Part shown: positions 1 to 64,000 of the stretch, piece after piece
Position numbering within the stretch: position 1 is the stretch's first letter
Layout: every line of letters starts with the position of its first letter
DNA from: Thermofilum uzonense
GTDB lineage: Archaea > Thermoproteota > Thermoprotei > Thermofilales > Thermofilaceae
DNA length: 64,000 bases
Direction: 5' to 3'
Assembly (NCBI RefSeq): GCF_000993805.1
Contig: NZ_CP009961.1
Span: 210,001 to 274,000, forward strand
Program-made: the position numbers and the translations under genes
The notes under the pieces: model-generated
Seen by the model: only the letters and a program-made list of their open reading frames with translations
Databases searched by the model: none
Told to the model about the DNA's origin: nothing

Positions 1-268
1 CAATGTAACCTTGTAGACCATGAGCCACTAGGGTTACGTACCATCTTGGATACCCGACTATTATGTCAGCAATCACTGGTCCGATTAGACCAACAGCAGC
101 CCCGACTTGACTGCCAAAGAGTAAAGCGGCTAGATAAATGACCGTGTCACCTATATGCGTATAACCCGTGGGACTCGGAACAGAAACAATAGCAGTTATA
201 GCTGCACAGAGTGCAGAAAAAACTGCGACGATAGCCACAAATACGCTCCACTTTCTCTGTTGTGCCAC
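1..268 (-). CDS. ECF transporter S component (partial, cut by left edge)
   Basis: Reads leftwards from a GTG start at 268 (VAQQRKWSVF...) and runs off the window. The 89 visible residues hold one hydrophobic segment (about residues 9-30), then a loop PTGYTHIGDTVIYLAALLFG and a second hydrophobic stretch GAAVGLIGPVIADIIVG. This alternation, with a short polar loop before the second helix and a conserved D in the third, is typical of small S components that bind a vitamin or metabolite and dock on a shared EcfT/EcfA module. The substrate is unknown. It follows the purine-salvage genes in the same orientation after a 39-bp gap, so nucleobase or nucleoside import is a guess only. Confidence 0.6.
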   Translation of the reverse strand, partial: MAQQRKWSVFVAIVAVFSALCAAITAIVSVPSPTGYTHIGDTVIYLAALLFGSQVGAAVGLIGPVIADIIVGYPRWYVTLVAHGLQGYI

Positions 269-307
269 AGAATCATTTTAACGTTTGAACGCTATATCTT
301 TTTCTTT

Positions 308-751
308 TCATAAGTTCTTTTTCATAAGCCTCTCAACCCTAGAGAGATATCTCGCGGTTTTAACAGCTTGATTACTCACCTCAATAGGCGAACCTTCCTC
401 TATGACTACATGCCTTATCATGACGTCTTTACCAGACACCTTAGCAGCTTCTTCAACAGCATGATGCAACCCTACACAATGGGGAGACCCGTCTACCGTC
501 AGAACAACCACCTCCTCGAGGTTCACACGTGCAAACATGGAGGCCACCTTTAGAGCCACAACGTTAAAGTGTTCTGACTCTAGACACACAGCCAGCGGCG
601 TTCTTCCCTGCGAAAAGCTCTCGTATATTTCGGGGTATTCGTCCCTTACACACGCTCCGTATATTAGAACGCGGCGAGTCTCACGCATGAGTTTTGAGGC
701 TACATTAGTCTCAGTAAGGCGCTTGTAAGCGTGAAAGTGCTCGCAAGTCAA
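308..751 (-). CDS. Conserved archaeal protein with Cys/His residues, function unknown
   Basis: 147 residues from a TTG start 3 bp after the stop of the upstream nucleoside phosphorylase, so almost certainly co-transcribed with it. The N-terminus (MTCEHFHAYKRL) has a Cys-x-x-His pair; further Cys lie near residues 34, 56 and 92, the last in the segment VDGSPHCVGLHHAVEEA. The middle alternates predicted strand and helix (ALKVASMFARVN, EEVVVLTVDGS), suggesting a small alpha/beta fold, and the Cys/His content could bind a metal or cluster. No family function is recognised. The start is uncertain because no ATG occurs upstream of the conserved part. Confidence 0.6.
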   Translation of the reverse strand: MTCEHFHAYKRLTETNVASKLMRETRRVLIYGACVRDEYPEIYESFSQGRTPLAVCLESEHFNVVALKVASMFARVNLEEVVVLTVDGSPHCVGLHHAVEEAAKVSGKDVMIRHVVIEEGSPIEVSNQAVKTARYLSRVERLMKKNL

Positions 752-754
752 GCC

Positions 755-1465
755 TCACACCTTAATAGAGACAAGTGTATCCAGTGCAAGGGTACCCGCC
801 ATCCTAGTTCTTTCAAGCATTTCCTCCTCGGAAACGATCCTCTTGTCTTCTTCAAGCAAGTGCCCGTTGACTACAAGTACTGCAGCTGCCTTAATGCCTC
901 TCAACATGGCTATAGTGAACAGTGTTGCGCACTCCATCTCAACCGACAATGCTCCAAGGCTTGCCCACCTTTCAGCTATGGCCTTATCCTCTGCATAGAA
1001 GGCGTCGCTACTTACAACGGGTCCAGCGTGGACAGGAAAACCTCTTTGTTGGGCTTTGGAAAACAGGAACCATGCAAGCTCGAGATCCGGGGCTGCTGAT
1101 ACACTCAAGTCTCCAAAATACTGCCTAAAAAGACCCCCATGGTAATAATGAGCAGCTGTGGGAACAACGAGATCACCGACAGAGACCCTACTACTAAGGC
1201 CTCCAGTGGTACCTAGGCGTACTATGGCTTTAGCCCCACTCTGAATTAATTCTTCAAAAACAATCGCAGCACCCGCTCCTCCCATTCCATGCGTGGCTAT
1301 CGCAACTTCAACCCCCCTCCATCCTCCTGTATATACGAGTAAACCCCTGTTCTCGTTGACCAGGACAGCGTTTGATATCGTGTGGGAAAGAAGCTTTGCA
1401 CGACCGGGGTCTCCAACCACGAGAACCCTGGGAGGAACCCTATCAACCTTTATATGAAAAGGCAT
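755..1465 (-). CDS. Purine/uridine nucleoside phosphorylase (paralogue 1)
   Basis: 236 residues, the usual length for hexameric PNP/UDP-family phosphorylases, which convert a nucleoside and phosphate to base plus ribose-1-phosphate. Family signatures are visible: VVGDPGRAK (phosphate-binding loop near residues 16-24), NENRGLLVYTGGWRGVEV, the THGMGGAGAAIVFEEL block, RLGTTGGL, and SVEMECATLF, whose Met-Glu holds the ribose. It is clearly paralogous to the product of 2283-3002, yet residues around the base pocket differ (SSDAFYAEDKAIAERW here, SSDNFYAGVEFLNEW there), so the two may prefer different nucleosides. ATG start at 1465, 32 bp after the FkbM gene. Confidence 0.9.
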   Translation of the reverse strand: MPFHIKVDRVPPRVLVVGDPGRAKLLSHTISNAVLVNENRGLLVYTGGWRGVEVAIATHGMGGAGAAIVFEELIQSGAKAIVRLGTTGGLSSRVSVGDLVVPTAAHYYHGGLFRQYFGDLSVSAAPDLELAWFLFSKAQQRGFPVHAGPVVSSDAFYAEDKAIAERWASLGALSVEMECATLFTIAMLRGIKAAAVLVVNGHLLEEDKRIVSEEEMLERTRMAGTLALDTLVSIKV

Positions 1466-1497
1466 AGAAAAATCTTATAATAATCCATATTTTAGGC

Positions 1498-2268
1498 TTA
1501 CCGTCTGCTCAACGCGTAAAGGAAGCTTTGATGCGGCGTCTCCCCGTCATTTACAACGATTAACCGGTACCTCTCCTCTAGGACCTTGCCGAGCCGCTTT
1601 AATGAAGAGTAACCCTCATGAATCTCTACAACTATCTTCTCAACGTCAAACTCCTCAAGCGCTCTGGTAGACTCCTCTAAAACATCCCCCTCAGAGCCCT
1701 CGACATCTAACTTTAAGAGATCTATTTTCTTAAATCCAGACATCTTTAGGGCATCCATCAAGGTCAGTTTAAAGACTCTTAACCTGCCTACAACCCTTGA
1801 AAAATCCTCTACATAGCCTTTAATAAGAGAAGAGTTCACCAAACTTTCTCCCAGGTAAAACCAGCCCCATCCTCGTCTCTTACCAACAGCCACGCAGAGA
1901 ACTTTTGCTCTTTCATCAACCTTGTTAAGTTTAAGATTCCAGTAAATGTATTTGCAAAGAGCTGGGTTCGCCTCCACAACAGTTACCTTAACTTTTTTTC
2001 CAGCTTTCAGGTTCTTCACGCTATATAGGCCCAGGTATCCACCTATGTCCACGACTCGTTCTGAACCCCCTGCACGAAATTCCTCAAATCTCTCGTAGTC
2101 CTTGTAGATAAAGATATGTGCATAGTTTAGCGTAGCCTCGTGTATCTCACTGCGAGGGACAGCTAGCCTACATGACGGAAAAAGTAAGAGAGCAGAATCA
2201 CCAGTCAGCGATGAGGCTAGGCTATAAAGATCAACGAGTCTTCTCAGAGAAAAATCGATGATGTTCAT
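1498..2268 (-). CDS. FkbM-family SAM-dependent methyltransferase
   Basis: 256 residues. The Rossmann methyltransferase core starts with motif I VVDIGGYLG (residues 72-80), followed by VVEANPALCKYIYWNLKLN (acidic motif II binding the SAM ribose) and the FkbM hallmark LLKLDVEGSEG (about 185-194). FkbM enzymes O-methylate sugars or other small molecules; the substrate cannot be told here. It lies between two nucleoside phosphorylases with gaps of 14 and 32 bp, so it is in the same transcription unit, but no functional link to purine salvage is evident. The N-terminal 65 residues lack a recognised domain. Confidence 0.85.
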   Translation of the reverse strand: MNIIDFSLRRLVDLYSLASSLTGDSALLLFPSCRLAVPRSEIHEATLNYAHIFIYKDYERFEEFRAGGSERVVDIGGYLGLYSVKNLKAGKKVKVTVVEANPALCKYIYWNLKLNKVDERAKVLCVAVGKRRGWGWFYLGESLVNSSLIKGYVEDFSRVVGRLRVFKLTLMDALKMSGFKKIDLLKLDVEGSEGDVLEESTRALEEFDVEKIVVEIHEGYSSLKRLGKVLEERYRLIVVNDGETPHQSFLYALSRR

Positions 2269-2282
2269 GATTATCTAAAATT

Positions 2283-3002
2283 CTATAAAGGAATCGAAAC
2301 AACAGCGTCCAAGACGGCACGTGCAGCCTTGTCCACAGCAGCTTTTAACTCCTCCGCTGTAGCCATCTTCGCGTACACTTCTCCGATAACATCACTGACC
2401 ACAAATGATACTCCAGCTTTAACTCCACGTATTCTCGAAAGGACGAGAAGCGTTGCCGCCTCCATGTCCACGGCGATCATTCCTCGTTTAATCCACTCGT
2501 TGAGAAACTCGACTCCAGCATAGAAGTTGTCGCTGCTGATAACGGGACCTACAAAGTACCTGAGGTTGTGCTCCTTTGCTTTCTCTACAAGAAGCCGGAG
2601 CACATCGTAATCGGGAACTGCTACCATGCAGTCGTTCTTAGAATACGTGCTCAAGGTTCCTCCTGGAGCATAAGAGGCACCGGTAGCTATCACCATGTCT
2701 CCTACCCTCATCTCGCGCATCAACCCACCGCACGTGCCAAACCTTACGAGAAGCTTCGCTCCCAGCATTATCAGCTCTTCGAAAACGATCGCAGCGGATG
2801 GGGCCCCTATCCCGTGTGTCGCCACGGAAACATCTACACCTTTCCACTTCCCAGTATATACTAGAAAGCCTCTATTCTCGTTTACTAGTCTTGCATTTTC
2901 AAGCATCGTTGAAAGTTGTTTGACGCGGGCGGGATCGCCTGACACAATAACGCGGGGCGCGACGTCCCCGGGTTTAGCTAGTATGTGGAGGGGTTTGGCC
3001 AT
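2283..3002 (-). CDS. Purine/uridine nucleoside phosphorylase (paralogue 2)
   Basis: 239 residues with the same signatures as the 755-1465 protein: VSGDPARVKQL, NENRGFLVYTG, THGIGAPSAAIVFEEL, RFGTCGGL and AVDMEAATLLVL. Methyl-phosphorylase and purine nucleoside phosphorylase activities both occur in this archaeal branch, so adenosine/MTA or inosine/guanosine are possible substrates. It sits 20 bp downstream of the amidohydrolase gene, fitting sequential deamination and phosphorolysis of MTA or adenosine-type nucleosides. ATG start at 3002. The exact specificity of each paralogue cannot be read from the sequence. Confidence 0.9.
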   Translation of the reverse strand: MAKPLHILAKPGDVAPRVIVSGDPARVKQLSTMLENARLVNENRGFLVYTGKWKGVDVSVATHGIGAPSAAIVFEELIMLGAKLLVRFGTCGGLMREMRVGDMVIATGASYAPGGTLSTYSKNDCMVAVPDYDVLRLLVEKAKEHNLRYFVGPVISSDNFYAGVEFLNEWIKRGMIAVDMEAATLLVLSRIRGVKAGVSFVVSDVIGEVYAKMATAEELKAAVDKAARAVLDAVVSIPL

Positions 3003-3022
3003 AACTTGAAAAACTTAATCGA

Positions 3023-4375
3023 CTATATTTCTTTTACCTTCAGCAAATTCTCGAGCTCTGGATTCTCGTTCAAAGCTTTTCTAAGGAGGGACATCGCGGC
3101 TGCCTCGCCTCCATGAATTACTCTTTCCTCGTCAAGACCCACGTGTCTCCCGCCTCTAACGACAATTCTTCCCTTAACGATAACCGTGTCAACGTCACCA
3201 GTAGTGGCCGAGTATACGACTAGAGCGTACGGGTTAAAGGCGGGTCTCAAATGTGGCTTCTTGATGTCAAGCAAGACTAGATCAGCCTCAAACCCCCTCT
3301 TAATTATGCCTGTTCGAAGCCCTAGAAGCCGTGCAGTGGATCGCGTAGACATTTCCAAGACATCGTAAGCGTTCCATAAACCGACCCTCTCGGCCAACAG
3401 TCTCTGACCGAAGATGAGTAGCCGCATCTCTTCGAAGAAGTCAGTGTTATCGTTATAGCAGGGGGCGTCAGTGCCTATAGCTATGTTTCCCCCAAGCTGC
3501 CAATAATCATAAGCATGGAACCTCGTCCCTGAGAGAAGATAGGTTGTAGGGCACTGTGCTATTATGCTTCCGGAGTGTGCAAGGAGGGCTTTCTCCTCGT
3601 TAAGAACATAGTTTGCATGAGCCACTATAGTCCTGCCACCAAGAAGACCCAAGTGCAAGGCATATTTAACGGGAGTAAAGCCAGTCCTCTCATGCACTAC
3701 CTTAAATTCCCTCTGGGTTTGTGCCAAGTGTAAGTGTAGAAATAGCTTATCGTTTTTCGCCTTTTCGGCCAGGAAGACCAGATTCTCTCTATGCACGGTA
3801 TCAGTTGCATGGGGCGCGAGGACAGGCGTTATAAGCTCGTGGTTCTTCCACTTATCCACAAAGTCAAGGGCCTTACGCAACTCCTCACTTCCCACGAAAG
3901 GACCATCTATGTCCATGTATGTATGGCCCAGAAAACCTCTGATACCTACTTCTTCAACAGCCTTAGCGATCTCATCCATGAAGAAATAGTGATCGGCAAT
4001 AACGGTAACACCGCTTTTAACCGCCTCTAACGCGCCTAAAAGTGCCAGCCTGTATGCGACATCCGGGGTAAGACTCTTCTCCAAAGGCCAAAAAACCTTG
4101 TAGATGACCTCGCCAGCATCAGCCGCGAGCCCCCTGAAACCAGTCATAGCGATATGAGTATGGGCGTTAATGAGCCCCGGCATCACAATTTTTTCACGCC
4201 CATCAATCACATCGTCAGGCTGTCCGTATGCTGATACTATAGTAGCGTAGTCTCCGATGGCTTCTATAACTCCATCCTTGATTAAAATGGATTGTCTTCT
4301 AAGCAAGCCATTCACTCCATCCATAGTCAAGATGAACTCAGCGTTTCGGATTATAATCGATCCAGTCACATACAC
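3023..4375 (-). CDS. mtaD: Amidohydrolase, MTA/S-adenosylhomocysteine deaminase type
   Basis: 450 residues. Amidohydrolase metal-site motifs appear in order: PGLINAHTHIAMTGFRG (H72-x-H74), HLHLAQTQREF, IVAHANYV and IGTDAPCYNDN with the metal-binding Asp. The overall order and length match the cytosine deaminase-like MTA/SAH deaminases, which remove the 6-amino group of 5'-methylthioadenosine, SAH or adenosine. It is the first gene of the minus-strand run and precedes a nucleoside phosphorylase by 20 bp, a sensible pairing for purine recovery. The GTG start at 4375 follows the long AT-rich intergenic region. TRZ/ATZ-type chlorohydrolase is the alternative generic name; exact substrate is inferred. 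Confidence 0.8.
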   Translation of the reverse strand: MYVTGSIIIRNAEFILTMDGVNGLLRRQSILIKDGVIEAIGDYATIVSAYGQPDDVIDGREKIVMPGLINAHTHIAMTGFRGLAADAGEVIYKVFWPLEKSLTPDVAYRLALLGALEAVKSGVTVIADHYFFMDEIAKAVEEVGIRGFLGHTYMDIDGPFVGSEELRKALDFVDKWKNHELITPVLAPHATDTVHRENLVFLAEKAKNDKLFLHLHLAQTQREFKVVHERTGFTPVKYALHLGLLGGRTIVAHANYVLNEEKALLAHSGSIIAQCPTTYLLSGTRFHAYDYWQLGGNIAIGTDAPCYNDNTDFFEEMRLLIFGQRLLAERVGLWNAYDVLEMSTRSTARLLGLRTGIIKRGFEADLVLLDIKKPHLRPAFNPYALVVYSATTGDVDTVIVKGRIVVRGGRHVGLDEERVIHGGEAAAMSLLRKALNENPELENLLKVKEI

Positions 4376-4807
4376 TATGGGACCCTGCGTGAAATAAAAC
4401 TTAGCCCTTGAGATGAAGTCGAGAGTTTACGGCCATATTACGATTATATTATAATCGATGTTTATGAAAATATTCGGTTTAAAAAACATAATCTTTAAAA
4501 TAAATTCCCATATTTTTAACGTAAATGTTAGTTTAAAATAGAATTCTACCACATAATCAATCGAGAAAATGCAAGTTACCCCGAAAAAATCAGAAAACAT
4601 ATTGAGATTTAGCAATGAAGAAAACGAAAGATGCATAATGTATAGTATATCATGTATTATAAATTCCGTGATATGAAATTCGTATTACGTATTTCATATT
4701 ACGGAAATCACTGTATAAAATAGATAAATTTCCCAGTAAAATCTCTTTTTATCTCCCGAGCACCTATAACGAAAAGGATAATTTTAGCCGACCATACTCA
4801 ACTACTC
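4376..4807. other. 432-bp AT-rich divergent intergenic region
   Basis: Separates the minus-strand purine operon from the plus-strand gene at 4808 and is the longest gap without a gene in the window. It is much richer in A/T than its surroundings, with many A and T runs. A 69-codon open frame on the minus strand (4427-4636) has low-complexity Phe/Ile/Asn composition and looks fortuitous. The only strong structure is the palindrome at 4663-4708. Both flanking promoters must lie here. No tRNA, C/D-box RNA, ORB-like origin repeat or CRISPR repeat was recognised. Confidence 0.7.
4663..4708. repeat. 46-bp near-perfect palindrome
   Basis: The left arm 4663-4684 (ATTCCGTGATATGAAATT then CGTA) pairs with 4686-4708 (TACG then TATTTCATATTACGGAAAT) around a single central T at 4685. 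Counting outward from the centre there are 4 pairs, one T/T mismatch, then about 15 further pairs including one G/T. It lies 100 bp upstream of the start at 4808. It could be an operator for a dimeric regulator, a cruciform, or a remnant of a small mobile element; no flanking target duplication was noticed. Confidence 0.75.
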
Positions 4808-5554
4808 ATGATAACAATCTACGCACACCCAAGATGCTCAGACTCCTTCCATGTATATCAACTATTGGAGCAAAATTCACTCCTTGAAACGGTAAAATTT
4901 GTCAACACTGAAACTAACCCTTTATCCGCACTTGAAGCGGGAGTCTTCGCCGTACCAGCATTCGCTAAGGCTGGTAAAGTAGTACTCCAGGGGTATTTCG
5001 TGGACGAGGAGATCCTAGAGTTAGTAAAGGCAGGATCTATACTCATAGAAGATGAAAAAAGCGCGCTTGATAGGCTCATTAAAAGCATTCTTTCCTCATA
5101 TCTAACCTCTTCCATTGTTTACTTGAAAGGCTCCTTCGATGTGCTCCTCCATTCGGAGCAATTTCTGCTTTCGGCTAGTGGCGCTTTCTTTCTTCCGGAA
5201 CAAAGAAACTTCCTAAGCATGGCTTACAAGTACCTCAGTGGTTTGAAGATCACGGAAGAAAACGAAAGAAGCTTTCATAGGATAATAGCTGGAAATTATA
5301 TCAGGGACCTCTACTGGATCAGAGGAGGCAACATCTCGAGAACTACTTTGGAAAGCTTGGGTGAGAACCACTTCCGCGAGTGGATTCTTCAACGCTCAAG
5401 TATAGGTAGGGTCTTCGTTCCCCAGTCATACCCACTTACCGCTGAAGTTCTTGATAGGATTCATAGGGCGTGGATCTATACCCTGGAAAGATCCGAGATT
5501 ATAATCCAGAGGGTTAGGGAGGAGCAGGAAAAAATACCCAAGGATTGGCTTTAA
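4808..5554 (+). CDS. Thioredoxin/glutaredoxin-fold N-terminal domain protein, function unknown
   Basis: 248 residues. The first ~75 look like a thioredoxin-like fold: a strand MITIYAHPRC, a helix SFHVYQLLEQN, and the segment FAVPAFAKAGKVVLQGYF with the expected cis-Pro position. The usual CxxC is reduced to a single Cys (CSDS near residue 10), so it is either monothiol or non-catalytic. The C-terminal two-thirds are mostly alpha-helical with no known motif and end in charged helices (IIIQRVREEQEKIPKDWL). It is transcribed away from the purine operon and is apparently monocistronic, followed by a small hairpin. I do not recognise a function beyond the N-terminal fold. Confidence 0.65.
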   Translation: MITIYAHPRCSDSFHVYQLLEQNSLLETVKFVNTETNPLSALEAGVFAVPAFAKAGKVVLQGYFVDEEILELVKAGSILIEDEKSALDRLIKSILSSYLTSSIVYLKGSFDVLLHSEQFLLSASGAFFLPEQRNFLSMAYKYLSGLKITEENERSFHRIIAGNYIRDLYWIRGGNISRTTLESLGENHFREWILQRSSIGRVFVPQSYPLTAEVLDRIHRAWIYTLERSEIIIQRVREEQEKIPKDWL

Positions 5555-5796
5555 CCTCACTGCTTTCTCAGAAAGCTCTAATGTTATGGGTGATTTGGTG
5601 AATGGTTTTATTTTTTAAAGGTTTCTTTAAACCGTACCGTGTTGCGTGTTTTATCAAGGTTTTTGGCGGAGGTTTTCCTCGTTTTTGGGGGTTTTTTGGA
5701 TTTTTGATGTTCTCGGGGGTCTTGCAGTTTTGCGTCCACAAAACAGCGTATTACGCTTGTATTTCAAGGGAGAAGCTGTTTTGCATTTCAAGGATG
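5555..5796. other. T/G-rich intergenic region with several hairpins
   Basis: 242 bp between the convergent genes ending at 5554 and 5797. A short perfect hairpin (GCTTTCT, one C, AGAAAGC; 5562-5576) follows the upstream stop and may aid termination. The plus strand at 5600-5730 is strongly skewed to T and G. Farther on, 5740-5747 (AAAACAGC) pairs with 5775-5782 (GCTGTTTT) and encloses a small palindrome GCGTATTACGC (5745-5755). ATTTCAAGG occurs twice (5761 and 5785). Short open frames on the plus strand are low-complexity Phe/Gly/Val and look accidental. Confidence 0.5.
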
Positions 5797-6138
5797 CTAC
5801 TCTAAAACTAGGGCTAGGCTGTGGCCCTCTTCGAGTATCTTTATGAGGACGCTCCGGAGGAGCTTGCAGGCCTGGAATAGTTCCGGGTACCTTAAGCTAT
5901 AGTATACTTTGTTTCCCCTCCTCTCCGACGCGATGATTCCGAGCTGTTGGAGGTATCCAAGGTGCCTGGAGACAACGGGTTGCGGCTGCCCGGTAAGCTC
6001 AACAAGCTCTGATACGCTTTTTTCTCCATCCTCGAGCAGTTTGACTAGCTGGAGTCTAAGGGGGTGGCTCATGAACTTGCAAAGCCTGGCTTGCATCTCG
6101 TAGAGCTTCTCTTCAGGAATATTAACTGGTTCACCCAT
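5797..6138 (-). CDS. ArsR-family winged-helix transcriptional regulator
   Basis: 113 residues. The core FMSHPLRLQLVKLLEDGEKSVSELVELTG is followed by the recognition helix QPQPVVSRHLGYLQQLGII and a beta-wing ASERRGNKVYYSL, the standard ArsR/SmtB layout. The metal-sensing ELCVCDL motif is absent (KSVSELVEL instead), and only two Cys are present (near residues 21 and 93), so classical arsenic or zinc sensing is unlikely. The ATG at 6138 is just downstream of a palindrome at 6140-6152, suggesting autoregulation. The target genes are not evident; neighbours are a small beta-rich protein and a thioredoxin-fold protein. Confidence 0.85.
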   Translation of the reverse strand: MGEPVNIPEEKLYEMQARLCKFMSHPLRLQLVKLLEDGEKSVSELVELTGQPQPVVSRHLGYLQQLGIIASERRGNKVYYSLRYPELFQACKLLRSVLIKILEEGHSLALVLE

Positions 6139-6139
6139 A

Positions 6140-6152
6140 ATACATCATGTAT
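6140..6152. promoter_or_regulatory. Candidate operator of the ArsR-type regulator
   Basis: ATACATCATGTAT is a perfect 6-bp inverted repeat around one base, ending 1 bp before the ATG of the regulator gene at 6138 and overlapping its expected transcription start. TATA-like AT-rich sequence lies farther upstream (6172-6183). A dyad over the start site fits negative autoregulation; this is inference from position and symmetry. Confidence 0.4.
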
Positions 6153-6219
6153 AAAGGATGATAGACATATTAAAATATATCTTGTTTATGCTATAATTCA
6201 GCGCAGTGACACGATTATT

Positions 6220-6630
6220 CTAAGTCTTGGACCTTGGCACAGTGGGTTCGAGGATGACGGGCAGCGTCTTCTCCTCGTCGTTCCGGAAGTTTACCTCCAG
6301 TCTAATAGTTGTGGGAGAAGTCTTGGCGAGACGTGGAGGAGTTATCACTTTGAATTGGAGTGTTGATTTTTCACCGGGTTCTAAGCTGAAACTCTGTTTT
6401 TGAATTCTTGGACTACTAGAGCCGATGTATAGTATTTTATCTTTGAACTCGACTTTAAGTATCGAGTGTTCAAGACCCCATTCTATCTTCTCGATGTTCA
6501 AATCCACCTGAACCCTTCTTCTCGCGTGGTTTTCAATTTTTATGCTGGCTTCGCTCGAAAGGGGTATTAGTACCGTTTCACCCTTGAGGTTAACTGTCAC
6601 GTTAACTTGAGGTGAGGTCACTATAATCAC
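6220..6630 (-). CDS. Small beta-rich protein, Ig-like fold suspected, function unknown
   Basis: 136 residues rich in Val, Ile, Thr and Lys with alternating strands (NVTVNLKGETVLIPL, ASIKIENHARRRVQVDLNI, FSLEPGEKSTLQFKVITP). The pattern resembles the immunoglobulin-like or CARDB-type beta-sandwich modules of archaeal surface proteins, but there is no signal peptide or membrane segment, so it may be cytoplasmic or part of a complex. A TATA-like TTTAAA element sits about 25 bp upstream of the ATG at 6630. It is followed after 81 bp by the ArsR-type gene in the same orientation. No catalytic motif is seen. Confidence 0.55.
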   Translation of the reverse strand: MIIVTSPQVNVTVNLKGETVLIPLSSEASIKIENHARRRVQVDLNIEKIEWGLEHSILKVEFKDKILYIGSSSPRIQKQSFSLEPGEKSTLQFKVITPPRLAKTSPTTIRLEVNFRNDEEKTLPVILEPTVPRSKT

Positions 6631-6672
6631 CTGTGCATGAGAAACCTGATCGGCTTTTAAATAGTATTTAGT

Positions 6673-6726
6673 TCAATCCTTTTCCTAGGTTTTCATCACG
6701 TCTTCAGGCGCGGCCAGCCTCTTCAC
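6673..6726 (-). ncRNA. Candidate C/D-box guide RNA (third, weaker)
   Basis: On the minus strand: a C-like box GTGAAGA (6726-6720), 12 nt, a perfect D' box CTGA (6707-6704), a 4-nt spacer, a C' box GTGATGA (6699-6693), 16 nt, then TTGA (6676-6673) as a poor D box. A TATA-like CTTTTTAA lies at 6753-6760, about 30 bp upstream. The 12-nt C-to-D' distance matches the other two candidates, but the final D box is imperfect and the C and C' boxes seem exchanged in quality, so this is tentative. Confidence 0.35.
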
Positions 6727-6820
6727 GGTTCAATTATAGCTACGCAATCACGTTAAAAAGTCCACGCTAAACTCATTATAAAAAAATCAGATAAAAACGA
6801 ATATTTTAAAAAAATAAAAT

Positions 6821-7288
6821 TTAGGTCGAGAAGGAAACTTTGACTCCGAAGAAGTCCTTAACGTGCGGCTTGAAGAAATAGTACAGGATTACCGCATTTA
6901 TCACCAAGGATACAAGCGAGGTGATCTCACCCATGGCAATGTTTACGAGTGAAGACAACAATGAAAGTATACCCAGTATTACGCTGAGCCACCATGCCCA
7001 GCTCTTACCGTTCCATAAGCCCCAGCTTACAAGGAATGCTATGCCTCCAGATACCAAGAAGAAGAATCCGAGAGCTCCAGCCACGGCTATCACAAATGCT
7101 CGTGCGCCCATGGCTGTAAGCTCATGAGTGATTAATGGTCCGAGAACGATGAAGGAAATTCCCGCTAGAATGAATAGTGCTGCAGAAATAAACCCAAGGA
7201 TAGAGAGAATAGTGATACCTAAGGGTCGCTGTTTAGGAGGAGGTGGCGGTGGTGGAGGTGGAGGAAGTTGAGGTGGTTGTTCGGACAT
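6821..7288 (-). CDS. Small four-helix membrane protein with proline-rich N-terminus
   Basis: 155 residues from the ATG at 7288 (a TTG at 7297 would add three residues). The N-terminal cytoplasmic tail is MSEQPPQL followed by ten consecutive prolines and PKQRPL. Four hydrophobic helices follow (roughly residues 27-49, 63-88, 92-112 and 117-140), ending in a short basic tail. A WGLWNGKSWAWWLSVILG segment between helices resembles small DUF2127-like membrane proteins. The polyproline run is unusual for an archaeal protein and could be a spacer or an interaction ligand. Apparently monocistronic; no function is recognised. Confidence 0.6.
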   Translation of the reverse strand: MSEQPPQLPPPPPPPPPPKQRPLGITILSILGFISAALFILAGISFIVLGPLITHELTAMGARAFVIAVAGALGFFFLVSGGIAFLVSWGLWNGKSWAWWLSVILGILSLLSSLVNIAMGEITSLVSLVINAVILYYFFKPHVKDFFGVKVSFST

Positions 7289-7346
7289 GATTATCAAGAA
7301 TTGAAAATGAAGAGATGCTTAATAAAGATTTGCTAACTGGACGGTT

Positions 7347-8615
7347 TTAAAGCCATCCTCTTAGCTTCATCGCGTTATACACTCTCCTTAAAGCTAAGAC
7401 GAAAGCCGCGTCGCGCATCGTCACTAGCCTATCTGATCTTTCATCCTTCAGCTTTTCCCAGAGGTCCGCGGTTCGCTTAAAGTTCTTTTCCATTATAGAG
7501 GCGAGTCTCTGTCTAGTCTCCTCCTCGTCCCAGAACCACCATTGAAGGTTTTCCACCCATTCAAGATAAGACGCTATAACGCCTCCGGCGTTAGCCAGGA
7601 TGTCGGGTACTGCGGCTATGAAGTCTTTTCTAGAGTAGAGTATCTTTTCGGCCTCCGGCGTTGTAGGGCCATTTGCAGCCTCGATTATAAGTCTCGCCTT
7701 TACCTTGTTTGCATTGCGCTCTGTGATCGAGTTCTCTATTGCAGCTGGGATCAGGATGTCAGCCTCCGCATATAGGGAGGCCTCAGGATCGTTGAGCTTG
7801 TTGCCCTTTGGATAGTTAATTATCCCTCCAGTCTCCTTAACAACCCTCATCCCAAGCTCTGGATCTATACCGTTGGGATCATAAACTGTTCCCGTTATAT
7901 CGCTTACAGAAATGACCTTGGCTCCTAGGCGGGTCGCCCATAGGGCGGCGTACTGTCCAACATTACCGAATCCATGTAGCGCTACAGTTTTACCCTCGAA
8001 ACCGTCCAGCCACCTCTCGGCTGCAGCCTTAGCAGCGATGACTGTTCCAAAGCCTGTCGAATAAATTCTAGCTGGGTTCCCCCAGAGCTCCGGCGGCTTA
8101 GCGGTGAAAACAGCTGGAACATTGTAGCCTTTCAGCTTGCTGTACTCGTCAACCATCCACGCCATTATTTGCGGATTAGTGTTTACATCGGGAGCTGGGA
8201 TGTCCTGCTCCGGTCCAATAATCGATGCTATAGCCCTAACATAACCACGGCTTAACTGCTCAAGTTCTCGCAAGCTCAGCATTTTAGGATCGCATTTCAC
8301 CGCACCCTTGCCACCGCCATAGGGTATGCCGGCGAGAGAGTTTTTAAGAGTCATACCCATTGCTAAAGCTATGCCTTCTTCCAAAGTTACTTCAGGGTGA
8401 AATCTTATACCTCCCTTGTAGGGTCCGAGAGCATCATTATGTTGAACCCTATATCCCTCAAATACGACAAGTTTACCATTATCCATTTTGACAGGTATTT
8501 TAACCATAAGGATCCTGTCAGGCTTGCTCAGATAATCGTAAGTCTCCTGTGGGAGGCCTGCAAGCTCGATGGACTCTTTAAGGACCTTCAACATCCATTC
8601 TAAGTATGAAGACAT
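7347..8615 (-). CDS. gdhA: Glutamate dehydrogenase
   Basis: 422 residues, the standard size of the archaeal hexameric enzyme that interconverts glutamate and 2-oxoglutarate plus ammonia using NAD(P). The active-site block [17 protein letters not shown], then [20 protein letters not shown] with the catalytic Lys, and PAPDVNTN are all present; the Rossmann dinucleotide loop is [13 protein letters not shown]. It is monocistronic. A strong symmetric TATA element ATTTATATAAAT at 8643-8654 is centred about 33 bp upstream of the ATG, consistent with very short or no leader and high expression. Cofactor preference cannot be settled by eye. Confidence 0.97.
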
Positions 8616-8642
8616 TCAAGCTCGGTTTTTACATTCTTAAAG

Positions 8643-8654
8643 ATTTATATAAAT
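8643..8654 (-). promoter_or_regulatory. TATA element of gdhA
   Basis: ATTTATATAAAT, a perfect archaeal box-A type sequence, lies 28-39 bp upstream of the gdhA ATG (8615) in an otherwise A/T-rich gap. Transcription would start a few bases before the ATG. Confidence 0.6.
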
Positions 8655-8790
8655 TTTTCTAAAAAATTACTTAATATGTTGCCTATAAAAAATAATCTTC
8701 TTGGATTGAAAATAAAAGAGCTTAAGCAACACGTTATTCCACCCTTTCTTAGATAAAAATTTAAAAATACGTTCCTTAAGACTACACAAT

Positions 8791-9141
8791 ATGGAGGTAT
8801 TGGAAATCATAATTCTCATCGGAGTTACAGTTTCCGTCGCCATTGCCCTAGCACTTTTTGTCTCTAATATCACTTCCCCTTACATGCAAACCGAGTTAAT
8901 TGATATCAGTTATGTCATTCTAGGCAACCAAACCATCAGCATTCAGGTGAAGAATAAAGGGCCTAAACCCGTTAGTATAGTTGCGGTTAAAGCAGACGGC
9001 AAGTATTATCCTCAGAACATAGTTGTAACTCCTGGAGAAGCGGCTACCCTAAGAGTCCAAGTAGACCCTATAGGAGTTTTGCACGAGATTAGAATTGTTC
9101 TGGCTTCGGGTACCGAGTACCCTCTTCTTGTAAAGTTATAA
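8791..9141 (+). CDS. Membrane-anchored small extracellular protein (pilin-like), function unknown
   Basis: 116 residues. An N-terminal hydrophobic helix (about residues 4-26: EIIILIGVTVSVAIALALFV) is followed by an all-beta region with the pattern ISIQVKNKGPKPVSIVAV and TPGEAATLRVQVD, typical of archaeal pilin-like or CARDB-like surface modules. No class III prepilin peptidase site is obvious, because the helix begins almost at the start. TATA-like AATTTAAAAA at 8757-8768 is centred about 26 bp upstream of the ATG, so the mRNA is probably leaderless. Monocistronic between gdhA and an aldo/keto reductase. Confidence 0.6.
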   Translation: MEVLEIIILIGVTVSVAIALALFVSNITSPYMQTELIDISYVILGNQTISIQVKNKGPKPVSIVAVKADGKYYPQNIVVTPGEAATLRVQVDPIGVLHEIRIVLASGTEYPLLVKL

Positions 9142-9191
9142 CTTCCCCTATACACGAAACTTATTTAATCTCGCAGATATTACCGGTTTCC

Positions 9192-10139
9192 GTGGAATAC
9201 ACATTCCTTGGTAACACAGGGGAAAAGATTTCTAGGATAAGTCTTGGGGCATGGCAGTTTAGTGAGAGCTGGGGAGTAACTGAGTACGAGATAGCTAAAA
9301 AGGTCATTATCGAGGCTGCCAACCAGGGGATTAACCTTATTGACACGGCTGAAGTCTATGGGAGAGGGATGAGCGAACAGTTTATTGGGAAAGCGCTCCG
9401 AGAGCTCAACCTTAGGGAACACTTTCTAATTGCCACAAAGATTCCGGGGGATTTCTTGGCCGAGCACGACGTCTACAAGGCTGTCGAGAAAAGCATCAGT
9501 AGACTCCAGGTGAAAACGATTGATCTAATGCAGGTTCACTGGCCCCCCTGCTGGCACAACTTCCCCACCTGCGAGTATATGCGGGCCCTGGAAAAATTAG
9601 TCCACCTGGGAAGGATTAGGTACCTCGGGCTCAGTAATTTCCCCCCGATTCTCGTTGAAGAGGCGAGATCCTGCTTATCTACCGAGGACGTGGTCTCCCT
9701 GCAGATTAGATATAACGTTGTAGAGCGAGACGCTGAGAAGGAACTTATACCATATGCTGAACGCGAGGGGCTTACGGTTCTAGCATGGAGTCCACTGGCA
9801 AAAGGGGCTGTCACAGGAAAATATACTCCTGAAAATCTACCTAAATTCGAGGACGTTAGAGGGGGCGAGGCCGTCTTCCATCCTGAGAACTTCAAGAATG
9901 TCTACAAGGTCGTAGAGGTCCTGATAGATGTTGCGAAAAAGTATGGTAGGGAGCCTTCACAGGTCGCACTCAACTGGCTTATAATGTCCAGTCCAAACGT
10001 TGTTCCAATACCAGGGGCCAAGAACGAAGAGCAAGTTAAAAGTAATGCGGGAGGCGCGGGTTGGAGGATGAGTATCGAGGACTGGCTTAGGATTAAGGAA
10101 GCTAGCGACAACTTGAAAATAACGCGGGTCCTCTGGTAA
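9192..10139 (+). CDS. Aldo/keto reductase
   Basis: 315 residues, a complete AKR TIM barrel. The catalytic tetrad is readable: D51 in NLIDTAEVYG, Y56, K83 in ATKIPG and H116 in MQVHWPP. The C-terminal NADP-binding signatures LAWSPLAKGAVTGKY and VVPIPGAKNEEQV are present. Such enzymes reduce aldehydes and ketones with NADPH; the substrate is unknown. GTG start, with TATA-like TTATTTAAT (9159-9167) centred about 27 bp upstream, indicating leaderless transcription. It stands alone, with a separate promoter for the next gene. Confidence 0.93.
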   Translation: MEYTFLGNTGEKISRISLGAWQFSESWGVTEYEIAKKVIIEAANQGINLIDTAEVYGRGMSEQFIGKALRELNLREHFLIATKIPGDFLAEHDVYKAVEKSISRLQVKTIDLMQVHWPPCWHNFPTCEYMRALEKLVHLGRIRYLGLSNFPPILVEEARSCLSTEDVVSLQIRYNVVERDAEKELIPYAEREGLTVLAWSPLAKGAVTGKYTPENLPKFEDVRGGEAVFHPENFKNVYKVVEVLIDVAKKYGREPSQVALNWLIMSSPNVVPIPGAKNEEQVKSNAGGAGWRMSIEDWLRIKEASDNLKITRVLW

Positions 10140-10182
10140 AAAACACTAAGTATATTTACTTTGCTTATTATTTTAATCTTGT

Positions 10183-10497
10183 ATGAGTGAAACAATTGAA
10201 GTCGAGGTTATAAGACCAGTAAACCCCACCGGTGTAAGCTTCATTAAGTATCTATGGGGTGCCATCGGGGCTAAGAACCGAAACGTGATCCAAGAATACC
10301 GCAGAGAACTTACCAGGCTTGTTCAGAAACTGGGCTTCGTCCTTGAGGAAAAAATAGGAACGAACAAGCTTATAACAGGTAAAATAGTTCTTGAGCTACA
10401 AAACGGGAAGCCCGTGAAAATAATAGCTAAAGACCTAAGAATTTGGCAAGAGACCGGTAGTTATCCTGAGGCTATTACAGCGGAGTTCAAGGAATAA
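10183..10497 (+). CDS. Hypothetical protein, 104 residues
   Basis: Small mixed alpha/beta protein: a strand TIEVEVIRPV, a basic helical segment NRNVIQEYRRELTRLVQKLGF, then strands LITGKIVLELQNGKPVKIIAKDLRIW. It has a net positive middle and no membrane segment, Cys cluster or known motif. A TATA-like TATATTTAC at 10151-10159 is about 26 bp upstream of the ATG at 10183, supporting expression as its own leaderless unit. No function is recognised. Confidence 0.6.
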   Translation: MSETIEVEVIRPVNPTGVSFIKYLWGAIGAKNRNVIQEYRRELTRLVQKLGFVLEEKIGTNKLITGKIVLELQNGKPVKIIAKDLRIWQETGSYPEAITAEFKE

Positions 10498-10583
10498 TTC
10501 AAATAAAATTTAAAGAAACTCCGTATTATTTTCTCATATATTCATAATAGAACATTTAATATAGAGACGAATCAACATATCGT

Positions 10584-11930
10584 ATGACGGAACTAAAGAG
10601 AGAGCTTGGACTAGGCTATGCAACCCTATTCGGGGTAGGGCTCATCCTCGGCGCCGGCATCTATGTATTGGTAGGGCGTGCAGCGGGTCTTGTGGGAGAT
10701 GCAGTATGGATTAGCGTGGCCTTCTCAGGATTAATTGCCCTCTCCACCGCTTTTTCTTACGCAGAACTCGCATCGATGTTTCCGACAGCTGCTAGCACCC
10801 ATACATACATCGAGAAAGCTTTTCCTGATCTAAGAATTCTAGCCTTCATATCTGCATGGCTTATATTCTTCGGAGGCGTAGCAGGAGCTGCTACTGCTGG
10901 TCTAGGGTTTGCAGGATATTTCCTGAGCGTAACAGGGATGTCCTCTACGAACATGGTTCCTGTCACGATAATTCTTCTAGTGTTCCTTACCTTTCTCAAT
11001 TGGTGGGGTATCAAGGAGAGTGCCGCTTTGTCAGCAGTGTTCACCCTTATAGAAGCATCCGGGCTGCTACTCGTGGCGGCTTTGGGCTTCCTATTCCCGG
11101 TCCGTTCTCCCAACTATCTCTCTTTTAATCCCAGTGTTAATCCGATCCTGGCTGTAATGGTGGGAGCCTCTATATTCTACTTCGCGTATACAGGTTTTGA
11201 ATACCAGCCAACTCTCAGCGAGGAGACAAAAAATCCAGAAAAAATAGTGCCAAAAGCCATTGTTCTCGCAATAACCGTTACGACGGTGGTTTACCTCCTG
11301 GTTACCCTAGCTGTTGTGCGTCTAATGGCCTGGGACGAACTGGCGCGCAGCAAGGCACCGCTAGCTGAGGCCGCCGCACGCGTGTGGCCTCCAGTGTACT
11401 CTCTGCTGTCAGCTATAGCCCTCTTCGCGACAACAAACACTGTATTAGGTTTTCTTGTATCAGCCTCCAGGCTTGTGTATGGACTATCCAAGGAAGGCGT
11501 GATAGCCTCCTCTTTTGGTAATGTAGACAAGTGGCGTCGAACGCCAGGTATTGCCGTCATATTTACCGGTGCCCTATCTATTTTCCTCGTGCTCTTTACA
11601 GACTATCTTCCACAGGTTACGGGGTGGAGGTTATCCTTCGGGGGCTTCCAGTATGAATTAATAGACCTGGTCGGTAAAACAGCCAGTCTTTCAGTCCTGA
11701 TCGCATTCATCCTAGTGAACATGTCTGTGATTGCTCTAAGAGTGCGGAATCCCGATAAGAGAAGATACTTTAAAATTCCATTAAGCATCCGTGGTCTACC
11801 GGTGTTACCCCTGCTTGCAGATATCTTGATAGTATTTTTCATAGCTGTAAGCTTTAACGACTGGATAGTATGGCTGAGTACGATCTTAATATCAGTTTTA
11901 GGGCTTCTCTTTTACAGAAAACAAACCTAA
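10584..11930 (+). CDS. APC-family amino acid permease
   Basis: 448 residues with about twelve transmembrane helices. The first helix has the APC substrate-binding signature GVGLILGAGIYVLVG (residues 16-30), followed by SGLIALSTAFSYAELASMFP. The segment FFAYTGFEYQPTLSEETKNPEKIVPKAI is the helix 6 region that is highly conserved in APC transporters. It imports or exchanges amino acids; specificity is not predictable. TATA-like ATTTAATATA at 10554-10563 is centred about 26 bp upstream of the ATG. A C/D-box sRNA candidate follows downstream. Confidence 0.93.
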   Translation: MTELKRELGLGYATLFGVGLILGAGIYVLVGRAAGLVGDAVWISVAFSGLIALSTAFSYAELASMFPTAASTHTYIEKAFPDLRILAFISAWLIFFGGVAGAATAGLGFAGYFLSVTGMSSTNMVPVTIILLVFLTFLNWWGIKESAALSAVFTLIEASGLLLVAALGFLFPVRSPNYLSFNPSVNPILAVMVGASIFYFAYTGFEYQPTLSEETKNPEKIVPKAIVLAITVTTVVYLLVTLAVVRLMAWDELARSKAPLAEAAARVWPPVYSLLSAIALFATTNTVLGFLVSASRLVYGLSKEGVIASSFGNVDKWRRTPGIAVIFTGALSIFLVLFTDYLPQVTGWRLSFGGFQYELIDLVGKTASLSVLIAFILVNMSVIALRVRNPDKRRYFKIPLSIRGLPVLPLLADILIVFFIAVSFNDWIVWLSTILISVLGLLFYRKQT

Positions 11931-11978
11931 AGGTGACTTGCGGAACTTATAAATCCCGCATTAACAGTAAAATATCAG

Positions 11979-12027
11979 ATGATGAGGGTTTCTGGTTCAG
12001 ACTTGTGAAGAAAGCTTGATTAGCTGA
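11979..12027 (+). ncRNA. C/D-box guide sRNA candidate 1
   Basis: All archaeal C/D sRNA elements occur in order: box C ATGATGA (11979-11985), a 12-nt guide, D' CAGA (11998-12001), a 3-nt spacer, C' GTGAAGA (12005-12011), a 12-nt guide and box D CTGA (12024-12027). The equal 12-nt C-D' and C'-D distances are the expected geometry for an archaeal dual-guide RNP. TATAAAT at 11949-11955 is about 26 bp upstream of the predicted 5' end. The D' guide GGGTTTCTGGTT shares ten bases with the D guide of the 34137-34187 candidate. It would direct 2'-O-methylation by fibrillarin; the target is unidentified. Confidence 0.7.
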
Positions 12028-12087
12028 AGTAGATCCATCATGGTTAAGCTTTAATGTTAAGGAGCTATTTTTGCTGTTAGGCATTAT

Positions 12088-12441
12088 ATGGAGGAAGTAA
12101 TTGAGAGAGTTAAACTAGAGGTTCAAAGTTTCCTTACTGGAAATCCTAGATATCAGGGGGCACTGATAGTTTTTGGCGGAAACGTTTTAGAGATTGGTGA
12201 AGTAAAGAAGGAGGCGGGAGAGGTCGTAATCAACGCGGTGAATTTTATAGCCGCGACTTTCAAGCAGCTCCTGGCGGGATCTCCGAGGTACTTTGTAGCT
12301 GAGGGTAAAGACTATGGAATATCATATGGCAAATTTGGTTTCGACCGGATAATAATTCTCTTTTACAAGAACATTCCACTTGGGACAGCAATGTATGATG
12401 TGAAAAATCTAGCCCAAAAGCTGTGGTCGTTAACAGGGTAG
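12088..12441 (+). CDS. Roadblock/LC7-like small protein (tentative)
   Basis: 117 residues. Helix-strand-strand-helix-strand order (VIERVKLEVQSFL; YQGALIVFGGNVLEIGEV; VINAVNFIAATFKQLL; YFVAEGKDYGISYGKFGFDRIIILFYKN; VKNLAQKLW) matches the small roadblock/LC7 fold, which archaea often encode near GTPase or regulatory proteins. Sequence similarity is too weak to be certain. The following LOG-like gene begins about 12 bp after its stop, so the two are probably co-transcribed. No MglA-like GTPase is seen nearby. Unknown function otherwise. Confidence 0.5.
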   Translation: MEEVIERVKLEVQSFLTGNPRYQGALIVFGGNVLEIGEVKKEAGEVVINAVNFIAATFKQLLAGSPRYFVAEGKDYGISYGKFGFDRIIILFYKNIPLGTAMYDVKNLAQKLWSLTG

Positions 12442-12452
12442 AGGTGAGGGAA

Positions 12453-12968
12453 TTGAAAGTGATAGGCGTAGCGTGTCTAGGCACAGAGCCTTCCCGAGAA
12501 CTTATTTCGAAGGCTCGCGAGTTTGTTAGAGAGTTGGCACGCCTTTGCGGTAGCGGTGTCTATCTGGCTCTAGGGGGCTATTGGGGATTAATGAAGGTGG
12601 TAGTGGAAGAGGCTCTCGCTAATGATGTGCAAGTTGTTCTATTTCCACCGATAGAACGTGAGTACGAACAGTTCCCTGGAAAAGTCTTAGTCATCAGAAC
12701 TGGTATGGGATATAGACTCAGAAGCGTAGTTTTTGTTAGAAGCGTCGACGTACTCACGATTCTAGGAGGCGAAGCTGGAACTTTTCAGGAGGCTGTAACT
12801 GCATACCTTGAAGGTAAGCCTGTTCTAGTTCTCGGTAATACAGGACTTATGACGGATAAGCTTGCCGGTTTCACGCCCTACCTTGATACGAGAGAGTTGG
12901 CCGAAGTGAAAATAATCTCTGAGCCTAGTGTTTTGGCACGTGAGGCTTGCCGTCTAGTTTCTAATTGA
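12453..12968 (+). CDS. LOG-like (TIGR00725-type) nucleotide-binding protein
   Basis: 171 residues if started at the TTG at 12453, which is preceded by a Shine-Dalgarno-like GAGGTGAGGG; GTG codons at 12423 and 12444 are alternatives. Family motifs of SLOG/LOG proteins are clear: IGVACLG at the first strand, LALGGYWGLMKVVVEEAL, and the LOG motif GGEAGTFQEAVTAYLEGKPVLVL. LOG enzymes cleave nucleoside monophosphates to base and ribose phosphate; in this archaeal subgroup the activity is unproven, and the canonical PGGxGTxxE reads GGEAGTFQE. It overlaps the convergent upp gene by 8 bp. Confidence 0.75.
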   Translation: MKVIGVACLGTEPSRELISKAREFVRELARLCGSGVYLALGGYWGLMKVVVEEALANDVQVVLFPPIEREYEQFPGKVLVIRTGMGYRLRSVVFVRSVDVLTILGGEAGTFQEAVTAYLEGKPVLVLGNTGLMTDKLAGFTPYLDTRELAEVKIISEPSVLAREACRLVSN

Positions 12969-13608
12969 ATGCCCTGTCACCAGCATCTCCGAGTCCAGGG
13001 ACGATAAAGGCTTTCGAGTTGAGTTGAGGATCTACGGCAAAAGTGTATATAATGGATGAGGGATCCGTTTGAAGTATTCTTTGAATGCCTATATTTGTGG
13101 AAATCAGGGAGGAGACTATGAAGCGAGAGGGATTCACCTTTTGTCTCACCCGCTTAATAACTTTCGCAAGGGTTGATCCCGTCGCCAGCATCGGGTCAAC
13201 TATTACAATTACCGCATTCTTTGAAGGTATGGACTCGTAGCTTATATCCACATCCATCCGATAATCGGGGGGAGCGCTTTCCGCCTCTTTTCTTTTAGCA
13301 GATAAGAATCCTACATCTGCCTCTTCGAACACCTCAAGCATGCCCCAAACCATTGGAAGAGCTGCTCTAAGCACCCCGATTACACTTATTTCTTCAAACC
13401 TGAAGGCCTTCGTTTCGACGTTGAGGGGTGTAGATATTGTGTACTCTTTCAGGGGGATTTCTCGGGAAATTTCGACAGCGGAGATGAATCCTGCTTTGAA
13501 TAATAGTCTCCGGAATTCCTGTTTAGAGGTATTTTTGTCCCTAAGCCTTGAGAGAATAACTTTAGCTGCCGGAGTATCTATGACCTTGATGTTGCTCGTT
13601 GAAACCAC
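12961..13608 (-). CDS. upp: Uracil phosphoribosyltransferase
   Basis: 215 residues. The PRPP-binding signature VIVDPMLATGSTLAKVIKR is near residues 135-155, and the C-terminal uracil-binding region AVDPQLNSKAFIVPGLGDAGDRAFN is characteristic of UPRT; the Y/F and G-DAGDR residues contact uracil. The enzyme makes UMP from uracil and PRPP, so it complements the nucleoside phosphorylases in base salvage. GTG start at 13608. The 3' ends of this gene and the plus-strand LOG-like gene overlap by 8 bp. Confidence 0.95.
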   Translation of the reverse strand: MVSTSNIKVIDTPAAKVILSRLRDKNTSKQEFRRLLFKAGFISAVEISREIPLKEYTISTPLNVETKAFRFEEISVIGVLRAALPMVWGMLEVFEEADVGFLSAKRKEAESAPPDYRMDVDISYESIPSKNAVIVIVDPMLATGSTLAKVIKRVRQKVNPSRFIVSSLISTNIGIQRILQTDPSSIIYTFAVDPQLNSKAFIVPGLGDAGDRAFN

Positions 13609-13720
13609 TTCATGTGGCTAAACAATAATTGAAAAACTTTTCGCTTCAGAATGAGGGATCAGGGTATTATTCCTAGGGCGAGACCCCAACTTATTTATTT
13701 ATAGCGGGGTTCTCAGTTTT

Positions 13721-14614
13721 GTGAAGATTGCGCCTGAGTGCATCCAATGTATCTTTGATGTTAGGGCAAAGGAAATTACAAGCGCAAGTCTCTCCGATCA
13801 TGAGAAAATACTCAAGCTAAAATCATTTCTGGACTACTATTCTCAGATAGTCACTCCAGACACATCCACCACGCTCTTGAGCTGGCAAGCTTTCAGGAAA
13901 GTCAAAGAGCTTATGGGCTCCGAGGATCCCTATACTTCCTTCAAAACAAGGTCGCATCAGGTAGCAGTAGAGCTGTTAAGCGTCATAGAAAGGGAAATTA
14001 AGGAGAAAATCGGCTTCGAGCGCTTTCACTACGCTGTTAAAGCCAGTATCGCGGCAAACCTAGTGGATCCCGGGACACCCTCTGGTATTCAGCCTGAAGC
14101 TCTAGGAGAAAAGATAAGAGGGTTGAGGCTAGCAATTGATGAGTCCGAGAAACTCTACATGAGATTGCTGCAGAGCAGCAAAGTAACATTCCTCTTAGAT
14201 AACTGTGGTGAGGCGCTTTTAGACACACTACTTATTAGAGAAATTAAACGTATGGGCGTTGAACTCAAGATTGTGGTCAAGGGAAAGCCTTACCAGAACG
14301 ATATCACGTATAAGGAGGCCTTAGAATACGGCTTCAATAGTCTCGGCGAAGTAGTCAGCACAGGAAGTGATTTTCCCGGCGTTATACCCGGCTACGTGTC
14401 AGAAGAAGCTGTCAAAGCACTAGAGTGGGCCGATGTCATAATATCTAAAGGAATGGCCAACTATGAGGCTTTCCTTTTAAAACCTCCTAGCAAACCAGTT
14501 TTTATAATGCTCGTAGCAAAATGTGAAGTCATAGCGCGCGCTGTAGGGGTACAAAAAGGAGAGGCCGTAGCTTTCTTTCTGCAAGGTTCCCCGGATCTCA
14601 AAAAACTCTTTTAA
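13721..14614 (+). CDS. DUF89-family metal-dependent damage-control phosphatase
   Basis: 297 residues with a GTG start (13721) and a TATA-like TATTTATA about 25 bp upstream. The N-terminus MKIAPECIQCIFD has a CxxC that is common in archaeal DUF89 members. Core motifs FLLDNCGEALLDTLLI and VVSTGSDFPGVIP, and EWADVIISKGMANYEAF, are the conserved metal-binding and phosphate-site segments. DUF89/ARMT1 enzymes hydrolyse phosphate esters of damaged or overflow sugar and cofactor phosphates using Co or Mn. The exact substrate here is unknown. It stands alone, with an FdhE-like gene downstream on the same strand. Confidence 0.85.
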   Translation: MKIAPECIQCIFDVRAKEITSASLSDHEKILKLKSFLDYYSQIVTPDTSTTLLSWQAFRKVKELMGSEDPYTSFKTRSHQVAVELLSVIEREIKEKIGFERFHYAVKASIAANLVDPGTPSGIQPEALGEKIRGLRLAIDESEKLYMRLLQSSKVTFLLDNCGEALLDTLLIREIKRMGVELKIVVKGKPYQNDITYKEALEYGFNSLGEVVSTGSDFPGVIPGYVSEEAVKALEWADVIISKGMANYEAFLLKPPSKPVFIMLVAKCEVIARAVGVQKGEAVAFFLQGSPDLKKLF

Positions 14615-14684
14615 CGTTCCTTTATCGTTAAGTATTTCAATACGACTTGTGTATTCTACTCTTGCTATAAAGCGTCGGGATATA

Positions 14685-15518
14685 ATGGAAGAAAATATTT
14701 TGATTGCAAAGGCGAGAGAAATATATAAAGACATACCAATAGATCCTTCTTCTCTTGAAACATATGTAAAGCTTATGGCGCTTCAGGAAACTCTTCAACG
14801 TAGATTTTATGGAAAATACACCGAGCTTGACACCGAGAAGATTAAGGAAGTTCTCAGCCAAAATAAGCCTGCATTCCTAGCAGTGGATCTAGGTCTGGAC
14901 GAGACTGAACTAGGGGAAACCTTGAAGAGTATATCCTCCCTGCTTAAGTCAGAGTTGCCAGATGCATCCAAATCCCTAGAAATAATCGAAAAAGCCTGGG
15001 AAGATAAACAACTAAGCATGGTTGAGATCGGAGAGAGCCTGTTGCACGGAAACACAGGTATCCTTCATGCTAAAGCTGATGAACTAGGTGTCGACCATGA
15101 GATATTGGAGGCGGTCTCAGCATGGGTTCTGCAGGTTCTGTTCCAGGCGTTGTCAAAGGAGTTGTCACAACAAGTGGACTTCTCATCATGGTCCATTGGA
15201 AAGTGTCCTGTTTGTGGCGGTTATACGAGGCTCGAATACCTGGATGAAAAAGGTAATGCTCACCTAAAATGCCAGTTTTGCGGAACAGAATGGGGGTATC
15301 CTGCCGGAAAGTGCCCCTACTGCGGGAACGATGACAAGGAAAAAATTACTGTTGTGGGTATGGACAAGGAAAAAAGGTTTACTCTCAATATTTGCAATAA
15401 TTGCGGAATGTACTGGAAGGTCGTAGATGAACAAGTCGTGGGACAGGAGATTCCAAGGAGGCTATATGATCTCTGGACTTTTAGGCTTGACATAGTAGCT
15501 AGCGGGGCAAAAGGTTGA
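14685..15518 (+). CDS. FdhE-like formate dehydrogenase accessory protein
   Basis: 277 residues from the ATG at 14685; an upstream GTG at 14649 would place the TATA-like GCTATAAAG (14664-14672) inside the gene, so the shorter start is preferred. The C-terminal half carries four CxxC pairs: CPVCGGY, CQFCGTE, CPYCGND and CNNCGMY, the double rubredoxin-like zinc/iron site of FdhE. FdhE helps mature formate dehydrogenase, possibly as a sulfur or iron chaperone. No formate dehydrogenase is in the window, so the partner lies elsewhere or the protein serves other molybdo/tungsto-enzymes. Confidence 0.8.
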   Translation: MEENILIAKAREIYKDIPIDPSSLETYVKLMALQETLQRRFYGKYTELDTEKIKEVLSQNKPAFLAVDLGLDETELGETLKSISSLLKSELPDASKSLEIIEKAWEDKQLSMVEIGESLLHGNTGILHAKADELGVDHEILEAVSAWVLQVLFQALSKELSQQVDFSSWSIGKCPVCGGYTRLEYLDEKGNAHLKCQFCGTEWGYPAGKCPYCGNDDKEKITVVGMDKEKRFTLNICNNCGMYWKVVDEQVVGQEIPRRLYDLWTFRLDIVASGAKG

Positions 15519-15534
15519 AGTAAAAAGACAACGA

Positions 15535-16860
15535 CTAGCCGGAGACAGTTATATTTCCGAATAAAATATCAGGGGTGTAAATTCCAGTATAGGTGTTATT
15601 TACATGGCGAGCCGGTCTCAAAGTGTTAGCTATAGAGTATATGTTTCCTGACACCGTGATGGGTTTTATAGGAACAAGGTCTCCGTTTTTAACCAAATAG
15701 GGGTTTGACGCGACAACGCTGAAATTCCCCGTGATATAATTAACTGTGTGTACGCTTAAGAGAGAGCCCTCCACAACAACTTTTGAGTCTGAGAGTAAAC
15801 TTTCCTCGGTATCCTTACCACCCTTAACAACAAGATTAGAGCTCGAGATACCTATTCCTCCTCTTCCTCTACTAGCATTGCCTGTTGAGGATATCTTCAT
15901 CCGTCTAGCCGTATATGTATTGTGAAGGAAAGATCTTATCACACCATTCTCGACGAGTGTTGTTCTTTGTCTGGGAACGCCTTCGGCATCGAATAAAGTA
16001 GTTGACAACCCTCCGGGAAGGGTTCCGTCATCAATGATCGTTATTTCTCCTAGAACTTTTTGTCCTAACTTATCCTTAAGTGGACTGAAGCCTTCCAGTA
16101 CATTCATGGCATTAAACGCAGGTAATACCAAGTATGAGAGTAGGCTGGATAAAGGCTCTGCTCTGAAAAGCACGTTGCCGGTTATGGTTTGTCCCAGCTT
16201 CTCCGCTTTAAGCGTGTCAAGAGCCAAGGTCTTTGCCTTTTCGATGATGGGCTCAGTGTCGTATATAAAGCTCCTAGCACTGATCCAGCCATAACCAGTG
16301 CCTTCATTTGTACCGTCAGAAGACTTAAGGGCGACATAGAGACCCATTTCAGTTCCATGGTCTTCAGCCTTGACCCCTCTAGAGTTGTAAGTATAAGTCC
16401 TCCATGCCTCGGTAGACCCCCCTACAGAACTTACCTTGAGACGAGGATCTAAATGCGCGGCTTCATCAATTAAATCTCTCACCGTCTCGGCTAGCTGTTC
16501 AATCTCTAGGTTTGATACCCCCTCGTCGAAGCCTACCCAGCTGTGCTTAGGTTTCTCGGGATCGGGTAATCCCTCCCAGTGTGGATCCTCCTCGGCTTTT
16601 TCTGCCATCTCTACTGCTTTAGAGACAATTTTCTCTAGATCCTCCCATTCTGAGGATGTAGCTGTAGCTATGGCAACCCTCTTCCCAACAGCAACTCTAA
16701 CCCACACCTCGGAAACTGTCTTGGATAGTACCTTAGGGAATAATCCCTCAGATTTAACCGTCTTAGAAGATAAGACGGCCATGCTTATTTCTGCCTCGCT
16801 TGCCCCTAGTTCAATCGCTCGTTTGATTCCGCGATCCAATAAATACTCGTAGTCAGACAC
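15535..16860 (-). CDS. pmbA: TldE/PmbA-family subunit of the TldD/TldE protease
   Basis: 441 residues. Homologous to the adjacent TldD but lacking the HExxxH zinc motif, as expected for the non-catalytic partner subunit. Landmarks include SRDxLGY-free N-terminal region followed by SSDGTNEGTGYGWISARSF, FRAEPLSSLLSYLVLPAFNAMNVLEG, IIDDGTLPGGLSTTLFDAEGVPRQRTTLVENG and the C-terminal ASNPYLVKNGDLVPIKPITVSGN. The TldD/E complex degrades unfolded peptides and in some systems processes modified peptides. It starts 2 bp after the tldD stop, so the two are one operon. It also closes convergently with the FdhE-like gene. Confidence 0.92.
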   Translation of the reverse strand: MSDYEYLLDRGIKRAIELGASEAEISMAVLSSKTVKSEGLFPKVLSKTVSEVWVRVAVGKRVAIATATSSEWEDLEKIVSKAVEMAEKAEEDPHWEGLPDPEKPKHSWVGFDEGVSNLEIEQLAETVRDLIDEAAHLDPRLKVSSVGGSTEAWRTYTYNSRGVKAEDHGTEMGLYVALKSSDGTNEGTGYGWISARSFIYDTEPIIEKAKTLALDTLKAEKLGQTITGNVLFRAEPLSSLLSYLVLPAFNAMNVLEGFSPLKDKLGQKVLGEITIIDDGTLPGGLSTTLFDAEGVPRQRTTLVENGVIRSFLHNTYTARRMKISSTGNASRGRGGIGISSSNLVVKGGKDTEESLLSDSKVVVEGSLLSVHTVNYITGNFSVVASNPYLVKNGDLVPIKPITVSGNIYSIANTLRPARHVNNTYTGIYTPDILFGNITVSG

Positions 16861-16862
16861 AA

Positions 16863-18251
16863 TTACTCACCCCCAACCAATAGTCTGGTTGCTCTGAGAG
16901 TGGGTCCTCCATCCCCCACGTGAACCATCTGTCCAAATTTCCCGCATCCCCCGAAAGGACTCGTGGATATTTCAACGTTATCTGCCACAGCGTCAATATA
17001 TTTGAGCATTTCAAGAATGTTTCCCGCTAGAACCACGTCCCGAACAGGCTCTTTTATTTCACCGTTCTCAATGATAAAGCCTATACGTGCATTAAATGTA
17101 AAGGTTCCATCTTCCTCTACCTGTCCGCCAGCGGGCTTGTCAAGGATAAGACCATGACGCGTCTCTCTTATGATTTCATCCTCTTTCCAGTCACCTCCCT
17201 CAAAAAACGTGTTTCTCATCCTGACTATGACGTCATGTGAAAAGCTCTGGGCTCTACCGTTACCTGTAGGCCTCATGTTCAACAGTGCAGCACTCTCCCT
17301 ACTGTGAAGATACCCTACAAGGATACCTTCCCTTACAAGAAACGTCTTTTCAGTCGGTATTCCTTCATCATCGACCATGAGAGCAAAGCCGCCCCGAGGA
17401 TCCATGCCAGAGTCAATAATTGTAACATACTCGCTTGCTATTTTCTCACCGAGTCTTCCGGTGAGCGGGCTAGTCTTTGCAAAAATACCGTCACCTTCTG
17501 TAAGATGACCGAAGCTCTCGTGAGCAAACACACCAGTTAGCTCGGGTCTGGTTATAACTACTTGTTCTCCAGCAGGCGCCCTACGTGCTTTAACAGCAAA
17601 ACGAGCCATTTCAAGAGCCCTGTTTGCAGCTTTTTCGGGAGATTTCTCTCCCTCAAAATACTCGAGGCCCGCTGAAGCCCCAAATGTCTCGAAACCATCT
17701 CCCGTTTTCCCATTTTCCTTCAGTACAACGCTAGCCGAAATTCCCGTTACAAGTCTCTCAGATGAAACACTTATTCCGTCCGTAGAGTAAACCTCTACCA
17801 CTCCATAATAGGCTCCATAGCGCGAGGTAGCGGTAGAGGCTCCACCCTCCTTTGCTACAGCATAGGCCCTTTTAACCAAATCAATTTTCTCATCTATGTC
17901 AACGTTGGAAGGATGTTTTCTAATATCCTTAAAAGCATACTCTTTACCCACTGGTGGGGGTTCAGCCAGACTCTTATTCCCTCTTCCTGCAGCTCTAGCA
18001 GCTTTAATTGCTTGATAAAGTGCTTGCTCCAAGCTGTCCTTTTTGAGGTCCGTGATTGAAGAGAAACCGAAGTTTCCATTTATTAGAACCCTTATCGCAG
18101 CCCCTCTCGAGCTAGAAGCTGAAAGGGAGACTATTCGACCGTTAACATATTGGATAAACTCCCTATTAGTATACTCGAACCTTACTTCGGCGAAAGGAAC
18201 CCCTTCAGAGGAAGCTTTTTTCAGGATATCATCTGCAATGTCCTCGAACAC
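16863..18251 (-). CDS. tldD: TldD metalloprotease subunit
   Basis: 462 residues with a GTG start. The catalytic zinc motif HESFGH occupies residues 244-249, followed by LTEGDGIF; other conserved blocks are IIDSGMDPRGGFALMVDDEGIPTEKTFLV, the NMRPTGNGRAQSF segment and the C-terminal STSPFGGCGKFGQMVHVGDGGPTL, where a Cys lies next to the zinc site as in the family. It forms a heterodimer with the adjacent PmbA/TldE. TATA-like GTATTTATC at 18273-18281 is about 26 bp upstream of the start. The upstream gap (to the decayed phosphatase) is 113 bp. Confidence 0.95.
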   Translation of the reverse strand: MFEDIADDILKKASSEGVPFAEVRFEYTNREFIQYVNGRIVSLSASSSRGAAIRVLINGNFGFSSITDLKKDSLEQALYQAIKAARAAGRGNKSLAEPPPVGKEYAFKDIRKHPSNVDIDEKIDLVKRAYAVAKEGGASTATSRYGAYYGVVEVYSTDGISVSSERLVTGISASVVLKENGKTGDGFETFGASAGLEYFEGEKSPEKAANRALEMARFAVKARRAPAGEQVVITRPELTGVFAHESFGHLTEGDGIFAKTSPLTGRLGEKIASEYVTIIDSGMDPRGGFALMVDDEGIPTEKTFLVREGILVGYLHSRESAALLNMRPTGNGRAQSFSHDVIVRMRNTFFEGGDWKEDEIIRETRHGLILDKPAGGQVEEDGTFTFNARIGFIIENGEIKEPVRDVVLAGNILEMLKYIDAVADNVEISTSPFGGCGKFGQMVHVGDGGPTLRATRLLVGGE

Positions 18252-18364
18252 GCTTAGACTAGTGCGAAAATGAGATAAATACTTTTCATCAGACCAGTCT
18301 TGCGCCTACGTTTAGAACTCTAAGGCCTCACGTTTATTAGCCGTCACGTCCCCTTAGAGAAGAT

Positions 18365-19186
18365 ATGAAAAGACCTTCACAGCAAGAACTAGCATTGGTA
18401 GTTGACCTAATTGAAGACGAATGCTGTTATGATTTGCCCGAGGGTAGACGCAGAATCTCTTTCCCGATTCAAGACTTCTCGTTCACCCCACCTGCAAACA
18501 CTCACATCGATGTCATCGAGGCTTATAGAATAGGGTTGATAACGGGTATGACGCACTAATACATCGTAGAGCTGGGATTGGGAGAAGCGGGACTCTTGCC
18601 GCGATGGATCTCATATCTCTGGATTGATTTACTCGCGAAGGGGCTCTCAGCTGGGTGAGGATCCTTGAAGGCGGACCCCAGTCCCCAGCACAGTTCATCT
18701 CCCTTATGTGGTTCGGGAGAAATCTTGAGTTATTTGAATACGAGAAGTATCTCTATAACTCTAGTATTCTTTGTAAAAGTCCACCTGTTAGAGTGGATTT
18801 AGTTTTTTCAAAGATAAAGATAACGCTAGACATTTTGCTCAGGCTAGGTGTCCTGGCATTAGCCATGGACTCTGAGAAAATTTTCTCATGCTTTTCCAGA
18901 AATGTGGGAGAATTGCTCGAAAATGCGGTGGAGTTATTGCCCGAGATATTTAGAATTACTTGAGGCTGGGGTGTCGTTTTAGCAAACGAGGGGAAGCTAC
19001 AGAGAAATAGGGCGTGAGAATGGAAAGCCTCGCCTAATCTTAAATGGCTTTGCTTGGGATGACTCGAAGATGGTCTCGCTTAAAAATAACCTGGATGATC
19101 TAGTAAAATTTGGAGTCGAAGCGGAGTTGGAGGAGGTCTCAGCATGGTATGGCTTGACTAGATTAAAGCCAGATGCAAAATTTTAA
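18365..19186 (+). pseudogene. Decayed protein tyrosine phosphatase with C-terminal helical extension
   Basis: Three reading-frame pieces join into one protein of about 273 codons. Frame 0 from ATG 18365 encodes DECCYDLPEGRRRISFPIQDFS, the phosphatase approach to the general-acid loop. The frame shifts near 18530-18540 and then reads DNGYDALIHRRAGIGRSGTLAAM: the P-loop HCxxGxxRSG is recognisable but the catalytic Cys is Arg (CGT at 18565-18567, one transition from TGT). An in-frame TGA follows at 18625, then REGALSWVRILEGGPQSPAQF. Near 18950 the frame returns to 0, with a TAG at 18980, and ends at TAA 19184. Two indels, two stops and the lost Cys make it non-functional. The C-terminal ~130 residues have no known domain. 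Confidence 0.85.
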
Positions 19187-19214
19187 ACGGGGGAAGAGCT
19201 GATAATATTCTGTA

Positions 19215-20300
19215 ATGAGCGAATTGTCGAAACCGTTCGTAAAGGAAGCTTTGTTTTGGGAAAAACTGCCTGATAAACCCGGATACGTGAGGTGCAATCT
19301 TTGTAGCCGTCGGTGTATAATAGCTCCTAATCGGTTTGGGGTCTGTGGCGTTAGGAGGAATGTTGATGGCAAACTATACACGTACGTGTACGGCTTGCTA
19401 ACGGCAGCTAACCTAGATCCCATAGAAAAGAAGCCTCTCTCTCATTTTTATCCGGGTAGCGCTGTTTTTTCAATCTCAACCCCAGGTTGCAACTTCTTCT
19501 GCAAGTTTTGTCAAAACTGGGAGATAAGTCAGAGTAGGCTTGAATCAGGACTATACGGGATGCACTACACACCTGAGAGAGTCGTGGAGGAAGCCTTGCG
19601 CTTGAAAGCTGATGGTATCTCGTATACTTACAACGAGCCAACGATATTCTATGAGTTTATGCTTGATACCGCTAAGATCGCGAAGAGCAAGGGACTATTC
19701 AACACGATGGTAACAAATGGTTACATTACTCCCGAGGCATTAGAGGTTCTCGCCCCTTATATGGACGCTGCAACTGTGGATTTCAAAGGAGGTGCTAATC
19801 CTGAGTTTTACCGCAAGTTTATGGGTGTTCCCTCACCCGATCCCATTTATGAAACACTCCTATTAATGAAGGAGAAGGGGATCCACGTCGAAGTGACGAA
19901 TCTGGTTGTCCCTATGGTAGGAGACGAGGAGGCTGACATCCGAAGACTCGCCCGCTGGATATACGAGAACCTGGGCGATGAAACTCCCTTCCACCTGCTC
20001 AGATTCTACCCACACTACAAGATGATAGATTATCCGCCTACCGAAGTCGAGAAGCTTGACAAGCTAGCTAATATAGCGCGAGAGGAGGGCTTGAAACACG
20101 TCTACATAGGAAACGTTTGGGGCCATCCCTTGGAGCATACATATTGTCCTAATTGCGGGTATAAAGTTATAGAGCGAAAAGGCTTCTTTATAACGAGGTG
20201 GAGCCTTACAGAGGATAATCGATGCCCCAAGTGTGGTTACAAGCTAAACATAAAGGGAACATATAAGAAGAGGTTTTGGGGTTACGAATATCTCTTTTAA
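19215..20300 (+). CDS. amrS: AmmeMemoRadiSam-system radical SAM enzyme (AmrS-like)
   Basis: 361 residues. The radical SAM cluster motif is C92-x3-C96-x2-C99 (PGCNFFCKFCQNWEISQ). An N-terminal Cys set (C27, C30, C34, C44) precedes it, as usual for this family. Conserved downstream segments are ISYTYNEPTIFYEF, FNTMVTNGYI, AATVDFKGG and HLLRFYPHYK. The C-terminus carries a zinc ribbon (CPNCGYK ... CPKCGYK). The family co-occurs with Memo and AMMECR1 proteins, neither of which is in this window; the chemistry is unknown. It overlaps the convergent thioredoxin reductase gene by 4 bp. Confidence 0.88.
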   Translation: MSELSKPFVKEALFWEKLPDKPGYVRCNLCSRRCIIAPNRFGVCGVRRNVDGKLYTYVYGLLTAANLDPIEKKPLSHFYPGSAVFSISTPGCNFFCKFCQNWEISQSRLESGLYGMHYTPERVVEEALRLKADGISYTYNEPTIFYEFMLDTAKIAKSKGLFNTMVTNGYITPEALEVLAPYMDAATVDFKGGANPEFYRKFMGVPSPDPIYETLLLMKEKGIHVEVTNLVVPMVGDEEADIRRLARWIYENLGDETPFHLLRFYPHYKMIDYPPTEVEKLDKLANIAREEGLKHVYIGNVWGHPLEHTYCPNCGYKVIERKGFFITRWSLTEDNRCPKCGYKLNIKGTYKKRFWGYEYLF

Positions 20301-21301
20301 CGAAGCTTTATTGAAAGACCCTTACTCTCCTTTTTACCTGGAATCTCCACGTGCTTCCAGTCAGCTACACTCCCAATCTTCTTTCCTTTCTTCTCCATTA
20401 CGTAAGCGTAGGCGCTTAGAGCCGCACAGGCGCCCATCCCGGCAGCTATAACTGCCTGTTTGTGAGGCATTTCCGCTACATCACCGGCTGCGAAAACTCC
20501 TTGACGGCTAGTCCTACACATCTTATCAACCTTAATTTCTCCGTTTTCGTTGAGTTCCACGAAGCCTTTAAGGAAATCGGTCTTTGTTACGTAACCCATT
20601 TCGACGAAGACCCCGTCTACCTGTAGTGTCCTTGTTTCTCCAGTGCTCTTGTCCTTAACGACTAATGCTTCAACTTTTCTAGATCCCTTAACTTCGACAG
20701 GTATGGATCTGGGTACTAGCTCCACGTTTCCCTTGCTTAAAGCCTCACGTAGAAGATCCTCATCGTCAAACGGTTTCTCACCAGGAAAAACCCAAAAGAC
20801 CTTGCTTGCATAGTCCCGAAGCCTGATAATGTTCTCATAGTTGTGGATACCCCATCCCACAAGAACCACTGTTTTCCCCCTATAGAGCGGAGCATCGCAG
20901 ATTACACAGTATGAAACGCCTCTTCCTTTGAATTCCTTCTCACCTGGAACACCCATCTCCCTCGGGGACTTACCGAAAGCAAGTACAACAGCATCAGCCT
21001 CGAAAATGTTTCCCATAGCCGTTCTCAGCGCAAAGACCCCGTTTCTCTCCTCTATGCCCACTACTTCGTCGAAGATTACATGAGCGCCGTAAAGCTTTGC
21101 TTGTTCCTCTACACGCTTTACGAGGTCCAGGCCACCAATGCTGACAAATCCAGGGAAGTTTTGAATCTCCTGGGTTAGAAGGAGCTGTCCGCCAAGATCC
21201 GCGCTTAAAACGAGAGTGTTGAGTTTTTGGCGTGCAGCATACAGTGCGGCTGTTAGACCTGCTATACCGGCACCTACGATAATAACATCGTACTTCGACA
21301 T
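20297..21301 (-). CDS. trxB: Thioredoxin-reductase-like flavoprotein with altered NADPH site
   Basis: 334 residues. The FAD-binding loop VGAGIAGLTAALYAARQ starts at residue 10, and the redox disulfide is C132-V-I-C135 followed by DAPLY, exactly placed for TrxR. The C-terminal FAD motif VFAAGDVAEMPHKQAVIAAGMG is intact. However, the second Rossmann loop reads VGWGIHNYENI instead of GxGxxA/G, and the HRRxxxRA NADP-phosphate motif is absent (FWVFPGEKPFDD). This suggests it does not use NADPH in the usual way. TATA-like TTTTTATATATATTG lies about 30 bp upstream of the ATG, back to back with the next gene's promoter. Confidence 0.85.
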   Translation of the reverse strand: MSKYDVIIVGAGIAGLTAALYAARQKLNTLVLSADLGGQLLLTQEIQNFPGFVSIGGLDLVKRVEEQAKLYGAHVIFDEVVGIEERNGVFALRTAMGNIFEADAVVLAFGKSPREMGVPGEKEFKGRGVSYCVICDAPLYRGKTVVLVGWGIHNYENIIRLRDYASKVFWVFPGEKPFDDEDLLREALSKGNVELVPRSIPVEVKGSRKVEALVVKDKSTGETRTLQVDGVFVEMGYVTKTDFLKGFVELNENGEIKVDKMCRTSRQGVFAAGDVAEMPHKQAVIAAGMGACAALSAYAYVMEKKGKKIGSVADWKHVEIPGKKESKGLSIKLR

Positions 21302-21410
21302 AACCTTATCGACCGTATGGGGGAATGCATCAATATATATAAAAATTGATCTTGAGTAAACGGGGGAAACTTTATAGGGTGACTAAGAAGTAAATCTCGA
21401 AGTGGTCTAA

Positions 21411-21848
21411 GTGGTATACGAGCAGCGAAGTGCCAAGGGTCTAGCTATAGAAGGGATAACGGCTCTGGTCATCTTAGCAGCTTTGCTTTTCCTATTCTCC
21501 ACGAGTTTCTGGATTTCCATTCCTCCCAACTCTAAGTTCCAAGTAGGGGATATTGTTGTTGTGCTTTTAACAGTTCTTTATATTCAGAGATCTGAACAAT
21601 TAATTCCTCCTCTGTCAGCTGTAGCTTCACTAGCTCTGCACGTGGATGTTAAGAAGACCTCTGGGATTTTCTACGGTTTTCTCAGGTTTCTCTCAATCGT
21701 TGTCGCATACTTTTCTCTTCGCAGAACAAGCTTAAGTTTCCTAACGGTTTTCCTTGACCAAAATAATTCGCAAATTCTCTATGATGCGTTCTTTACTACG
21801 CTTATACTCTTACATGTTTATTCTACTGTGAAACGACTAGTACACTAA
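21411..21848 (+). CDS. Four-helix integral membrane protein, function unknown
   Basis: 145 residues with GTG start and a TATA-like TTTATAG at 21371-21377. Hydrophobic helices are roughly residues 12-35, 45-62, 85-103 and 120-140, with a short helix break at IQRSEQLIPPLSAVASLAL. It has a superficial resemblance to PsiE-like small membrane proteins (order and length), but I cannot claim the family. The convergent CYTH gene begins one base after its stop. No motif suggests a substrate. Confidence 0.55.
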   Translation: MVYEQRSAKGLAIEGITALVILAALLFLFSTSFWISIPPNSKFQVGDIVVVLLTVLYIQRSEQLIPPLSAVASLALHVDVKKTSGIFYGFLRFLSIVVAYFSLRRTSLSFLTVFLDQNNSQILYDAFFTTLILLHVYSTVKRLVH

Positions 21849-21849
21849 A

Positions 21850-22395
21850 TTATTCAATCACACTTCGCTGCTTTCTCAGATAAAGTTCTAGATATGTTTC
21901 AGGTACGAGCTCTTTCAACCCGAGAGTTTCCGCCACCTTTTTAATACCCTCTTCGCCCGCACCTTTATCCTCTAACTCTACAAAACTTCCCAAGTCCTCT
22001 ACCTTGTCAAGAGAGACTTCGACACCGTTGAATAGATAAAATTCACGATCTTTCTTTATTCGGGCGACTTCGTGAAAGCCAAGCTTTTTTAAGATCGTTA
22101 GAAGTGAGTCAAAATTATCAACAACAACCCCAAGCTCTACTCGTGTCTTAACCCACCCTTCCCCTCTTGGTCCTTTATAAGTCATCTCAACAAGTGCTTC
22201 TCTTTTCTCCTGGGATTTAAGGTACCTAACTCGGAGAGCCTCGTCAGTAGCACGGAAATCGCGGCATGGATGTTGGAAGTAAACATCAACCATTAGAACC
22301 TTATCAAGATAGATGGCTTTCAAGTGCTGAAGCTTCTCACGCAAGGCATCGATATTATTGCATCTAAATTTTGCTTCTAGCTCGATAGGTTCCAT
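21850..22395 (-). CDS. CYTH-domain protein (class IV adenylate cyclase / triphosphatase type)
   Basis: 181 residues. The N-terminal ExExK signature is present (MEPIELEAKFRC), and basic and acidic residues line successive strands of the triphosphate tunnel: FRATDEALRVRYLK, VEMTYKGPRGE, KTRVELGV, KDREFYLF, VEVSLDKVEDLGSFVELED. CYTH enzymes hydrolyse or cyclise triphosphates in a beta-barrel tunnel; in archaea thiamine or inorganic triphosphatase activity is as likely as cAMP synthesis. It forms a run with two small helical proteins upstream (gaps of 4 bp and an overlap), so they may act together. Confidence 0.85.
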   Translation of the reverse strand: MEPIELEAKFRCNNIDALREKLQHLKAIYLDKVLMVDVYFQHPCRDFRATDEALRVRYLKSQEKREALVEMTYKGPRGEGWVKTRVELGVVVDNFDSLLTILKKLGFHEVARIKKDREFYLFNGVEVSLDKVEDLGSFVELEDKGAGEEGIKKVAETLGLKELVPETYLELYLRKQRSVIE

Positions 22396-22399
22396 GTAT

Positions 22400-22828
22400 T
22401 CATTCCTCTGCGGGAGTAACTATTGCTATATTCTTTAAATTCTCACTCATATTGTTAAGCTTATAGGAGAGTTTTAGTAAAACAGCTGCCGCCTCCATTG
22501 CTTTACACGAGTTGTGAGACTTTACTGCTTGAGACATATCGATAAGGGCCTGAGCTATCATATTTTTTATATCCTCGAGAATCTTCTCGGTTCTGTCCCT
22601 ATACTCTAATGATAGGGGCATGGAGGAAACTCTTAGGAAGGAGGCCATTGCATCTGCTAGGGAGTATAGAGCATTACTGAGAACGAAAAAGTAGTTTTCA
22701 TCCTTTAATAGACCGATGGAAAGCAGGATCATTCCCAGACTCCTAATCTGCTGAGGGTCTAATAAATTGTTTTTAATATCCCTCGAAGCCTCATTAATCA
22801 TTCTTTCAAAACCTGCCTCTACCTCCAT
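22400..22828 (-). CDS. All-helical protein of unknown function
   Basis: 142 residues composed almost entirely of predicted amphipathic helices (FERMINEASRDIKNNLL; QQIRSLGMILLSIGLL; NYFFVLSNALYSLADAMASFL; RTEKILEDIKNMIAQALIDMSQAV; CKAMEAAAVLLKLSYKLNNMSENL). The arrangement suggests a helical bundle like PhoU or DUF47 proteins, with no metal ligands visible. It overlaps the end of the upstream gene by 10 bp and is followed by the CYTH gene after 4 bp, so the three are co-transcribed. No function is recognised. Confidence 0.55.
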   Translation of the reverse strand: MEVEAGFERMINEASRDIKNNLLDPQQIRSLGMILLSIGLLKDENYFFVLSNALYSLADAMASFLRVSSMPLSLEYRDRTEKILEDIKNMIAQALIDMSQAVKSHNSCKAMEAAAVLLKLSYKLNNMSENLKNIAIVTPAEE

Positions 22829-23112
22829 AATGCCACCCTTGATTTCTTATCTTCAAACATACGATACCTATATATCCTATAAATCATCTTCTTAGCGTCC
22901 TCAATTTCTTTTAAAACACTACGAATCTCCTCCATCATTTCATCCGAGGATATCCTTTCTAATATCTTCTTTAAGTAAGTCTCAGTAATGATGATTTCTA
23001 ATGCCAGAGCCTCTAGCTCGTCAACGTTGACGCCTCTCTTAAGTATATCAGCTAGCCTGCCTGTGAAATAGCCCTGTGGGCACCTCTTTCCCCTACTTGC
23101 TCGATCAATCAT
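22819..23112 (-). CDS. Small helical protein of unknown function
   Basis: 97 residues, ATG start at 23112. Predicted mostly alpha-helical with strongly charged segments (EEIRSVLKEIEDAKKMIYRIYRYRM), so a coiled-coil or helical bundle is likely. One Cys occurs in a basic start region (RASRGKRCPQGYFTGRLADILKR). The 3' end overlaps the next gene by 10 bp, the most likely sign of translational coupling. First gene of a three-gene unit with the helical protein and the CYTH enzyme. No known family. Confidence 0.5.
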   Translation of the reverse strand: MIDRASRGKRCPQGYFTGRLADILKRGVNVDELEALALEIIITETYLKKILERISSDEMMEEIRSVLKEIEDAKKMIYRIYRYRMFEDKKSRVALWR

Positions 23113-23254
23113 CTCTGTCCAATATAGGCGAATCCATTACCAATAAATCTTTCGAGAAGGCCTGTGGGTCACGTATCGTGAATTTTCAACTATTTTAAAT
23201 GTTAAAAAAGATATTTTTATAAAACGCTATAACGGAGTGCTAGAATAGGATAAG

Positions 23255-24307
23255 ATGTTATTGGACAATCAAATCCTACCTGCTATAGCAAGGAGTGGTC
23301 TTGCATTAAAGCTGAATCCCAACGAGTGGGAGGTTGTAAAAGCTTCTACCAGTGCGTTAACCATAGCAAAGATATCGGAGACTACACGACTACCTTACAG
23401 TACTGTGATAGATACTGTGAGAAGACTTTCCCGGAAAGGGATCCTATTTTCATTTGTTCCATACTGCGATATGGTGGGATTAAAACCAATTTTTCTACTA
23501 TTCCCAGACAAGCCCATAAAGAGTGTACCGGTTTACACAAGGGCAGTGTATTCGTTGCTTGGAAGACAACGCTACAAAGCAGTAAGCGCATTGGTTCCCG
23601 TGAAACTTATAAACGATTATATTTCCTATTTTTCCGAGGAGCCAATCGAATTTATCTCTACATACGAGATACGGCACTGGACAGCTTCTGGGAAACTTAC
23701 TCAATACAATTCTAAGCTGGGTATACTTCTTCCACGGGAAGAAGGCTTAGAAGATGCACTGGTCGAGTCCCGTACAGCTCTTACTGAACATGAAAAAAGA
23801 TGGGTGGATTGGGTAGACTTAATAATTCTTTACTTTAAGATGAGATACGCATTTACGAAACTCAGTGATGTATCTGAAATGGTTAAACAGGACTTCGCAT
23901 TAAAGCCGCCAAGCAGGCAGCTCATGAGTTATCATTACAGAACCCATGTTGTATCCCTATGGTCGTATAATCGTACACTATTTCGATTAAATACAAGTTT
24001 AGTCCCGTTGAAGCTGTACCTCTTTGGTGGAAAAGAGGGCTTAACCGCTGCTAGGGTTTTAGTCCAAGCTCCATACATGTATGAGGGTCTCGTCGGAGAG
24101 TCCAGCGCAGCAGTTCTGGGACAACCTCCGAACTATATGGAACCCTTAATTCATGAAGTGTTAAACGTCACTAACGCAGATATGCCGTATGGTTCCCTTC
24201 TTGTGGTTCAAGAAAAGCAGACAGCTTGGATTAGTACAAGGGTTATAGAACACTACAGACAGAAAGGAGACTTTCCCCTCCCGGACATCGAGAGTTTTTC
24301 CACCTAG
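23255..24307 (+). CDS. Winged-helix DNA-binding protein, AsnC/MarR-like N-terminus
   Basis: 350 residues. The N-terminal region LNPNEWEVVKASTSALTIAKISETTRLPYSTVIDTVRRLSRKGILF reads as a helix-turn-helix with a recognition helix at about residues 44-58. The remaining ~280 residues have no recognised ligand domain; they contain alternating strands and helices and several Trp/Tyr/His residues. Single-copy regulators of this type are frequent in crenarchaea. TATA-like TTTTATAAAACG at about 23215-23226 precedes the ATG. What it regulates is unknown; the nearby genes are mostly uncharacterised. Confidence 0.6.
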   Translation: MLLDNQILPAIARSGLALKLNPNEWEVVKASTSALTIAKISETTRLPYSTVIDTVRRLSRKGILFSFVPYCDMVGLKPIFLLFPDKPIKSVPVYTRAVYSLLGRQRYKAVSALVPVKLINDYISYFSEEPIEFISTYEIRHWTASGKLTQYNSKLGILLPREEGLEDALVESRTALTEHEKRWVDWVDLIILYFKMRYAFTKLSDVSEMVKQDFALKPPSRQLMSYHYRTHVVSLWSYNRTLFRLNTSLVPLKLYLFGGKEGLTAARVLVQAPYMYEGLVGESSAAVLGQPPNYMEPLIHEVLNVTNADMPYGSLLVVQEKQTAWISTRVIEHYRQKGDFPLPDIESFST

Positions 24308-24362
24308 GTATTGTTTGGAAATGCTTAAATACTAGGTTAATAACTAAAATTATTAACTGAGT

Positions 24363-24785
24363 ATGAGTACGACCGAACCCGAAATTATGGCCGAGCTCCT
24401 TAGCGAGGAGCTCGAGAACAAGGGGTACTTCAATATAATCTCAGAGGACGGGAAGACGCTTATACTCTACTCATGTCCTGGTGCTTGTTCTCCCATCTTT
24501 ATTCGGATAGAAGAATCTGGGATGAGAATTGTAATTCCTCTATACGCGATAGATAAGAATATTGGAGACATAATTGGAGTTTTTAGGGAATCGTTAGGAG
24601 ATATCCTTTCCTATAATGTATATGAGCTGTCTGAAAAATGTGTGGGGCTAGAAATTACTTCACCTGAGCTCTCATCATCTGATACGGACAGGATTATAAA
24701 GCTGATCAGAAATATACAGGGAACCTTGATGGTTCTAGAGAAGACAAGAAAAGATGTATTAGTCGAAACAGATGTTCTTCTTTAA
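24363..24785 (+). CDS. Hypothetical protein, 140 residues
   Basis: Mixed alpha/beta protein with helix EIMAELLSEELENKG, strands YFNIISEDGKTLILYSC and SPIFIRIEESGMRIVIPLYAI, and a C-terminal helix DRIIKLIRNIQGTLMVLEKTRKD. Two Cys lie at CPGAC near residue 40. No recognised domain or membrane segment. It overlaps the convergent metallopeptidase gene by 4 bp. A short AT-rich gap with TATA-like TTAAATAC precedes it. Confidence 0.5.
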   Translation: MSTTEPEIMAELLSEELENKGYFNIISEDGKTLILYSCPGACSPIFIRIEESGMRIVIPLYAIDKNIGDIIGVFRESLGDILSYNVYELSEKCVGLEITSPELSSSDTDRIIKLIRNIQGTLMVLEKTRKDVLVETDVLL

Positions 24786-25180
24786 GAACCCTTCTTCATA
24801 AAATAAATTCTAGCAAGTTTTTTCACTCTAGCACCGTTAACAATTCTCCCGTGAGGCCGAAGTCCTCCTGAAAAATTAGATGGGATATGAAGAAGCTCAT
24901 GAATCAAGACCTCTACTTTACGCTCGAACTGCAGGCTATCATATTTTTCTGATATGACCTCTATCACGTACAAGGGCTCCAGTCCAAATGCTGACTGGAA
25001 AACTCGTGGGAGACCGTAAATACGGGCAACGGCAGAGCTTCTCGAACCATAGCTTCTAATAAATCCAACATTATCAAGTCTTATCCAGTTCATCCCTAGT
25101 TTGCTAACTATATCACGCGCTAAACTTTCCACGTCACGGGCAGGCTCATACCTTATCCTAGACACAATATTTTCTCGCAT
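24782..25180 (-). CDS. Putative zinc metallopeptidase (HELLH type)
   Basis: 132 residues. The catalytic motif HELLH occupies residues 94-98, followed by IPSNFSGGLRPHGRIVN, with H110 as a likely third zinc ligand. This compact signature matches the archaeal/phage putative metallopeptidase family. N-terminal strands and helices (RYEPARDVESLARDIVSKLG) complete the fold. It has no signal peptide and would be cytoplasmic. Substrates are unknown. The 189-bp region upstream is gene-free. Confidence 0.75.
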   Translation of the reverse strand: MRENIVSRIRYEPARDVESLARDIVSKLGMNWIRLDNVGFIRSYGSRSSAVARIYGLPRVFQSAFGLEPLYVIEVISEKYDSLQFERKVEVLIHELLHIPSNFSGGLRPHGRIVNGARVKKLARIYFMKKGS

Positions 25181-25253
25181 AGCCTTGATTTCTCTCCTTT
25201 ATAAGGATTTGTAACTATGACACTTTCTCGGTAATATTTTCTTCTTTCATAAC

Positions 25254-25273
25254 AACTAAACGTTTCTTTAGTT
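25254..25273. repeat. Short inverted repeat in a 189-bp gene-free gap
   Basis: AACTAAA (25254-25260) and TTTAGTT (25267-25273) form a 7-bp stem with a 6-base loop. It lies about 75 bp upstream of the metallopeptidase start (25180) in the gap 25181-25369, which otherwise holds no recognisable gene, RNA or strong promoter element. Chance occurrence is possible in such A/T-rich DNA. Confidence 0.3.
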
Positions 25274-25369
25274 AACCCCACAGCTAACCATTGAAATACA
25301 TCCCTAAAATTTTCACCTGTCTTAGATAGGTTTGTAATTCCTTGGAGCCGTTTTAGTTTCTTCCCGTCA

Positions 25370-25747
25370 TTAAAAACTTAAGATGGAGGATAAGACTTCC
25401 CTGAAGGAGTTAATCCTTTTTACTATGGCCATCGCAGTGTATTTGCTCATGGCCGGGTATTCGTAGAATGATTTTAGAATGATCTTTTCTTCCCTTACTT
25501 CAATTTCCACTTCCTCTTGCTGCATTATGTCAGGTGGGAGCTTTTTGCCATCCACTTCAGCATACATAGCAAGTCTCACTTTGTCCCCTAGGGAAACTAT
25601 TTCTACAGTCATGTACTGATCTAGAGCTAGTACGTCCCATTTTGGGTTTTTTTCTAAGGAAGCTAGCACTCTGTAAAGTTCCTGGAATCCCTCCAGAATG
25701 TAAAATTTTATTCCCTCAATTTCAAATGATCTTGTCTCGGATGCCAC
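25370..25747 (-). CDS. Hypothetical protein, 125 residues
   Basis: Beta-rich N-terminal half (FEIEGIKFYILEGF, VLALDQYMTVEIVSLGDKVRLAMYAEVDGK) and a C-terminal helix (YTAMAIVKRINSFREVLSSILSF). The central KKLPPDIMQQEEVEIEVREEKIILKSF is charged. No membrane segment, Cys or known motif. It diverges from vapBC across a 90-bp gap. No function is recognised. Confidence 0.5.
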   Translation of the reverse strand: MASETRSFEIEGIKFYILEGFQELYRVLASLEKNPKWDVLALDQYMTVEIVSLGDKVRLAMYAEVDGKKLPPDIMQQEEVEIEVREEKIILKSFYEYPAMSKYTAMAIVKRINSFREVLSSILSF

Positions 25748-25806
25748 AATATTCCTCCGCTGAATACTCTTAAAAGAATCTTAAATTTATTTCCTCGTAT
25801 AGCGAG

Positions 25807-25816
25807 ATATATAAAA
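25807..25816 (+). promoter_or_regulatory. TATA element of vapBC
   Basis: ATATATAAAA is centred about 26 bp upstream of the GTG start at 25838, so the vapB transcript is expected to be leaderless. It is one of the cleanest archaeal TATA elements in the window. Confidence 0.65.
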
Positions 25817-25837
25817 GGGGCATTCCTGGATATTTCC

Positions 25838-26092
25838 GTGCCAATACGTAAACGATACATCGTAAAGCTTGGAGAGGATGGTTGTCTAAAAATACCGAGA
25901 ACCCTACTTGAAGAGATAGGTGCGACGCCAGGCTCATATGTAATGGTTACCCGTGAAGGGGCCAGTCTCATCCTGCGCTTCAGGGCTAAGAGGGTTCCCC
26001 TTAAACTCGGGAAACAGATCACGACATCTGAGATGGAGAAGTTAATAAAGGACGCCCTTGATGAGTTGGTGGTTGCGAGATGGGAGACGTGA
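25838..26092 (+). CDS. vapB: VapB-type antitoxin (AbrB/SpoVT fold)
   Basis: 84 residues. The N-terminal swapped-hairpin DNA-binding motif is readable: YIVKLGEDGCLKIPRTLLEEIGATPGSYVMVTREGASLIL, the typical AbrB/MazE layout with the K-x-P-R turn. The C-terminal tail LGKQITTSEMEKLIKDALDELVVARWET would wrap the toxin. It overlaps the PIN-domain gene by 13 bp, the normal antitoxin-first order, and should autoregulate from the upstream TATA element. GTG start. Confidence 0.85.
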   Translation: MPIRKRYIVKLGEDGCLKIPRTLLEEIGATPGSYVMVTREGASLILRFRAKRVPLKLGKQITTSEMEKLIKDALDELVVARWET

Positions 26093-26499
26093 GCAGGATA
26101 GTCGTTGACACGGATGTTTTACTTCATGACACATTTGAGGACAGCGAAAAGCATGCCGAGGCCTCGGGAATTCTTGATGAGGCGGATAGGATCTACCTTG
26201 CCTCTATCGTCGTCCATGAGTATCTATGGTTGTTGCTGACTAAGTTTAAGATAGACTTGGAGATAGTTCGCGAGAAGCTAGAGGAGTACTTCAGCGACTC
26301 AAGGTTTATTTATGTAAGCGAGAATAGCGAAGTATTTCTCAAAGCGTTAGAGTGGATGAAGGAGGATAACGCGGATCCTACTATGATCAATGACTACATT
26401 ATTCTAGTTTTAGCGCAGAGGATGGGAGCTGTTCTCACAACCTATGACGAAGAGTTAAAGGCGATAGCTAGGAAAAGAGAGGTAAGCGTTTTACCTTAA
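26080..26499 (+). CDS. vapC: VapC-type PIN-domain ribonuclease toxin
   Basis: 139 residues. The four acidic PIN residues are present: D10 (VVDTDVLL), E47 (VVHEYLW), D105 (MINDYIILV) and D123 (LTTYDEELK). VapC toxins cleave tRNA or rRNA and are held inactive by the cognate VapB. It overlaps the antitoxin gene by 13 bp, confirming the pair. It ends 4 bp inside the convergent aminotransferase gene. All active-site residues are intact, so the toxin is probably functional. Confidence 0.88.
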   Translation: MGDVSRIVVDTDVLLHDTFEDSEKHAEASGILDEADRIYLASIVVHEYLWLLLTKFKIDLEIVREKLEEYFSDSRFIYVSENSEVFLKALEWMKEDNADPTMINDYIILVLAQRMGAVLTTYDEELKAIARKREVSVLP

Positions 26500-27695
26500 G
26501 CATTCAGATTTTTTCTCATAAATCTCTCGATTCTCTTAAAGGCTTCATCCAGCAATTCAATGGGCGGTAGGAAAACAAGCCTTACGTGATTTCTACCTTT
26601 CTCCCCGAATCCAGAGCCATACACTACAAATACCTTTTCCTGAACTAGCAACTCCTTGGCGAATTCTTCGTCGCTCATCCGCAGATCCACACGCGGGAAC
26701 GCATAAAAGGCCCCGTGTGGGGCTACTGGCATGTGGAAGCCCGGGATCTCATTTAGCCTCTTATAAGTATATAACCTTCTCTCATTAAGTCTCCTTTTCA
26801 ACTCCTCAAGGTGATGAGGACTTTTCCTTGCAAAACGGGCTAAGGCTACCTGCATCGGGGTAACGGCAGAAAGGCGGGTCATGAGAAAGTTAAGTATCCC
26901 TGAGCGGATTTGCATTATTTTCTCTTCGGGTCCTTTGAGATAGATGTAACCCAATCTCCAGCCTGTGGCGAGGAAAGTCTTTGAAAAACCGTTTAGATCA
27001 ATGATGATGTTATCTGGGCTAGCAACCTTAGCTGCACTTACAAACTCACCATCAAAGACAAGCGCGTCATAGATCTCATCGCTTACAACAGGTATATCGT
27101 TCTCCGCAGCTATGTCTAGGATTTCCTTGATTATCCTTGCAGGATAAACTGCGCCAGTCGGGTTGTGAGGATTATTTAAGACTAGGAACTTGGTTCCTTT
27201 ATCTAAAAGGCTTCTAAGCTTGTCAGTATCTGGGATCCATCCTTGATCCTCTAAAGCAGGGTAGAATACTTTTCTTGCATTATAGAAGTCTGCGAAACTT
27301 ATGTATAACGGGTAGCTTGGATCAGGAATAACTATTTTATCACCCTCGTTAACCAGGGCTGCAAACAGTGCGTTTATTCCCTCTGAGACGCCACTAGTCA
27401 CTAAAACATTACGAGGCTCTATCTCCACATCGTTCCACGTTTTTTCTTTAAAGGAAATTGCCTCTTGTAGTTCTCTTACGCCCTCTGAAGAAGCATAATA
27501 ATTGTGTCCCTCCATCATCGCGTGGTAAACCTCCTCAATTAGTTCGCGGGGCGTTCTGAAGTCATACTTAAGCGGATCTCCAACATTCAAGTATATGACC
27601 TTCTCGCCTTTTTCTTCAAGACTCCTCGCCAGTGCATTATATTTTCTAATGGGATAATCAAGCCTCTCTATTCTTTTGGATAGCATTTTACTCAT
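26496..27695 (-). CDS. Class I/II pyridoxal-phosphate aminotransferase
   Basis: 399 residues from the ATG at 27695. A longer frame up to 27746 exists, but the TATA element TATATATAAATT at 27716-27727 is centred 26 bp before 27695 and falls inside it, so the shorter start is chosen. Fold-type I motifs are visible: NVGDPLKYDF, SGVSEGINALFAAL, LNNPHNPTGAVYP, SDEIYDAL, and NGFSKTFLATGWRLGY, where the Lys forms the PLP Schiff base. It probably transfers amino groups between alanine, aspartate or aromatic amino acids and 2-oxoglutarate, working beside glutamate dehydrogenase; exact specificity is unknown. Confidence 0.92.
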   Translation of the reverse strand: MSKMLSKRIERLDYPIRKYNALARSLEEKGEKVIYLNVGDPLKYDFRTPRELIEEVYHAMMEGHNYYASSEGVRELQEAISFKEKTWNDVEIEPRNVLVTSGVSEGINALFAALVNEGDKIVIPDPSYPLYISFADFYNARKVFYPALEDQGWIPDTDKLRSLLDKGTKFLVLNNPHNPTGAVYPARIIKEILDIAAENDIPVVSDEIYDALVFDGEFVSAAKVASPDNIIIDLNGFSKTFLATGWRLGYIYLKGPEEKIMQIRSGILNFLMTRLSAVTPMQVALARFARKSPHHLEELKRRLNERRLYTYKRLNEIPGFHMPVAPHGAFYAFPRVDLRMSDEEFAKELLVQEKVFVVYGSGFGEKGRNHVRLVFLPPIELLDEAFKRIERFMRKNLNA

Positions 27696-27715
27696 GTAAA
27701 AATATTCGTGAAAAA

Positions 27716-27727
27716 ATTTATATATAT
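27716..27727 (-). promoter_or_regulatory. TATA element of the aminotransferase gene
   Basis: The plus-strand sequence AATTTATATATA (27715-27726) read on the minus strand gives TATATATAAATT, centred about 26 bp upstream of the ATG at 27695. It decides the start codon: a longer start at 27746 would lie upstream of the transcript. Confidence 0.6.
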
Positions 27728-27808
27728 TATCGTTTTTAAATGGCATAGATGTATAGACAAGTTTATTTCTTTCCGGTTTATAGCTAGCCCACGAGGACTG
27801 ATACTTGA

Positions 27809-29098
27809 ATGCAGAGGAAAAATTTACTGTTAATTATCGCTTCAGTCGTGGTACTCATAGGAATTCTGAGTGTTTTATACTTGATGAGGGGGTTTACAGT
27901 ATCCTCCCGGACTATAACAGAAAGTTGCCCAACACCCTCACTCGTATATGTGTATGTCACAGAACAACAGAAAAACGCGGCGGACGCGATCACATCAGCT
28001 TTCAAGACTGTATTGAACCAATATGGTATAAACATTATAAACACTCCTGTGTGTACTCTTCCAGCGAGTTCCCTTCCTCAGAAGCTAAGGATCTATCCCG
28101 CGCTCCTATATAAAGGGGAAATACAGTCCCTTCAAACATATACTGTTGGAAAAATCGGAGATTATAATATATTAGCTCCAACCATATCAGCAACTTTCGC
28201 ATACTACCAGGGTGTCAACACGACCTACGGTGTTACCGCCGAGGCGCTAATAGTAGAGAGCGATGCTCCCTACGCAAAGATCAACCTCACCGACAAGGAT
28301 CTTAAAACTTTGTTGTCAGAGGTGGCTGTGGCTAACATTACAAAGGTGACAAGGCTAAAACCTGACGAGGCAGGAGTAAAAGTTCCATATGCTCCAACAA
28401 TTTTGTTCAAGTCGGATTACAACCTTTCCCAAGGAGTACGCTATATTGTCAGGCTCAAAAACAACATATACACTGTTACGAACGAAACCCAGCGTGCCCT
28501 GGCAAGTTATCTAGGTTTAACAATTCTCGAGACAAGAGTATCGCCTGACCCCCTCTTGGACAAAGGCATAAACTTTGGATCTCCCTCCGCTATAACATTA
28601 TATATTCTTGAAGACTATCATTGCCCGTTCTGCGCGGATTTTATAACAAATCTAGGGGGGTATCTCCAGTCTTTGGTCAGAGAGGGAAAGATTAGAATGG
28701 TTTTCGTCGATCTCATAATTCACCCCGAGGTCACAAGCATGCATGCATTTACCCGCTGTGTCTATAACTTAACAGGTGATTCAGAGGTATATTTCAACAT
28801 CACCAGAGAATTGTACAAGAAGGGTATTTCAACAACTATAAACGACACGAAGCTTATCGCCTTAAAGTATCTACCACAGCAACTAGTCCAAAAAGCACTG
28901 GAATGCTCAAGCACGACAGAAAACTTAGTTCTACAGGATTCGCAGCAATTAACAAGCCTAGGCTTTACCGGTACGCCGACCTTAATATTCTGGAATAACA
29001 CAACCCAGAAAGGACTCATTATAGAAGGATGTTTGCAGCAGCATCCATGTATGACAGAAGAACAACTCAACAACATTTTACAATGGCTCGGGAAATAA
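27809..29098 (+). CDS. Membrane-anchored DsbA/thioredoxin-fold oxidoreductase
   Basis: 429 residues. A short N-terminal membrane helix (about residues 6-26) anchors the protein, with an extracellular remainder. The C-terminal domain from about residue 258 is DsbA-like: the strand AITLYILEDY is followed by C272-P-F-C275, and TGTPTLIF supplies the cis-Pro. The middle ~200 residues may hold a second, degenerate thioredoxin-like unit with extra Cys (CPTPS near 40, CTLP near 82). It probably forms or isomerises disulfides in exported proteins, relevant in hyperthermophiles. It heads a same-strand run with the ECF S component and DUF4430 genes (39- and 17-bp gaps). Confidence 0.8.
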   Translation: MQRKNLLLIIASVVVLIGILSVLYLMRGFTVSSRTITESCPTPSLVYVYVTEQQKNAADAITSAFKTVLNQYGINIINTPVCTLPASSLPQKLRIYPALLYKGEIQSLQTYTVGKIGDYNILAPTISATFAYYQGVNTTYGVTAEALIVESDAPYAKINLTDKDLKTLLSEVAVANITKVTRLKPDEAGVKVPYAPTILFKSDYNLSQGVRYIVRLKNNIYTVTNETQRALASYLGLTILETRVSPDPLLDKGINFGSPSAITLYILEDYHCPFCADFITNLGGYLQSLVREGKIRMVFVDLIIHPEVTSMHAFTRCVYNLTGDSEVYFNITRELYKKGISTTINDTKLIALKYLPQQLVQKALECSSTTENLVLQDSQQLTSLGFTGTPTLIFWNNTTQKGLIIEGCLQQHPCMTEEQLNNILQWLGK

Positions 29099-29137
29099 TC
29101 TTAAGGTTTCTTTCTTTAAGCATGACCGAAGAATAAA

Positions 29138-29722
29138 ATGAATAGTCTTGAGCAAGATCTAAAAAAGCATAAATATTGGATTTTTGTCCAGGATTTAGAA
29201 ATGAAATCAAAGGAGTTAAGCCTTGTAGCCATATTTGTCTCGTTGAGCATAGCTTTGAGGGTTCTGAAAAACCTTGCAACTACTGTACAATTTGTGAACA
29301 TACCGCTAGCGTTCGCCTTATTAGCCTCTACCCTTTATGGCCCACACGTAGGTTTTCTAGTCGGTTTCCTTTCCTATTTTCTTTCAGATCTGTTAATATT
29401 TCCAGGGATTTGGACACTGATAAACTCCATACTAGCTGGTTTTACTGCATTTTTGTATCCACACTTTATTTACGATAGAAAGGATAAGGTTGTTTTCTTC
29501 ATATCAACTTTCTTGTCTATCTTCTTATTCGATATTTTTTCTTCAGTCGTCCTTTACATCCTATTTGGCGTAAGGCTCCAAGAGGCAATTCTCGTGAGCA
29601 TAGTTGGTCTCTTTCTGCCTGTCATGGGAGGCTATCTTATAGGTGTCGGGCCTCTCACAGAGTTCGTAACAGCCTTTCTTGTGGTAGCTTTATACGAGGG
29701 GCTGAAACGGCGAAAAATATAA
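29138..29722 (+). CDS. ECF transporter S component (second)
   Basis: 194 residues, or 172 if the ATG at 29204 near KSKELSLVAIF is used. Six hydrophobic segments follow the S-component pattern: SLVAIFVSLSIALRVL, IPLAFALLASTLYGPHVGFLVGFLSYFLSDLLIF, WTLINSILAGFTAFLYP, VVFFISTFLSIFLFDIFS, AILVSIVGLFLPVMGGYLIG. The block AFALLASTLYGPHVGFLVGFLSYFLSD is the family's substrate-binding helix pair. It lies 17 bp ahead of a DUF4430 gene; DUF4430 is the transcobalamin-like domain, which suggests cobalamin or a cobalamin-like ligand (inference). Confidence 0.75.
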   Translation: MNSLEQDLKKHKYWIFVQDLEMKSKELSLVAIFVSLSIALRVLKNLATTVQFVNIPLAFALLASTLYGPHVGFLVGFLSYFLSDLLIFPGIWTLINSILAGFTAFLYPHFIYDRKDKVVFFISTFLSIFLFDIFSSVVLYILFGVRLQEAILVSIVGLFLPVMGGYLIGVGPLTEFVTAFLVVALYEGLKRRKI

Positions 29723-29739
29723 AAAATGGCTAAATATCC

Positions 29740-30207
29740 ATGTTTCTTGTGAGCATCAATAAGAACCAAATACTCTTGCTCGTGTTGTTGATATGGGCCT
29801 TAATTGCAACATCAATTGCAAGCTATCTGTATTTAGAGAACCAATCGTTAAGCCGTGAATTAAGCGTTATAGGCAACAAGTATGTCCGAGTAAACATCGG
29901 TATTGTTTACGGTAACGGCACGAGGACATGGTATAACGGTACGTTGCTCCCTAGAGGTGCTACGGCTCTTACAGCCCTAGTTACCGTTGCACGGGTTGAG
30001 TATAAACTAGGCTCTTGGGGGGCGTACGTAACCAGTGTCAACGGGGTTCAAGAGAACATTATTTCGAAGAGTGAGGGGTACTCGTGGATGTGGTACAGAT
30101 ACGACCCTAATAAGGGAGAGCTCGTACCAGGAGAAGTGGCCTCTGATAAGTATAAATTGGCTGACGGAGATGTTATTGTATGGAGTTATGAGCATTGGAA
30201 GTTCTAG
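29740..30207 (+). CDS. DUF4430 (transcobalamin-like) secreted protein
   Basis: 155 residues. An N-terminal membrane helix (about residues 10-31) anchors the protein outside the cell. The remainder matches DUF4430: VRVNIGIVYGNGTRTWYNGTLLPRGATALTALVTVARVEYKLGSWGAYVTSVNGV, then the conserved YSWMWYRYDPNKGELVPGEVASDKYKLADGDVIVWSYEHW. DUF4430 is the beta domain of vertebrate cobalamin carriers and occurs in bacterial and archaeal surface proteins. Placed 17 bp after an ECF S component, it may capture the ligand for that transporter. Its 3' end overlaps the DUF4443 regulator gene by 20 bp. Confidence 0.8.
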   Translation: MFLVSINKNQILLLVLLIWALIATSIASYLYLENQSLSRELSVIGNKYVRVNIGIVYGNGTRTWYNGTLLPRGATALTALVTVARVEYKLGSWGAYVTSVNGVQENIISKSEGYSWMWYRYDPNKGELVPGEVASDKYKLADGDVIVWSYEHWKF

Positions 30208-30787
30208 AAGCCAGTTACTCGTAATGCTTTTTCTCTATGTTAATCAAGGATATTCGGGAAGGGTTAGCTTAGCTAGGACTCTAGGGTTAGGAGAAGGGAG
30301 ACTCAGGGGGCTGCTTTCCCAGCTCTCTACAAATAAATGGGTTGTGAAGGGCAGGGCTGGAACGAAGCTTTCAGCGAAGGGTTTACAGGAGCTTGAGTAT
30401 TATTTACTAAAAAAGGGAGTTACGAGATTATTTCTCGGTGAAGCTGACGAGTTGGGATCCAAGGTTGCGGTCATAGCGGAAACAATCCTTCCATATACAG
30501 GTAAGGTGAAAATTCTAGAGCTACGAGATGAAGCAGTGAGAGGTGGCGCTAAAGGGGCTTTGATTCTAACCTACCATGAGGGTAAACTTCGAGTGCCACC
30601 CATAGAGGAAGATTTATGTTTCTACGCGGTCAAGCTGTGTAGAGAGGTACTTGGGAACACGCATCCAAGGGAGGGCTCCATGGTGTTCATAGTGTTCGCC
30701 GAGTCCCTAGGAGAAGCCCTTTCCGGCTTCGTGAACATCTTGGAGAGTAAACATTATGGGGAGTTAAGCCATCTTTCAATGACATGA
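30188..30787 (+). CDS. DUF4443-type winged-helix regulator
   Basis: 199 residues from the ATG at 30188, which overlaps the DUF4430 gene by 20 bp. A much earlier frame start (30035) would lie inside that gene and is rejected. The N-terminus SQLLVMLFLYVNQGYSGRVSLARTLGLGEGRLRGLLSQLSTNKWVV is a winged helix, and the rest has the DUF4443 pattern VKILELRDEAVRGGAKGALILTYHEGKLRVPPIEEDL. It overlaps the convergent HAD gene at its end. Translational coupling suggests it could control the transporter genes upstream. Confidence 0.7.
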   Translation: MSIGSSRSQLLVMLFLYVNQGYSGRVSLARTLGLGEGRLRGLLSQLSTNKWVVKGRAGTKLSAKGLQELEYYLLKKGVTRLFLGEADELGSKVAVIAETILPYTGKVKILELRDEAVRGGAKGALILTYHEGKLRVPPIEEDLCFYAVKLCREVLGNTHPREGSMVFIVFAESLGEALSGFVNILESKHYGELSHLSMT

Positions 30788-31458
30788 ATAACGTCTCCAA
30801 TGGTCTGGACTAATGCATCAGCGCTCTTTGAATCGCCCCTAGCATATTTTAAGACTTGAATAGTCCTGAATCCTGCACTTTTAGCTCCCTCTATATCAGC
30901 TATAGGATCATCTCCTACGTGTACGCACTTTGAAGGTTCAGCACCGATAAGGTAAGAAGCCCAGAAAAAAATCTGTGGTGAGGGTTTTTTGAAAGCGAAG
31001 GCTTGAGAAGCCACGATCACGTCTATATATTTCATCACGCCGGCTTCACGTAGTCTTCTAGAAAGGATTTCATAGCTTCCTACGTTTGAGATGATGCCGA
31101 TCTTTATTCCCTTACTGCTAAGCGCATCTATTACGTGCAAGGCCTCTGGATCTAGCCGAAAGCCCTCCACATAGGATTCCAGGACTTCGCTGTATAGCTT
31201 CTCTACAGCCTCAGGCTTAGGGGTTACTCCAAGCCTCCGGAGGAAAAACATCGCTCTAACAAGGTCCCAGGCTTCAAGGTCCCCGGGCAATATAGCGGTC
31301 TCTTTCCAGAGTTCTAAGGCCTCCTTATCGCTGAGTAGGATTTGATAATGCTTTTCGACAAAAGATGCGAGGCGCTTTCCCAATAATTCCTGAAAACCGG
31401 TATCGTAGACAAGAGTTCCTCCCATGTCAAAGAAAACTGCTTCAACCGTGCTTTTCAT
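30754..31458 (-). CDS. HAD-superfamily hydrolase
   Basis: 234 residues with all four HAD motifs: I AVFFDMGGTLVYD, II GIISNVGSYEIL, III Lys in FKKPSPQIF, and IV VHVGDDPIADIEGAKSAGF. The cap is a helical C1-type insert between motifs I and II. Members hydrolyse phosphomonoesters such as sugar phosphates, nucleotides or phosphoglycolate. The first motif has DxGGT instead of DxDGT; the second Asp (general acid) is replaced by Gly, as in a known HAD subgroup, so catalysis may be altered. It overlaps the convergent regulator by 34 bp. Confidence 0.85.
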   Translation of the reverse strand: MKSTVEAVFFDMGGTLVYDTGFQELLGKRLASFVEKHYQILLSDKEALELWKETAILPGDLEAWDLVRAMFFLRRLGVTPKPEAVEKLYSEVLESYVEGFRLDPEALHVIDALSSKGIKIGIISNVGSYEILSRRLREAGVMKYIDVIVASQAFAFKKPSPQIFFWASYLIGAEPSKCVHVGDDPIADIEGAKSAGFRTIQVLKYARGDSKSADALVQTIGDVIHVIERWLNSP

Positions 31459-31574
31459 CGATGTAACAGTTAGTCCTGGCTTATTTTCTTTAACGTTTAT
31501 ATCCTTAAGGGATTCTCAGGGACAAAACCTTTATACGTCGTTATATACTTTCAGGAATCAAGGTCAGCGGTTAC

Positions 31575-32243
31575 ATGGAGAATGAACACTTAAATCCCTC
31601 CAGGCTTGTTTCGAAGGGGAGAATAAAGGCGCTTTTTTCAGAAGAGGGGGATATACTGTATCTCGATATTGATGGGAGTATATATGAGGGAATAGGAGAC
31701 ACAGTCCCAGTGCCGATTTGGAGGTTGAGGCGTCTAAGACTGAAAGACATTCCGAATGAAGTATTCATAGAGCCGGTTGAAAGGATTCAAGAGAATATAG
31801 TATATACATTACGCTACTCTCCAACTCTTTTCTTTGATGTAAAAGTCAGTAACAGCGTTGTGCTAATTGAGCTTAACGAGTGGGCTCAAACATGGGAAAG
31901 TTATATAGGGTTTTATGCATACATGGAAGCGCTCTCCACGACGCTCGAGGAGGCAGAAGAGGCTGGCTTTGTCCGAGACCTCTACGAGGAATTCTCGGAT
32001 GACGCTTACACAGTATCTTTTATCATAGATATTCCGGGCGAAATGACTGTTTTGAAAGCGTTAAAGGTTGTGAAGAGGATACTCGCGGAAATAGAAAGGG
32101 TTGCTAGGTATCGGGCTGCCGTGCTAGCTTATCGGGAGGCTAGAAAAATAATTAAAAGGAGCAGGGGCTATGGAAGCGAGGATATGTTCCTCATGGATCT
32201 TGAAAAAATCTATCGAATCTTTGATGACCATTCCCCTCGGTAA
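31575..32243 (+). CDS. Conserved hypothetical protein, 222 residues
   Basis: The N-terminal half is beta-rich (SKGRIKALFSEEGDILYLDIDGSIYEG; RIQENIVYTLRYSPTLFFDVKV), and the C-terminal half is helical (AYMEALSTTLEEAEEAGFVRDLYEEF; LKALKVVKRILAEIERVARYRAAVLAYREARKII). No membrane segment or Cys. TATA-like TTATATAC at 31541-31548 is centred about 28 bp upstream of the ATG, so it is probably leaderless and independently expressed. It precedes an Lrp-family regulator in the same orientation after 65 bp. I do not recognise the family. Confidence 0.55.
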   Translation: MENEHLNPSRLVSKGRIKALFSEEGDILYLDIDGSIYEGIGDTVPVPIWRLRRLRLKDIPNEVFIEPVERIQENIVYTLRYSPTLFFDVKVSNSVVLIELNEWAQTWESYIGFYAYMEALSTTLEEAEEAGFVRDLYEEFSDDAYTVSFIIDIPGEMTVLKALKVVKRILAEIERVARYRAAVLAYREARKIIKRSRGYGSEDMFLMDLEKIYRIFDDHSPR

Positions 32244-32308
32244 CCTTTCTAAAAAATTGGAAAACGTAAAATATAATTACTACAATTCTCCTAGAACCCG
32301 TTGAAAAA

Positions 32309-32812
32309 ATGCTTGATGAAAAGGATGTCGCAATACTCGAGGTCCTTCAGGAGAACGCTAGATTGACAGTAAAGGAGCTTAGCAAGAAGATAGGATCCCC
32401 TATCACCACCGCACATGCTAGGCTTAAACGTTTAGAGCGGGAAGGCTACATAAAGGCGTACAGGGCAGTCCTTGAGCCGAAAAAGCTTGGGTTTCCGACG
32501 GTTGCGTTTATCTTTGTAAGTTTCGCTAGAAGCCAGGGCATTGATCAGAAAAAAGTTGCCAACGAGATAAGCCGTTTCCCAGAGGTGCAGGAGGTACACA
32601 TTATTACGGGTGAATGGGATATTCTCGTGAAGGTACGTGTGGGAGGCGTCGACGAATTAGGCGATTTCGTGGTTAACAAGCTACGAAACCTTGAAGGTGT
32701 CGAGAAAACTTATACTTCAGTGGTGCTTGAAAGCATTAAGGAAACTACCAAGCTTCCTGTTAGCTTAAAATGGCCGCAAGCTAAGTCTATAGAAGCAAAG
32801 GGATCACTGTAA
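32309..32812 (+). CDS. Lrp/AsnC-family transcriptional regulator
   Basis: 167 residues. The N-terminal helix-turn-helix is LDEKDVAILEVLQENARLTVKELSKKIGSPITTAHARLKRLEREGYI, and the RAM effector domain follows: VAFIFVSFARSQGIDQKKVANEISRFPEVQEVHIITGEWDILVKVRVGGVDELGDFVVNKLRNLEGVEKTYTSVVL. The GEWD motif marks the ligand-binding turn. Lrp-type proteins sense amino acids and form octamers. Nearby amino-acid genes are remote, so its regulon cannot be named. A TATA-like ATATAATT lies about 35 bp upstream of the ATG. Confidence 0.92.
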   Translation: MLDEKDVAILEVLQENARLTVKELSKKIGSPITTAHARLKRLEREGYIKAYRAVLEPKKLGFPTVAFIFVSFARSQGIDQKKVANEISRFPEVQEVHIITGEWDILVKVRVGGVDELGDFVVNKLRNLEGVEKTYTSVVLESIKETTKLPVSLKWPQAKSIEAKGSL

Positions 32813-32860
32813 ATCCAAGCATTGTTTTTACTATGAATCTTAAGCCTTAGGTGGTATGAC

Positions 32861-33292
32861 ATGAAGAAGGTTTATTTTGCGGCTCCAATGAGGGGTGTAA
32901 GGGGAGCTCTAAACGAGTCTAGAGAGCTTGTCAAACTAATGGAGGATAACGGATTAATGGTTTTAACCAAGCATGTCATAGAGGACGTACTTGATAATGA
33001 TAAGGGTATGTCGCATCAGGAGGTATTTGAAAGAGATATCAGATTGCTAGATGAGGCTGATATTCTTATAGCCGAGGTTTCTTATCCTAGCCTCGGTGTA
33101 GGCTTTGAGATAGCTTACGCTCTCCTTAAAGGCAAGACAGTGGTGGCTCTAGTGAAGAAAGACAGGGTTGAAAGCCTCTCCTCCCTCATAAGGGGGATAA
33201 CTATGAAAAACTTCCATCTTATAGAATATAGCTCTCCAAACGAGGCATTAGAAAAGATTCTAGACAAGACTGCCCGCCGGGGGGTTAGTTAG
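32861..33292 (+). CDS. Nucleoside 2-deoxyribosyltransferase-like / deoxynucleotide N-hydrolase
   Basis: 143 residues. MKKVYFAAPMRGVRG is the family's substrate-binding strand and glycine loop; RDIRLLDEADILIAEVSYPSLGVGFEIAYALLKGKTVVALVKKDR carries the conserved acidic residue and the GxGxE segment with the catalytic Glu. The family splits nucleoside or 2'-deoxynucleotide N-glycosidic bonds, as in DNPH1. Such an enzyme would remove modified or damaged deoxynucleotides. It is coupled to the next gene by a TAGTG stop-start overlap. Confidence 0.85.
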   Translation: MKKVYFAAPMRGVRGALNESRELVKLMEDNGLMVLTKHVIEDVLDNDKGMSHQEVFERDIRLLDEADILIAEVSYPSLGVGFEIAYALLKGKTVVALVKKDRVESLSSLIRGITMKNFHLIEYSSPNEALEKILDKTARRGVS

Positions 33293-34059
33293 TGAAGGCT
33301 GCGATAATTCTCTTGAACAATGTATCTAAACCAGACTCTGCAAGGTGGTGGCTAGAGGGTTACTTGAAAGCCATAGGTGTAGAAGTAGCCACATATAGTC
33401 TTAACTTTGAAAACCTCGATTCTCTGGGAGGGATTTTCGAAAAAAACGACGCAATTATTGTTGTTGGGGCAGCAGGGGATAAGAGAGCAGCGTCAAAAAT
33501 CGCTGAAATCCTGAAACTAGGCGTGGAGGTGAACCAGGAAGCCCTCGAGCTTATCCGCAACTATTACTCTGATAAGATGGAGATCCCTAAAGATCTCGAG
33601 GATAAGGCTGTAATGCCTGAGTTCAGCTATGTTATTCAGAACGAGCGTGGAGCTGTTCCCGGTTTTGTGGCTTTCAGCCTAACAGATGACAAGTTCATAG
33701 CTGCGACGCCTCCTCGGTTTGAAGAAGCGGTTGAGTGCTTCGAGCTGGGCATCCAAGACTTCTTTAGACAGAAAACGGGTAAAAAATACTCCGTCACCTT
33801 TGCCCTATATCTAGATGGAAGCATAGATGCTGCGGAAAAAATAGTGGAAAGGTTACACCAGAAGGAGAAGAATGTCTTCATGCGTTTAGATGCTAGGTTT
33901 CTTGGAACAAGAGGTGTCCCCATAGCTTTCACTGTTTTTGCTGAAAGCCCGGAAGAGCTTTCAGATACCATGTCGCGGTTAGAAGAAGAATCTTCGAAAT
34001 TGGCTAGCGAGTTGGGGCTAAGAATCTTCGAAAAGGAAAGGAATGAAGAGGAGATGTAA
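33292..34059 (+). CDS. Degenerate CinA/MoaB-like domain protein (tentative)
   Basis: 255 residues, GTG start overlapping the previous stop. The region DAIIVVGAAGDKRAASKIAEILKLGVEVNQEALELIRNYY followed by MPEFSYVIQNERGAVPGFVAF and FIAATPPRFEEAVECFELG has the order of a MoCF/CinA domain, with the canonical GGxGPTxDD glycine-rich loop replaced. The C-terminal ~90 residues (FALYLDGSIDAAEKIVERLHQ ... GVPIAFTVFAESPEEL) resemble the accessory region of archaeal CinA homologues. If correct, it might act on nucleotide-cofactor by-products together with the upstream N-hydrolase. Weak similarity; no activity claimed. Confidence 0.5.
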   Translation: MKAAIILLNNVSKPDSARWWLEGYLKAIGVEVATYSLNFENLDSLGGIFEKNDAIIVVGAAGDKRAASKIAEILKLGVEVNQEALELIRNYYSDKMEIPKDLEDKAVMPEFSYVIQNERGAVPGFVAFSLTDDKFIAATPPRFEEAVECFELGIQDFFRQKTGKKYSVTFALYLDGSIDAAEKIVERLHQKEKNVFMRLDARFLGTRGVPIAFTVFAESPEELSDTMSRLEEESSKLASELGLRIFEKERNEEEM

Positions 34060-34136
34060 AAACTTTCTAAACTTGTTGTCCGAGCATGGCTTACCCACTT
34101 GTTAAATTTTTATAATTTTTCTCCATATAGAGGTGG

Positions 34137-34187
34137 ATGATGAGTGAACTCCCCGTCATGAAAGATGAAGAGGTTTCTGGTCGCTGA
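34137..34187 (+). ncRNA. C/D-box guide sRNA candidate 2
   Basis: Box C ATGATGA (34137-34143), a 14-nt guide, D' ATGA (34158-34161), a 3-nt spacer, C' ATGAAGA (34165-34171), a 12-nt guide GGTTTCTGGTCG and box D CTGA (34184-34187). A TATA-like TTTTTATAAT at 34108-34117 is about 25 bp upstream of the predicted 5' end. The C'-D spacing is exactly 12 nt, as in the first candidate, and the D guide shares GGTTTCTGGT with that candidate's D' guide. It lies in the gap between convergent genes ending at 34059 and 34226. Guide function is inferred; D' is imperfect. Confidence 0.7.
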
Positions 34188-34225
34188 CTTGCGAGTTCTT
34201 CAAAAAGCGGATGGTTCGGGTTCTC

Positions 34226-34981
34226 TTATGAGCTTATCAGTTCGTACACCTTGTCTTCGAGTGCTTGAAAATCTGCTGATCTTCTATCCCGAGGGCGTGG
34301 AAGGTTAATATCAACAATTCCTGCTATTTTGGCGGGTCTTGCCGTTAAAACTATCACTCTATCAGCCATCAATATAGCCTCATCGACGCTGTGGGTCACC
34401 ATAAGGATTGTTCTAACTGAAGTCACCCCCCACAACCAAAGGTCTAAAACTTCGGAGCGAAGAGACTCGGCAGTCAAAGGATCCAAAGCAGAGAAAGGCT
34501 CATCCATAAGTAGAAGAACAGGCTCTATGGCCAATGCCCGTGCGAGATTAACCCTTTGTCGCATGCCTCCGCTGAGCTCACGTGGATAGAAGTCTTCGAA
34601 GGAAGCTAAACCTACTAGCGATAAATACTTACGCGCTCTCTCTTTAGCCTCCTGCCATGATAAGCCATTCACCCTCAGCGGGAGTGCCACATTTTCGAGG
34701 ACACTCATCCAAGGTAATAAGGTCGGGAACTGGAAAACAAATCCTATTCTAGCATCCTTTGAGGTAAAAATAATCTCGCCCCCATCTGGCTTCTCGAGTC
34801 CTGCTATAATCCTGAGAAGCGTCGTCTTCCCGCAACCAGATGGTCCTAGTATAGCTACGAACTCCTCTCCGATGTCAACGGAAATTCCATCAATAACCTT
34901 CAAAGTCTTCGAGTCCTCTGTGAATGACTTCGTGATATTCCTGAGTGAAAGAATAACCTTGCCTCTACTTATTCCACTCAC
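34226..34981 (-). CDS. ABC transporter ATP-binding protein, nitrate/sulfonate/taurine type
   Basis: 251 residues from the GTG at 34981, whose first base is the last base of the permease stop (TAGTG overlap); a longer frame up to 35032 would intrude into the permease gene. Walker A is LGPSGCGKTTLLRIIAG, the ABC signature is LSGGMRQRVNLARAL, and Walker B is VLLLMDEPFSALDPLT, followed by the His switch (MVTHSVDEAI). It energises the fused permease encoded immediately upstream. The AAA-associated C-terminal domain found fused in some members is absent here but encoded at 36591-37085. Confidence 0.92.
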   Translation of the reverse strand: MSGISRGKVILSLRNITKSFTEDSKTLKVIDGISVDIGEEFVAILGPSGCGKTTLLRIIAGLEKPDGGEIIFTSKDARIGFVFQFPTLLPWMSVLENVALPLRVNGLSWQEAKERARKYLSLVGLASFEDFYPRELSGGMRQRVNLARALAIEPVLLLMDEPFSALDPLTAESLRSEVLDLWLWGVTSVRTILMVTHSVDEAILMADRVIVLTARPAKIAGIVDINLPRPRDRRSADFQALEDKVYELISS

Positions 34982-36510
34982 TAATCTTCCCCCCCGTACT
35001 TGCCCTCTATATATTTGAAAAACCTCGACCATAAAGTCTTGTTGATTAAGACTATTACTGATGAAAGAAGAAGGGCTGAAACTACTAGTCCCTCAACGTC
35101 TCCCTGTATTGCTAGCCTGTTAAGCAGTGCACCAACGCCTCCTATGTCAATGCTGTGATCACCCACCACAACATACTCTGCCACCACGCTGGCGTTCCAA
35201 GCACCACCCCAAGCGCTCAAGGCTCCAGTTGCGATTGAAGGAAGAAGGGAGGGCACGAAGACATATCGTATGAAAGGTACTCCACGTATTTTATAAACCG
35301 AGGAAAGCTCTTCAAGGTCCTTTCTGATGCTTGAAAGGCCGTATACAATTATGTTGTAATAAAGATACCAAAAAGCTCCCTGCAGAAAGACTATCAGGGA
35401 TACTATGTAAGCCCCATAACTATAACCAAGTGCGATTGCGGCTAGCAAGGGCCACCAAATAATGGCTGGTATGGAGGCTAAGATTTCGCCAATAATTGAT
35501 AAGGCCCCACCTAAGAGGACATTTCTATACGAGATAAATGCGACAAGCAACGATAACGAAAGGGATAGTAGTAGGATAAACACGATACGTGCAAGCGTTA
35601 TCGGTATTTCATAGAGGACAGCTAGCATCTTCGGTAGAAAGTTAGGAAGCCCAATACTTCCCAGGCCCGCTATAATGTTTAGGGCAAAAATCACTAAAGC
35701 TACTAAGATTGAGAGCCTTATTAAAAACCCCAATATTTTCTCGAACTTTTTGAGTTTTTTTTCAACGACTAAAGACAACTCACCCAATCCCCCCCATGTG
35801 GCTGCAACAATATCATGGATCTTGTCATAAACCGCTGTAAAGCTAGGCAAATTTAAGCCGAGATTCTTGGAGGCAGCCGGGTTCCAAATCAAGAAGTAGG
35901 TTAGGGTGATTATCAATAATAACAATGCTACTCCCAGATAAAATCCTAATAGGTTGCCCGAATTGAACTGCTCTATTATAAAGCTTCCGAGGCCTGTCAC
36001 TCTATACTCGGAACTACCAAGCGATACTACTTCTGCTGATGTTAAGAAGAACCATCCTCCAGCCCATGATACCAGGCTGTTTGCTATAAGAGACCTACGG
36101 GAGACAGGTGCATATATAAAGAAGAAGCGGGCAGCGTGCCCAAAATTATAAGCCTTCACTAGGTCATCATATGAAGGGTCGAGGGATTTGACGGAGGAGT
36201 AGACCCCGAATATCATGTTCCAGACAAGGCTTGTCCAGATCAAGAATATGGATGCCAGCTCTACACCGATTCTCTCAGGGAAATATGTTACAAATAAGAT
36301 TAGAGCTGCTGGGAAGAAGCCTAGTATCGGGATCGATTGTAAAATATCCAATATCGGTAAAAGGATGCTCTCCACTGTTTTGTTCTTTGCCATAGCGCTT
36401 CCAATGAGCAAAGCTGTAAGGACGGATAGAACATAAGCGGCTAGCATTCTGAAAAGGCTCGCGGTTGCTGCTGCTAAGAGCATTGTGTAGAGAGGCACGC
36501 TGTCCACCAC
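34981..36510 (-). CDS. Fused double permease of a NitT/TauT-type ABC transporter
   Basis: 509 residues containing two complete permease domains in tandem. Each has an EAA-loop: DLVKAYNFGHAARFFFIYAPVSRRSLIANSLVSWAGGWFF in the first half and ELSSVYKIRGVPFIRYVFVPSLLPSIATGALSAWGGAWNAS in the second, separated by a hydrophilic linker around residues 235-265. About twelve to thirteen membrane helices are predicted. A single chain with both halves can form the whole channel. No substrate-binding protein is in the window, so the substrate is unknown. The next gene is the ATPase, with TAGTG overlap; divergent from the AAA-associated domain gene. Confidence 0.88.
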   Translation of the reverse strand: MVDSVPLYTMLLAAATASLFRMLAAYVLSVLTALLIGSAMAKNKTVESILLPILDILQSIPILGFFPAALILFVTYFPERIGVELASIFLIWTSLVWNMIFGVYSSVKSLDPSYDDLVKAYNFGHAARFFFIYAPVSRRSLIANSLVSWAGGWFFLTSAEVVSLGSSEYRVTGLGSFIIEQFNSGNLLGFYLGVALLLLIITLTYFLIWNPAASKNLGLNLPSFTAVYDKIHDIVAATWGGLGELSLVVEKKLKKFEKILGFLIRLSILVALVIFALNIIAGLGSIGLPNFLPKMLAVLYEIPITLARIVFILLLSLSLSLLVAFISYRNVLLGGALSIIGEILASIPAIIWWPLLAAIALGYSYGAYIVSLIVFLQGAFWYLYYNIIVYGLSSIRKDLEELSSVYKIRGVPFIRYVFVPSLLPSIATGALSAWGGAWNASVVAEYVVVGDHSIDIGGVGALLNRLAIQGDVEGLVVSALLLSSVIVLINKTLWSRFFKYIEGKYGGED

Positions 36511-36590
36511 TTTAACTTTAAATTCAATGCGTGCAAAAAATTAAAAAATCTAGCTCGGTATAATTATTTAATAGAAGGTGATAGAGGTAA

Positions 36591-37085
36591 GTGTCCGAGG
36601 ATCCAAGTAGTAGTAAGCCTCGTAAAATATTGCTTCCCGTTGACGTAACTCCCGACCATGTCCTTGGGCTTGTCGAGGTCTTACACGGTCTGGGGGGTAG
36701 TGTAGACTCCATGTATGTAGGAGACGTACTCAGGGAGAATATACACGTCTTGCCAAAAGCGATAGATGTTGCTGAAGCTTTAGGCCTGGTGAAATCTGAG
36801 GGTGGAAACTTAACGCTAACCGAGCTGGGGAAAAGGGTGGCCTCAAGTGATCCTAAAAGCCTGAAGTACTTGCTAAGGAATGCACTGAAACGCATCGAAC
36901 CTCTAAGCGAAATAGTGGATCTCGTCTCAAAAAAGAAGAGGATAAGTGTAGAAGACTTCGAGAAACTACTTGAAAACTACTATCCTGCTAGGGTCGAGGC
37001 AGCAATGAAAAATATTCTCATCTGGGGGGCTTTTCTCAACGCTTTTAAGATGGACGAAGATGACGAGGAAATACATTTAATATAG
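36591..37085 (+). CDS. AAA-associated C-terminal domain protein (ABC-linked)
   Basis: 164 residues, GTG start, TATA-like TTATTTAAT at 36565-36573 about 22-26 bp upstream. The pattern VTPDHVLGLVEVLHGLGGSVDSMYVGDVLRENIHVLPKAIDVAEALGLVKSEGGNLTLTELGKRVASSDPKSLKYLLRNAL is the AAA-associated domain normally fused to the C-terminus of nitrate/sulfonate-type ABC ATPases. Here it is a free protein transcribed divergently from the transporter (80-bp gap). It may modulate the ATPase or read out transporter state. The fold is winged-helix-like, so a DNA-binding role is possible. Confidence 0.75.
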   Translation: MSEDPSSSKPRKILLPVDVTPDHVLGLVEVLHGLGGSVDSMYVGDVLRENIHVLPKAIDVAEALGLVKSEGGNLTLTELGKRVASSDPKSLKYLLRNALKRIEPLSEIVDLVSKKKRISVEDFEKLLENYYPARVEAAMKNILIWGAFLNAFKMDEDDEEIHLI

Positions 37086-37110
37086 CCTCGTCATGTAGAT
37101 TTATTTAAGG

Positions 37111-37156
37111 ATGAAGTTTGCTAGGGCCGAAAGATGAGGCTTACGGCGGAGGCTGA
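37111..37156 (+). ncRNA. Weak C/D-box guide RNA candidate
   Basis: ATGAAGT (37111-37117) as a poor C box, CCGA (37127-37130) as D', a 3-nt AAG spacer, ATGAGGC (37134-37140) as C', 12 nt, and a perfect CTGA (37153-37156). The C'-D spacing is exactly 12 nt, as in the better candidates, and a TATA-like ATTTAATAT at 37074-37082 is about 30 bp upstream. Box C departs from RTGATGA in two positions, so this may be coincidence. Confidence 0.28.
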
Positions 37157-37157
37157 T

Positions 37158-37661
37158 TCAAAATAGAGTCGTTTGTCTGCCCCTATCCTTTAATTTAACT
37201 TCCGGGAAGGTGTCCCTAACAGGAAGGTATACCTTCTCATAAAAATCCTTCTGTGAGAGCAGTACCTCCTTGTCAAAACTTGACACGTACTCCAAGGCGA
37301 GCTTCCACGCCTCTTCGAAAGGCATGACAGATTCAATCCTTCGGACGATTTCTCTTTCAAAGTCTTCAGGTGTTTGTTCTTTTCCTCCAATAGCGAACCA
37401 TCCGTTTTTGCCGAGAAATGCCTGCTCGTCTCCGACATAAGCTACGCTTCTAACAGTTTCTCTTTCAAGCGACTTAGGTGTCTCTCCTGGTATTTCCCTT
37501 GTGGAAGCCACGGGTACTCCTCGCCTCTTTGCCCATGCATAGAATATGGCTCGATTTAGCCCAAAGGATAAAGCCTTTTCACGGTCACCCGTCAATACAT
37601 AATATCTTGCTGCTTGGAGAAGAGCCATTACCTGGAACCTTCCAAGCCCTTTACTTGTCAT
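37158..37661 (-). CDS. Hypothetical protein, 167 residues
   Basis: Soluble, mixed-composition protein. The N-terminus FQVMALLQAARYYVLTGDREKALSFGLNRAIFYAWAKRRG is helical, the middle AYVGDEQAFLGKNGWFAIGGKEQTPEDFEREIVRRIE has a short beta section, and the C-terminus FYEKVYLPVRDTFPEVKLKDRGRQTTLF ends with a basic tail. The N-terminal part looks TPR-like but only one repeat is visible. It runs in the same direction as adenylate kinase upstream (50-bp gap). No family is recognised. Confidence 0.5.
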   Translation of the reverse strand: MTSKGLGRFQVMALLQAARYYVLTGDREKALSFGLNRAIFYAWAKRRGVPVASTREIPGETPKSLERETVRSVAYVGDEQAFLGKNGWFAIGGKEQTPEDFEREIVRRIESVMPFEEAWKLALEYVSSFDKEVLLSQKDFYEKVYLPVRDTFPEVKLKDRGRQTTLF

Positions 37662-37711
37662 AATTATTTATTTCTCTATTGTGTTACCTAATAAATATGC
37701 TTGATTTTCAC

Positions 37712-38362
37712 TCATGGTATTGCTGGTAAAGCTCTACTCTTCTGGAACAATCTACTTAGTTCTTGAAGAAGCAGTGGTATAGACTGCCGAGCATCACCAC
37801 TCGCGTCGAAAAAGAAGAGTTTTCCACGTCCTTTGTAGAAATAGAGAACAGGGGATATTGTACTCAAGTACTCATTGTAACGTTTCGTTATTATTTCCTC
37901 TCTATCGTCCTCACGCCTTATGAGATTCTCCCCGCATTTGTCGCATCTACCTTTTCTTAGGGGAGGTTTCCATTGAGAATGATAAATTTCACCGCATCTA
38001 GGGCAGTATAACCTACCTGAGAGCCGTTCAACTATAACTTTAAGTGGAGCATCCAAGAATACAACTGTGTCTAGCGGAAAATGCTCTTCTAGCGTCTCAG
38101 CCTGCGAGTACGTACGAGGATAACCGTCTAGAATAAATCCGCCACTACACTCTGAGCTCGAGAGTCGCTGGAAGAGAACCCTGTTGACGAGATGATCTGG
38201 AACTAGGAGGCCTTTTGACATGTATTTTGAGACCTCTTTTCCAATATCAGACCCTGAAAATACCTCTCTCCGTAATAGTTCGCCTGTCGAGATATGAGGT
38301 ATGTTGAAAAAGGCTGAGAGCATGGTTGCATAAGTTCCTTTTCCTACTCCTGGAGGGCCCAA
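37712..38362 (-). CDS. adk: Adenylate kinase (start problem)
   Basis: 216 residues from the only allowed start, TTG at 38362, giving MGPPGVGKGTYATML. Core features are strong: the P-loop GPPGVGKGT, the LID zinc site CPRCGEIYHSQWKPPLRKGRCDKCGENL, REDD, and the AMP-binding HISTGELLRRE. Adenylate kinases normally start with strand M-x-I-x-L-L-G, and the codons upstream of TTG read I-S-I-R-I-S-L in frame, with no ATG, GTG or TTG before a TAA (an ATG sits directly before that TAA). Initiation probably uses an ATA or ATC codon near 38377-38383, or the sequence has an error. It interconverts AMP, ADP and ATP. Confidence 0.85.
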   Translation of the reverse strand: MGPPGVGKGTYATMLSAFFNIPHISTGELLRREVFSGSDIGKEVSKYMSKGLLVPDHLVNRVLFQRLSSSECSGGFILDGYPRTYSQAETLEEHFPLDTVVFLDAPLKVIVERLSGRLYCPRCGEIYHSQWKPPLRKGRCDKCGENLIRREDDREEIITKRYNEYLSTISPVLYFYKGRGKLFFFDASGDARQSIPLLLQELSRLFQKSRALPAIP

Positions 38363-38478
38363 GAGGGAGATCCTGATGCTTATCCCTATTTACATTATTA
38401 ATTTCAATTATTAAGTATTTCGTTTGGAAAATTGGATAATTAGAGCAGGATTTATATTAATGTATGGAAAAAATACCT

Positions 38479-39882
38479 ATGCATGACAGTTCATCAAAGG
38501 AAAACATACTTGATTTTCTAAAGATGCCTCTTCAAACTGATCTTAAAACGTTAATTGAGAGCGGGGAGCACGAAAAAGCTATACTCGTAATCAAGGAATT
38601 ATTATCTCGGACAAGAGGGGAGCAACAGCTAAGGCTCAAATTCGAATTATTAAGGCTAGAGCTTCTCGAGAAAGAGTTTCCCTATAGTCTAGAGGAGGCT
38701 TTCCACCTCGCCTCAGGCGAACTTGTTTCTCTATCAATTCAGGAATTCCAGGATCTTATTGGAAGAGGCTGTGTAGATCATATAATCTCGAATGGTCACG
38801 TGAGGGTTCATAAGAGATTTGTGCCCAACATGTTCTGGCTGTGTCCTGAGCTCGGTAGCAGAAGGAGAAGAGGGGAGAGTGAGTTAGGGGCCATTGAGCG
38901 CGAGGCTTTACGTTGGCGGGCAGAGAGGGTTAAGAAGTTTTCAGAGGATACAGACGAGAGATATGTATTGCCCTTAAAATACAAAATTCGATTTTCACTA
39001 AAAATTCATGACAGGAGACGCTACCCTGGCATACTCCGTGTTTGGATACCGATACCCCGTGAGGAAGGGATAAATCGCGAAGTTAGAATTTTGCATTCGG
39101 ATCCAGCATTCAAGCACGTAGCACCTCCTATGCACCCGCAAAGAACCATATACTTTGAGCTAGAGGAGACGCTGGATTCACTTGAAGTCGTCTACGAGTT
39201 TACCTCCTACGGGTTTTATGTAAAACTAAATCCAAATGAGGCTAGTATTACTCAGAACTCAGAAATCTTGTCCCGTTATACCGTTGAGAAGCCCCCTCAC
39301 ATTGTTTTCAGCGACCACCTGATTAAACTTACAAAGAGAATCATCGAGGATGAGCCAAACCCTCTTAGAAAAGCTCAAAGGATATGGGATTGGATAACAT
39401 CTAATGTTCGCTATACCTACGCCTGGGATTATTCGCTTTACGATTCGATAAGCGAGTACGTTGCAAGAAATTTACGCGGTGACTGCGGTATGCAGGCAAT
39501 ACTTTTCATAACGATGGCTAGGATAGCTGGGATACCTGCGCGCTGGCAATCGGGCTGGTATCTAAACCCGGTTCGTCCAGGGATGCACGACTGGGCACAA
39601 ATCCATATAGAGCCTTATGGGTGGATTTACGTGGATCCGAGCTTCGGGAATAAGAATAAAGGTGATGGTTGGCGAAACTCTTTCTATTTTGGCTCTATTG
39701 AGGGGTATAGGCTTGCGGCGAACATTGATATTTCGACTCAGTTCGACCCTCCAAAGGAATACTTTAGATCTGATCCTGTTGACAATCAACGAGGAGAGGT
39801 AGAATCTAAAGAGAGGAACATGTATTACGATGAATGGGAGAGCAGTCTTGAGATACTAGAGGTGGAGAGGCTGGAAAAATAG
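38479..39882 (+). CDS. Transglutaminase-like cysteine protease-fold protein
   Basis: 467 residues from the ATG at 38479; an ATG 15 bp upstream (38464) precedes the transcript start implied by the TATA element TTTATATTAA (38451-38460), so the later start is preferred. The C-terminal domain carries the transglutaminase triad: C341 in RGDCGMQA, H375 in GMHDWAQIH and D391 in YVDPSFGN (numbered from 38464). The N-terminal ~160 residues are helical and may recognise substrate, and a basic RRRRG patch lies near 133. Such enzymes act as amidases or proteases rather than cross-linkers in archaea. Substrate unknown; no signal peptide. Confidence 0.75.
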   Translation: MHDSSSKENILDFLKMPLQTDLKTLIESGEHEKAILVIKELLSRTRGEQQLRLKFELLRLELLEKEFPYSLEEAFHLASGELVSLSIQEFQDLIGRGCVDHIISNGHVRVHKRFVPNMFWLCPELGSRRRRGESELGAIEREALRWRAERVKKFSEDTDERYVLPLKYKIRFSLKIHDRRRYPGILRVWIPIPREEGINREVRILHSDPAFKHVAPPMHPQRTIYFELEETLDSLEVVYEFTSYGFYVKLNPNEASITQNSEILSRYTVEKPPHIVFSDHLIKLTKRIIEDEPNPLRKAQRIWDWITSNVRYTYAWDYSLYDSISEYVARNLRGDCGMQAILFITMARIAGIPARWQSGWYLNPVRPGMHDWAQIHIEPYGWIYVDPSFGNKNKGDGWRNSFYFGSIEGYRLAANIDISTQFDPPKEYFRSDPVDNQRGEVESKERNMYYDEWESSLEILEVERLEK

Positions 39883-39890
39883 GCTGGCTT

Positions 39891-41177
39891 CTATACCCTG
39901 TCTTTAGGATAGGTTTTGTGTATTAGCCCCCAGATGAGTAGCACTACTAGCCAGAACGACACGGTGAAGGCAGCTGAGGTTGTCATTGAAGAAATAGTAT
40001 CAGCGGATCTGAATACCGAGCCTATAAGCCATGGGTAAAACGTAGGACCGATGGTCCAGCCTAGGTTATTGAGTATGCTGTAGACGGCGAAAACCGTGCC
40101 CCTGTGCTCAGGTATGACGACCTCGCTTATTATCGAGTTGATGTTAGGGTACGCGAATGTGGTAAACATCATGCCGAATAACACGAGCAACGAGGGCGGT
40201 AGTAAAGCTGAGAGGTCTGTGATGCCCCTAGGATAGGGATATAGTATCATTGTGATCATTGAGAGATAACCTAGGGCTACCCCAAATAACGGGATTTTTG
40301 TTCTCCCACTGATATCTCCCTTCTTCACAATCCTATCGCTAAGAGTTCCACCCAGAATGTGACCAACTGCTATTGAGAATGTTGCCATAGCTATGATTAG
40401 AGAGGCGTTTTCTAGGGGTACGCCCCATTTGGTATGGATATAGTCGATCGACCAGACGCTTAGCATGCCCCATGGAATCGTCCAGGGCACTATCATAAGT
40501 AACATTAAAAGAACCGTCTTCTTCTTTAAGCTGGGTATTGCTTCCCTAAACCTATAAGCTTTTAATTCTCTTTTTGATTCGGAAAATCCTATAGTGACAC
40601 CTCTGGAAGAAAGATAGAGAGAGATTGTAGTTAATAACACAATTATTCCCGTTATAGTATAAGCTATTCGCCAGGGTAGCAATACGCCTGCGACTATGAT
40701 TGCTACAATCATTGCTAGTACGCTGGACACATAATAATACGCGTATCCCTTCCCCCTACTCTCAGGTGGTATCGCGTCCGAGATAAAAGCGTAAATAACT
40801 GGGCCTACTCCAACGAAGCCCAAGCCAAATACGAGAAAGTAGACAAGTAGTTGGTCATAGACACGCGAGGTTGGAACGAGTAAAAGGCCTATCGACATGA
40901 CTAGTCCCAATACAAGTAGAACGGGTCTACGGCCCTTTTTATCAGCTAGAACTCCCCAGAGGAAGGAAAATATAAGACCGATACCCTGAAGCGCACTTGC
41001 TATAAGTCCCCCGTAAAACCTCCAATTTTCTTCCGTGGTTCCGGGAATAAGGCCTTCATCGTGTAGTGTTCGCATGATAGGGTTCAACATGTAATAACCC
41101 ATGGAATAGGAGAGCACAAGAAGGAATAAGGAGGCAAGTATTGTACCGATTCGTGGCCTGGCAGACACTATAACCAC
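39891..41177 (-). CDS. Major facilitator superfamily transporter
   Basis: 428 residues, twelve predicted membrane helices. The MFS loop 2-3 motif is LADKKGRRPVLLVLG, with the equivalent second-half motif LSDRIVKKGDISG. The N-terminal segment shows no signal peptide. GTG start overlaps the upstream hydrolase gene by 10 bp, so the two form an operon. The substrate is unknown; a hydrolase partner suggests import or export of an ester-type or acylated compound, or simply coexpression. Confidence 0.88.
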   Translation of the reverse strand: MVIVSARPRIGTILASLFLLVLSYSMGYYMLNPIMRTLHDEGLIPGTTEENWRFYGGLIASALQGIGLIFSFLWGVLADKKGRRPVLLVLGLVMSIGLLLVPTSRVYDQLLVYFLVFGLGFVGVGPVIYAFISDAIPPESRGKGYAYYYVSSVLAMIVAIIVAGVLLPWRIAYTITGIIVLLTTISLYLSSRGVTIGFSESKRELKAYRFREAIPSLKKKTVLLMLLMIVPWTIPWGMLSVWSIDYIHTKWGVPLENASLIIAMATFSIAVGHILGGTLSDRIVKKGDISGRTKIPLFGVALGYLSMITMILYPYPRGITDLSALLPPSLLVLFGMMFTTFAYPNINSIISEVVIPEHRGTVFAVYSILNNLGWTIGPTFYPWLIGSVFRSADTISSMTTSAAFTVSFWLVVLLIWGLIHKTYPKDRV

Positions 41178-42064
41178 CTCTCAAAAAAGCCTATAATTCT
41201 TTTCTCGTACTCCTCAGGGTAGTCAATAATCGAGGAAACGTGTGCTGAGGAGGTCAGCCACAGTTCCACCTTTTCATTTGACCTGCGGGCAAGATCATAG
41301 AATTTCTTTATCTCGTCGGGTGACACGAGGTCGTCTCGAGCACCAGCAACGATGAGTAGTGGAATCTTTATCTTTTCCGCGAAGTTGTACATTATGAGGT
41401 TCTCGGGTCTTATTCCTGCGCGTCTAGCGGTAAACCACACTATTAGAGGGTAGGAAATTCTCAATAACATACCAATAACTCCCTTAACACGTCTTACCCA
41501 GCGCATTCCTGAATTCCTGATATCTATATATGGGCTGTCGGCGACTGAAGCTTTGACGCGCGGGTCGAGAGAAGACACGATTAGAGTTATCGCTCCACCC
41601 ATCGAGAAACCCATCAATCCCAGTCGTGACGCAAGATTTCTCTCCTCAAGCCAATCAATTATTTGCATAACATCCTCGCTTTCCCTGTATCCCAGCGTCG
41701 TAAACTCGCCAGTGCTGGCACCGTGTGCACGCATATCGAATACAGCTACATTATACCCATTACGGGCCAGAATGGAGAGGGCTTGCTTCATGTAGCCCTC
41801 GTCCCAACGGCTCGAAGTATAACCATGGATCAATACCACTGTCTTGTCTTTATTACCTTTGACAAGCCATCCTCGTAATATAATGCCGTCCTTTGTTCGG
41901 ATCTCTATATTCTCGTATTGATGTCCTAGATCCTTAGGTGTCCATTCTCCTTTTCTTCTAGGAGGTTTAATCATTTTTCCTGATGCTAGGTATGCTATAC
42001 CTATTATAGTTCCGAGAGCTAGAATGAAAAAGATTGTTATAAGTATAGATAATTCTGTTATCAC
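41168..42064 (-). CDS. Membrane-anchored alpha/beta hydrolase
   Basis: 298 residues. An N-terminal hydrophobic helix (residues 5-27) anchors it, followed by an alpha/beta-hydrolase core: oxyanion region VVLIHGYTSS, nucleophile elbow LMGFSMGGAI (Ser in GFSMG), acid in VAGARDDLVSP and the C-terminal His in SSAHVSSI. Members of this type are serine esterases or peptidases. The MFS gene downstream starts 10 bp before its stop. The ATG at 42064 is preceded by AT-rich DNA with TATA-like elements. Specificity not predicted. Confidence 0.88.
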   Translation of the reverse strand: MITELSILITIFFILALGTIIGIAYLASGKMIKPPRRKGEWTPKDLGHQYENIEIRTKDGIILRGWLVKGNKDKTVVLIHGYTSSRWDEGYMKQALSILARNGYNVAVFDMRAHGASTGEFTTLGYRESEDVMQIIDWLEERNLASRLGLMGFSMGGAITLIVSSLDPRVKASVADSPYIDIRNSGMRWVRRVKGVIGMLLRISYPLIVWFTARRAGIRPENLIMYNFAEKIKIPLLIVAGARDDLVSPDEIKKFYDLARRSNEKVELWLTSSAHVSSIIDYPEEYEKRIIGFFERWL

Positions 42065-42149
42065 AAAAGTTTATTTTTGTATTTTTCAATATATATTTTA
42101 TCACGACTAATTCCAAAGCAATATATTTAGGGTTCGTTTCTGAACATAT

Positions 42150-42755
42150 GTGGAAATAATGCTTGATGAGAATGATCTTAAAATATTGGACATTCTTTCG
42201 AGAGAACCTCGGGCGTCCATATCTAAGATATCTAAAGAAACAGGACTTAGTCGTCCCACAGTACACTCAAGAATAGAAAAGATTTTGAAAAGCGGCGTAT
42301 TGAAAGGCTTACACTTTGAGCTGGACGAAGCCGAGCTTGGAGGAAAAGTATTTCTTGTCTCTTTGTCGAGCGAGAAACCTCAGGAAACCGTTGAAGAGTT
42401 GGTGAAACTTCCAGAGGTAGATGAAATTTTTATCACTAGTGGTCTCCCGAACATTCACGTAATATTATATGTTTTTGATCTCGAGTCTCTTTCTCGTTTC
42501 CTAGAATACGTTTCGAAAACCGATTCTCAGGCTAAAATAAGTTTAGTGTTTACTAGATGCAAACTGGACAGAACGACTGAAAAGCTGGTAGCGGCTAAAA
42601 AAGCTATTCTTCATTGTGAGACGTGTGGTGTATCTATCTCAGGTACTCCATATATTTATGTATACAAGAACAGGAAGCACTACTTCTGTTGTCCTGTCTG
42701 CAGGAACCAATTTGTTGATAAAGTTGTAAAGTCGGTGCAGGCCCCAAAGAGTTAG
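42150..42755 (+). CDS. Lrp/AsnC-family regulator with C-terminal TRASH metal-binding domain
   Basis: 201 residues from the GTG at 42150 (TATA-like ATATATTTAG at 42121-42130 is 25 bp upstream); an ATG at 42159 is an alternative. The HTH is DENDLKILDILSREPRASISKISKETGLSRPTVHSRIEKIL, the middle is a short RAM-like domain, and the C-terminus is a TRASH zinc finger with C156-x2-C159 and C180-C181-x2-C184. Such archaeal regulators sense heavy metals such as copper or mercury. No metal efflux gene is adjacent, so the target is elsewhere or the downstream M42 peptidase. Confidence 0.85.
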   Translation: MEIMLDENDLKILDILSREPRASISKISKETGLSRPTVHSRIEKILKSGVLKGLHFELDEAELGGKVFLVSLSSEKPQETVEELVKLPEVDEIFITSGLPNIHVILYVFDLESLSRFLEYVSKTDSQAKISLVFTRCKLDRTTEKLVAAKKAILHCETCGVSISGTPYIYVYKNRKHYFCCPVCRNQFVDKVVKSVQAPKS

Positions 42756-42786
42756 TAGAGAAACGATTATTTACCCCCAGCGTTAC

Positions 42787-43890
42787 ATGAGTGCGATGAA
42801 CTACAAGATAGATGAGAAATCGCTGAGTTTTCTGAAGGAAGCAACTGAGGCTATAGGTCCCTCAGGATTCGAAGAAGAAGTCTTAACCATATTCAAAAAA
42901 CACTATTCAGTATTCGCTGACGATGTGAGAAGGGATAACCTTGGCTCCCTTGTCCTCGTAAAGAAAGGTACAAGTGAAAGGCCCCGAGTCCTCGTTGCCG
43001 GACACGTTGACGAGGTAGGATTTCTCGTAACCTCTATTACAAATGAAGGCTTTGTAACTTTTACAACTCTCGGAGGCTGGTTCGAGCAGGTTCTACTTGC
43101 ACAACGCGTTGTAATCAAGACAAGAAAGGGAGAAGTAGTTGGAGTTATTACAAGCAAACCCCCACACCTCTTAACGCCAGAGGAGAGACAAAAGGTCATA
43201 CAGTTTTCACAGATGTACATAGACGTAGGGGCTACAAGTAAAGAAGAGGCTGAGAGTCTGGGAATTCGGGTGGGAGATCCCGTCGTTCCATGGTCGCCCT
43301 TCATGAAAACAAGTCTCCCAGACAGGATCATGGCTAAAGCTCTTGATGACAGGATCGGAGCTTTCATTGCTATGGAGACTTTAAGGGTTCTACGTGAACA
43401 TAACATAGAGCATCCCAACACCTACTATGCTGCCGCCACGGTTCAGGAAGAGGTGGGTCTAAGGGGTGCTGAGACGGTAGGGTGGATTGTAGACCATGAC
43501 ATAGCGATTGTGACTGAAGTCGACATAGCGGGGGATGTTCCTGGAATAAAGCCCAACGAGGCGCAAGCAAAAATGGGGAAAGGTCCTACAATAGTTACCT
43601 TTGACAGGTCAATGATTCCCAATCAAAAGCTGAAGGAGTTTGTCATCCAGGTCGCAGAGGAATCCAAGATACCCTTCCAATTGTCAGCCGTATCGGGAGG
43701 AACTGATGCTGGGAGACTCCACCTTTATAGGGGTGGCAGGCCTAGCATAGTGATAGGTGTTCCAACGCGACATATTCACAGCCATGTAAGTATAGCGTGT
43801 CTCGCAGACGTCGAAAACGCAGTTAAGCTTGTCGTGGAGCTACTCAAGAGGCTGGATGAAAAAACCGTTAACAGCTTTAAACACATTTAG
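42787..43890 (+). CDS. M42-family metallo-aminopeptidase / deblocking peptidase
   Basis: 367 residues. The two-metal active-site segments of M42 are present: VLVAGHVDEVGFLVTSI (H and bridging D), AKALDDRIGAFIAMETL (D), TVQEEVGLRGAETV (catalytic and metal Glu), VTEVDIAGD and the C-terminal IVIGVPTRHIHSHVSI with the His. Archaeal M42 enzymes form large TET dodecamers that trim peptides released by the proteasome. The ATG at 42787 is used; a second ATG at 42796 fits the TATA-like GATTATTTA spacing slightly better. A hairpin TGAATCACCGATTCA (43902-43916) follows the stop. Confidence 0.92.
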   Translation: MSAMNYKIDEKSLSFLKEATEAIGPSGFEEEVLTIFKKHYSVFADDVRRDNLGSLVLVKKGTSERPRVLVAGHVDEVGFLVTSITNEGFVTFTTLGGWFEQVLLAQRVVIKTRKGEVVGVITSKPPHLLTPEERQKVIQFSQMYIDVGATSKEEAESLGIRVGDPVVPWSPFMKTSLPDRIMAKALDDRIGAFIAMETLRVLREHNIEHPNTYYAAATVQEEVGLRGAETVGWIVDHDIAIVTEVDIAGDVPGIKPNEAQAKMGKGPTIVTFDRSMIPNQKLKEFVIQVAEESKIPFQLSAVSGGTDAGRLHLYRGGRPSIVIGVPTRHIHSHVSIACLADVENAVKLVVELLKRLDEKTVNSFKHI

Positions 43891-43928
43891 AGGGATAAGA
43901 CTGAATCACCGATTCAAATTTCATAAAT

Positions 43929-43968
43929 ATTTATAACAAAATTTATCTATATGAAAATTGTTATAAAT
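43929..43968. promoter_or_regulatory. 11-bp perfect inverted repeat upstream of the Cys-cluster gene
   Basis: ATTTATAACAA (43929-43939) and TTGTTATAAAT (43958-43968) are exact inverted repeats separated by 18 bp, ending 5 bp before the ATG at 43974. The arms include TATA-like sequence, so a bound regulator would block the promoter or, in RNA, a hairpin could hide the start. The left arm is centred about 40 bp upstream, too far for a standard TATA. Confidence 0.45.
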
Positions 43969-43973
43969 AATCG

Positions 43974-44405
43974 ATGAGCGTTCTTAGTTTGCCAAAGGAA
44001 CGCAACGTTACACCTCTTCACGCTTTTATAGCCTCGATGCTAGCCTCTTTACGCGAGGAAGGGGTTCTCAACTATGCAATCGTTACAAGAGCTATGGAAA
44101 ATGTCGGGAAAAAACTACTCAATATCTATTCTTTTTCAAATAATCCAAAAGAGGCTATATTAGAGGCTAATAGGCTTTTACGCTTTGCTGAGCAACTCAG
44201 TGTGGAGGAAGATACTCTTCATTTATATGTTAAGGTAACAACAAGGAGCTGTAATATATGTCCTAAGGCAGTAGGTGGCCTGGAACTCCCAGGACGATTA
44301 TGTCCTCTCGTAGGATTCTTCTCGGGTATAACTGGACTTAAACCTGATTTAGAAAATACTGGGAGAGAAGGGGGGTACTGCAAGATAGTATTGTCTAAGA
44401 TGTAG
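43974..44405 (+). CDS. Cys-cluster protein resembling V4R-type ligand-binding domains
   Basis: 143 residues. Helical N-terminal half (LHAFIASMLASLREEGVLNYAIVTRAMENVGKKLLNIYSF) and a beta-rich half with a putative metal site: C93-x2-C96 (SCNICPKA), C110 (GRLCPLVGF) and C136 (GYCKIVL). The layout recalls V4R/hydrocarbon-binding domains, where such Cys residues hold zinc, but the similarity is limited. An inverted repeat sits immediately upstream. It is followed by proC after 27 bp, so they may be co-transcribed. No function assigned. Confidence 0.55.
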   Translation: MSVLSLPKERNVTPLHAFIASMLASLREEGVLNYAIVTRAMENVGKKLLNIYSFSNNPKEAILEANRLLRFAEQLSVEEDTLHLYVKVTTRSCNICPKAVGGLELPGRLCPLVGFFSGITGLKPDLENTGREGGYCKIVLSKM

Positions 44406-44432
44406 ACAGTATCTTGTATTTTTTTCAGAAAT

Positions 44433-45335
44433 GTGCTTGAAAGCCTTAAAAACCTTAAAGGTTTGACAGGATTCGTGCTTGATGCTGATAGTATAGCCGT
44501 ACTTGGTGCTGGAAAGATAGGAAGTATAATAATAAGGGCTCTTTCAGAAAAACTAGACGGGGTCAAAGTTATAGCTACTGGTCGTAGCTATGAGACCCTT
44601 CAGAATGCTGCAAAGCTTGGAGCCATAGCTATACGTGAGAACCGCAAAGCCGTACTTGAATCGGATCTCATCATTATTAGTGTGAAGCCATTCCACTTTC
44701 CTCAACTTTTAAAAGAAACAGGGTTCGATGTGTGGGTTGACAAAACAGTTGTTTCGGTAATGGCTGGAGTCACTCTATCAACATTACAGAAAGCGCTTGA
44801 GGGCGCTGAAGTCTACAGGGCCATGCCCAACCTGAATGCCTATGTCGGGAGATCAGCGACCGCAATAGCCGAAAACGGTTCTGGATACAGGAAAAACACC
44901 GTGGATGCTTTATTCAAAACCCTGGGTACAACATACTGGGTTCCCGAGGAGTATCTCGACGTTTGGACAGGACTAGCCGGCAGTGGACCAGCCTTTATAG
45001 CGGAAATAATAGATGCTCTTGCGATGGGCGCCGTAGCCTCTGGGTTAAACCGTGAACTAGCATACAAGGCTGTGCTAGATGTGCTAGAGGGGACTGCTCT
45101 TTTATTAAGAGCACGCAGTAACATTCATCCTGCCCAGTTGCGTGACGAGGTGGCAACTCCATCTGGAACAACTATACGTGGGTTGACAGTTTTGGAGTCG
45201 AGGGGGGTAAAGGCTGCGCTGATGGAGCTGGTCGAGCAGGCTTCTAGGCGTTCAAGGGAAATTGGAACAGAGGTTAATGAGAGGGTAGTTAAGGAGCTTA
45301 CCTTTATGCTTCAACAGGTAGAAAAGAATAAATGA
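44433..45335 (+). CDS. proC: Pyrroline-5-carboxylate reductase
   Basis: 300 residues from the GTG at 44433; a later GTG at 44475 would give a start (MLDADSIAVLGAGKIG) that begins directly at the usual Rossmann strand. The nucleotide loop is IAVLGAGKIGSI. Motifs VISVMAGVTLSTLQKAL, YRAMPNLNAYVGRSATAI, LAGSGPAFIAEIIDALAMGAVASGL and the C-terminal VATPSGTTIRGLTVLE are characteristic of ProC, which reduces P5C to proline with NAD(P)H, the last proline-biosynthesis step. Its upstream neighbour is the Cys-cluster protein. Confidence 0.93.
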   Translation: MLESLKNLKGLTGFVLDADSIAVLGAGKIGSIIIRALSEKLDGVKVIATGRSYETLQNAAKLGAIAIRENRKAVLESDLIIISVKPFHFPQLLKETGFDVWVDKTVVSVMAGVTLSTLQKALEGAEVYRAMPNLNAYVGRSATAIAENGSGYRKNTVDALFKTLGTTYWVPEEYLDVWTGLAGSGPAFIAEIIDALAMGAVASGLNRELAYKAVLDVLEGTALLLRARSNIHPAQLRDEVATPSGTTIRGLTVLESRGVKAALMELVEQASRRSREIGTEVNERVVKELTFMLQQVEKNK

Positions 45336-45356
45336 ACCTTCTCGTAGAAAATCTCC

Positions 45357-46211
45357 ATGCAAGAGGCGAAAAAATACAATACTTTCATTTATGGGATAAT
45401 AATCATATTACTTGTAACACCGTTCCTAGCCTACTTTACAGGATCATGGACAAAATATTGGGAGTTAGTAACAACACTGGGAGATGAACAAGGATATGTA
45501 GCTTTGGCGACTATAGTCTTTATAGTTTTCTCACCCGAACTAGGCTTCATCATGCTATTATCGCTACTATCATCCGCCTGGGTAAACATAATATTAAAGG
45601 ACACTCTTCGACTACCTCGCCCTCCCTCCGATCAATGGAAGATCGAGGTTAAAGGGTACGGTTTCCCAAGCGGTCACGCTCAAACCTCAACAGCATTCTG
45701 GTCTGCCGCTTATATTTATCTGAGGAAAAAAGCTATAGCCCTGCTCGGCACCTCCCTTATAGCCCTAGTCTCCTATTCGCGGCTTGCACTAGGAGTGCAC
45801 TACCCTCGCGATATAATAGGAGGAATTTTCCTCGGCCTACTCGTCTCGCTACTTACATACTTCTTCTCGCTGAGACTACTGAAGCTAGAAAAGAAGAGAG
45901 CTTCTTTAACCCTACTAGCATACAGCATCTTTGTATCTCTACTATACCTTGTAGACCACGATCCCACTCTAATCAAACTTGCAGGCGTATTGGCTGGTAG
46001 TTCCCTTTACCCTCTCCTCCGAGAAAAAATACAGCCTTCTCCTTCACTGTCCCGTCGCGTTCTTCTAGCTACAATAGTCTTAGCGCTAGTTTTAATCCTT
46101 ACACGCATCTCAGGTTCTCTTCCTCTGATATCACAATTTGCTATTTATGCCCTAATCTCAGTTATTATAGTTGTATCACCAATAATTAGATATGTATCTA
46201 AATTATTTTGA
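45357..46211 (+). CDS. PAP2-family membrane phosphatase
   Basis: 284 residues with about six to seven membrane helices. The three PAP2 motifs are complete: K81-x6-R88-P (KDTLRLPRPP), PSGH at 104-107 (GFPSGHAQTSTAF) and S141-R-x5-H148 (SRLALGVHYPRDIIGG). It dephosphorylates a lipid pyrophosphate or phosphatidate; in archaea a polyprenyl pyrophosphate recycling or lipid-turnover role is likely. The ATG at 45357 lies 21 bp after proC, so the two may be co-transcribed. Confidence 0.92.
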   Translation: MQEAKKYNTFIYGIIIILLVTPFLAYFTGSWTKYWELVTTLGDEQGYVALATIVFIVFSPELGFIMLLSLLSSAWVNIILKDTLRLPRPPSDQWKIEVKGYGFPSGHAQTSTAFWSAAYIYLRKKAIALLGTSLIALVSYSRLALGVHYPRDIIGGIFLGLLVSLLTYFFSLRLLKLEKKRASLTLLAYSIFVSLLYLVDHDPTLIKLAGVLAGSSLYPLLREKIQPSPSLSRRVLLATIVLALVLILTRISGSLPLISQFAIYALISVIIVVSPIIRYVSKLF

Positions 46212-46300
46212 ATATTTTTCATTGATTCCAGGTAGTATAATATAATATGTTTAGAAAAAAGATAAAATCCCCTATTAAAAAGTAATAACAGGAAATATTA

Positions 46301-46633
46301 ATGTCTCTAGTGGGCCATCTAATCAACCACCGTAATAAGCCCACGGAACCAGGTGGAGAGTTCTCGCCCCTAGCCATAGCTATTAGACAAGCTCTACTTA
46401 GTTGTTCAGAAGAACTACTTAAGGAATTTTCAGGGCTCCACCCGGTCAGGCTTACCGAGAAGCTTGAGGAGCTTCTTAGGAGGCATGATATAAATGTAGA
46501 GGTAACGTTACACCCCCTAAGCCTAAAACCCTTCCTTCTAATAAAAACGAACCCATTCACACTGCTCCTCTATACTCGTTCTAGGACATACGAGGTCTGG
46601 CCCCTCTTCAGGGAGGTTTCAGGGACTGCTTGA
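46301..46633 (+). CDS. Hypothetical protein, 110 residues
   Basis: Soluble small protein with N-terminal helices (LAIAIRQALLSCSEELLKEFSG; VRLTEKLEELLRRHDI) and a C-terminal strand pair (NVEVTLHPLSLKPFLLIKTNPFTLLLYTRSRTYEVW). TATA-like TATTAAAAAG at 46272-46281 is centred about 25 bp upstream of the ATG, supporting expression. Its 3' end is 7 bp from the convergent enolase-superfamily gene. No domain recognised. Confidence 0.5.
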   Translation: MSLVGHLINHRNKPTEPGGEFSPLAIAIRQALLSCSEELLKEFSGLHPVRLTEKLEELLRRHDINVEVTLHPLSLKPFLLIKTNPFTLLLYTRSRTYEVWPLFREVSGTA

Positions 46634-46640
46634 GAAGCTA

Positions 46641-47717
46641 TCATATAACGCGGGCAAACATCCCCCAGTCTGGAGAGAACTCTCCTAAACCCGCAGCTTC
46701 ACCTGCTTTTCTCGTCCCCTTTTCAATACTCGCTCCACCGTAAAAGGCTTGCTGGGAAGTGAGAAGGTCGCAGTCCAGGTCATAGTAAAATATATTCCGT
46801 AGGGCTTGTGCAAGGTGTACGTGAGCTGTTATGCCCAGTCTTGTTTCACCATAGCATCCGATCATATTCTTGATGCCTGCAGACTCACTAATGTAAGCGA
46901 CTCTCAACGCTCCAGTCAATCCTCTGGTCTTCATTAGTTTTATATTGATAATGTCTGCAGCCTCGAATTCTACAGCCTTTAAGACGTCGCCCGGCGTCTT
47001 AACACTCTCATCCAGGGCTATGGGGATTGAGCTTTCACGCCTGATTTTTCTCAATCCTTCGAAATCATCCCATCTTGTAGGCTGTTCTACAAGCTCAACA
47101 TCATATGATGAGATCCTGTCGATAACCCATATTGCATCCTCGACACTCCATCCTTGATTTGCATCGACTCTGATCTTTACACCCTCGCCCACAGCGTCAC
47201 GCACCATTCTCACGCGTTTAACGTCCTTCACGGGATCTAAACCGAGTTTCAGTTTAAGTATTCGGAAGCCTTTTTCCACATATCTTAGCGCTCTTTTCGC
47301 CTGTTCTTCGGGCTCCAGCAAGCCAATAGAAATATCTGTCTCTATGAACTCACGGTACCCTCCTAGCAGGCGCCAGATTGGTTTACTCTGGTATTTTCCA
47401 TAGAGGTCTACAAGCGCCATGTTTAACGCTGCACGTAAAGAAGCGGGTGTGTCTAAGGTCCAGGTGTACTCGTGGATTTGTTCAAGGCTTCTATAGTCCA
47501 CGTCTAATGACTTAATCCTCTTAACTGCCTCCACAACATCATCTAACGTTTCCCCCAATACGTTCTTTGAAGGGCACGCCTCCCCCCAACCAACTAGACC
47601 ATCCTGGGTAGAGAGTCGAATAACCAGTGTTCGGCTCTTATCGGCAACTCCGGTAGAGATGCGGAAAGGCTCTACAAGAGGGAGTTCGACAAGCCAGGCT
47701 TCGAGCTTTAAATCCAT
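46641..47717 (-). CDS. Enolase-superfamily dipeptide epimerase-like enzyme
   Basis: 358 residues. N-terminal capping domain, then a TIM barrel with K155-L-K157 (the catalytic KxK), metal ligands D185 (IRVDANQGW), E211 (LVEQPTRWDDFEG) and D236 (PIALDESVK), the general-acid K260 in IINIKLMKTRGL, and the C-terminal MIGCYGETRLGITA. These are features of muconate cycloisomerase-like enzymes, chiefly L-Ala-D/L-Glu dipeptide epimerases or o-succinylbenzoate synthase. Without peptidoglycan in archaea, dipeptide racemisation for catabolism is the likeliest role; specificity unproven. Confidence 0.82.
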   Translation of the reverse strand: MDLKLEAWLVELPLVEPFRISTGVADKSRTLVIRLSTQDGLVGWGEACPSKNVLGETLDDVVEAVKRIKSLDVDYRSLEQIHEYTWTLDTPASLRAALNMALVDLYGKYQSKPIWRLLGGYREFIETDISIGLLEPEEQAKRALRYVEKGFRILKLKLGLDPVKDVKRVRMVRDAVGEGVKIRVDANQGWSVEDAIWVIDRISSYDVELVEQPTRWDDFEGLRKIRRESSIPIALDESVKTPGDVLKAVEFEAADIINIKLMKTRGLTGALRVAYISESAGIKNMIGCYGETRLGITAHVHLAQALRNIFYYDLDCDLLTSQQAFYGGASIEKGTRKAGEAAGLGEFSPDWGMFARVI

Positions 47718-47857
47718 AAAGATAGTGGTTTCCCTCTATGGAATATACTTTTCGTTTTCGCTAATGGGTTGATGTTGATCATACATTGAAAATACTAGAG
47801 TAGATCTACCTATATGTAAAGTCAGCCCTAAATCATATCCTATCCCTTACCTGAGTT

Positions 47858-48829
47858 GTGTATACTGGTCTGCTAAACCTTGATGCTCTCAGCGAGTTAG
47901 AGAAACTACCTAAAAGATACAAAGATTATGCTTTTGCCTCTCTAGCCTTGGCTGCAGCCCGATTGGGTCTTGATTACAATAGCTTCCTCGCTGAGGTCGA
48001 AAACTTGTACTTAAAGTTATACGTCGAGGCAGAACTGCCCCTTTATGATCCCGAGTATTACGAGAAAGCGCTCAGAGAAGTGGTCTCAAATGTGACTTGG
48101 CTAAAGTATCTTGAAAGAGTATATGTCTTGGGAAGACTATCTGAAACCGCTTTCCAGCTCGATAAGGGGGATTACAAATATTTACTCGAGATGGCCTCGA
48201 ATTATCTGCCCCCTCTCGGATACTCCGGTAGAGCTAGATTTTCGCTTGCTTTAGCTAGATGCGGTGAGCTTTCAAGAGCCAAGGAATTAGTAAGTGCATA
48301 TAGTGTTTCACGCAGGGTTTCTTTTCTAGTCGAAGCTACTCTCTCAAGGCCTCAAGATTTTCAGCTTTTATCTGAAACTATGCAGCTCATTAGAAAGATA
48401 AGAAGCGGGAGACGGAGGATGGTGTTGTTATCACGCCTAGCGAAGCATCCTCTCTACTTTCAATTAAGAGCGCCGAAGCCACAGGAACTAGCACTTAAGC
48501 TCCCTTTGGGAGAAACTCTAAGGGACATGTATGTATCTCTTCTAGTGGCTAGAAACTTGGGTGAAATCGGCTTAGCCAAGGAATTTAGGGATAGATTCGA
48601 GCTCATTCTCAAACAAGTACCCTCGACAGACCTCTTGCCGGTTGAGGCTTCTGAGCTCTTAGTAGAAGTGGCTTATCATGCTCGCGGTATAGAAGGTTCA
48701 GTCAAACTAGCTTCTCAGTCAAAGTTTTATCCTCTATTAGTAGCACACCTTGCTGAGTACATTACGAAGTTGTCACTGGAACAAAGTATATTAAAAGAGG
48801 GGCAAGCAACAAATAACTTGAATAATTGA
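47858..48829 (+). CDS. Helical-repeat protein, function unknown
   Basis: 323 residues from GTG at 47858. Almost entirely alpha-helical: repeated patterns such as YKDYAFASLALAAARLGLDYNSFLAEVENLY, VVSNVTWLKYLERVYVLGRLSETAF, RARFSLALARCGELSRAKELVSAY and LVARNLGEIGLAKEFRDRFELILK suggest a TPR/HEAT-like solenoid. No catalytic motif or membrane segment. It is the first of a run of four uncharacterised genes on the plus strand (67 bp to the next). Probably a scaffold or peptide-binding protein. Confidence 0.55.
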   Translation: MYTGLLNLDALSELEKLPKRYKDYAFASLALAAARLGLDYNSFLAEVENLYLKLYVEAELPLYDPEYYEKALREVVSNVTWLKYLERVYVLGRLSETAFQLDKGDYKYLLEMASNYLPPLGYSGRARFSLALARCGELSRAKELVSAYSVSRRVSFLVEATLSRPQDFQLLSETMQLIRKIRSGRRRMVLLSRLAKHPLYFQLRAPKPQELALKLPLGETLRDMYVSLLVARNLGEIGLAKEFRDRFELILKQVPSTDLLPVEASELLVEVAYHARGIEGSVKLASQSKFYPLLVAHLAEYITKLSLEQSILKEGQATNNLNN

Positions 48830-48896
48830 AGAATATCAAAGCGGTTTATTCTACAAAACTCTTATTAATTAAAAGAACAGGATATATTGAAAACTC

Positions 48897-49625
48897 ATGT
48901 ATATCACGATAAGATTTGAAGATGGTTACGAGATACCTGCAGTCGTCCTTGATTCCCGCTTTTATGAAGCTCTCAAAGGTGCAGTTCCAATAAAGTCTAA
49001 GACTCTCACCTGGAAGGAAGAAGTGTATTTCGAGACGGGAATAGAGTTTCATGGAGAGGAGTTTTCAAGAGTTGCAAGCGGTTCCCTAGCCTACTGGCCT
49101 CCCGGAAAGTCACTCTGCCTTTTCGCCTGGGCTAACCAGCCATATGGACCTGTAAATATTGTTGGATGGTTTTTGGGACCTAAACACTATGTTTTCGAGA
49201 TAGATGAAGATGAAGAAGTTGAGGTGGAGGTCTTTAAACCTGACCTTTATTCCCGGGAAGCTGTTAGTCTAACGGAGCACCTTGTCAGTAATGGTTTCTA
49301 CGCGGCTCCGAGAAAATGGGCGGGAACAGAGAGCATCGCTGGAGCATACGCTAAACACAACTTTCGTGTCGGCTTTGAAGTCTTTATCGAAGACTTCGGT
49401 TACATCGTGGAGTCGGATCCCATATATGAGAGAGATTTCACGGCAATCGATGAGGCCGTCCAGTTAAGGATGAAGAGAGTTGTAAAGAGTAGGGTTGACA
49501 CCAACGAAGATGGTTACGTGATCTTGTCTGAGTTCGTCTCTAAAGGACAAAGCCTGGTTGAGGCAGTTTCACAGATTACAAAGGACTATCTGAAGGTAGT
49601 AGATATATTGTCCCTAGTGGGGTGA
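48897..49625 (+). CDS. Cyclophilin-like domain fused to an unknown C-terminal region
   Basis: 242 residues. The first ~115 match the cyclophilin-like PF04126 pattern: ITIRFEDGYEIPAVVLDSRFYEALKGAVPIKSKTLTWKEEVYFETGIEFHG, then GSLAYWPPGKSLCLFAWANQPYGPVNIVGWFLGP. The C-terminal ~120 residues (VEVFKPDLYSREAVSLTEHLVSNGFYAAPRKW ... VRVGFEVFIEDFGYIVESDPIYERDF...) have no recognised family. Small-molecule binding is the usual guess for PF04126. It overlaps the next gene by GTGA, so the two are translationally coupled. Confidence 0.65.
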   Translation: MYITIRFEDGYEIPAVVLDSRFYEALKGAVPIKSKTLTWKEEVYFETGIEFHGEEFSRVASGSLAYWPPGKSLCLFAWANQPYGPVNIVGWFLGPKHYVFEIDEDEEVEVEVFKPDLYSREAVSLTEHLVSNGFYAAPRKWAGTESIAGAYAKHNFRVGFEVFIEDFGYIVESDPIYERDFTAIDEAVQLRMKRVVKSRVDTNEDGYVILSEFVSKGQSLVEAVSQITKDYLKVVDILSLVG

Positions 49626-50053
49626 GTGTCATTAAGATTGTACTCTGGGCACTAGACTTCACACCCAACAACCATGTACAAGAAACTCTTTCGAAGCAAG
49701 TAGGGGACGAAGTTGTGTTTGTTGGGGTTGGGGCTTTAACTACAGCAGAAGAAATAATTTCAGCGATGACCGATCTAAAAGCTGAGGAAGTAGTCACAGC
49801 AATCGAGGATCCATGTGAAATGCACAAACTTCTAGATAGAGGCGTCCAGCCCCTTGTGGCCATAATAGAGGAGGTGTGTAGAGCAGAGATTAGGGAAGAA
49901 TGTAAAGGCTACAATCCAAATACAGATGTATTAGTTGAGAGGGAAGAGGGCGTGGTTGCTCTCAGAATACGCGAATTCGCAAGGGTTATCGATATAATGT
50001 TTCAGCTTGTAGATCCGCAGGAAAAACACGTTCACGAGCACGAGGAAGATTAA
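49622..50053 (+). CDS. Hypothetical protein with His-rich tail
   Basis: 143 residues, GTG start overlapping the previous stop by 4 bp. An alpha/beta-type core (IKIVLWALDFTPNNHVQETLSKQVGDEVVFVGVGALTTAEEIISAMTDLKAEEVVTAIED) has the look of a small Rossmann-like or regulatory domain, with Cys near residues 64, 84 and 92. The C-terminus KHVHEHEED is a likely metal-binding tail. It is coupled to the cyclophilin-like gene, so they may form a functional pair. No known family. Confidence 0.5.
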   Translation: MSVIKIVLWALDFTPNNHVQETLSKQVGDEVVFVGVGALTTAEEIISAMTDLKAEEVVTAIEDPCEMHKLLDRGVQPLVAIIEEVCRAEIREECKGYNPNTDVLVEREEGVVALRIREFARVIDIMFQLVDPQEKHVHEHEED

Positions 50054-50126
50054 GCTTCGTGGGATTTTACAAAAATGGAGAAAATAATTTAGTGGTTAAG
50101 AAAACTATTAATCTTGAGTCTTAAAC

Positions 50127-50351
50127 ATGAGTTTTAGAGCTGACACAAAAGAGCAGAAGACACGGGAAGATGAACTTATTGAAGCTGTTCTCAGAGTTCT
50201 GAGGCTTGACAGAAGATTCACAAAAATAGAAGAGAAAAACGTTAAAAAGATACTTAGAAAGCTCGATAAAAGCGATTTAACTTATATGGCAAATGTATTC
50301 GACTCTTTATATGAAGTCTTGCGAGAAAAATGCGTAGATTTTGAGGGCTAA
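50127..50351 (+). CDS. Small charged helical protein, 74 residues
   Basis: Highly charged, no hydrophobic segment: SFRADTKEQKTREDELIEAVLRVLRLDRRFTKIEEKNVKKILRKLDKSDLTYMANVFDSLYEVLREKC. Two amphipathic helices are predicted, suggesting an adaptor or nucleic-acid-associated protein. It lies 73 bp after the His-tailed protein. Its end is 4 bp from the convergent superoxide reductase stop. Function unknown. Confidence 0.45.
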   Translation: MSFRADTKEQKTREDELIEAVLRVLRLDRRFTKIEEKNVKKILRKLDKSDLTYMANVFDSLYEVLREKCVDFEG

Positions 50352-50355
50352 GACA

Positions 50356-50733
50356 TTAAACAACTTTGATTTCTTTGCGTCCCTCCCAAAGTCCGTGAAG
50401 GTTACAGTACTCTATTGCATGAATAACTCCACTTTTCTTTAGCACCAATTTCAATTGAACTTCAGGCTCTGCAAGCTCTGGCTCGAAGTGGACACGCGCT
50501 AACAGGACAGGGTTAAATGCCCTCCCATCTTCCTGGAAGTATACTTCAATCCATCGGATAGAGTGTTGAATAGTGTTTGGATGGGGACCAACACTTATCT
50601 TTACGTGAAAAGGCTCTCCGGACTTCACCTGGTCGGGAGCCTCGATTTTCGGCGTATGAGTCTCAACCTTTGAGATAGCCTCACCACTAGCGCTTTCAGG
50701 AGTATATACTAGGTCTCCGAATTTTTTAGGCAT
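50356..50733 (-). CDS. sor: Superoxide reductase (neelaredoxin-type)
   Basis: 125 residues. The single iron site is fully conserved: E24 (ETHTPKI), H26, H51, H57 (GPHPNTIQHSIRW) and C110, H113 (EYCNLHGLW). The spacings (25, 6 and 3 residues) equal those of Pyrococcus superoxide reductase. It lacks the N-terminal rubredoxin-type domain of desulfoferrodoxin, so it is a one-iron enzyme that reduces superoxide to hydrogen peroxide with rubredoxin as donor. No rubredoxin gene is nearby. Confidence 0.94.
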   Translation of the reverse strand: MPKKFGDLVYTPESASGEAISKVETHTPKIEAPDQVKSGEPFHVKISVGPHPNTIQHSIRWIEVYFQEDGRAFNPVLLARVHFEPELAEPEVQLKLVLKKSGVIHAIEYCNLHGLWEGRKEIKVV

Positions 50734-50806
50734 AGTCTTTCAAATAATAAGTTCTCTTCCTTTCATAAAAATTTTACTTGTCGAAAGCAAAGTTTACTAA
50801 TAGTGA

Positions 50807-51721
50807 ATGGTTAATCGAAAAAAGGGGATGAATGTGTCTAAGCTTAAAAAAGGAGTCTTACTTGCTGCGGGACTGGGAACCAGGCTTGTACCTTATAGTA
50901 AGGAGATGCCGAAAGAAATGTTGCCGATTTTTGAAGGGTTAAAAGGGAGGGTATTTCTCAAGCCTATTATCCAGAAAATTTACGAACAACTTTATGATGC
51001 AGGGGTACGAGAGTTTTGTTTTATAGTAGGGAGGGGGAAGCGGGCTATAGAGGATCACTTCACTCCTGACTGGGCTTTTGTCGAATACTTAGAGAGAAAC
51101 GGTAAAGAGGAATACTCTTCTCTTCTAAGGGAATTCTACAGTAAGGTCGAATCCTCATATATTGCCTGGGTCAATCAGCCTGTCCCCCGAGGTACAGCGC
51201 ATGCAGTCTACATGGCTAAGACATTTGTAGGCGATGATTTTTTCTTTGCCGCGGCTGCTGACAACGTCTTCATCGGGGAGAATGTTCCACAAAAATTGGC
51301 GGAGCTTCACGAGAAAAGATCCACTCCCATTCTTGCCGTCAAGAGAGTAAACGACCCTAGGAAATACGGAATTATTATTGGAAGGGAGATCGAGGATAGA
51401 ATATACGAAGTCGAGGGGATAGTTGAAAAGCCCAAAACACCTATTTCTAACCTTGCCAACACGAGCCTGTACGTTTTTCCTCCAGAGATTTTCAAGGCCA
51501 TAGAGGAGACAAAGCCTAGTGTGAGAGGTGAAATAGAGATAACGGACTCAATACAAATCTTGCTAAGTAGAGAAATAAAGTTTCTGGCATATGAGTCACA
51601 AGCCGACTGGGTGGATACGGGAACCTGGGAGACATTCTTCCGGGCAATAGCTTTATCGTTAAAGCACAGCGGAGGACATAACATTGTGTTTGATGTCCTA
51701 GAGGCTCTCAGGGAAAAATAA
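50807..51721 (+). CDS. galU: UTP-glucose-1-phosphate uridylyltransferase-like sugar nucleotidyltransferase
   Basis: 304 residues (a second in-frame ATG at 50828 would shorten it by seven). The N-terminal nucleotidyltransferase motif KGVLLAAGLGTRLVPYSKEMPKEMLPI is classic, with FIVGRGKRAIEDHF, VYMAKTFVGDDFFFAAAADNVF and GIVEKPKTPISNLAN in order. It makes UDP-glucose or a related sugar nucleotide from UTP and the sugar 1-phosphate. It opens the run 50807-55171 with two membrane proteins and a GT2 synthase, which would consume its product. Confidence 0.9.
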   Translation: MVNRKKGMNVSKLKKGVLLAAGLGTRLVPYSKEMPKEMLPIFEGLKGRVFLKPIIQKIYEQLYDAGVREFCFIVGRGKRAIEDHFTPDWAFVEYLERNGKEEYSSLLREFYSKVESSYIAWVNQPVPRGTAHAVYMAKTFVGDDFFFAAAADNVFIGENVPQKLAELHEKRSTPILAVKRVNDPRKYGIIIGREIEDRIYEVEGIVEKPKTPISNLANTSLYVFPPEIFKAIEETKPSVRGEIEITDSIQILLSREIKFLAYESQADWVDTGTWETFFRAIALSLKHSGGHNIVFDVLEALREK

Positions 51722-51768
51722 CGATAAATATTTTTAAAAAGAAAAATAAAACTTGCCAGGTAGAATTT

Positions 51769-53103
51769 ATGCCGGAAACCTCAAAGCACATACTTTCGAA
51801 GATTCTCCTTGTAGTCGAGGCATTCTTCGGTGGCTTCTATGTATCAATAACAAGGGGGCTCTTCGTCCCTATGATGGTCTACAGTGGCTATAATCTCGAC
51901 ATGGTGTCGATGGCTCTTCTCCCAACGGGTCTGGGAGGTCTACTTCTGGCTCACACATTATATAAAAGACCAGAGGCTGCCACCTCGCGCTTCCGTATAA
52001 TGCTTCTTTCAACACATTTCTTTGAGAGGGTGTTATGGCTCCTACCGCCTTTTTTTCTATATAACCCATATCTTTTATCCTTGAATTATCTCGCTGGAAA
52101 CCTTGTAGCGGTAATGGTGGGTTTACTAATAGGTGTACTAATCTACAGTATATTTTCGATAGATGATGTCATCGAGGTTTCCGTCCATAGATCCGCTGCC
52201 GGAGCCGCAGCAAGCATTCTAGGCTCATTATTCATGACATATCTTTCCGCGGTGCAAAAGGCTCCCGGAATATATTATGTGTTATATATAACAGCTTTCC
52301 TAGCGGGGCTTGTGAGCACGGGGTCCCTGTTGCTTTTACCAAACGTTCCGGGGAAGATTAAGGAAGAAAGGGTTGAGAAAAAACTCGAGGAAGAAGCAAA
52401 AATCAAGGGAAGTGTCGTTTTCCTCGTATTAACTTTATTCATGGCTGGAGGCAACCTGGTAGGCATGGCTTGGAGTCCTCTTCTGCGTCAGCTTGGAGCC
52501 CCGCTCTATATTCCACTAGCATTAACATTTGCCGGAAACATAGGTGGTCTCATAGGAGCCTACCTCTGGAGGTCCTATAGGGCCTACCTCGTCGCGATAG
52601 CTTTGAATTCGTTACTCACCGGACTTATACCTTACATATGGTTCCCACCTATACATGTTGGGATGTCATTCTTAACATCCCTTACATTTATGGGGGCTAA
52701 CCTCCTCGGAATGCAGGTTTTCGCCGAGATAAACAACAAACTCGGTAGGGTAAGGGCTGCAGCATTTTTGACTGGCGCAAATTATGCAGGACTGCTTTTG
52801 GCATCTTCAACCTTAGCGTTGGGGATTTTTACACCATTTGTTAGCATGTTGCTAGCCGCACTCCTCAAGATGATCGGTGTGATAATGGCCATGCTGGTAA
52901 TACCTGAAACAGCCGTTGTTCCTGAGAGGAGAGCCTACGAGTACAGTCGACTAATCTATTCAACGAGTACGATGGGTTACACCTTCACTGTTCAGGCTTC
53001 TAAAGAATTTCTAAAATTTGCCGTGGAAACTTTAGCGCTGGCATTATTACTAACTTTATTATATGTCATGTATAGACTAAGTTGGATGATAGCGGGGATC
53101 TAG
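51769..53103 (+). CDS. Twelve-helix membrane protein, transporter-like
   Basis: 444 residues with roughly twelve hydrophobic segments, e.g. ILLVVEAFFGGFYVSITRGLFVPMMVYS, LNYLAGNLVAVMVGLLIGVLIYSIF, AGAAASILGSLFMTYLS, VVFLVLTLFMAGGNLVGMAW, VHVGMSFLTSLTFMGANLLGMQVF. The architecture (two groups of six helices) resembles an MFS-type or polysaccharide-export carrier, but no MFS signature is seen. It is 1 bp before the next gene and 47 bp after the nucleotidyltransferase, so it belongs to the same unit. Function inferred only as part of a glycan locus. Confidence 0.6.
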   Translation: MPETSKHILSKILLVVEAFFGGFYVSITRGLFVPMMVYSGYNLDMVSMALLPTGLGGLLLAHTLYKRPEAATSRFRIMLLSTHFFERVLWLLPPFFLYNPYLLSLNYLAGNLVAVMVGLLIGVLIYSIFSIDDVIEVSVHRSAAGAAASILGSLFMTYLSAVQKAPGIYYVLYITAFLAGLVSTGSLLLLPNVPGKIKEERVEKKLEEEAKIKGSVVFLVLTLFMAGGNLVGMAWSPLLRQLGAPLYIPLALTFAGNIGGLIGAYLWRSYRAYLVAIALNSLLTGLIPYIWFPPIHVGMSFLTSLTFMGANLLGMQVFAEINNKLGRVRAAAFLTGANYAGLLLASSTLALGIFTPFVSMLLAALLKMIGVIMAMLVIPETAVVPERRAYEYSRLIYSTSTMGYTFTVQASKEFLKFAVETLALALLLTLLYVMYRLSWMIAGI

Positions 53104-53104
53104 A

Positions 53105-53770
53105 ATGCCTCCCGATATAGACATACTTCAACAGCTTACCCTAATTCTCAATGAACTGGCATCATCTATTCCTAAGATTTTCTTAGTAGCTATAATCCTT
53201 GTAGCTGCCTTCATAATAATGAAGATCGTAAATGGTGTAATACGTTGGCTTATCAAAATTGGAAGATTTGAGGAAATATTAAGGGAGATGGTTCCCGGAG
53301 GTACTCGTTTGCCTCTTACAACCCTTTCAATAGTTTTAGCTGATGTTGCGATACTTATAGCGGCTTCTGCACTTATTCTTCGGGTGTATGTGCCTGTGTG
53401 GGAGCCTTTCTACCGGGAAAGCATAAGCTACATAACCAGGGCGGGTAGTGTTGTAGTGCTTGCTTTAATTGCTTTCGTGATGGTTGATGCTCTCGTCAAG
53501 TCCATGGGGCTTGAGAGAAAAACAGAGAGGTTTTTCGTCATGATCTCAGCGCTCATTCTAGTAATACTCTTTGTGGATCTGGCAGCTTTAAGCTCCGAGG
53601 TGAAGGTAGCCCTTACAGCTGGTCTTGCTCTCGGGGTCGGCTTCTTGATAGGAATATTTGCCCTCTGGGCCTTCTTCGGCGATTATATAGAGGAGCTTTT
53701 AAGAGCTTTAAAAAGATTTAATGAAGGGAAAGAAGGAGAAGGGTCTAGCAAAGAAGGAGCCACTCCGTGA
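53105..53770 (+). CDS. MscS-like membrane protein lacking the beta domain
   Basis: 221 residues. Four membrane segments follow a short N-terminus (IFLVAIILVAAFIIMKIVNGVIRWLI; IVLADVAILIAASALILRVYV; AGSVVVLALIAFVMVDALV; FVMISALILVILFVDLAALS). The segment VKVALTAGLALGVGFLIGIFALWAFFGDYIEELL looks like the pore-helix region of small-conductance mechanosensitive channels, but the beta-domain and portal region are missing. It starts 1 bp after the preceding gene and ends 12 bp before the GT2 gene. It may be a channel, gate or accessory of the synthase. Confidence 0.55.
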   Translation: MPPDIDILQQLTLILNELASSIPKIFLVAIILVAAFIIMKIVNGVIRWLIKIGRFEEILREMVPGGTRLPLTTLSIVLADVAILIAASALILRVYVPVWEPFYRESISYITRAGSVVVLALIAFVMVDALVKSMGLERKTERFFVMISALILVILFVDLAALSSEVKVALTAGLALGVGFLIGIFALWAFFGDYIEELLRALKRFNEGKEGEGSSKEGATP

Positions 53771-53782
53771 TAGTGTGGGAAC

Positions 53783-55171
53783 ATGTCTTTAAGTTTTCTC
53801 TTGGTATTCTTGTTGACTTTGCCAATTTATGTAGTCCTGCTCTATTACCTTATGATCATAGCCTTTGCTTCGCGCTCAAAAGATAAGAGTGTAGTCAAAG
53901 AGGATGCACGGGATTTTTCTATCGAGGTAGTTGTACCAGTCCGAGGAGAACCGCTCGAAATAGTGAAAAACACTCTTCTACGTAACAAGGAGGCCTACGA
54001 GTCAACACCATGCGTGAAAAAAGTGGTTATCTTATCTGACGACGATGTTCAATACGTTGAGACACTTAAGCGTGAGCTTGAAGGATTCAGCAAAGTAGAG
54101 GTTTTGAGGCGTTCCCAGCCTAAGGGAGGCAGGACAGGTGCGCTAGACCATTACTTCTCATACTCGACCTCCGACTATATTCTAGTACTAGACGTCGATG
54201 GAACTATAGACAAAGAATCCCTAAATTCTCTATGTATGCTTAGTGGCTCAGAGGCAGCTTATGTACTTCCCTGGAAGGGCTACTCACTCGACAAAACCAG
54301 GGTAGCCGAAACGATGGCCTTCTTCACAGATCTCGGATCCCTAATACTTTACAGACTCAGGTCTAAGGCTGGCTTTTTCGTTTTCCCACTGGGTTCGGGA
54401 ACACTATACAATCGCGATGCCATAATTCGGCTTGGAGGATGGGGCGACAATATTGTTCAAGATGACATTCTGATGGGAGTCAAGCTAGCGTCAAACGGAT
54501 TTAGTACAAGGTTTCTTGAGAATTCAGAGATACAAGTACTGGTGCCTTCAAAGCTTTATTCCCTGAGAAAACAACAGGCCAGGTGGGCTTTCGGGACCAG
54601 TGAAGTTCTTTCAAGGAACTTTAAAAGGATATTAGACTCGCCACTACCTCTGTATAAAAGAATGGAAATGTTTGCTTACCTGCTCCAGCCTCTTGAAACG
54701 CTTCTACCTTTCCTTGTTCTAGTGTTGGCACCTATTGTGGCTCTCCTGGAGCGTCCCAGTACACCTTTCAGCTATCAGTTTATGAATGTTATAGGTATTT
54801 TTCTACCAGCAGCTATCCTAGGACTATTGCAAGGCTTTCTCCTCTACGAGCTGGAAAAAAACCGTCTTAAAGGACTATTCAAATACTATGTTATAAACCT
54901 GGGAAGGTTTTCTGCGATACTTGCAGTTCTGTCACCTTATCTCTCGTTCTACGCGCTTAAAGGATTGTTGAGGGGGAAGATAAAGTGGGAGGTGACGCTA
55001 AAAGGGCAAAAGGAGAAGATTAGTCCGAAGGAGAAGAGTCCCCTATGGATTGCTGCATGGTCTGGTCTTGGAATCGCATCATCCATGATAACAGGTAATC
55101 TCTACACGCTGTTCGTGTCACTACTCTTCATGCTTGCCTCGCTCTACTGTCTCCTCAGACTAGAACTTTAA
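53783..55171 (+). CDS. Processive GT2 glycosyltransferase (cellulose/hyaluronan synthase type)
   Basis: 462 residues. An N-terminal membrane helix, then the GT-A core: VVVPVRGEPLEIVKNTLL, metal-binding D137-V-D139 (LVLDVDGTID), catalytic acidic pair D227-D228 (IVQDDILMG) and the processivity motif Q264-QAR-W268 (KQQARWAFG). Two to three C-terminal helices form the export channel. It elongates and exports a beta-linked polysaccharide. The two membrane proteins just upstream and the UDP-sugar enzyme suggest a dedicated glycan-synthesis module. Confidence 0.88.
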   Translation: MSLSFLLVFLLTLPIYVVLLYYLMIIAFASRSKDKSVVKEDARDFSIEVVVPVRGEPLEIVKNTLLRNKEAYESTPCVKKVVILSDDDVQYVETLKRELEGFSKVEVLRRSQPKGGRTGALDHYFSYSTSDYILVLDVDGTIDKESLNSLCMLSGSEAAYVLPWKGYSLDKTRVAETMAFFTDLGSLILYRLRSKAGFFVFPLGSGTLYNRDAIIRLGGWGDNIVQDDILMGVKLASNGFSTRFLENSEIQVLVPSKLYSLRKQQARWAFGTSEVLSRNFKRILDSPLPLYKRMEMFAYLLQPLETLLPFLVLVLAPIVALLERPSTPFSYQFMNVIGIFLPAAILGLLQGFLLYELEKNRLKGLFKYYVINLGRFSAILAVLSPYLSFYALKGLLRGKIKWEVTLKGQKEKISPKEKSPLWIAAWSGLGIASSMITGNLYTLFVSLLFMLASLYCLLRLEL

Positions 55172-55198
55172 GTTAAAAAGAACCCTAATGTTATATGG

Positions 55199-56125
55199 TC
55201 ATGGAAGAACAATGTATTCAGGTGGAGGCCACATTGCAAGGTAAATTAAACTGGGTACACTCATAGGGGTTCTAGTGCCAGATCCTCCAAAAAGAAGACC
55301 TAGGAGCCCTGTTGGCTGAGGTTTCAGCTCATAAACAGGTGCAGTCAGAGGTAGTCCGGCAAGCTCCTTTGTCTTGTTTATGGCTTCGTCGAGCGTCATT
55401 ATACCGTCTATCAATCCTTCTTTTAAGGCTTCCTCGGGCGGGTAGGGTCTACCACTAAACACGTTCTCTCCCACATTCTTCCGGTGCTCGAGGACGATGT
55501 TCTTGAATAAGGCAAAGTATTCTTGAATGATTTCTTGCATTACCTGCATCTCTTCTGATGTCATGTTCCTATAGGGAGAGCCTATGTCTTTCAAAGCACC
55601 AGACTTAAAAGTATAGACTCTTATGCCAAGTTTCCCAAGCAAGCCTTCAACGTTGATAGTGGACGCGTATACGCCTATCGAGCCTACGAGAGCCGAGGGG
55701 CTTGCGTAGATTTTTGTTGAAGGGCTGGCAGCCATGTAGGCGCCACTAGCCATGCTTCCTCTAGCGTAAGAAACTACCACTTTTTCACGTGCGAGCTTCT
55801 TTACAGCTACGTATAAATCATAGGAAGCGGAGACCGTCCCCCCAGGGCTGTCATAAACAATTATGACAGCTTTAATTGAAGGATCTTCTCTGGCTTGCTC
55901 TAAAAGCTTGATATACTGGTCTATACCAGTTGACACCCCTAGAAGCGATTGGCTTGAATAGTCTAAAGCTCCTCTAATCTCGATCATCGCTACTTGAGGT
56001 ATGAATTTTGGTCTAGTACTGCCTGGGGAAAAAACTGCTAAGACTAATCCTACGAGGATGATTCCTACGATGAAAAATAATGGCAGCTTTTGTTTGACTG
56101 ATGATTTAGCTTGTGGGGTTAACAT
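55199..56125 (-). CDS. sppA: Signal peptide peptidase SppA (S49 protease)
   Basis: 308 residues with an N-terminal transmembrane helix (about residues 15-33). The S49 fold is clear: VIIVYDSPGGTVSASYDLY, then VVVSYARGSMASGAYMAAS with the nucleophile probably S127 (SGAY), and YTFKSGALKDIGSPYRNMT carrying the general-base Lys (K174 or K179). SppA degrades cleaved signal peptides in the membrane. It is divergent from the lipoamide-dehydrogenase-like gene (38-bp gap) and is convergent with the GT2 gene. ATG start at 56125. Confidence 0.93.
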   Translation of the reverse strand: MLTPQAKSSVKQKLPLFFIVGIILVGLVLAVFSPGSTRPKFIPQVAMIEIRGALDYSSQSLLGVSTGIDQYIKLLEQAREDPSIKAVIIVYDSPGGTVSASYDLYVAVKKLAREKVVVSYARGSMASGAYMAASPSTKIYASPSALVGSIGVYASTINVEGLLGKLGIRVYTFKSGALKDIGSPYRNMTSEEMQVMQEIIQEYFALFKNIVLEHRKNVGENVFSGRPYPPEEALKEGLIDGIMTLDEAINKTKELAGLPLTAPVYELKPQPTGLLGLLFGGSGTRTPMSVPSLIYLAMWPPPEYIVLP

Positions 56126-56163
56126 ATTAGTTAATATATAGCACGAGGAATTATTTTAACGCT

Positions 56164-57570
56164 ATGGTGAAGCACTACGAAGTTATAGTTTTTGGTACAG
56201 GTTCAGCAATGAATATTGTTTCTGAGCTAATAAATCAGGGTTACGAGGGAAGGTTTGCCATCATTGAGAACAACATTGTTGGTGGTATTTGTCTGACAAG
56301 GGGCTGCATACCATCTAAAATGCTCCTGGAAGTCGCTAGGAACATAAAGAGGATACGAGACGCATCAAAGTTCGGTATTAAGGTTTCCTATGAGCCCCCC
56401 GACTTCGCCTATACAATGGAACGTGTTTGGCAGAAGATATATCGGGAAAGTAAGGAGATAGAGCACTCCTTAAAGCATCATCCTCAGATCGACCTTTATC
56501 TAACTGATGGGGTTTTCGTAGGAGATTACACGGTTGATGTGGGAGGTCGTGAAATTGAGGGTGAAAAAATACTTCTATCAACTGGGTCTAAGCCTAAAAT
56601 ACCGCGGATCCCCGGTATAGAGGAGATTGACTATTACACAAATGACAACTTCTTTAAGGATTTGAGGAAACTTCCCAAGAATACTGTTGTAGTAGGAGGA
56701 GGGTATGTAGGACTGGAACTAGGCTTCTTCCTTGCGATGATGGGTAGCAGTGTCACTGTTCTCGAAATGCTGCCTAGCATCTTGCCAGGAGAGGAGCCGG
56801 AAATCTCTAGCTTAATGAAGAAGGAATTATCGAACTACATGGATATACGTACTAATCACACGGTTGTTGAGTTCCGCAAATCAGGTGACAGAAAAATTGT
56901 AGTGGCTGAGAACAAGCTTACAGGAGATAATGTAGAAATCCAGGCAGACGCTATACTCATCGCCTCTGGCAGAGCCTCTTACAGCGACGTCACGAGACCC
57001 GAAAAAACAGGTGTAAAGACGGACGAGGGAGGCTGGATAATAGTTGATGAGTATCTTAGGACGACCAAGAGTGATATATGGGCTTTCGGAGACGCAACGG
57101 GCAAACTAATGTTTAAGCACAAGGCCAACTATGAGAGTGTTGTCGTATATTATAATGCGTTCAAGGGAGAGCAGGTCAAGGCCGATTACCACGCGGTGCC
57201 TCATGCGGTTTTTACTGAGCCCGAGGTGGCAAGCGTTGGCCTCAGGGAAGAAGAAGCCGTGAAGAAACACAGGATACTCGTGGGATATGCCCGATATGGA
57301 GAGACAGCTAAAGGTGAGGCTATGATGGCCGAGGACTACTTCGTGAAAGTTATTATAGACAGGGAGACATCTGAGATTCTAGGAGCACACATAATAGGTC
57401 CTGAGGCATCACTCTTAATACAGGAGATAGTCAGTCTCATGTATACTGACACGAGGTCTGCAGAGCCGATTTATAGGGGAATGCATATACATCCTGCACT
57501 CTCAGAGGTTGTTGAGCGGGCATTTTTCCACCTACACGAGCCCGAGGAGTGGCATAGACACGAGCATTGA
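56164..57570 (+). CDS. Dihydrolipoyl-dehydrogenase-like flavoprotein disulfide oxidoreductase
   Basis: 468 residues. FAD loop VFGTGSAMNIV at the N-terminus, redox disulfide C43-LTRG-C48 (GGICLTRGCIPSKML), NAD-binding TVVVGGGYVGLELGFFLAMMGSSVTVLE, second FAD motif SDIWAFGDATGKLMFKHKA and the C-terminal catalytic His-Glu (IHIHPALSEVVERAF). It oxidises dihydrolipoamide or a similar dithiol with NAD; no lipoyl-bearing complex genes lie in the window, so mercuric-reductase-like or other functions are possible. TATA-like TTAATATATAG about 25 bp upstream. Ends with a His-rich tail (HEPEEWHRHEH). Confidence 0.88.
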   Translation: MVKHYEVIVFGTGSAMNIVSELINQGYEGRFAIIENNIVGGICLTRGCIPSKMLLEVARNIKRIRDASKFGIKVSYEPPDFAYTMERVWQKIYRESKEIEHSLKHHPQIDLYLTDGVFVGDYTVDVGGREIEGEKILLSTGSKPKIPRIPGIEEIDYYTNDNFFKDLRKLPKNTVVVGGGYVGLELGFFLAMMGSSVTVLEMLPSILPGEEPEISSLMKKELSNYMDIRTNHTVVEFRKSGDRKIVVAENKLTGDNVEIQADAILIASGRASYSDVTRPEKTGVKTDEGGWIIVDEYLRTTKSDIWAFGDATGKLMFKHKANYESVVVYYNAFKGEQVKADYHAVPHAVFTEPEVASVGLREEEAVKKHRILVGYARYGETAKGEAMMAEDYFVKVIIDRETSEILGAHIIGPEASLLIQEIVSLMYTDTRSAEPIYRGMHIHPALSEVVERAFFHLHEPEEWHRHEH

Positions 57571-57628
57571 ATTGACATTTTAGACCGTTAAATTAAAAAA
57601 TTTTTAATTATTCTAGACGAGGCGAGGC

Positions 57629-58819
57629 ATGTCGAAGAGGAGGCTCGTTTCAGCACTTGCTGTACTCTATGCTCTCTACTTTGTCGTGTATGTACATAGA
57701 ACCATAACTGGCGTGCTTAAGCCTGAATTTGAACATGTGTCTCTCCAGTATGGTATAGATGTTGCTTTACTGTCCTCAACGATGGCTTCAGCTTATTTCT
57801 ATGCTTACTCGTCGATGCAACTCCCGGGAGGCGTCCTAGCTGACGCTTTAGGAGTTAAGAGATATACCGCCATAAGCGGAGGTATAATGACGCTTGGGGC
57901 ACTATTGTTTTCGACAACGAATCCTCAACTTATGATAATAGGTCGTATACTGATAGGCGCTGGCGCAGCGGCAATTTACATTTCCATACAAAGAGTGATA
58001 GGAGTATATGCAGACAAGAACAGTGGAGGAACATTAACAGGTCTAGCTCTCTCAATAGGGAATCTTGGGGCACTTTTTGCCACTATGCCTGCCAGATCAT
58101 TAATAGACTCATTTGGTCTTCCTGTATTTTTCCTGGGTCTAACTGCTGTCACAGCGTTTCTTTCAATAAGTCCACTATTTAGCATCGAGGATGAAGGGGT
58201 CAGCACCAAGGGAGTTATGGACGGGCTCAAGAAAGCTATCGGACAATTAAAGGTCGTAGCTCGGTCCTATCACTCTATAGCTGTCGCCTTAGCGTACACC
58301 GGGACATATTCAGCAATACTAGCTTTCCAATCGTATTGGGGATACGAGTATATGCAGACTTACTTTCACCTTACAAAATCAGAAGCTGCTCAAGCACTAT
58401 TCTTGCTGGCACTTGCATTCCTGCTGAGCGTTCCTTTAGTAGGCTTTATTAGCGATACTGTGCTACGAAAAAGAAAACCTATCTTAATAGTCGGATGTCT
58501 CCTCCACTCGTTGGCTTGGTTTACCGCGGCACTGCTACCCCTCATAGCTCCTTCCAAAAGCACGCTCTACGCTTTTACATTCCTATTGGGACTTATAGCA
58601 TCAACACACATGGTTATTTCGCCGATGTCTCGGGAGGCTTATCCCCCCGAGTTCTCAGGGACTACGTTTGCCTTTGTAAATCTGGTGGGTTTTCTCGCTG
58701 TGGCTGTATATCAAAGCCTAGGTATATTTATAGGGGATCCGTTAATAATCTTAAAAATATTTGGCGTCAGCGCCCTTATAACAGGGATTATGGCTATAAA
58801 GACACGAGAAACTTTATAA
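57629..58819 (+). CDS. Major facilitator superfamily transporter (second)
   Basis: 396 residues, twelve predicted membrane helices. The MFS signature LADALGVKRYTAISGG follows helix 2, and the second-half motif FISDTVLRKRKPILIVG is present. The N-terminus FVVYVHRTITGVLKPEF and the loop GGVLADALG resemble the sugar-phosphate/anion symporter-type branch. A TATA-like AATTTTTAATT about 25 bp upstream fits a near-leaderless mRNA. It is directly upstream of the decayed ferredoxin gene. Substrate unknown. Confidence 0.88.
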   Translation: MSKRRLVSALAVLYALYFVVYVHRTITGVLKPEFEHVSLQYGIDVALLSSTMASAYFYAYSSMQLPGGVLADALGVKRYTAISGGIMTLGALLFSTTNPQLMIIGRILIGAGAAAIYISIQRVIGVYADKNSGGTLTGLALSIGNLGALFATMPARSLIDSFGLPVFFLGLTAVTAFLSISPLFSIEDEGVSTKGVMDGLKKAIGQLKVVARSYHSIAVALAYTGTYSAILAFQSYWGYEYMQTYFHLTKSEAAQALFLLALAFLLSVPLVGFISDTVLRKRKPILIVGCLLHSLAWFTAALLPLIAPSKSTLYAFTFLLGLIASTHMVISPMSREAYPPEFSGTTFAFVNLVGFLAVAVYQSLGIFIGDPLIILKIFGVSALITGIMAIKTRETL

Positions 58820-58842
58820 AAAAATATTTTTAAGGGGTCTGG

Positions 58843-59411
58843 ACTGCGCCATACCAAGGACTCCATTTACCCCAAGCCGGTATGTGTCCGATCGGTACGT
58901 TACTTGACGCTTTAGGGAAAATTAAAAGAACAAACTTCTTAAAAAACCAAGACTTGATAACAAGAATAACAAGTATGCTTTCGCGACTGGCATCGCAGTA
59001 GCATCCTATATTTCGGCCTCTCCTCTGTTTTGCTCTATGTGCCCTATCCGGGGAATATGCACAACAGCTGGTCCTGGAACCATTAGAGCTACAGAATTAG
59101 CTCTTTCAACGTTTCCCTTGATCCTCGAATTCACCGAGAAGAGGGCATGGTGTAAGTACTTCTGCCCCGTGGGTGCTGTAATAGGAGCTCTTGGCTTCAA
59201 GAAGATTTTAGGCTTCAAGATAGACACAGAGAAGTGTGTTAAGTGCAGGGCTTGTATTCGTGTTTGTCCTACATGAGCAATTAGTGAAAATAGCTTGAGC
59301 ACAGGAGAGATTTCACGAACCGAATGCATAGTTTGCGGAAGATGTTACGACGTTTGCATGTACGACGCAATACACTTCGGTTTCCTCCCTCAAAAAGTTT
59401 TAAACCGGTAA
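58843..59411 (+). pseudogene. Decayed NapH-like polyferredoxin
   Basis: Two overlapping frames read as one membrane 4Fe-4S protein that has lost its N-terminus. The first (58843-58970) gives GMCPIGTLLDALGKIKRTNF. It shifts by one base near 58960-58975, at a tandem ATAACAAG repeat, into KYAFATGIAVASY, CSMCPIRGIC, WCKYFCPVGAVIGAL and a double ferredoxin module, CVKCRACIRVCPT, TGA, AISENSLSTGEISRTECIVCGRCYDVC. The TGA at 59274-59276 replaces an expected Gly or Asn codon after CPT. It ends at TAA 59409-59411. The N-terminal membrane segments seem deleted. Most of the Cys ligands remain, so decay is recent. Confidence 0.8.
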
Positions 59412-59414
59412 AAA

Positions 59415-59422
59415 TTTATATA
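59415..59422 (+). promoter_or_regulatory. TATA element of tatA
   Basis: TTTATATA, immediately after the pseudogene stop. Its centre at about 59418 is 25 bp before the ATG at 59443, which argues for that start over the ATG at 59422, which lies within the TATA element itself. Confidence 0.6.
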
Positions 59423-59442
59423 TGCACGTTTTTCCCCTTTTT

Positions 59443-59721
59443 ATGTTTCTATTAACAGTAGGTACTGCTGAAGTGTTCTCAATAGGTCTCGGCCCTACAG
59501 AAATTCTTTTGCTCATACTTTTAGCTATAATACTATTCGCGCCGAGGAAAATACCTGAGCTTGCAAGAGCAATCAAGGAATCAGCAGCGATTATTAAGGA
59601 AGAGGCTAGCACTGAAACTTCGAAGGATGAATCTCAAGAAAAATCCGAGGAAGGATTGAAGAAAATTTCTGAGAAACTGGGCGTCGACAAAGAAGAGAAG
59701 AAAAAGAGAAAAATCTTCTAA
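59443..59721 (+). CDS. tatA: Twin-arginine translocase subunit TatA
   Basis: 92 residues from the ATG at 59443 (see TATA element at 59415-59422). The N-terminal transmembrane helix and amphipathic segment are typical: GLGPTEILLLILLAIILFAPRKIPELARAIKESAA, with the G-x-x-E before the helix and the F-x-P-x-K-x-P-E-L-A-R hinge. The C-terminal tail is long and charged (ASTETSKDESQEKSEEGLKKISEKLG...). It forms the pore that exports folded cofactor-containing proteins with an RR signal. TatC is not in the window. The neighbouring pterin-cofactor genes fit its role for molybdo/tungsto-enzymes. Confidence 0.9.
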   Translation: MFLLTVGTAEVFSIGLGPTEILLLILLAIILFAPRKIPELARAIKESAAIIKEEASTETSKDESQEKSEEGLKKISEKLGVDKEEKKKRKIF

Positions 59722-60452
59722 ATGGACCGCGAGCAGACTGGACAGTCAGGCCTCCTCCGGACAGTTAACGTGTCGAAGCCTTCCCTTGTTCCATCGAAAA
59801 GAAAGAGTTTTCCAACTGGCGGCTCTCCTGTCCCCGTTAGAATTTTCAACGTTTCGAGTGCTTCAAAAGAGCCTAGAACTCCTGCTGTAGGGCCTGCGAT
59901 CGGGATGGGTCTTTCCTCCTTAAGCCCTTCAGGAAACACGCACCGTAAACAAGGCCCCTTACCTGGTACTACAACCATTAGCTGGCCATAAAACCCTCGA
60001 ACGGCAGCGTGAACGAGAGGCTTACCGAGCTTGACGCAAGCCTCGTTTAAGAGGAAGCGGGTATCCCAGTTATCGAGACAATCTACGACAACGTCAGCTT
60101 TTTTGACGAGTTCAAGGGCGTCCTCTAGAGTTGCTATGCGCTTTTCGACAAGTTCGATCTCCACATTTGGGTTGAGGGTTTTCAATTTTTTTAGAGCGCT
60201 CTGGGTTTTCAGCGATCCAACGTCAGGCGTCCAATGGAGAAACTGTCTATTCAGATTGCTTAGCTCGACTCTCTCCGAATCAACAATTATTAGCTTGCCA
60301 ACTCCTGCTGCAGTAAGGTAAACCGCTACAGGCGATCCAAGCCCCCCTAAACCCACGATGAGAACTGTAGAAGTCTTGAGTTTTTCCTGAGCCTGAATAC
60401 CCCAGATACGTAATTGTCTATCATACCTTTCGAGTTCTTCTCGTGATAACAT
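59718..60452 (-). CDS. moeB: ThiF/MoeB-family E1-like adenylyltransferase
   Basis: 244 residues. N-terminal RYDRQLRIWG, the ATP-binding GLGGLGSPVAVYLTAAGVGKLIIVDSERVELSNLNRQ, VVDCLDNWDTRF and the zinc-binding pairs CLRC (about 180) and CPVC near the C-terminus are all present. It adenylates the C-terminal Gly-Gly of a MoaD/ThiS-like sulfur carrier. With MobB downstream and an AOR nearby, molybdopterin synthesis (MoeB) is favoured over thiamine synthesis, but ThiF or HesA roles are possible. Ends convergently with tatA (4-bp overlap). Confidence 0.88.
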   Translation of the reverse strand: MLSREELERYDRQLRIWGIQAQEKLKTSTVLIVGLGGLGSPVAVYLTAAGVGKLIIVDSERVELSNLNRQFLHWTPDVGSLKTQSALKKLKTLNPNVEIELVEKRIATLEDALELVKKADVVVDCLDNWDTRFLLNEACVKLGKPLVHAAVRGFYGQLMVVVPGKGPCLRCVFPEGLKEERPIPIAGPTAGVLGSFEALETLKILTGTGEPPVGKLFLFDGTREGFDTLTVRRRPDCPVCSRSI

Positions 60453-60512
60453 ATGACTAGTATATTATTTGACATCAATTAATTTAGTTGTCTGAGTTGT
60501 CCCATTCAAAGT

Positions 60513-61256
60513 ATGAAAGCGGTTGCAATTATTGGCTACAAGGACTCGGGGAAGACTACTGTTGCTGAAACCCTCATAAGATTATTGAAACAGAAAGGCT
60601 TTAGGGTAGCTGCCCTAAAGCACGCACACGGAGGAATTACGCTATATAATGATGACTCGAGCAGGCTTTTCAAAGCCGGGGCTGATTATGTAGTTGCTCT
60701 TTCAGAGAAGGAAAGCCTCGAGATCAAAGGTAAGCCTCCACTCTTCTGGCAGTATCTTTCCACTATGCGTAGCTATGATTATCTCGTTGTTGAAGGCTTC
60801 AAAAACACTTTCCCCGGAGCTAGAATAGTAGTGGCTAGAAGCGTCGAGGAAGCACGGGCGCTCACAAGTTCACTCGTCATAGCATACACTGGCAAGATAG
60901 CTGAAGTAGCTATGGGGGGAGAGTTAAATGCACCTATAATCAATATCTCCAAGGAACCTGAAAAACTTCTTGATATAGTGATGCAGAAAGCTTTCGAACC
61001 GCCGCCCGGTCTAGACTGTGGCTTCTGCAAATTCAAGAGCTGTATAGCTCTGGCTGAAGCGATTTCTAGGGGCGAGGCAACGCTTTCCGAGTGCACTGTT
61101 CTCAAGAGTAGGGTATCCCTGAGGGTTGACGGTGAGCCTGTCGAATTAAACCCCTTCGTCCAGGATGTATTCAAAAATGTAACGCTAGGGCTTATCTCTA
61201 CGTTGAAGGGGGTGAGCTCTAATCCCAGAAAAATAGAGCTTTCCCTGTCGCTTTAA
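60513..61256 (+). CDS. mobB: MobB with C-terminal 4Fe-4S domain
   Basis: 247 residues. The N-terminal MobB GTPase domain has the P-loop GYKDSGKTT (residues 8-16), then VAALKHAHGGITLYNDDSSRLFKAGADYVVALS and VVEGFKNTFPGARIVV. A separate C-terminal domain carries the FeS motif C169-x2-C172-x4-C177-x16-C194 (GLDCGFCKFKSC...LSEC), resembling the small PF04060 cluster domain. MobB helps attach guanine nucleotide to molybdopterin; the extra cluster may couple this to redox or to metal insertion. The downstream MetE starts 50 bp away. Confidence 0.88.
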   Translation: MKAVAIIGYKDSGKTTVAETLIRLLKQKGFRVAALKHAHGGITLYNDDSSRLFKAGADYVVALSEKESLEIKGKPPLFWQYLSTMRSYDYLVVEGFKNTFPGARIVVARSVEEARALTSSLVIAYTGKIAEVAMGGELNAPIINISKEPEKLLDIVMQKAFEPPPGLDCGFCKFKSCIALAEAISRGEATLSECTVLKSRVSLRVDGEPVELNPFVQDVFKNVTLGLISTLKGVSSNPRKIELSLSL

Positions 61257-61306
61257 AAGAACATAAAAACAATAAACTTTTTGAAAACCATCTATGGTAC
61301 TTCATT

Positions 61307-62257
61307 GTGATAGCTACTACCCTCGTAGGTAGCTTTCCCCTAGAATTCTCGGAGCCAAATATTAGACGAGCATTGGAAGATCAGGCAAAACTCGGCATAA
61401 CATATCCAGTTCTACCGCAGTTGAGAGACTTCGTATACATCTTCTTAGAGCCACTAGTAAAGCAAGGTGTAGTTTCCTATGAGAAGCGAGGCTATGTACT
61501 AAGGCGTCACTTAGAGGAAGCCGAGCCTATTGTTCCACCGGATTACATTATCGCCAGGGATATTGCCCGTGAACTGGGTTTGAGGTTTAGAGTCCCTGTC
61601 ACTGGCCCATTCACCCTAGCATCAAAAATAGCCTTGTCACTTGAAAGGGTCGGCGATATATCGGGGTCTGCTCTAACTGACAAGGACTTGCTTGAAAAAG
61701 TAGTCTCCTATGTTTCAGGCTTGGCCTCTAAACTAGACAAGGAGGTAAGAGGAGACGTCTATTGTGTTGATGAACCAGTCCTCGCTGTGATTGTTGGCGC
61801 TAGAAACGTTATGTATAATCTCACTCTCGAGTATCTTCAACAAGCCTTAGAAAGCGTCCTGAGCAGACTTGGTGGGGTTCATCGTGGTGTACATGTTTGT
61901 GGGAGGCTACCACCTCTCCTGAAAAAGGTTCTCCTCGGCCTCCATAATGCAGACTTCTTAGATCACGAGCACAGCGACTTTCCTTCAAACAGGGTTTATT
62001 ACACGCGAGACGAGCTCGCGAAAAATTCCAAGAGACTAGCTTTCGGTGTTATCTCTCCTGTTAAACCCAGTGTAGAGGATTATTCTTCTGTGCTTCAACT
62101 TGCTCGTGAGGCTAGGGAGACTTACGGGGAAATGCTTCTCTTTTTGAAGCCTGACTGCGGCTTCGGCGGCTTGCGGGGAGTTTTGAATGGGCGTGAATAC
62201 GAGGAGATTGTGCTTGAGAAGATGCGTGTTCTTGTAAAAGTCGCCTTAGAGGCGTGA
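61307..62257 (+). CDS. metE: Cobalamin-independent methionine synthase, core (archaeal MetE type)
   Basis: 316 residues, about half the size of plant/bacterial MetE and matching the archaeal C-terminal-half enzyme. The N-terminus IATTLVGSFPLEF, VYCVDEPVLAVIVG, the zinc ligands H and C in GVHRGVHVCGRL, E in FLDHEHSD, and C in KPDCGFGGLRG are visible. It transfers a methyl group to homocysteine; in archaea the donor is probably a methylcobalamin-corrinoid or methyl-tetrahydropterin carrier protein. GTG start at 61307. The next gene starts 4 bp after its stop. Confidence 0.9.
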   Translation: MIATTLVGSFPLEFSEPNIRRALEDQAKLGITYPVLPQLRDFVYIFLEPLVKQGVVSYEKRGYVLRRHLEEAEPIVPPDYIIARDIARELGLRFRVPVTGPFTLASKIALSLERVGDISGSALTDKDLLEKVVSYVSGLASKLDKEVRGDVYCVDEPVLAVIVGARNVMYNLTLEYLQQALESVLSRLGGVHRGVHVCGRLPPLLKKVLLGLHNADFLDHEHSDFPSNRVYYTRDELAKNSKRLAFGVISPVKPSVEDYSSVLQLAREARETYGEMLLFLKPDCGFGGLRGVLNGREYEEIVLEKMRVLVKVALEA

Positions 62258-62261
62258 CAAA

Positions 62262-62951
62262 TTGCTCTTACAGCTTGAGAGTCCAAGCATCTGCACTATT
62301 GTACGTCGCGTTAACCGCTTCGTTGTCGAGGTTAAACACGCTTGGAAGCTTACCCGAGCCCATATAAACAATACAGGAAGGCTACTTGAATACATCAAGG
62401 AGGGAAAAACCGCTTACTGTCTACCGCATAGGGGAAAGACTGAGTTTCGCTTGATAGCAGTAGATGAAGAAGGGAGCGGGGCTCTCATAGACACGCAGCT
62501 ACAGATGAAGAGCTTTGAGGAAGCAGTTAGAAGGGGACTTCTTGATTGGGCTAAGTGCGAAATTGTTTCCAGAGCCCCAAGAGTCGGCTCGTCTAAACTA
62601 GACTACCTCCTCTCGTGTGGAGGATACAAGGTTTTTACAGAGCTTAAGAGTGCGGTTCTAAGGCAAGACGGATATGCAATGTACCCCGACTGTCCAACCT
62701 TAAGGGGTAGAAGACATATATGGGAACTAATAGAGCTCGCCAGAATTGGCCATAAAGCGCTTATAGTGTTTGTTGCCGGTATACGAGGAGTTACAGCTTT
62801 CAAACCCTATGTGGAGGGGGACGCGGAGGTGGCGAGGCTCTTAAAAATGGCTTATGAGAGTGGGGTGGGGATAAGGGCTTTCTCGGTTTACTATGAGCCA
62901 GAGACTTCTAAGATAATTCTGGATAAAAGTAGCCTGGAAATAGTCTTATAG
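62262..62951 (+). CDS. sfsA: SfsA-family DNA/RNA nuclease-like protein
   Basis: 229 residues, TTG start 4 bp after metE. Conserved SfsA segments: LESPSICTIVRRVNRFVVEVK, HINNTGRLLEYIKEGKTAYCLPH, FTELKSAVLRQDGYAMYPDCPTLRGRRHIWELI and RAFSVYYEPETSKIIL. SfsA was named for sugar fermentation stimulation but is now seen as a nucleic-acid-binding nuclease family. Its catalytic acidic and Lys residues are in the VFTELKS block. It ends 3 bp from the convergent AOR stop. Likely co-transcribed with metE. Confidence 0.88.
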   Translation: MLLQLESPSICTIVRRVNRFVVEVKHAWKLTRAHINNTGRLLEYIKEGKTAYCLPHRGKTEFRLIAVDEEGSGALIDTQLQMKSFEEAVRRGLLDWAKCEIVSRAPRVGSSKLDYLLSCGGYKVFTELKSAVLRQDGYAMYPDCPTLRGRRHIWELIELARIGHKALIVFVAGIRGVTAFKPYVEGDAEVARLLKMAYESGVGIRAFSVYYEPETSKIILDKSSLEIVL

Positions 62952-62954
62952 TAT

Positions 62955-64000
62955 TCAAGTACTCAGCATTTGCTTTATAAGCGTGGCGTACTCTCTTTTT
63001 GCCTCTTCCATGAAATCTACGCTCAGAAACCCGTGTGGTGTAGGAGTTTCAAATATTCTCTTTGGAAACTCAACACTTTCCGGGTCGAAGCCCTCACGAA
63101 CCTTCAGCTTGTACTTTTCGCTTAAAATCTTCCTGCCAAGTTCGCTTAGATCTTTTTCTTGGAGCTCAAAGCCTAGTGGTTTGAGGGCATCGAGTATAAT
63201 GTTGGGCTTGTATATTTCTCTGGCGAAGAGACATATCACGAGACTTGTTAGAACTTGTCTCCAGGCTTCTTCTTCCAACAATGCTGTGACCACTTCACGT
63301 GGAGAGGGCTGTTTACCGAGAGTTTTCTGGTCGTAGGAGTAGCCAGCACTATCTAGGTGGCTATGCCTAGCACCGAAAGAGTAGTTTAGGTATGCCGCAG
63401 GCCCAGTATGATAGCCTGCCATCTCATTGCCGGAGAAAGCGAGCGCGAATTCTTTTCCGCCGAAACGCTCTGATGCGAACTTTACACCCCTAGCCATGGC
63501 TTTATATAGTTCCGTGGGCTGTTCAGCTATCTTTTTAACCGCCTCGATATAGACGTTGTAGTTCCCCCAATCGAGTTCCAAGCCATCGAGATCTTCCTTG
63601 CTAATTAAACCTCTTTTGTAAGCCTCAGTCGCCCAGGCAAGTACCACTCCGGTAGTCATAGCATCAAGCCCGTAGGCTTCTACCGTGTCGATGAGTCTTA
63701 ATAGGCCCTCAGGTTCACGGGCGCCGAGCATCGAGCCAAGGGCATAGATAGGTTCATAGTCATAGCCTATAAAGGTGGTTTTATAGAAGTAAGGTTCCTC
63801 CTCGTAAGGTTCCCGGAGTACAGCGAGATGTATGCAAGCAACAGGGCAGTGCGCGCATGAAACTCTTCTTCCGAGATATTTTTCGGCTAGGTATTCTCCC
63901 GATATCTTTTCGGCAGTGTCAAGGCTGGCTTGTTGAAGGTTAAATGACGGCAAGGCTCTGATAGCGTTTAACTGTAGGACGTTGACCGGTGTTCCGAGAT
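62955..64000 (-). CDS. Aldehyde ferredoxin oxidoreductase family enzyme (partial, cut by right edge)
   Basis: The reading frame continues past 63953 to the window edge (upstream codons read GTPVNVLQLNAIRALPSFNL, the family's pterin-side region), so the N-terminal part is missing. CAHCPVACIHLAV holds Cys ligands of the 4Fe-4S cluster, DYEPIYALGSMLG is the D-x-E-P element preceding the pterin-binding region, and DTVEAYGLDAMTTGVVLAWATEAYKRG is typical of tungsten AOR domain 2. AOR-family enzymes oxidise aldehydes with ferredoxin using a tungstopterin. The neighbouring moeB, mobB and tatA fit cofactor supply. Confidence 0.9.
   Translation of the reverse strand, partial: LGTPVNVLQLNAIRALPSFNLQQASLDTAEKISGEYLAEKYLGRRVSCAHCPVACIHLAVLREPYEEEPYFYKTTFIGYDYEPIYALGSMLGAREPEGLLRLIDTVEAYGLDAMTTGVVLAWATEAYKRGLISKEDLDGLELDWGNYNVYIEAVKKIAEQPTELYKAMARGVKFASERFGGKEFALAFSGNEMAGYHTGPAAYLNYSFGARHSHLDSAGYSYDQKTLGKQPSPREVVTALLEEEAWRQVLTSLVICLFAREIYKPNIILDALKPLGFELQEKDLSELGRKILSEKYKLKVREGFDPESVEFPKRIFETPTPHGFLSVDFMEEAKREYATLIKQMLST

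Follow-up and report, generated by a model that had tools for sequence, protein, structure and literature searches.

Two archaeal dual-guide C/D-box sRNAs with a conserved one-base offset, predicted to methylate adjacent nucleotides in domain II of 23S rRNA

The window analysed here is a stretch of 64,000 nucleotides, positions 210001-274000 of the complete 1.61-Mb genome of a heat-loving archaeon, for which the 16S and 23S genes were also mapped. When both strands of the window were scanned strictly (RTGATGA, 34-50 nt, CTGA), only two matches emerged, RNA A and RNA B, both of which are intergenic. RNA A is flanked by an amino-acid permease gene and a small ORF; RNA B is flanked by a 255-aa ORF on one side and, on the other, by a convergent ABC ATPase gene (34226-35032). 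The latter gene is adjoined by a permease-like ORF of 509 aa (34981-36510, minus strand), apparently made of two tandem transporter halves. For the protein of a neighbouring gene, the closest named relative is Thermofilum sp. NZ13 (60% identity); in that organism, the sole named relative examined for synteny, no RNA B copy adjoins the gene. The features of the two RNAs are as follows.

11946-11956, plus strand: TATA-like element CTTATAAATCC 5' of RNA A, presumed promoter
11979-12027, plus strand: RNA A, C/D-box sRNA, box C through box D (scan, box reading, homologues)
11979-11985, plus strand: box C of RNA A, ATGATGA (sequence)
11986-11997, plus strand: D' guide of RNA A, GGGTTTCTGGTT; 10 pairs with 23S 822-831 and a G-U at 821; N+5 = A825
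11998-12001, plus strand: box D' of RNA A, irregular CAGA (CTGA in several homologues)
12005-12011, plus strand: box C' of RNA A, GTGAAGA (sequence)
12012-12023, plus strand: D guide of RNA A, AAGCTTGATTAG; 9 pairs with 23S 941-949; N+5 = U943; covariation in genome G190
12024-12027, plus strand: box D of RNA A, CTGA (sequence)
34107-34120, plus strand: A/T-rich TATA-like element TTTTTATAATTTTT 5' of RNA B, presumed promoter
34137-34187, plus strand: RNA B, C/D-box sRNA, box C through box D (scan, box reading, homologues)
34137-34143, plus strand: box C of RNA B, ATGATGA (sequence)
34144-34156, plus strand: D' guide of RNA B, GTGAACTCCCCGT; 12 Watson-Crick pairs with 23S 691-702; N+5 = G694; kept in homologues
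34157-34161, plus strand: box D' of RNA B, irregular CATGA (CTGA or GTGA in most homologues)
34165-34171, plus strand: box C' of RNA B, ATGAAGA (sequence)
34172-34183, plus strand: D guide of RNA B, GGTTTCTGGTCG; 11 pairs with 23S 821-831; N+5 = C824
34184-34187, plus strand: box D of RNA B, CTGA (sequence)

In both RNAs, box C (RUGAUGA) and box D (CUGA) are separated by the spacing of about 40-45 nt used to define the class, and internal D' and C' boxes are present, the D' boxes of the window copies being irregular (CAGA in A, CATGA in B), which could weaken or shift modification at the D' guides. All four guides are complementary to a stable RNA, the 23S rRNA, with the N+5 nucleotide paired; the guides are conserved in relatives, and for the D guide of RNA A, guide and target covary. 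Judged from sequence, both belong to the archaeal dual-guide C/D-box sRNAs, an established kind of RNA, and they are presumably expressed. A TATA-like element lies about 25-30 nt 5' of both, and such words occur upstream of 25 of 41 copies of the A and B families, against 8% of random positions. A sigma-70 promoter scan was empty, as that model is inapplicable to archaea. Rfam gave no match to A or B at the gathering threshold, and such a match is not defining for an archaeal C/D-box sRNA; archaeal C/D RNAs are poorly represented in annotation (PMC7994747).

The two RNAs share a ten-mer, GGTTTCTGGT, which has exactly two copies in the window (11987-11996 and 34172-34181) where 0.15 are expected; two copies were reached in 2 of 100 window shuffles. 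The original prediction held that the shared bases are shifted by one base relative to the box, and indeed one base separates them from D' in A and two separate them from D in B. It further held that the two guides share a target containing ACCAGAAACC, where they would methylate an A and the preceding C. This word occurs once in the rRNA of the genome, at 23S 822-831, and the N+5 nucleotides are C824 for B and A825 for A, as predicted. Lack of a match in stable RNAs had been named as a refutation of the prediction; the search did not refute it, the word being present in the organism's own 23S rRNA. By the N+5 rule, RNA B should methylate C824 and RNA A should methylate A825. Genome-wide, ACCAGAAACC has five copies: the one in 23S, two that are the complements of the A and B guides, and two elsewhere lacking an evident C box.

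Each of the four guides matches rRNA best in domain II of the 23S of the same genome, where 9-12 Watson-Crick pairs run without interruption. Matches of these lengths arise for 0.1-1.4% of shuffled guides, and ten pairs for about 1% of the 12-mers in the window. By alignment, the N+5 sites A825, U943, G694 (G693) and C824 correspond to E. coli 23S 673, 788, 584 (583) and 672. The alternative for the D' guide of B arises at its box, which is irregular here and in two relatives (L025, L028), with one base more in the guide; reading the box as ATGA moves the target from G694 to G693. This may be a one-base register change inside one family.

Both RNAs have homologues across the order and outside it. 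Full-length B-type RNAs, carrying both guides, occur in 17 genomes of the class, together with one partial copy, and A-type RNAs in 15; in the alignments of the two families, boxes and guides are conserved and spacers vary. The A counts come from a corrected pattern, as the initial one, TGANNNGTTTCTGGTT, was mis-spaced and gave zero matches, its own genome included. The B pattern fixed the two-base register by construction, and the A pattern left the D' register free; one base precedes D' in 14 of 14 aligned A copies. The conservation of the B D' guide, the A D guide and the A D' register is independent evidence, since these were absent from the search patterns. Both registers are found together in ten genomes (G000, G004, G005, G009, G010, G015, G016, G017, G038, G041). 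RNA B was not found in the congeners G001, G003 and G006 (95-99% completeness), which have A; the pair is thus not obligatory. Leftover GGTTTCTGGT sites from congeners were rejected as homologues, not being C/D-like. A near-identical guide+D word, GTTTCTGGTCGCTGAGAAAA(A)TTCAGC..., was likewise set aside: it occurs without a C box in three families (L010, L014, L233, L245; genomes including G024, G033 and G289) and looks like a mobile-element end that matches the guide+D word by chance.

In homologues, the one-base register of A and the two-base register of B stay constant, even where a guide has switched sides (D' or D) or acquired a new partner. In L197 (genome G038), the A guides have traded their D' and D positions and one base still stands between the shared guide and its box, while B in the same genome retains two; in L170 (G041) and L173 (G061), the B guide is next to D', with two bases in between. 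In genomes of family f9, the B guide is at D with a different D' guide, and the A D guide has another partner. A phylum scan for GTTTCTGGT-N1-3-CTGA in 398 genomes, which is register-neutral and needs a canonical CTGA, found C/D-like contexts in 11 of 45 matches with one base, 26 of 55 with two and 0 of 16 with three (one and two bases against three, Fisher p = 0.0025, indicative only, as the genomes are related). The exact register has thus been kept over long times despite guide moves and partner changes, which suggests that the choice of nucleotide, beyond mere binding to the region, is under selection. A and B are not recent duplicates, since their second guides are unrelated and each register is conserved separately.

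Exchange of guide modules is also visible elsewhere in these families. In L191-L195, L198, L204 and L205, from several genomes outside the order, the partner of the A D guide (GCTTGATT) is another D' guide, CATGGGAACG or close to it, which is itself conserved. The B guide stands at D' with a conserved D guide containing ACCCTGCC in L268, L269, L173 and L277, from distant families.

Among the genomes checked, the target segment shared by A and B hardly varies, so that conservation of the shared guide is not evidence of covariation. In fragmented assemblies that lack a full 23S, all ACCAGAAACC sites were probed, but the 23S region in question was in none of them. The second guide of A is more informative. 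G190, a genome outside the class whose 23S was located by reading 800 kb of the main contig, has a swapped A-type RNA with the partner guide GGGCTAGATTG, compared with AAGCTTGATT in the window; its 23S reads CAATCTAGCCC, with CCAATCTAGCCC where the window genome has CCAATCAAGCTC, so that two guide changes meet two matched 23S changes. The G190 guide reaches -21.1 kcal/mol on its own target and -13.5 on that of the window genome, and the window A D guide -11.4 on its own and -5.9 on the G190 target; each guide pairs best with its own 23S, the energies being compared within one guide, not across guides. A weaker case concerns the D' guide of B, which contains CCCTGG in G038 where the 23S of another genome of the same family has CCAGGG; covariation for this guide is only suggestive.

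The Rfam archaeal LSU model RF02540 provides the structural context. In it, 699-711 pairs with 808-820 in a 13-pair helix, with the shared segment starting at the end of its 3' strand; 959-962 forms a short helix with C823, C824 and G826, A825 staying unpaired, and 830-835 pairs with 947-952. The site of the B D' guide, 691-702, begins just 5' of the 5' strand of helix 699-711/808-820 and runs into it, and that of the A D guide, 941-949, covers a linker and the first part of the partner strand of 830-835. RNA B is thereby placed to pair beside both ends of helix 699-711/808-820, and RNA A beside both strands of helices 823-826/959-962 and 830-835/947-952.

We propose, with a probability of roughly 85%, that A and B are dual guides forming a one-base-offset pair on 23S 821-831 that specifies adjacent methylations. 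Both RNAs would direct the fibrillarin-Nop5-L7Ae enzyme to 23S domain II, where 821-831 would be paired by the B D guide and, one base away, by the A D' guide, leading to methylation of C824 and A825, respectively. The two pairings are mutually exclusive, because both need this segment, and A and B would have to act in succession. During methylation, each RNA would bridge two sides of a helix.

An alternative that we consider improbable is that both are real 23S C/D sRNAs and only one of the shared guides is productive, most likely that of B with its canonical D box; one nucleotide would be methylated, and the other guide, by its irregular D' box, would mainly bind or bridge the rRNA as a folding chaperone. 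Binding without methylation has been discussed for archaeal guides (PMC4644070), and the D' box of A, CAGA in the window, is CCGA or CGGA in several homologues. However, the A homologues L063 and L066-L068 have a canonical CTGA at D' in the same one-base register, and the swapped copies L197, L235, L246 and L247 carry the guide by a canonical D box, again with one base. The retention of two separate registers in such canonical-box homologues also argues against redundant guides marking one nucleotide, the offset being compensated by alternative five-base D' boxes, as for yeast U18 and snR13. Irregular D' boxes can shift modification by one nucleotide (PMC5389607), but the yeast shift goes away from the box (N+6) and would move A from A825 to G826, not to C824; we regard this explanation as very unlikely. 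Slighter still is the chance that the ten shared bases reflect coincidence or recent duplication, with one or neither candidate functional. The two shuffles with two ten-mer copies could be cited in its favour, but A and B each have conserved homologues in many genomes, their second guides are unrelated and have separate 23S targets, and one family has guide-target covariation; coincidence and recent duplication were rejected on the conservation and the unrelated second guides.

Returning to the one-base-offset pair, we tentatively extend it to an ordered relay at the domain II hub, an idea that we hold to be possible and rather unlikely, in which the large subunit, as it assembles at high temperature, goes through two folding steps in succession, accompanied by methylation of C824 and A825. 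RNA B would tie 821-831 to a segment 130 nt upstream, and RNA A would tie it to one 118 nt downstream; helix 699-711/808-820 would close first, followed by 823-826/959-962 and 830-835/947-952. The one-base-offset pair itself would offer a natural case of two RNA-guided enzymes forced to alternate on one rRNA segment. A one-base difference first spotted by eye has become a testable pair of predicted methylations.

Like the archaeal dual-guide C/D-box sRNAs already described (Dennis et al. 2015, PMC4644070; review PMC7994747), A and B have C, D', C' and D boxes, two guides of about 12 nt, the N+5 rule and nearby rRNA targets. Archaeal guides have a reported hotspot at H35/35a of domain II, dual guides have been proposed as bridges between rRNA segments, and guide modules are reported to move between the D and D' sides (all PMC4644070, PMC7994747). 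The original prediction called paired guides with one-base offsets a known way to modify adjacent sites; the literature does hold neighbouring sites, and the wording was loose, since these come from indels in duplicates or from single yeast snoRNAs. Neighbouring predicted sites in archaea have been ascribed to indels in duplicated guides (PMC4644070). A literature search, conducted without supplementary tables and Lui et al. 2018, found no description of the A/B pair.

Two yeast systems come closest. We take the segment of yeast 25S rRNA with sites 805 and 807 to be homologous to the archaeal one, its sites presumably lying 1-3 nt downstream of those of A and B. The U18 guide pairs elsewhere in 25S, and U18 was dropped as a guide for the A/B segment. 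In yeast, snR39/snR59 (Am807) and snR39b (Gm805) are separate snoRNAs with overlapping sites in 25S rRNA; mutually exclusive snoRNA sites are common, and release of these three needs the helicase Prp43 (PMC2806949). They resemble A and B as separate C/D RNAs with overlapping pairing and near-neighbour methylation, but their sites are two bases apart and those of A and B are adjacent. Yeast U18 and snR13 each modify two adjacent nucleotides (PMC5389607) in one target region, as predicted for A and B; there, however, a single snoRNA does so through alternative C'/D' folds, whereas A and B are two RNAs with fixed, different registers. Compared with the described archaeal guides, A and B are two unrelated dual guides on one hub segment, their one-base offset kept per family across the order and beyond. 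The new part would be this conserved one-base-offset pair on a common hub segment; A and B themselves are a well-supported further case within an established kind of RNA, not a system of a new kind.
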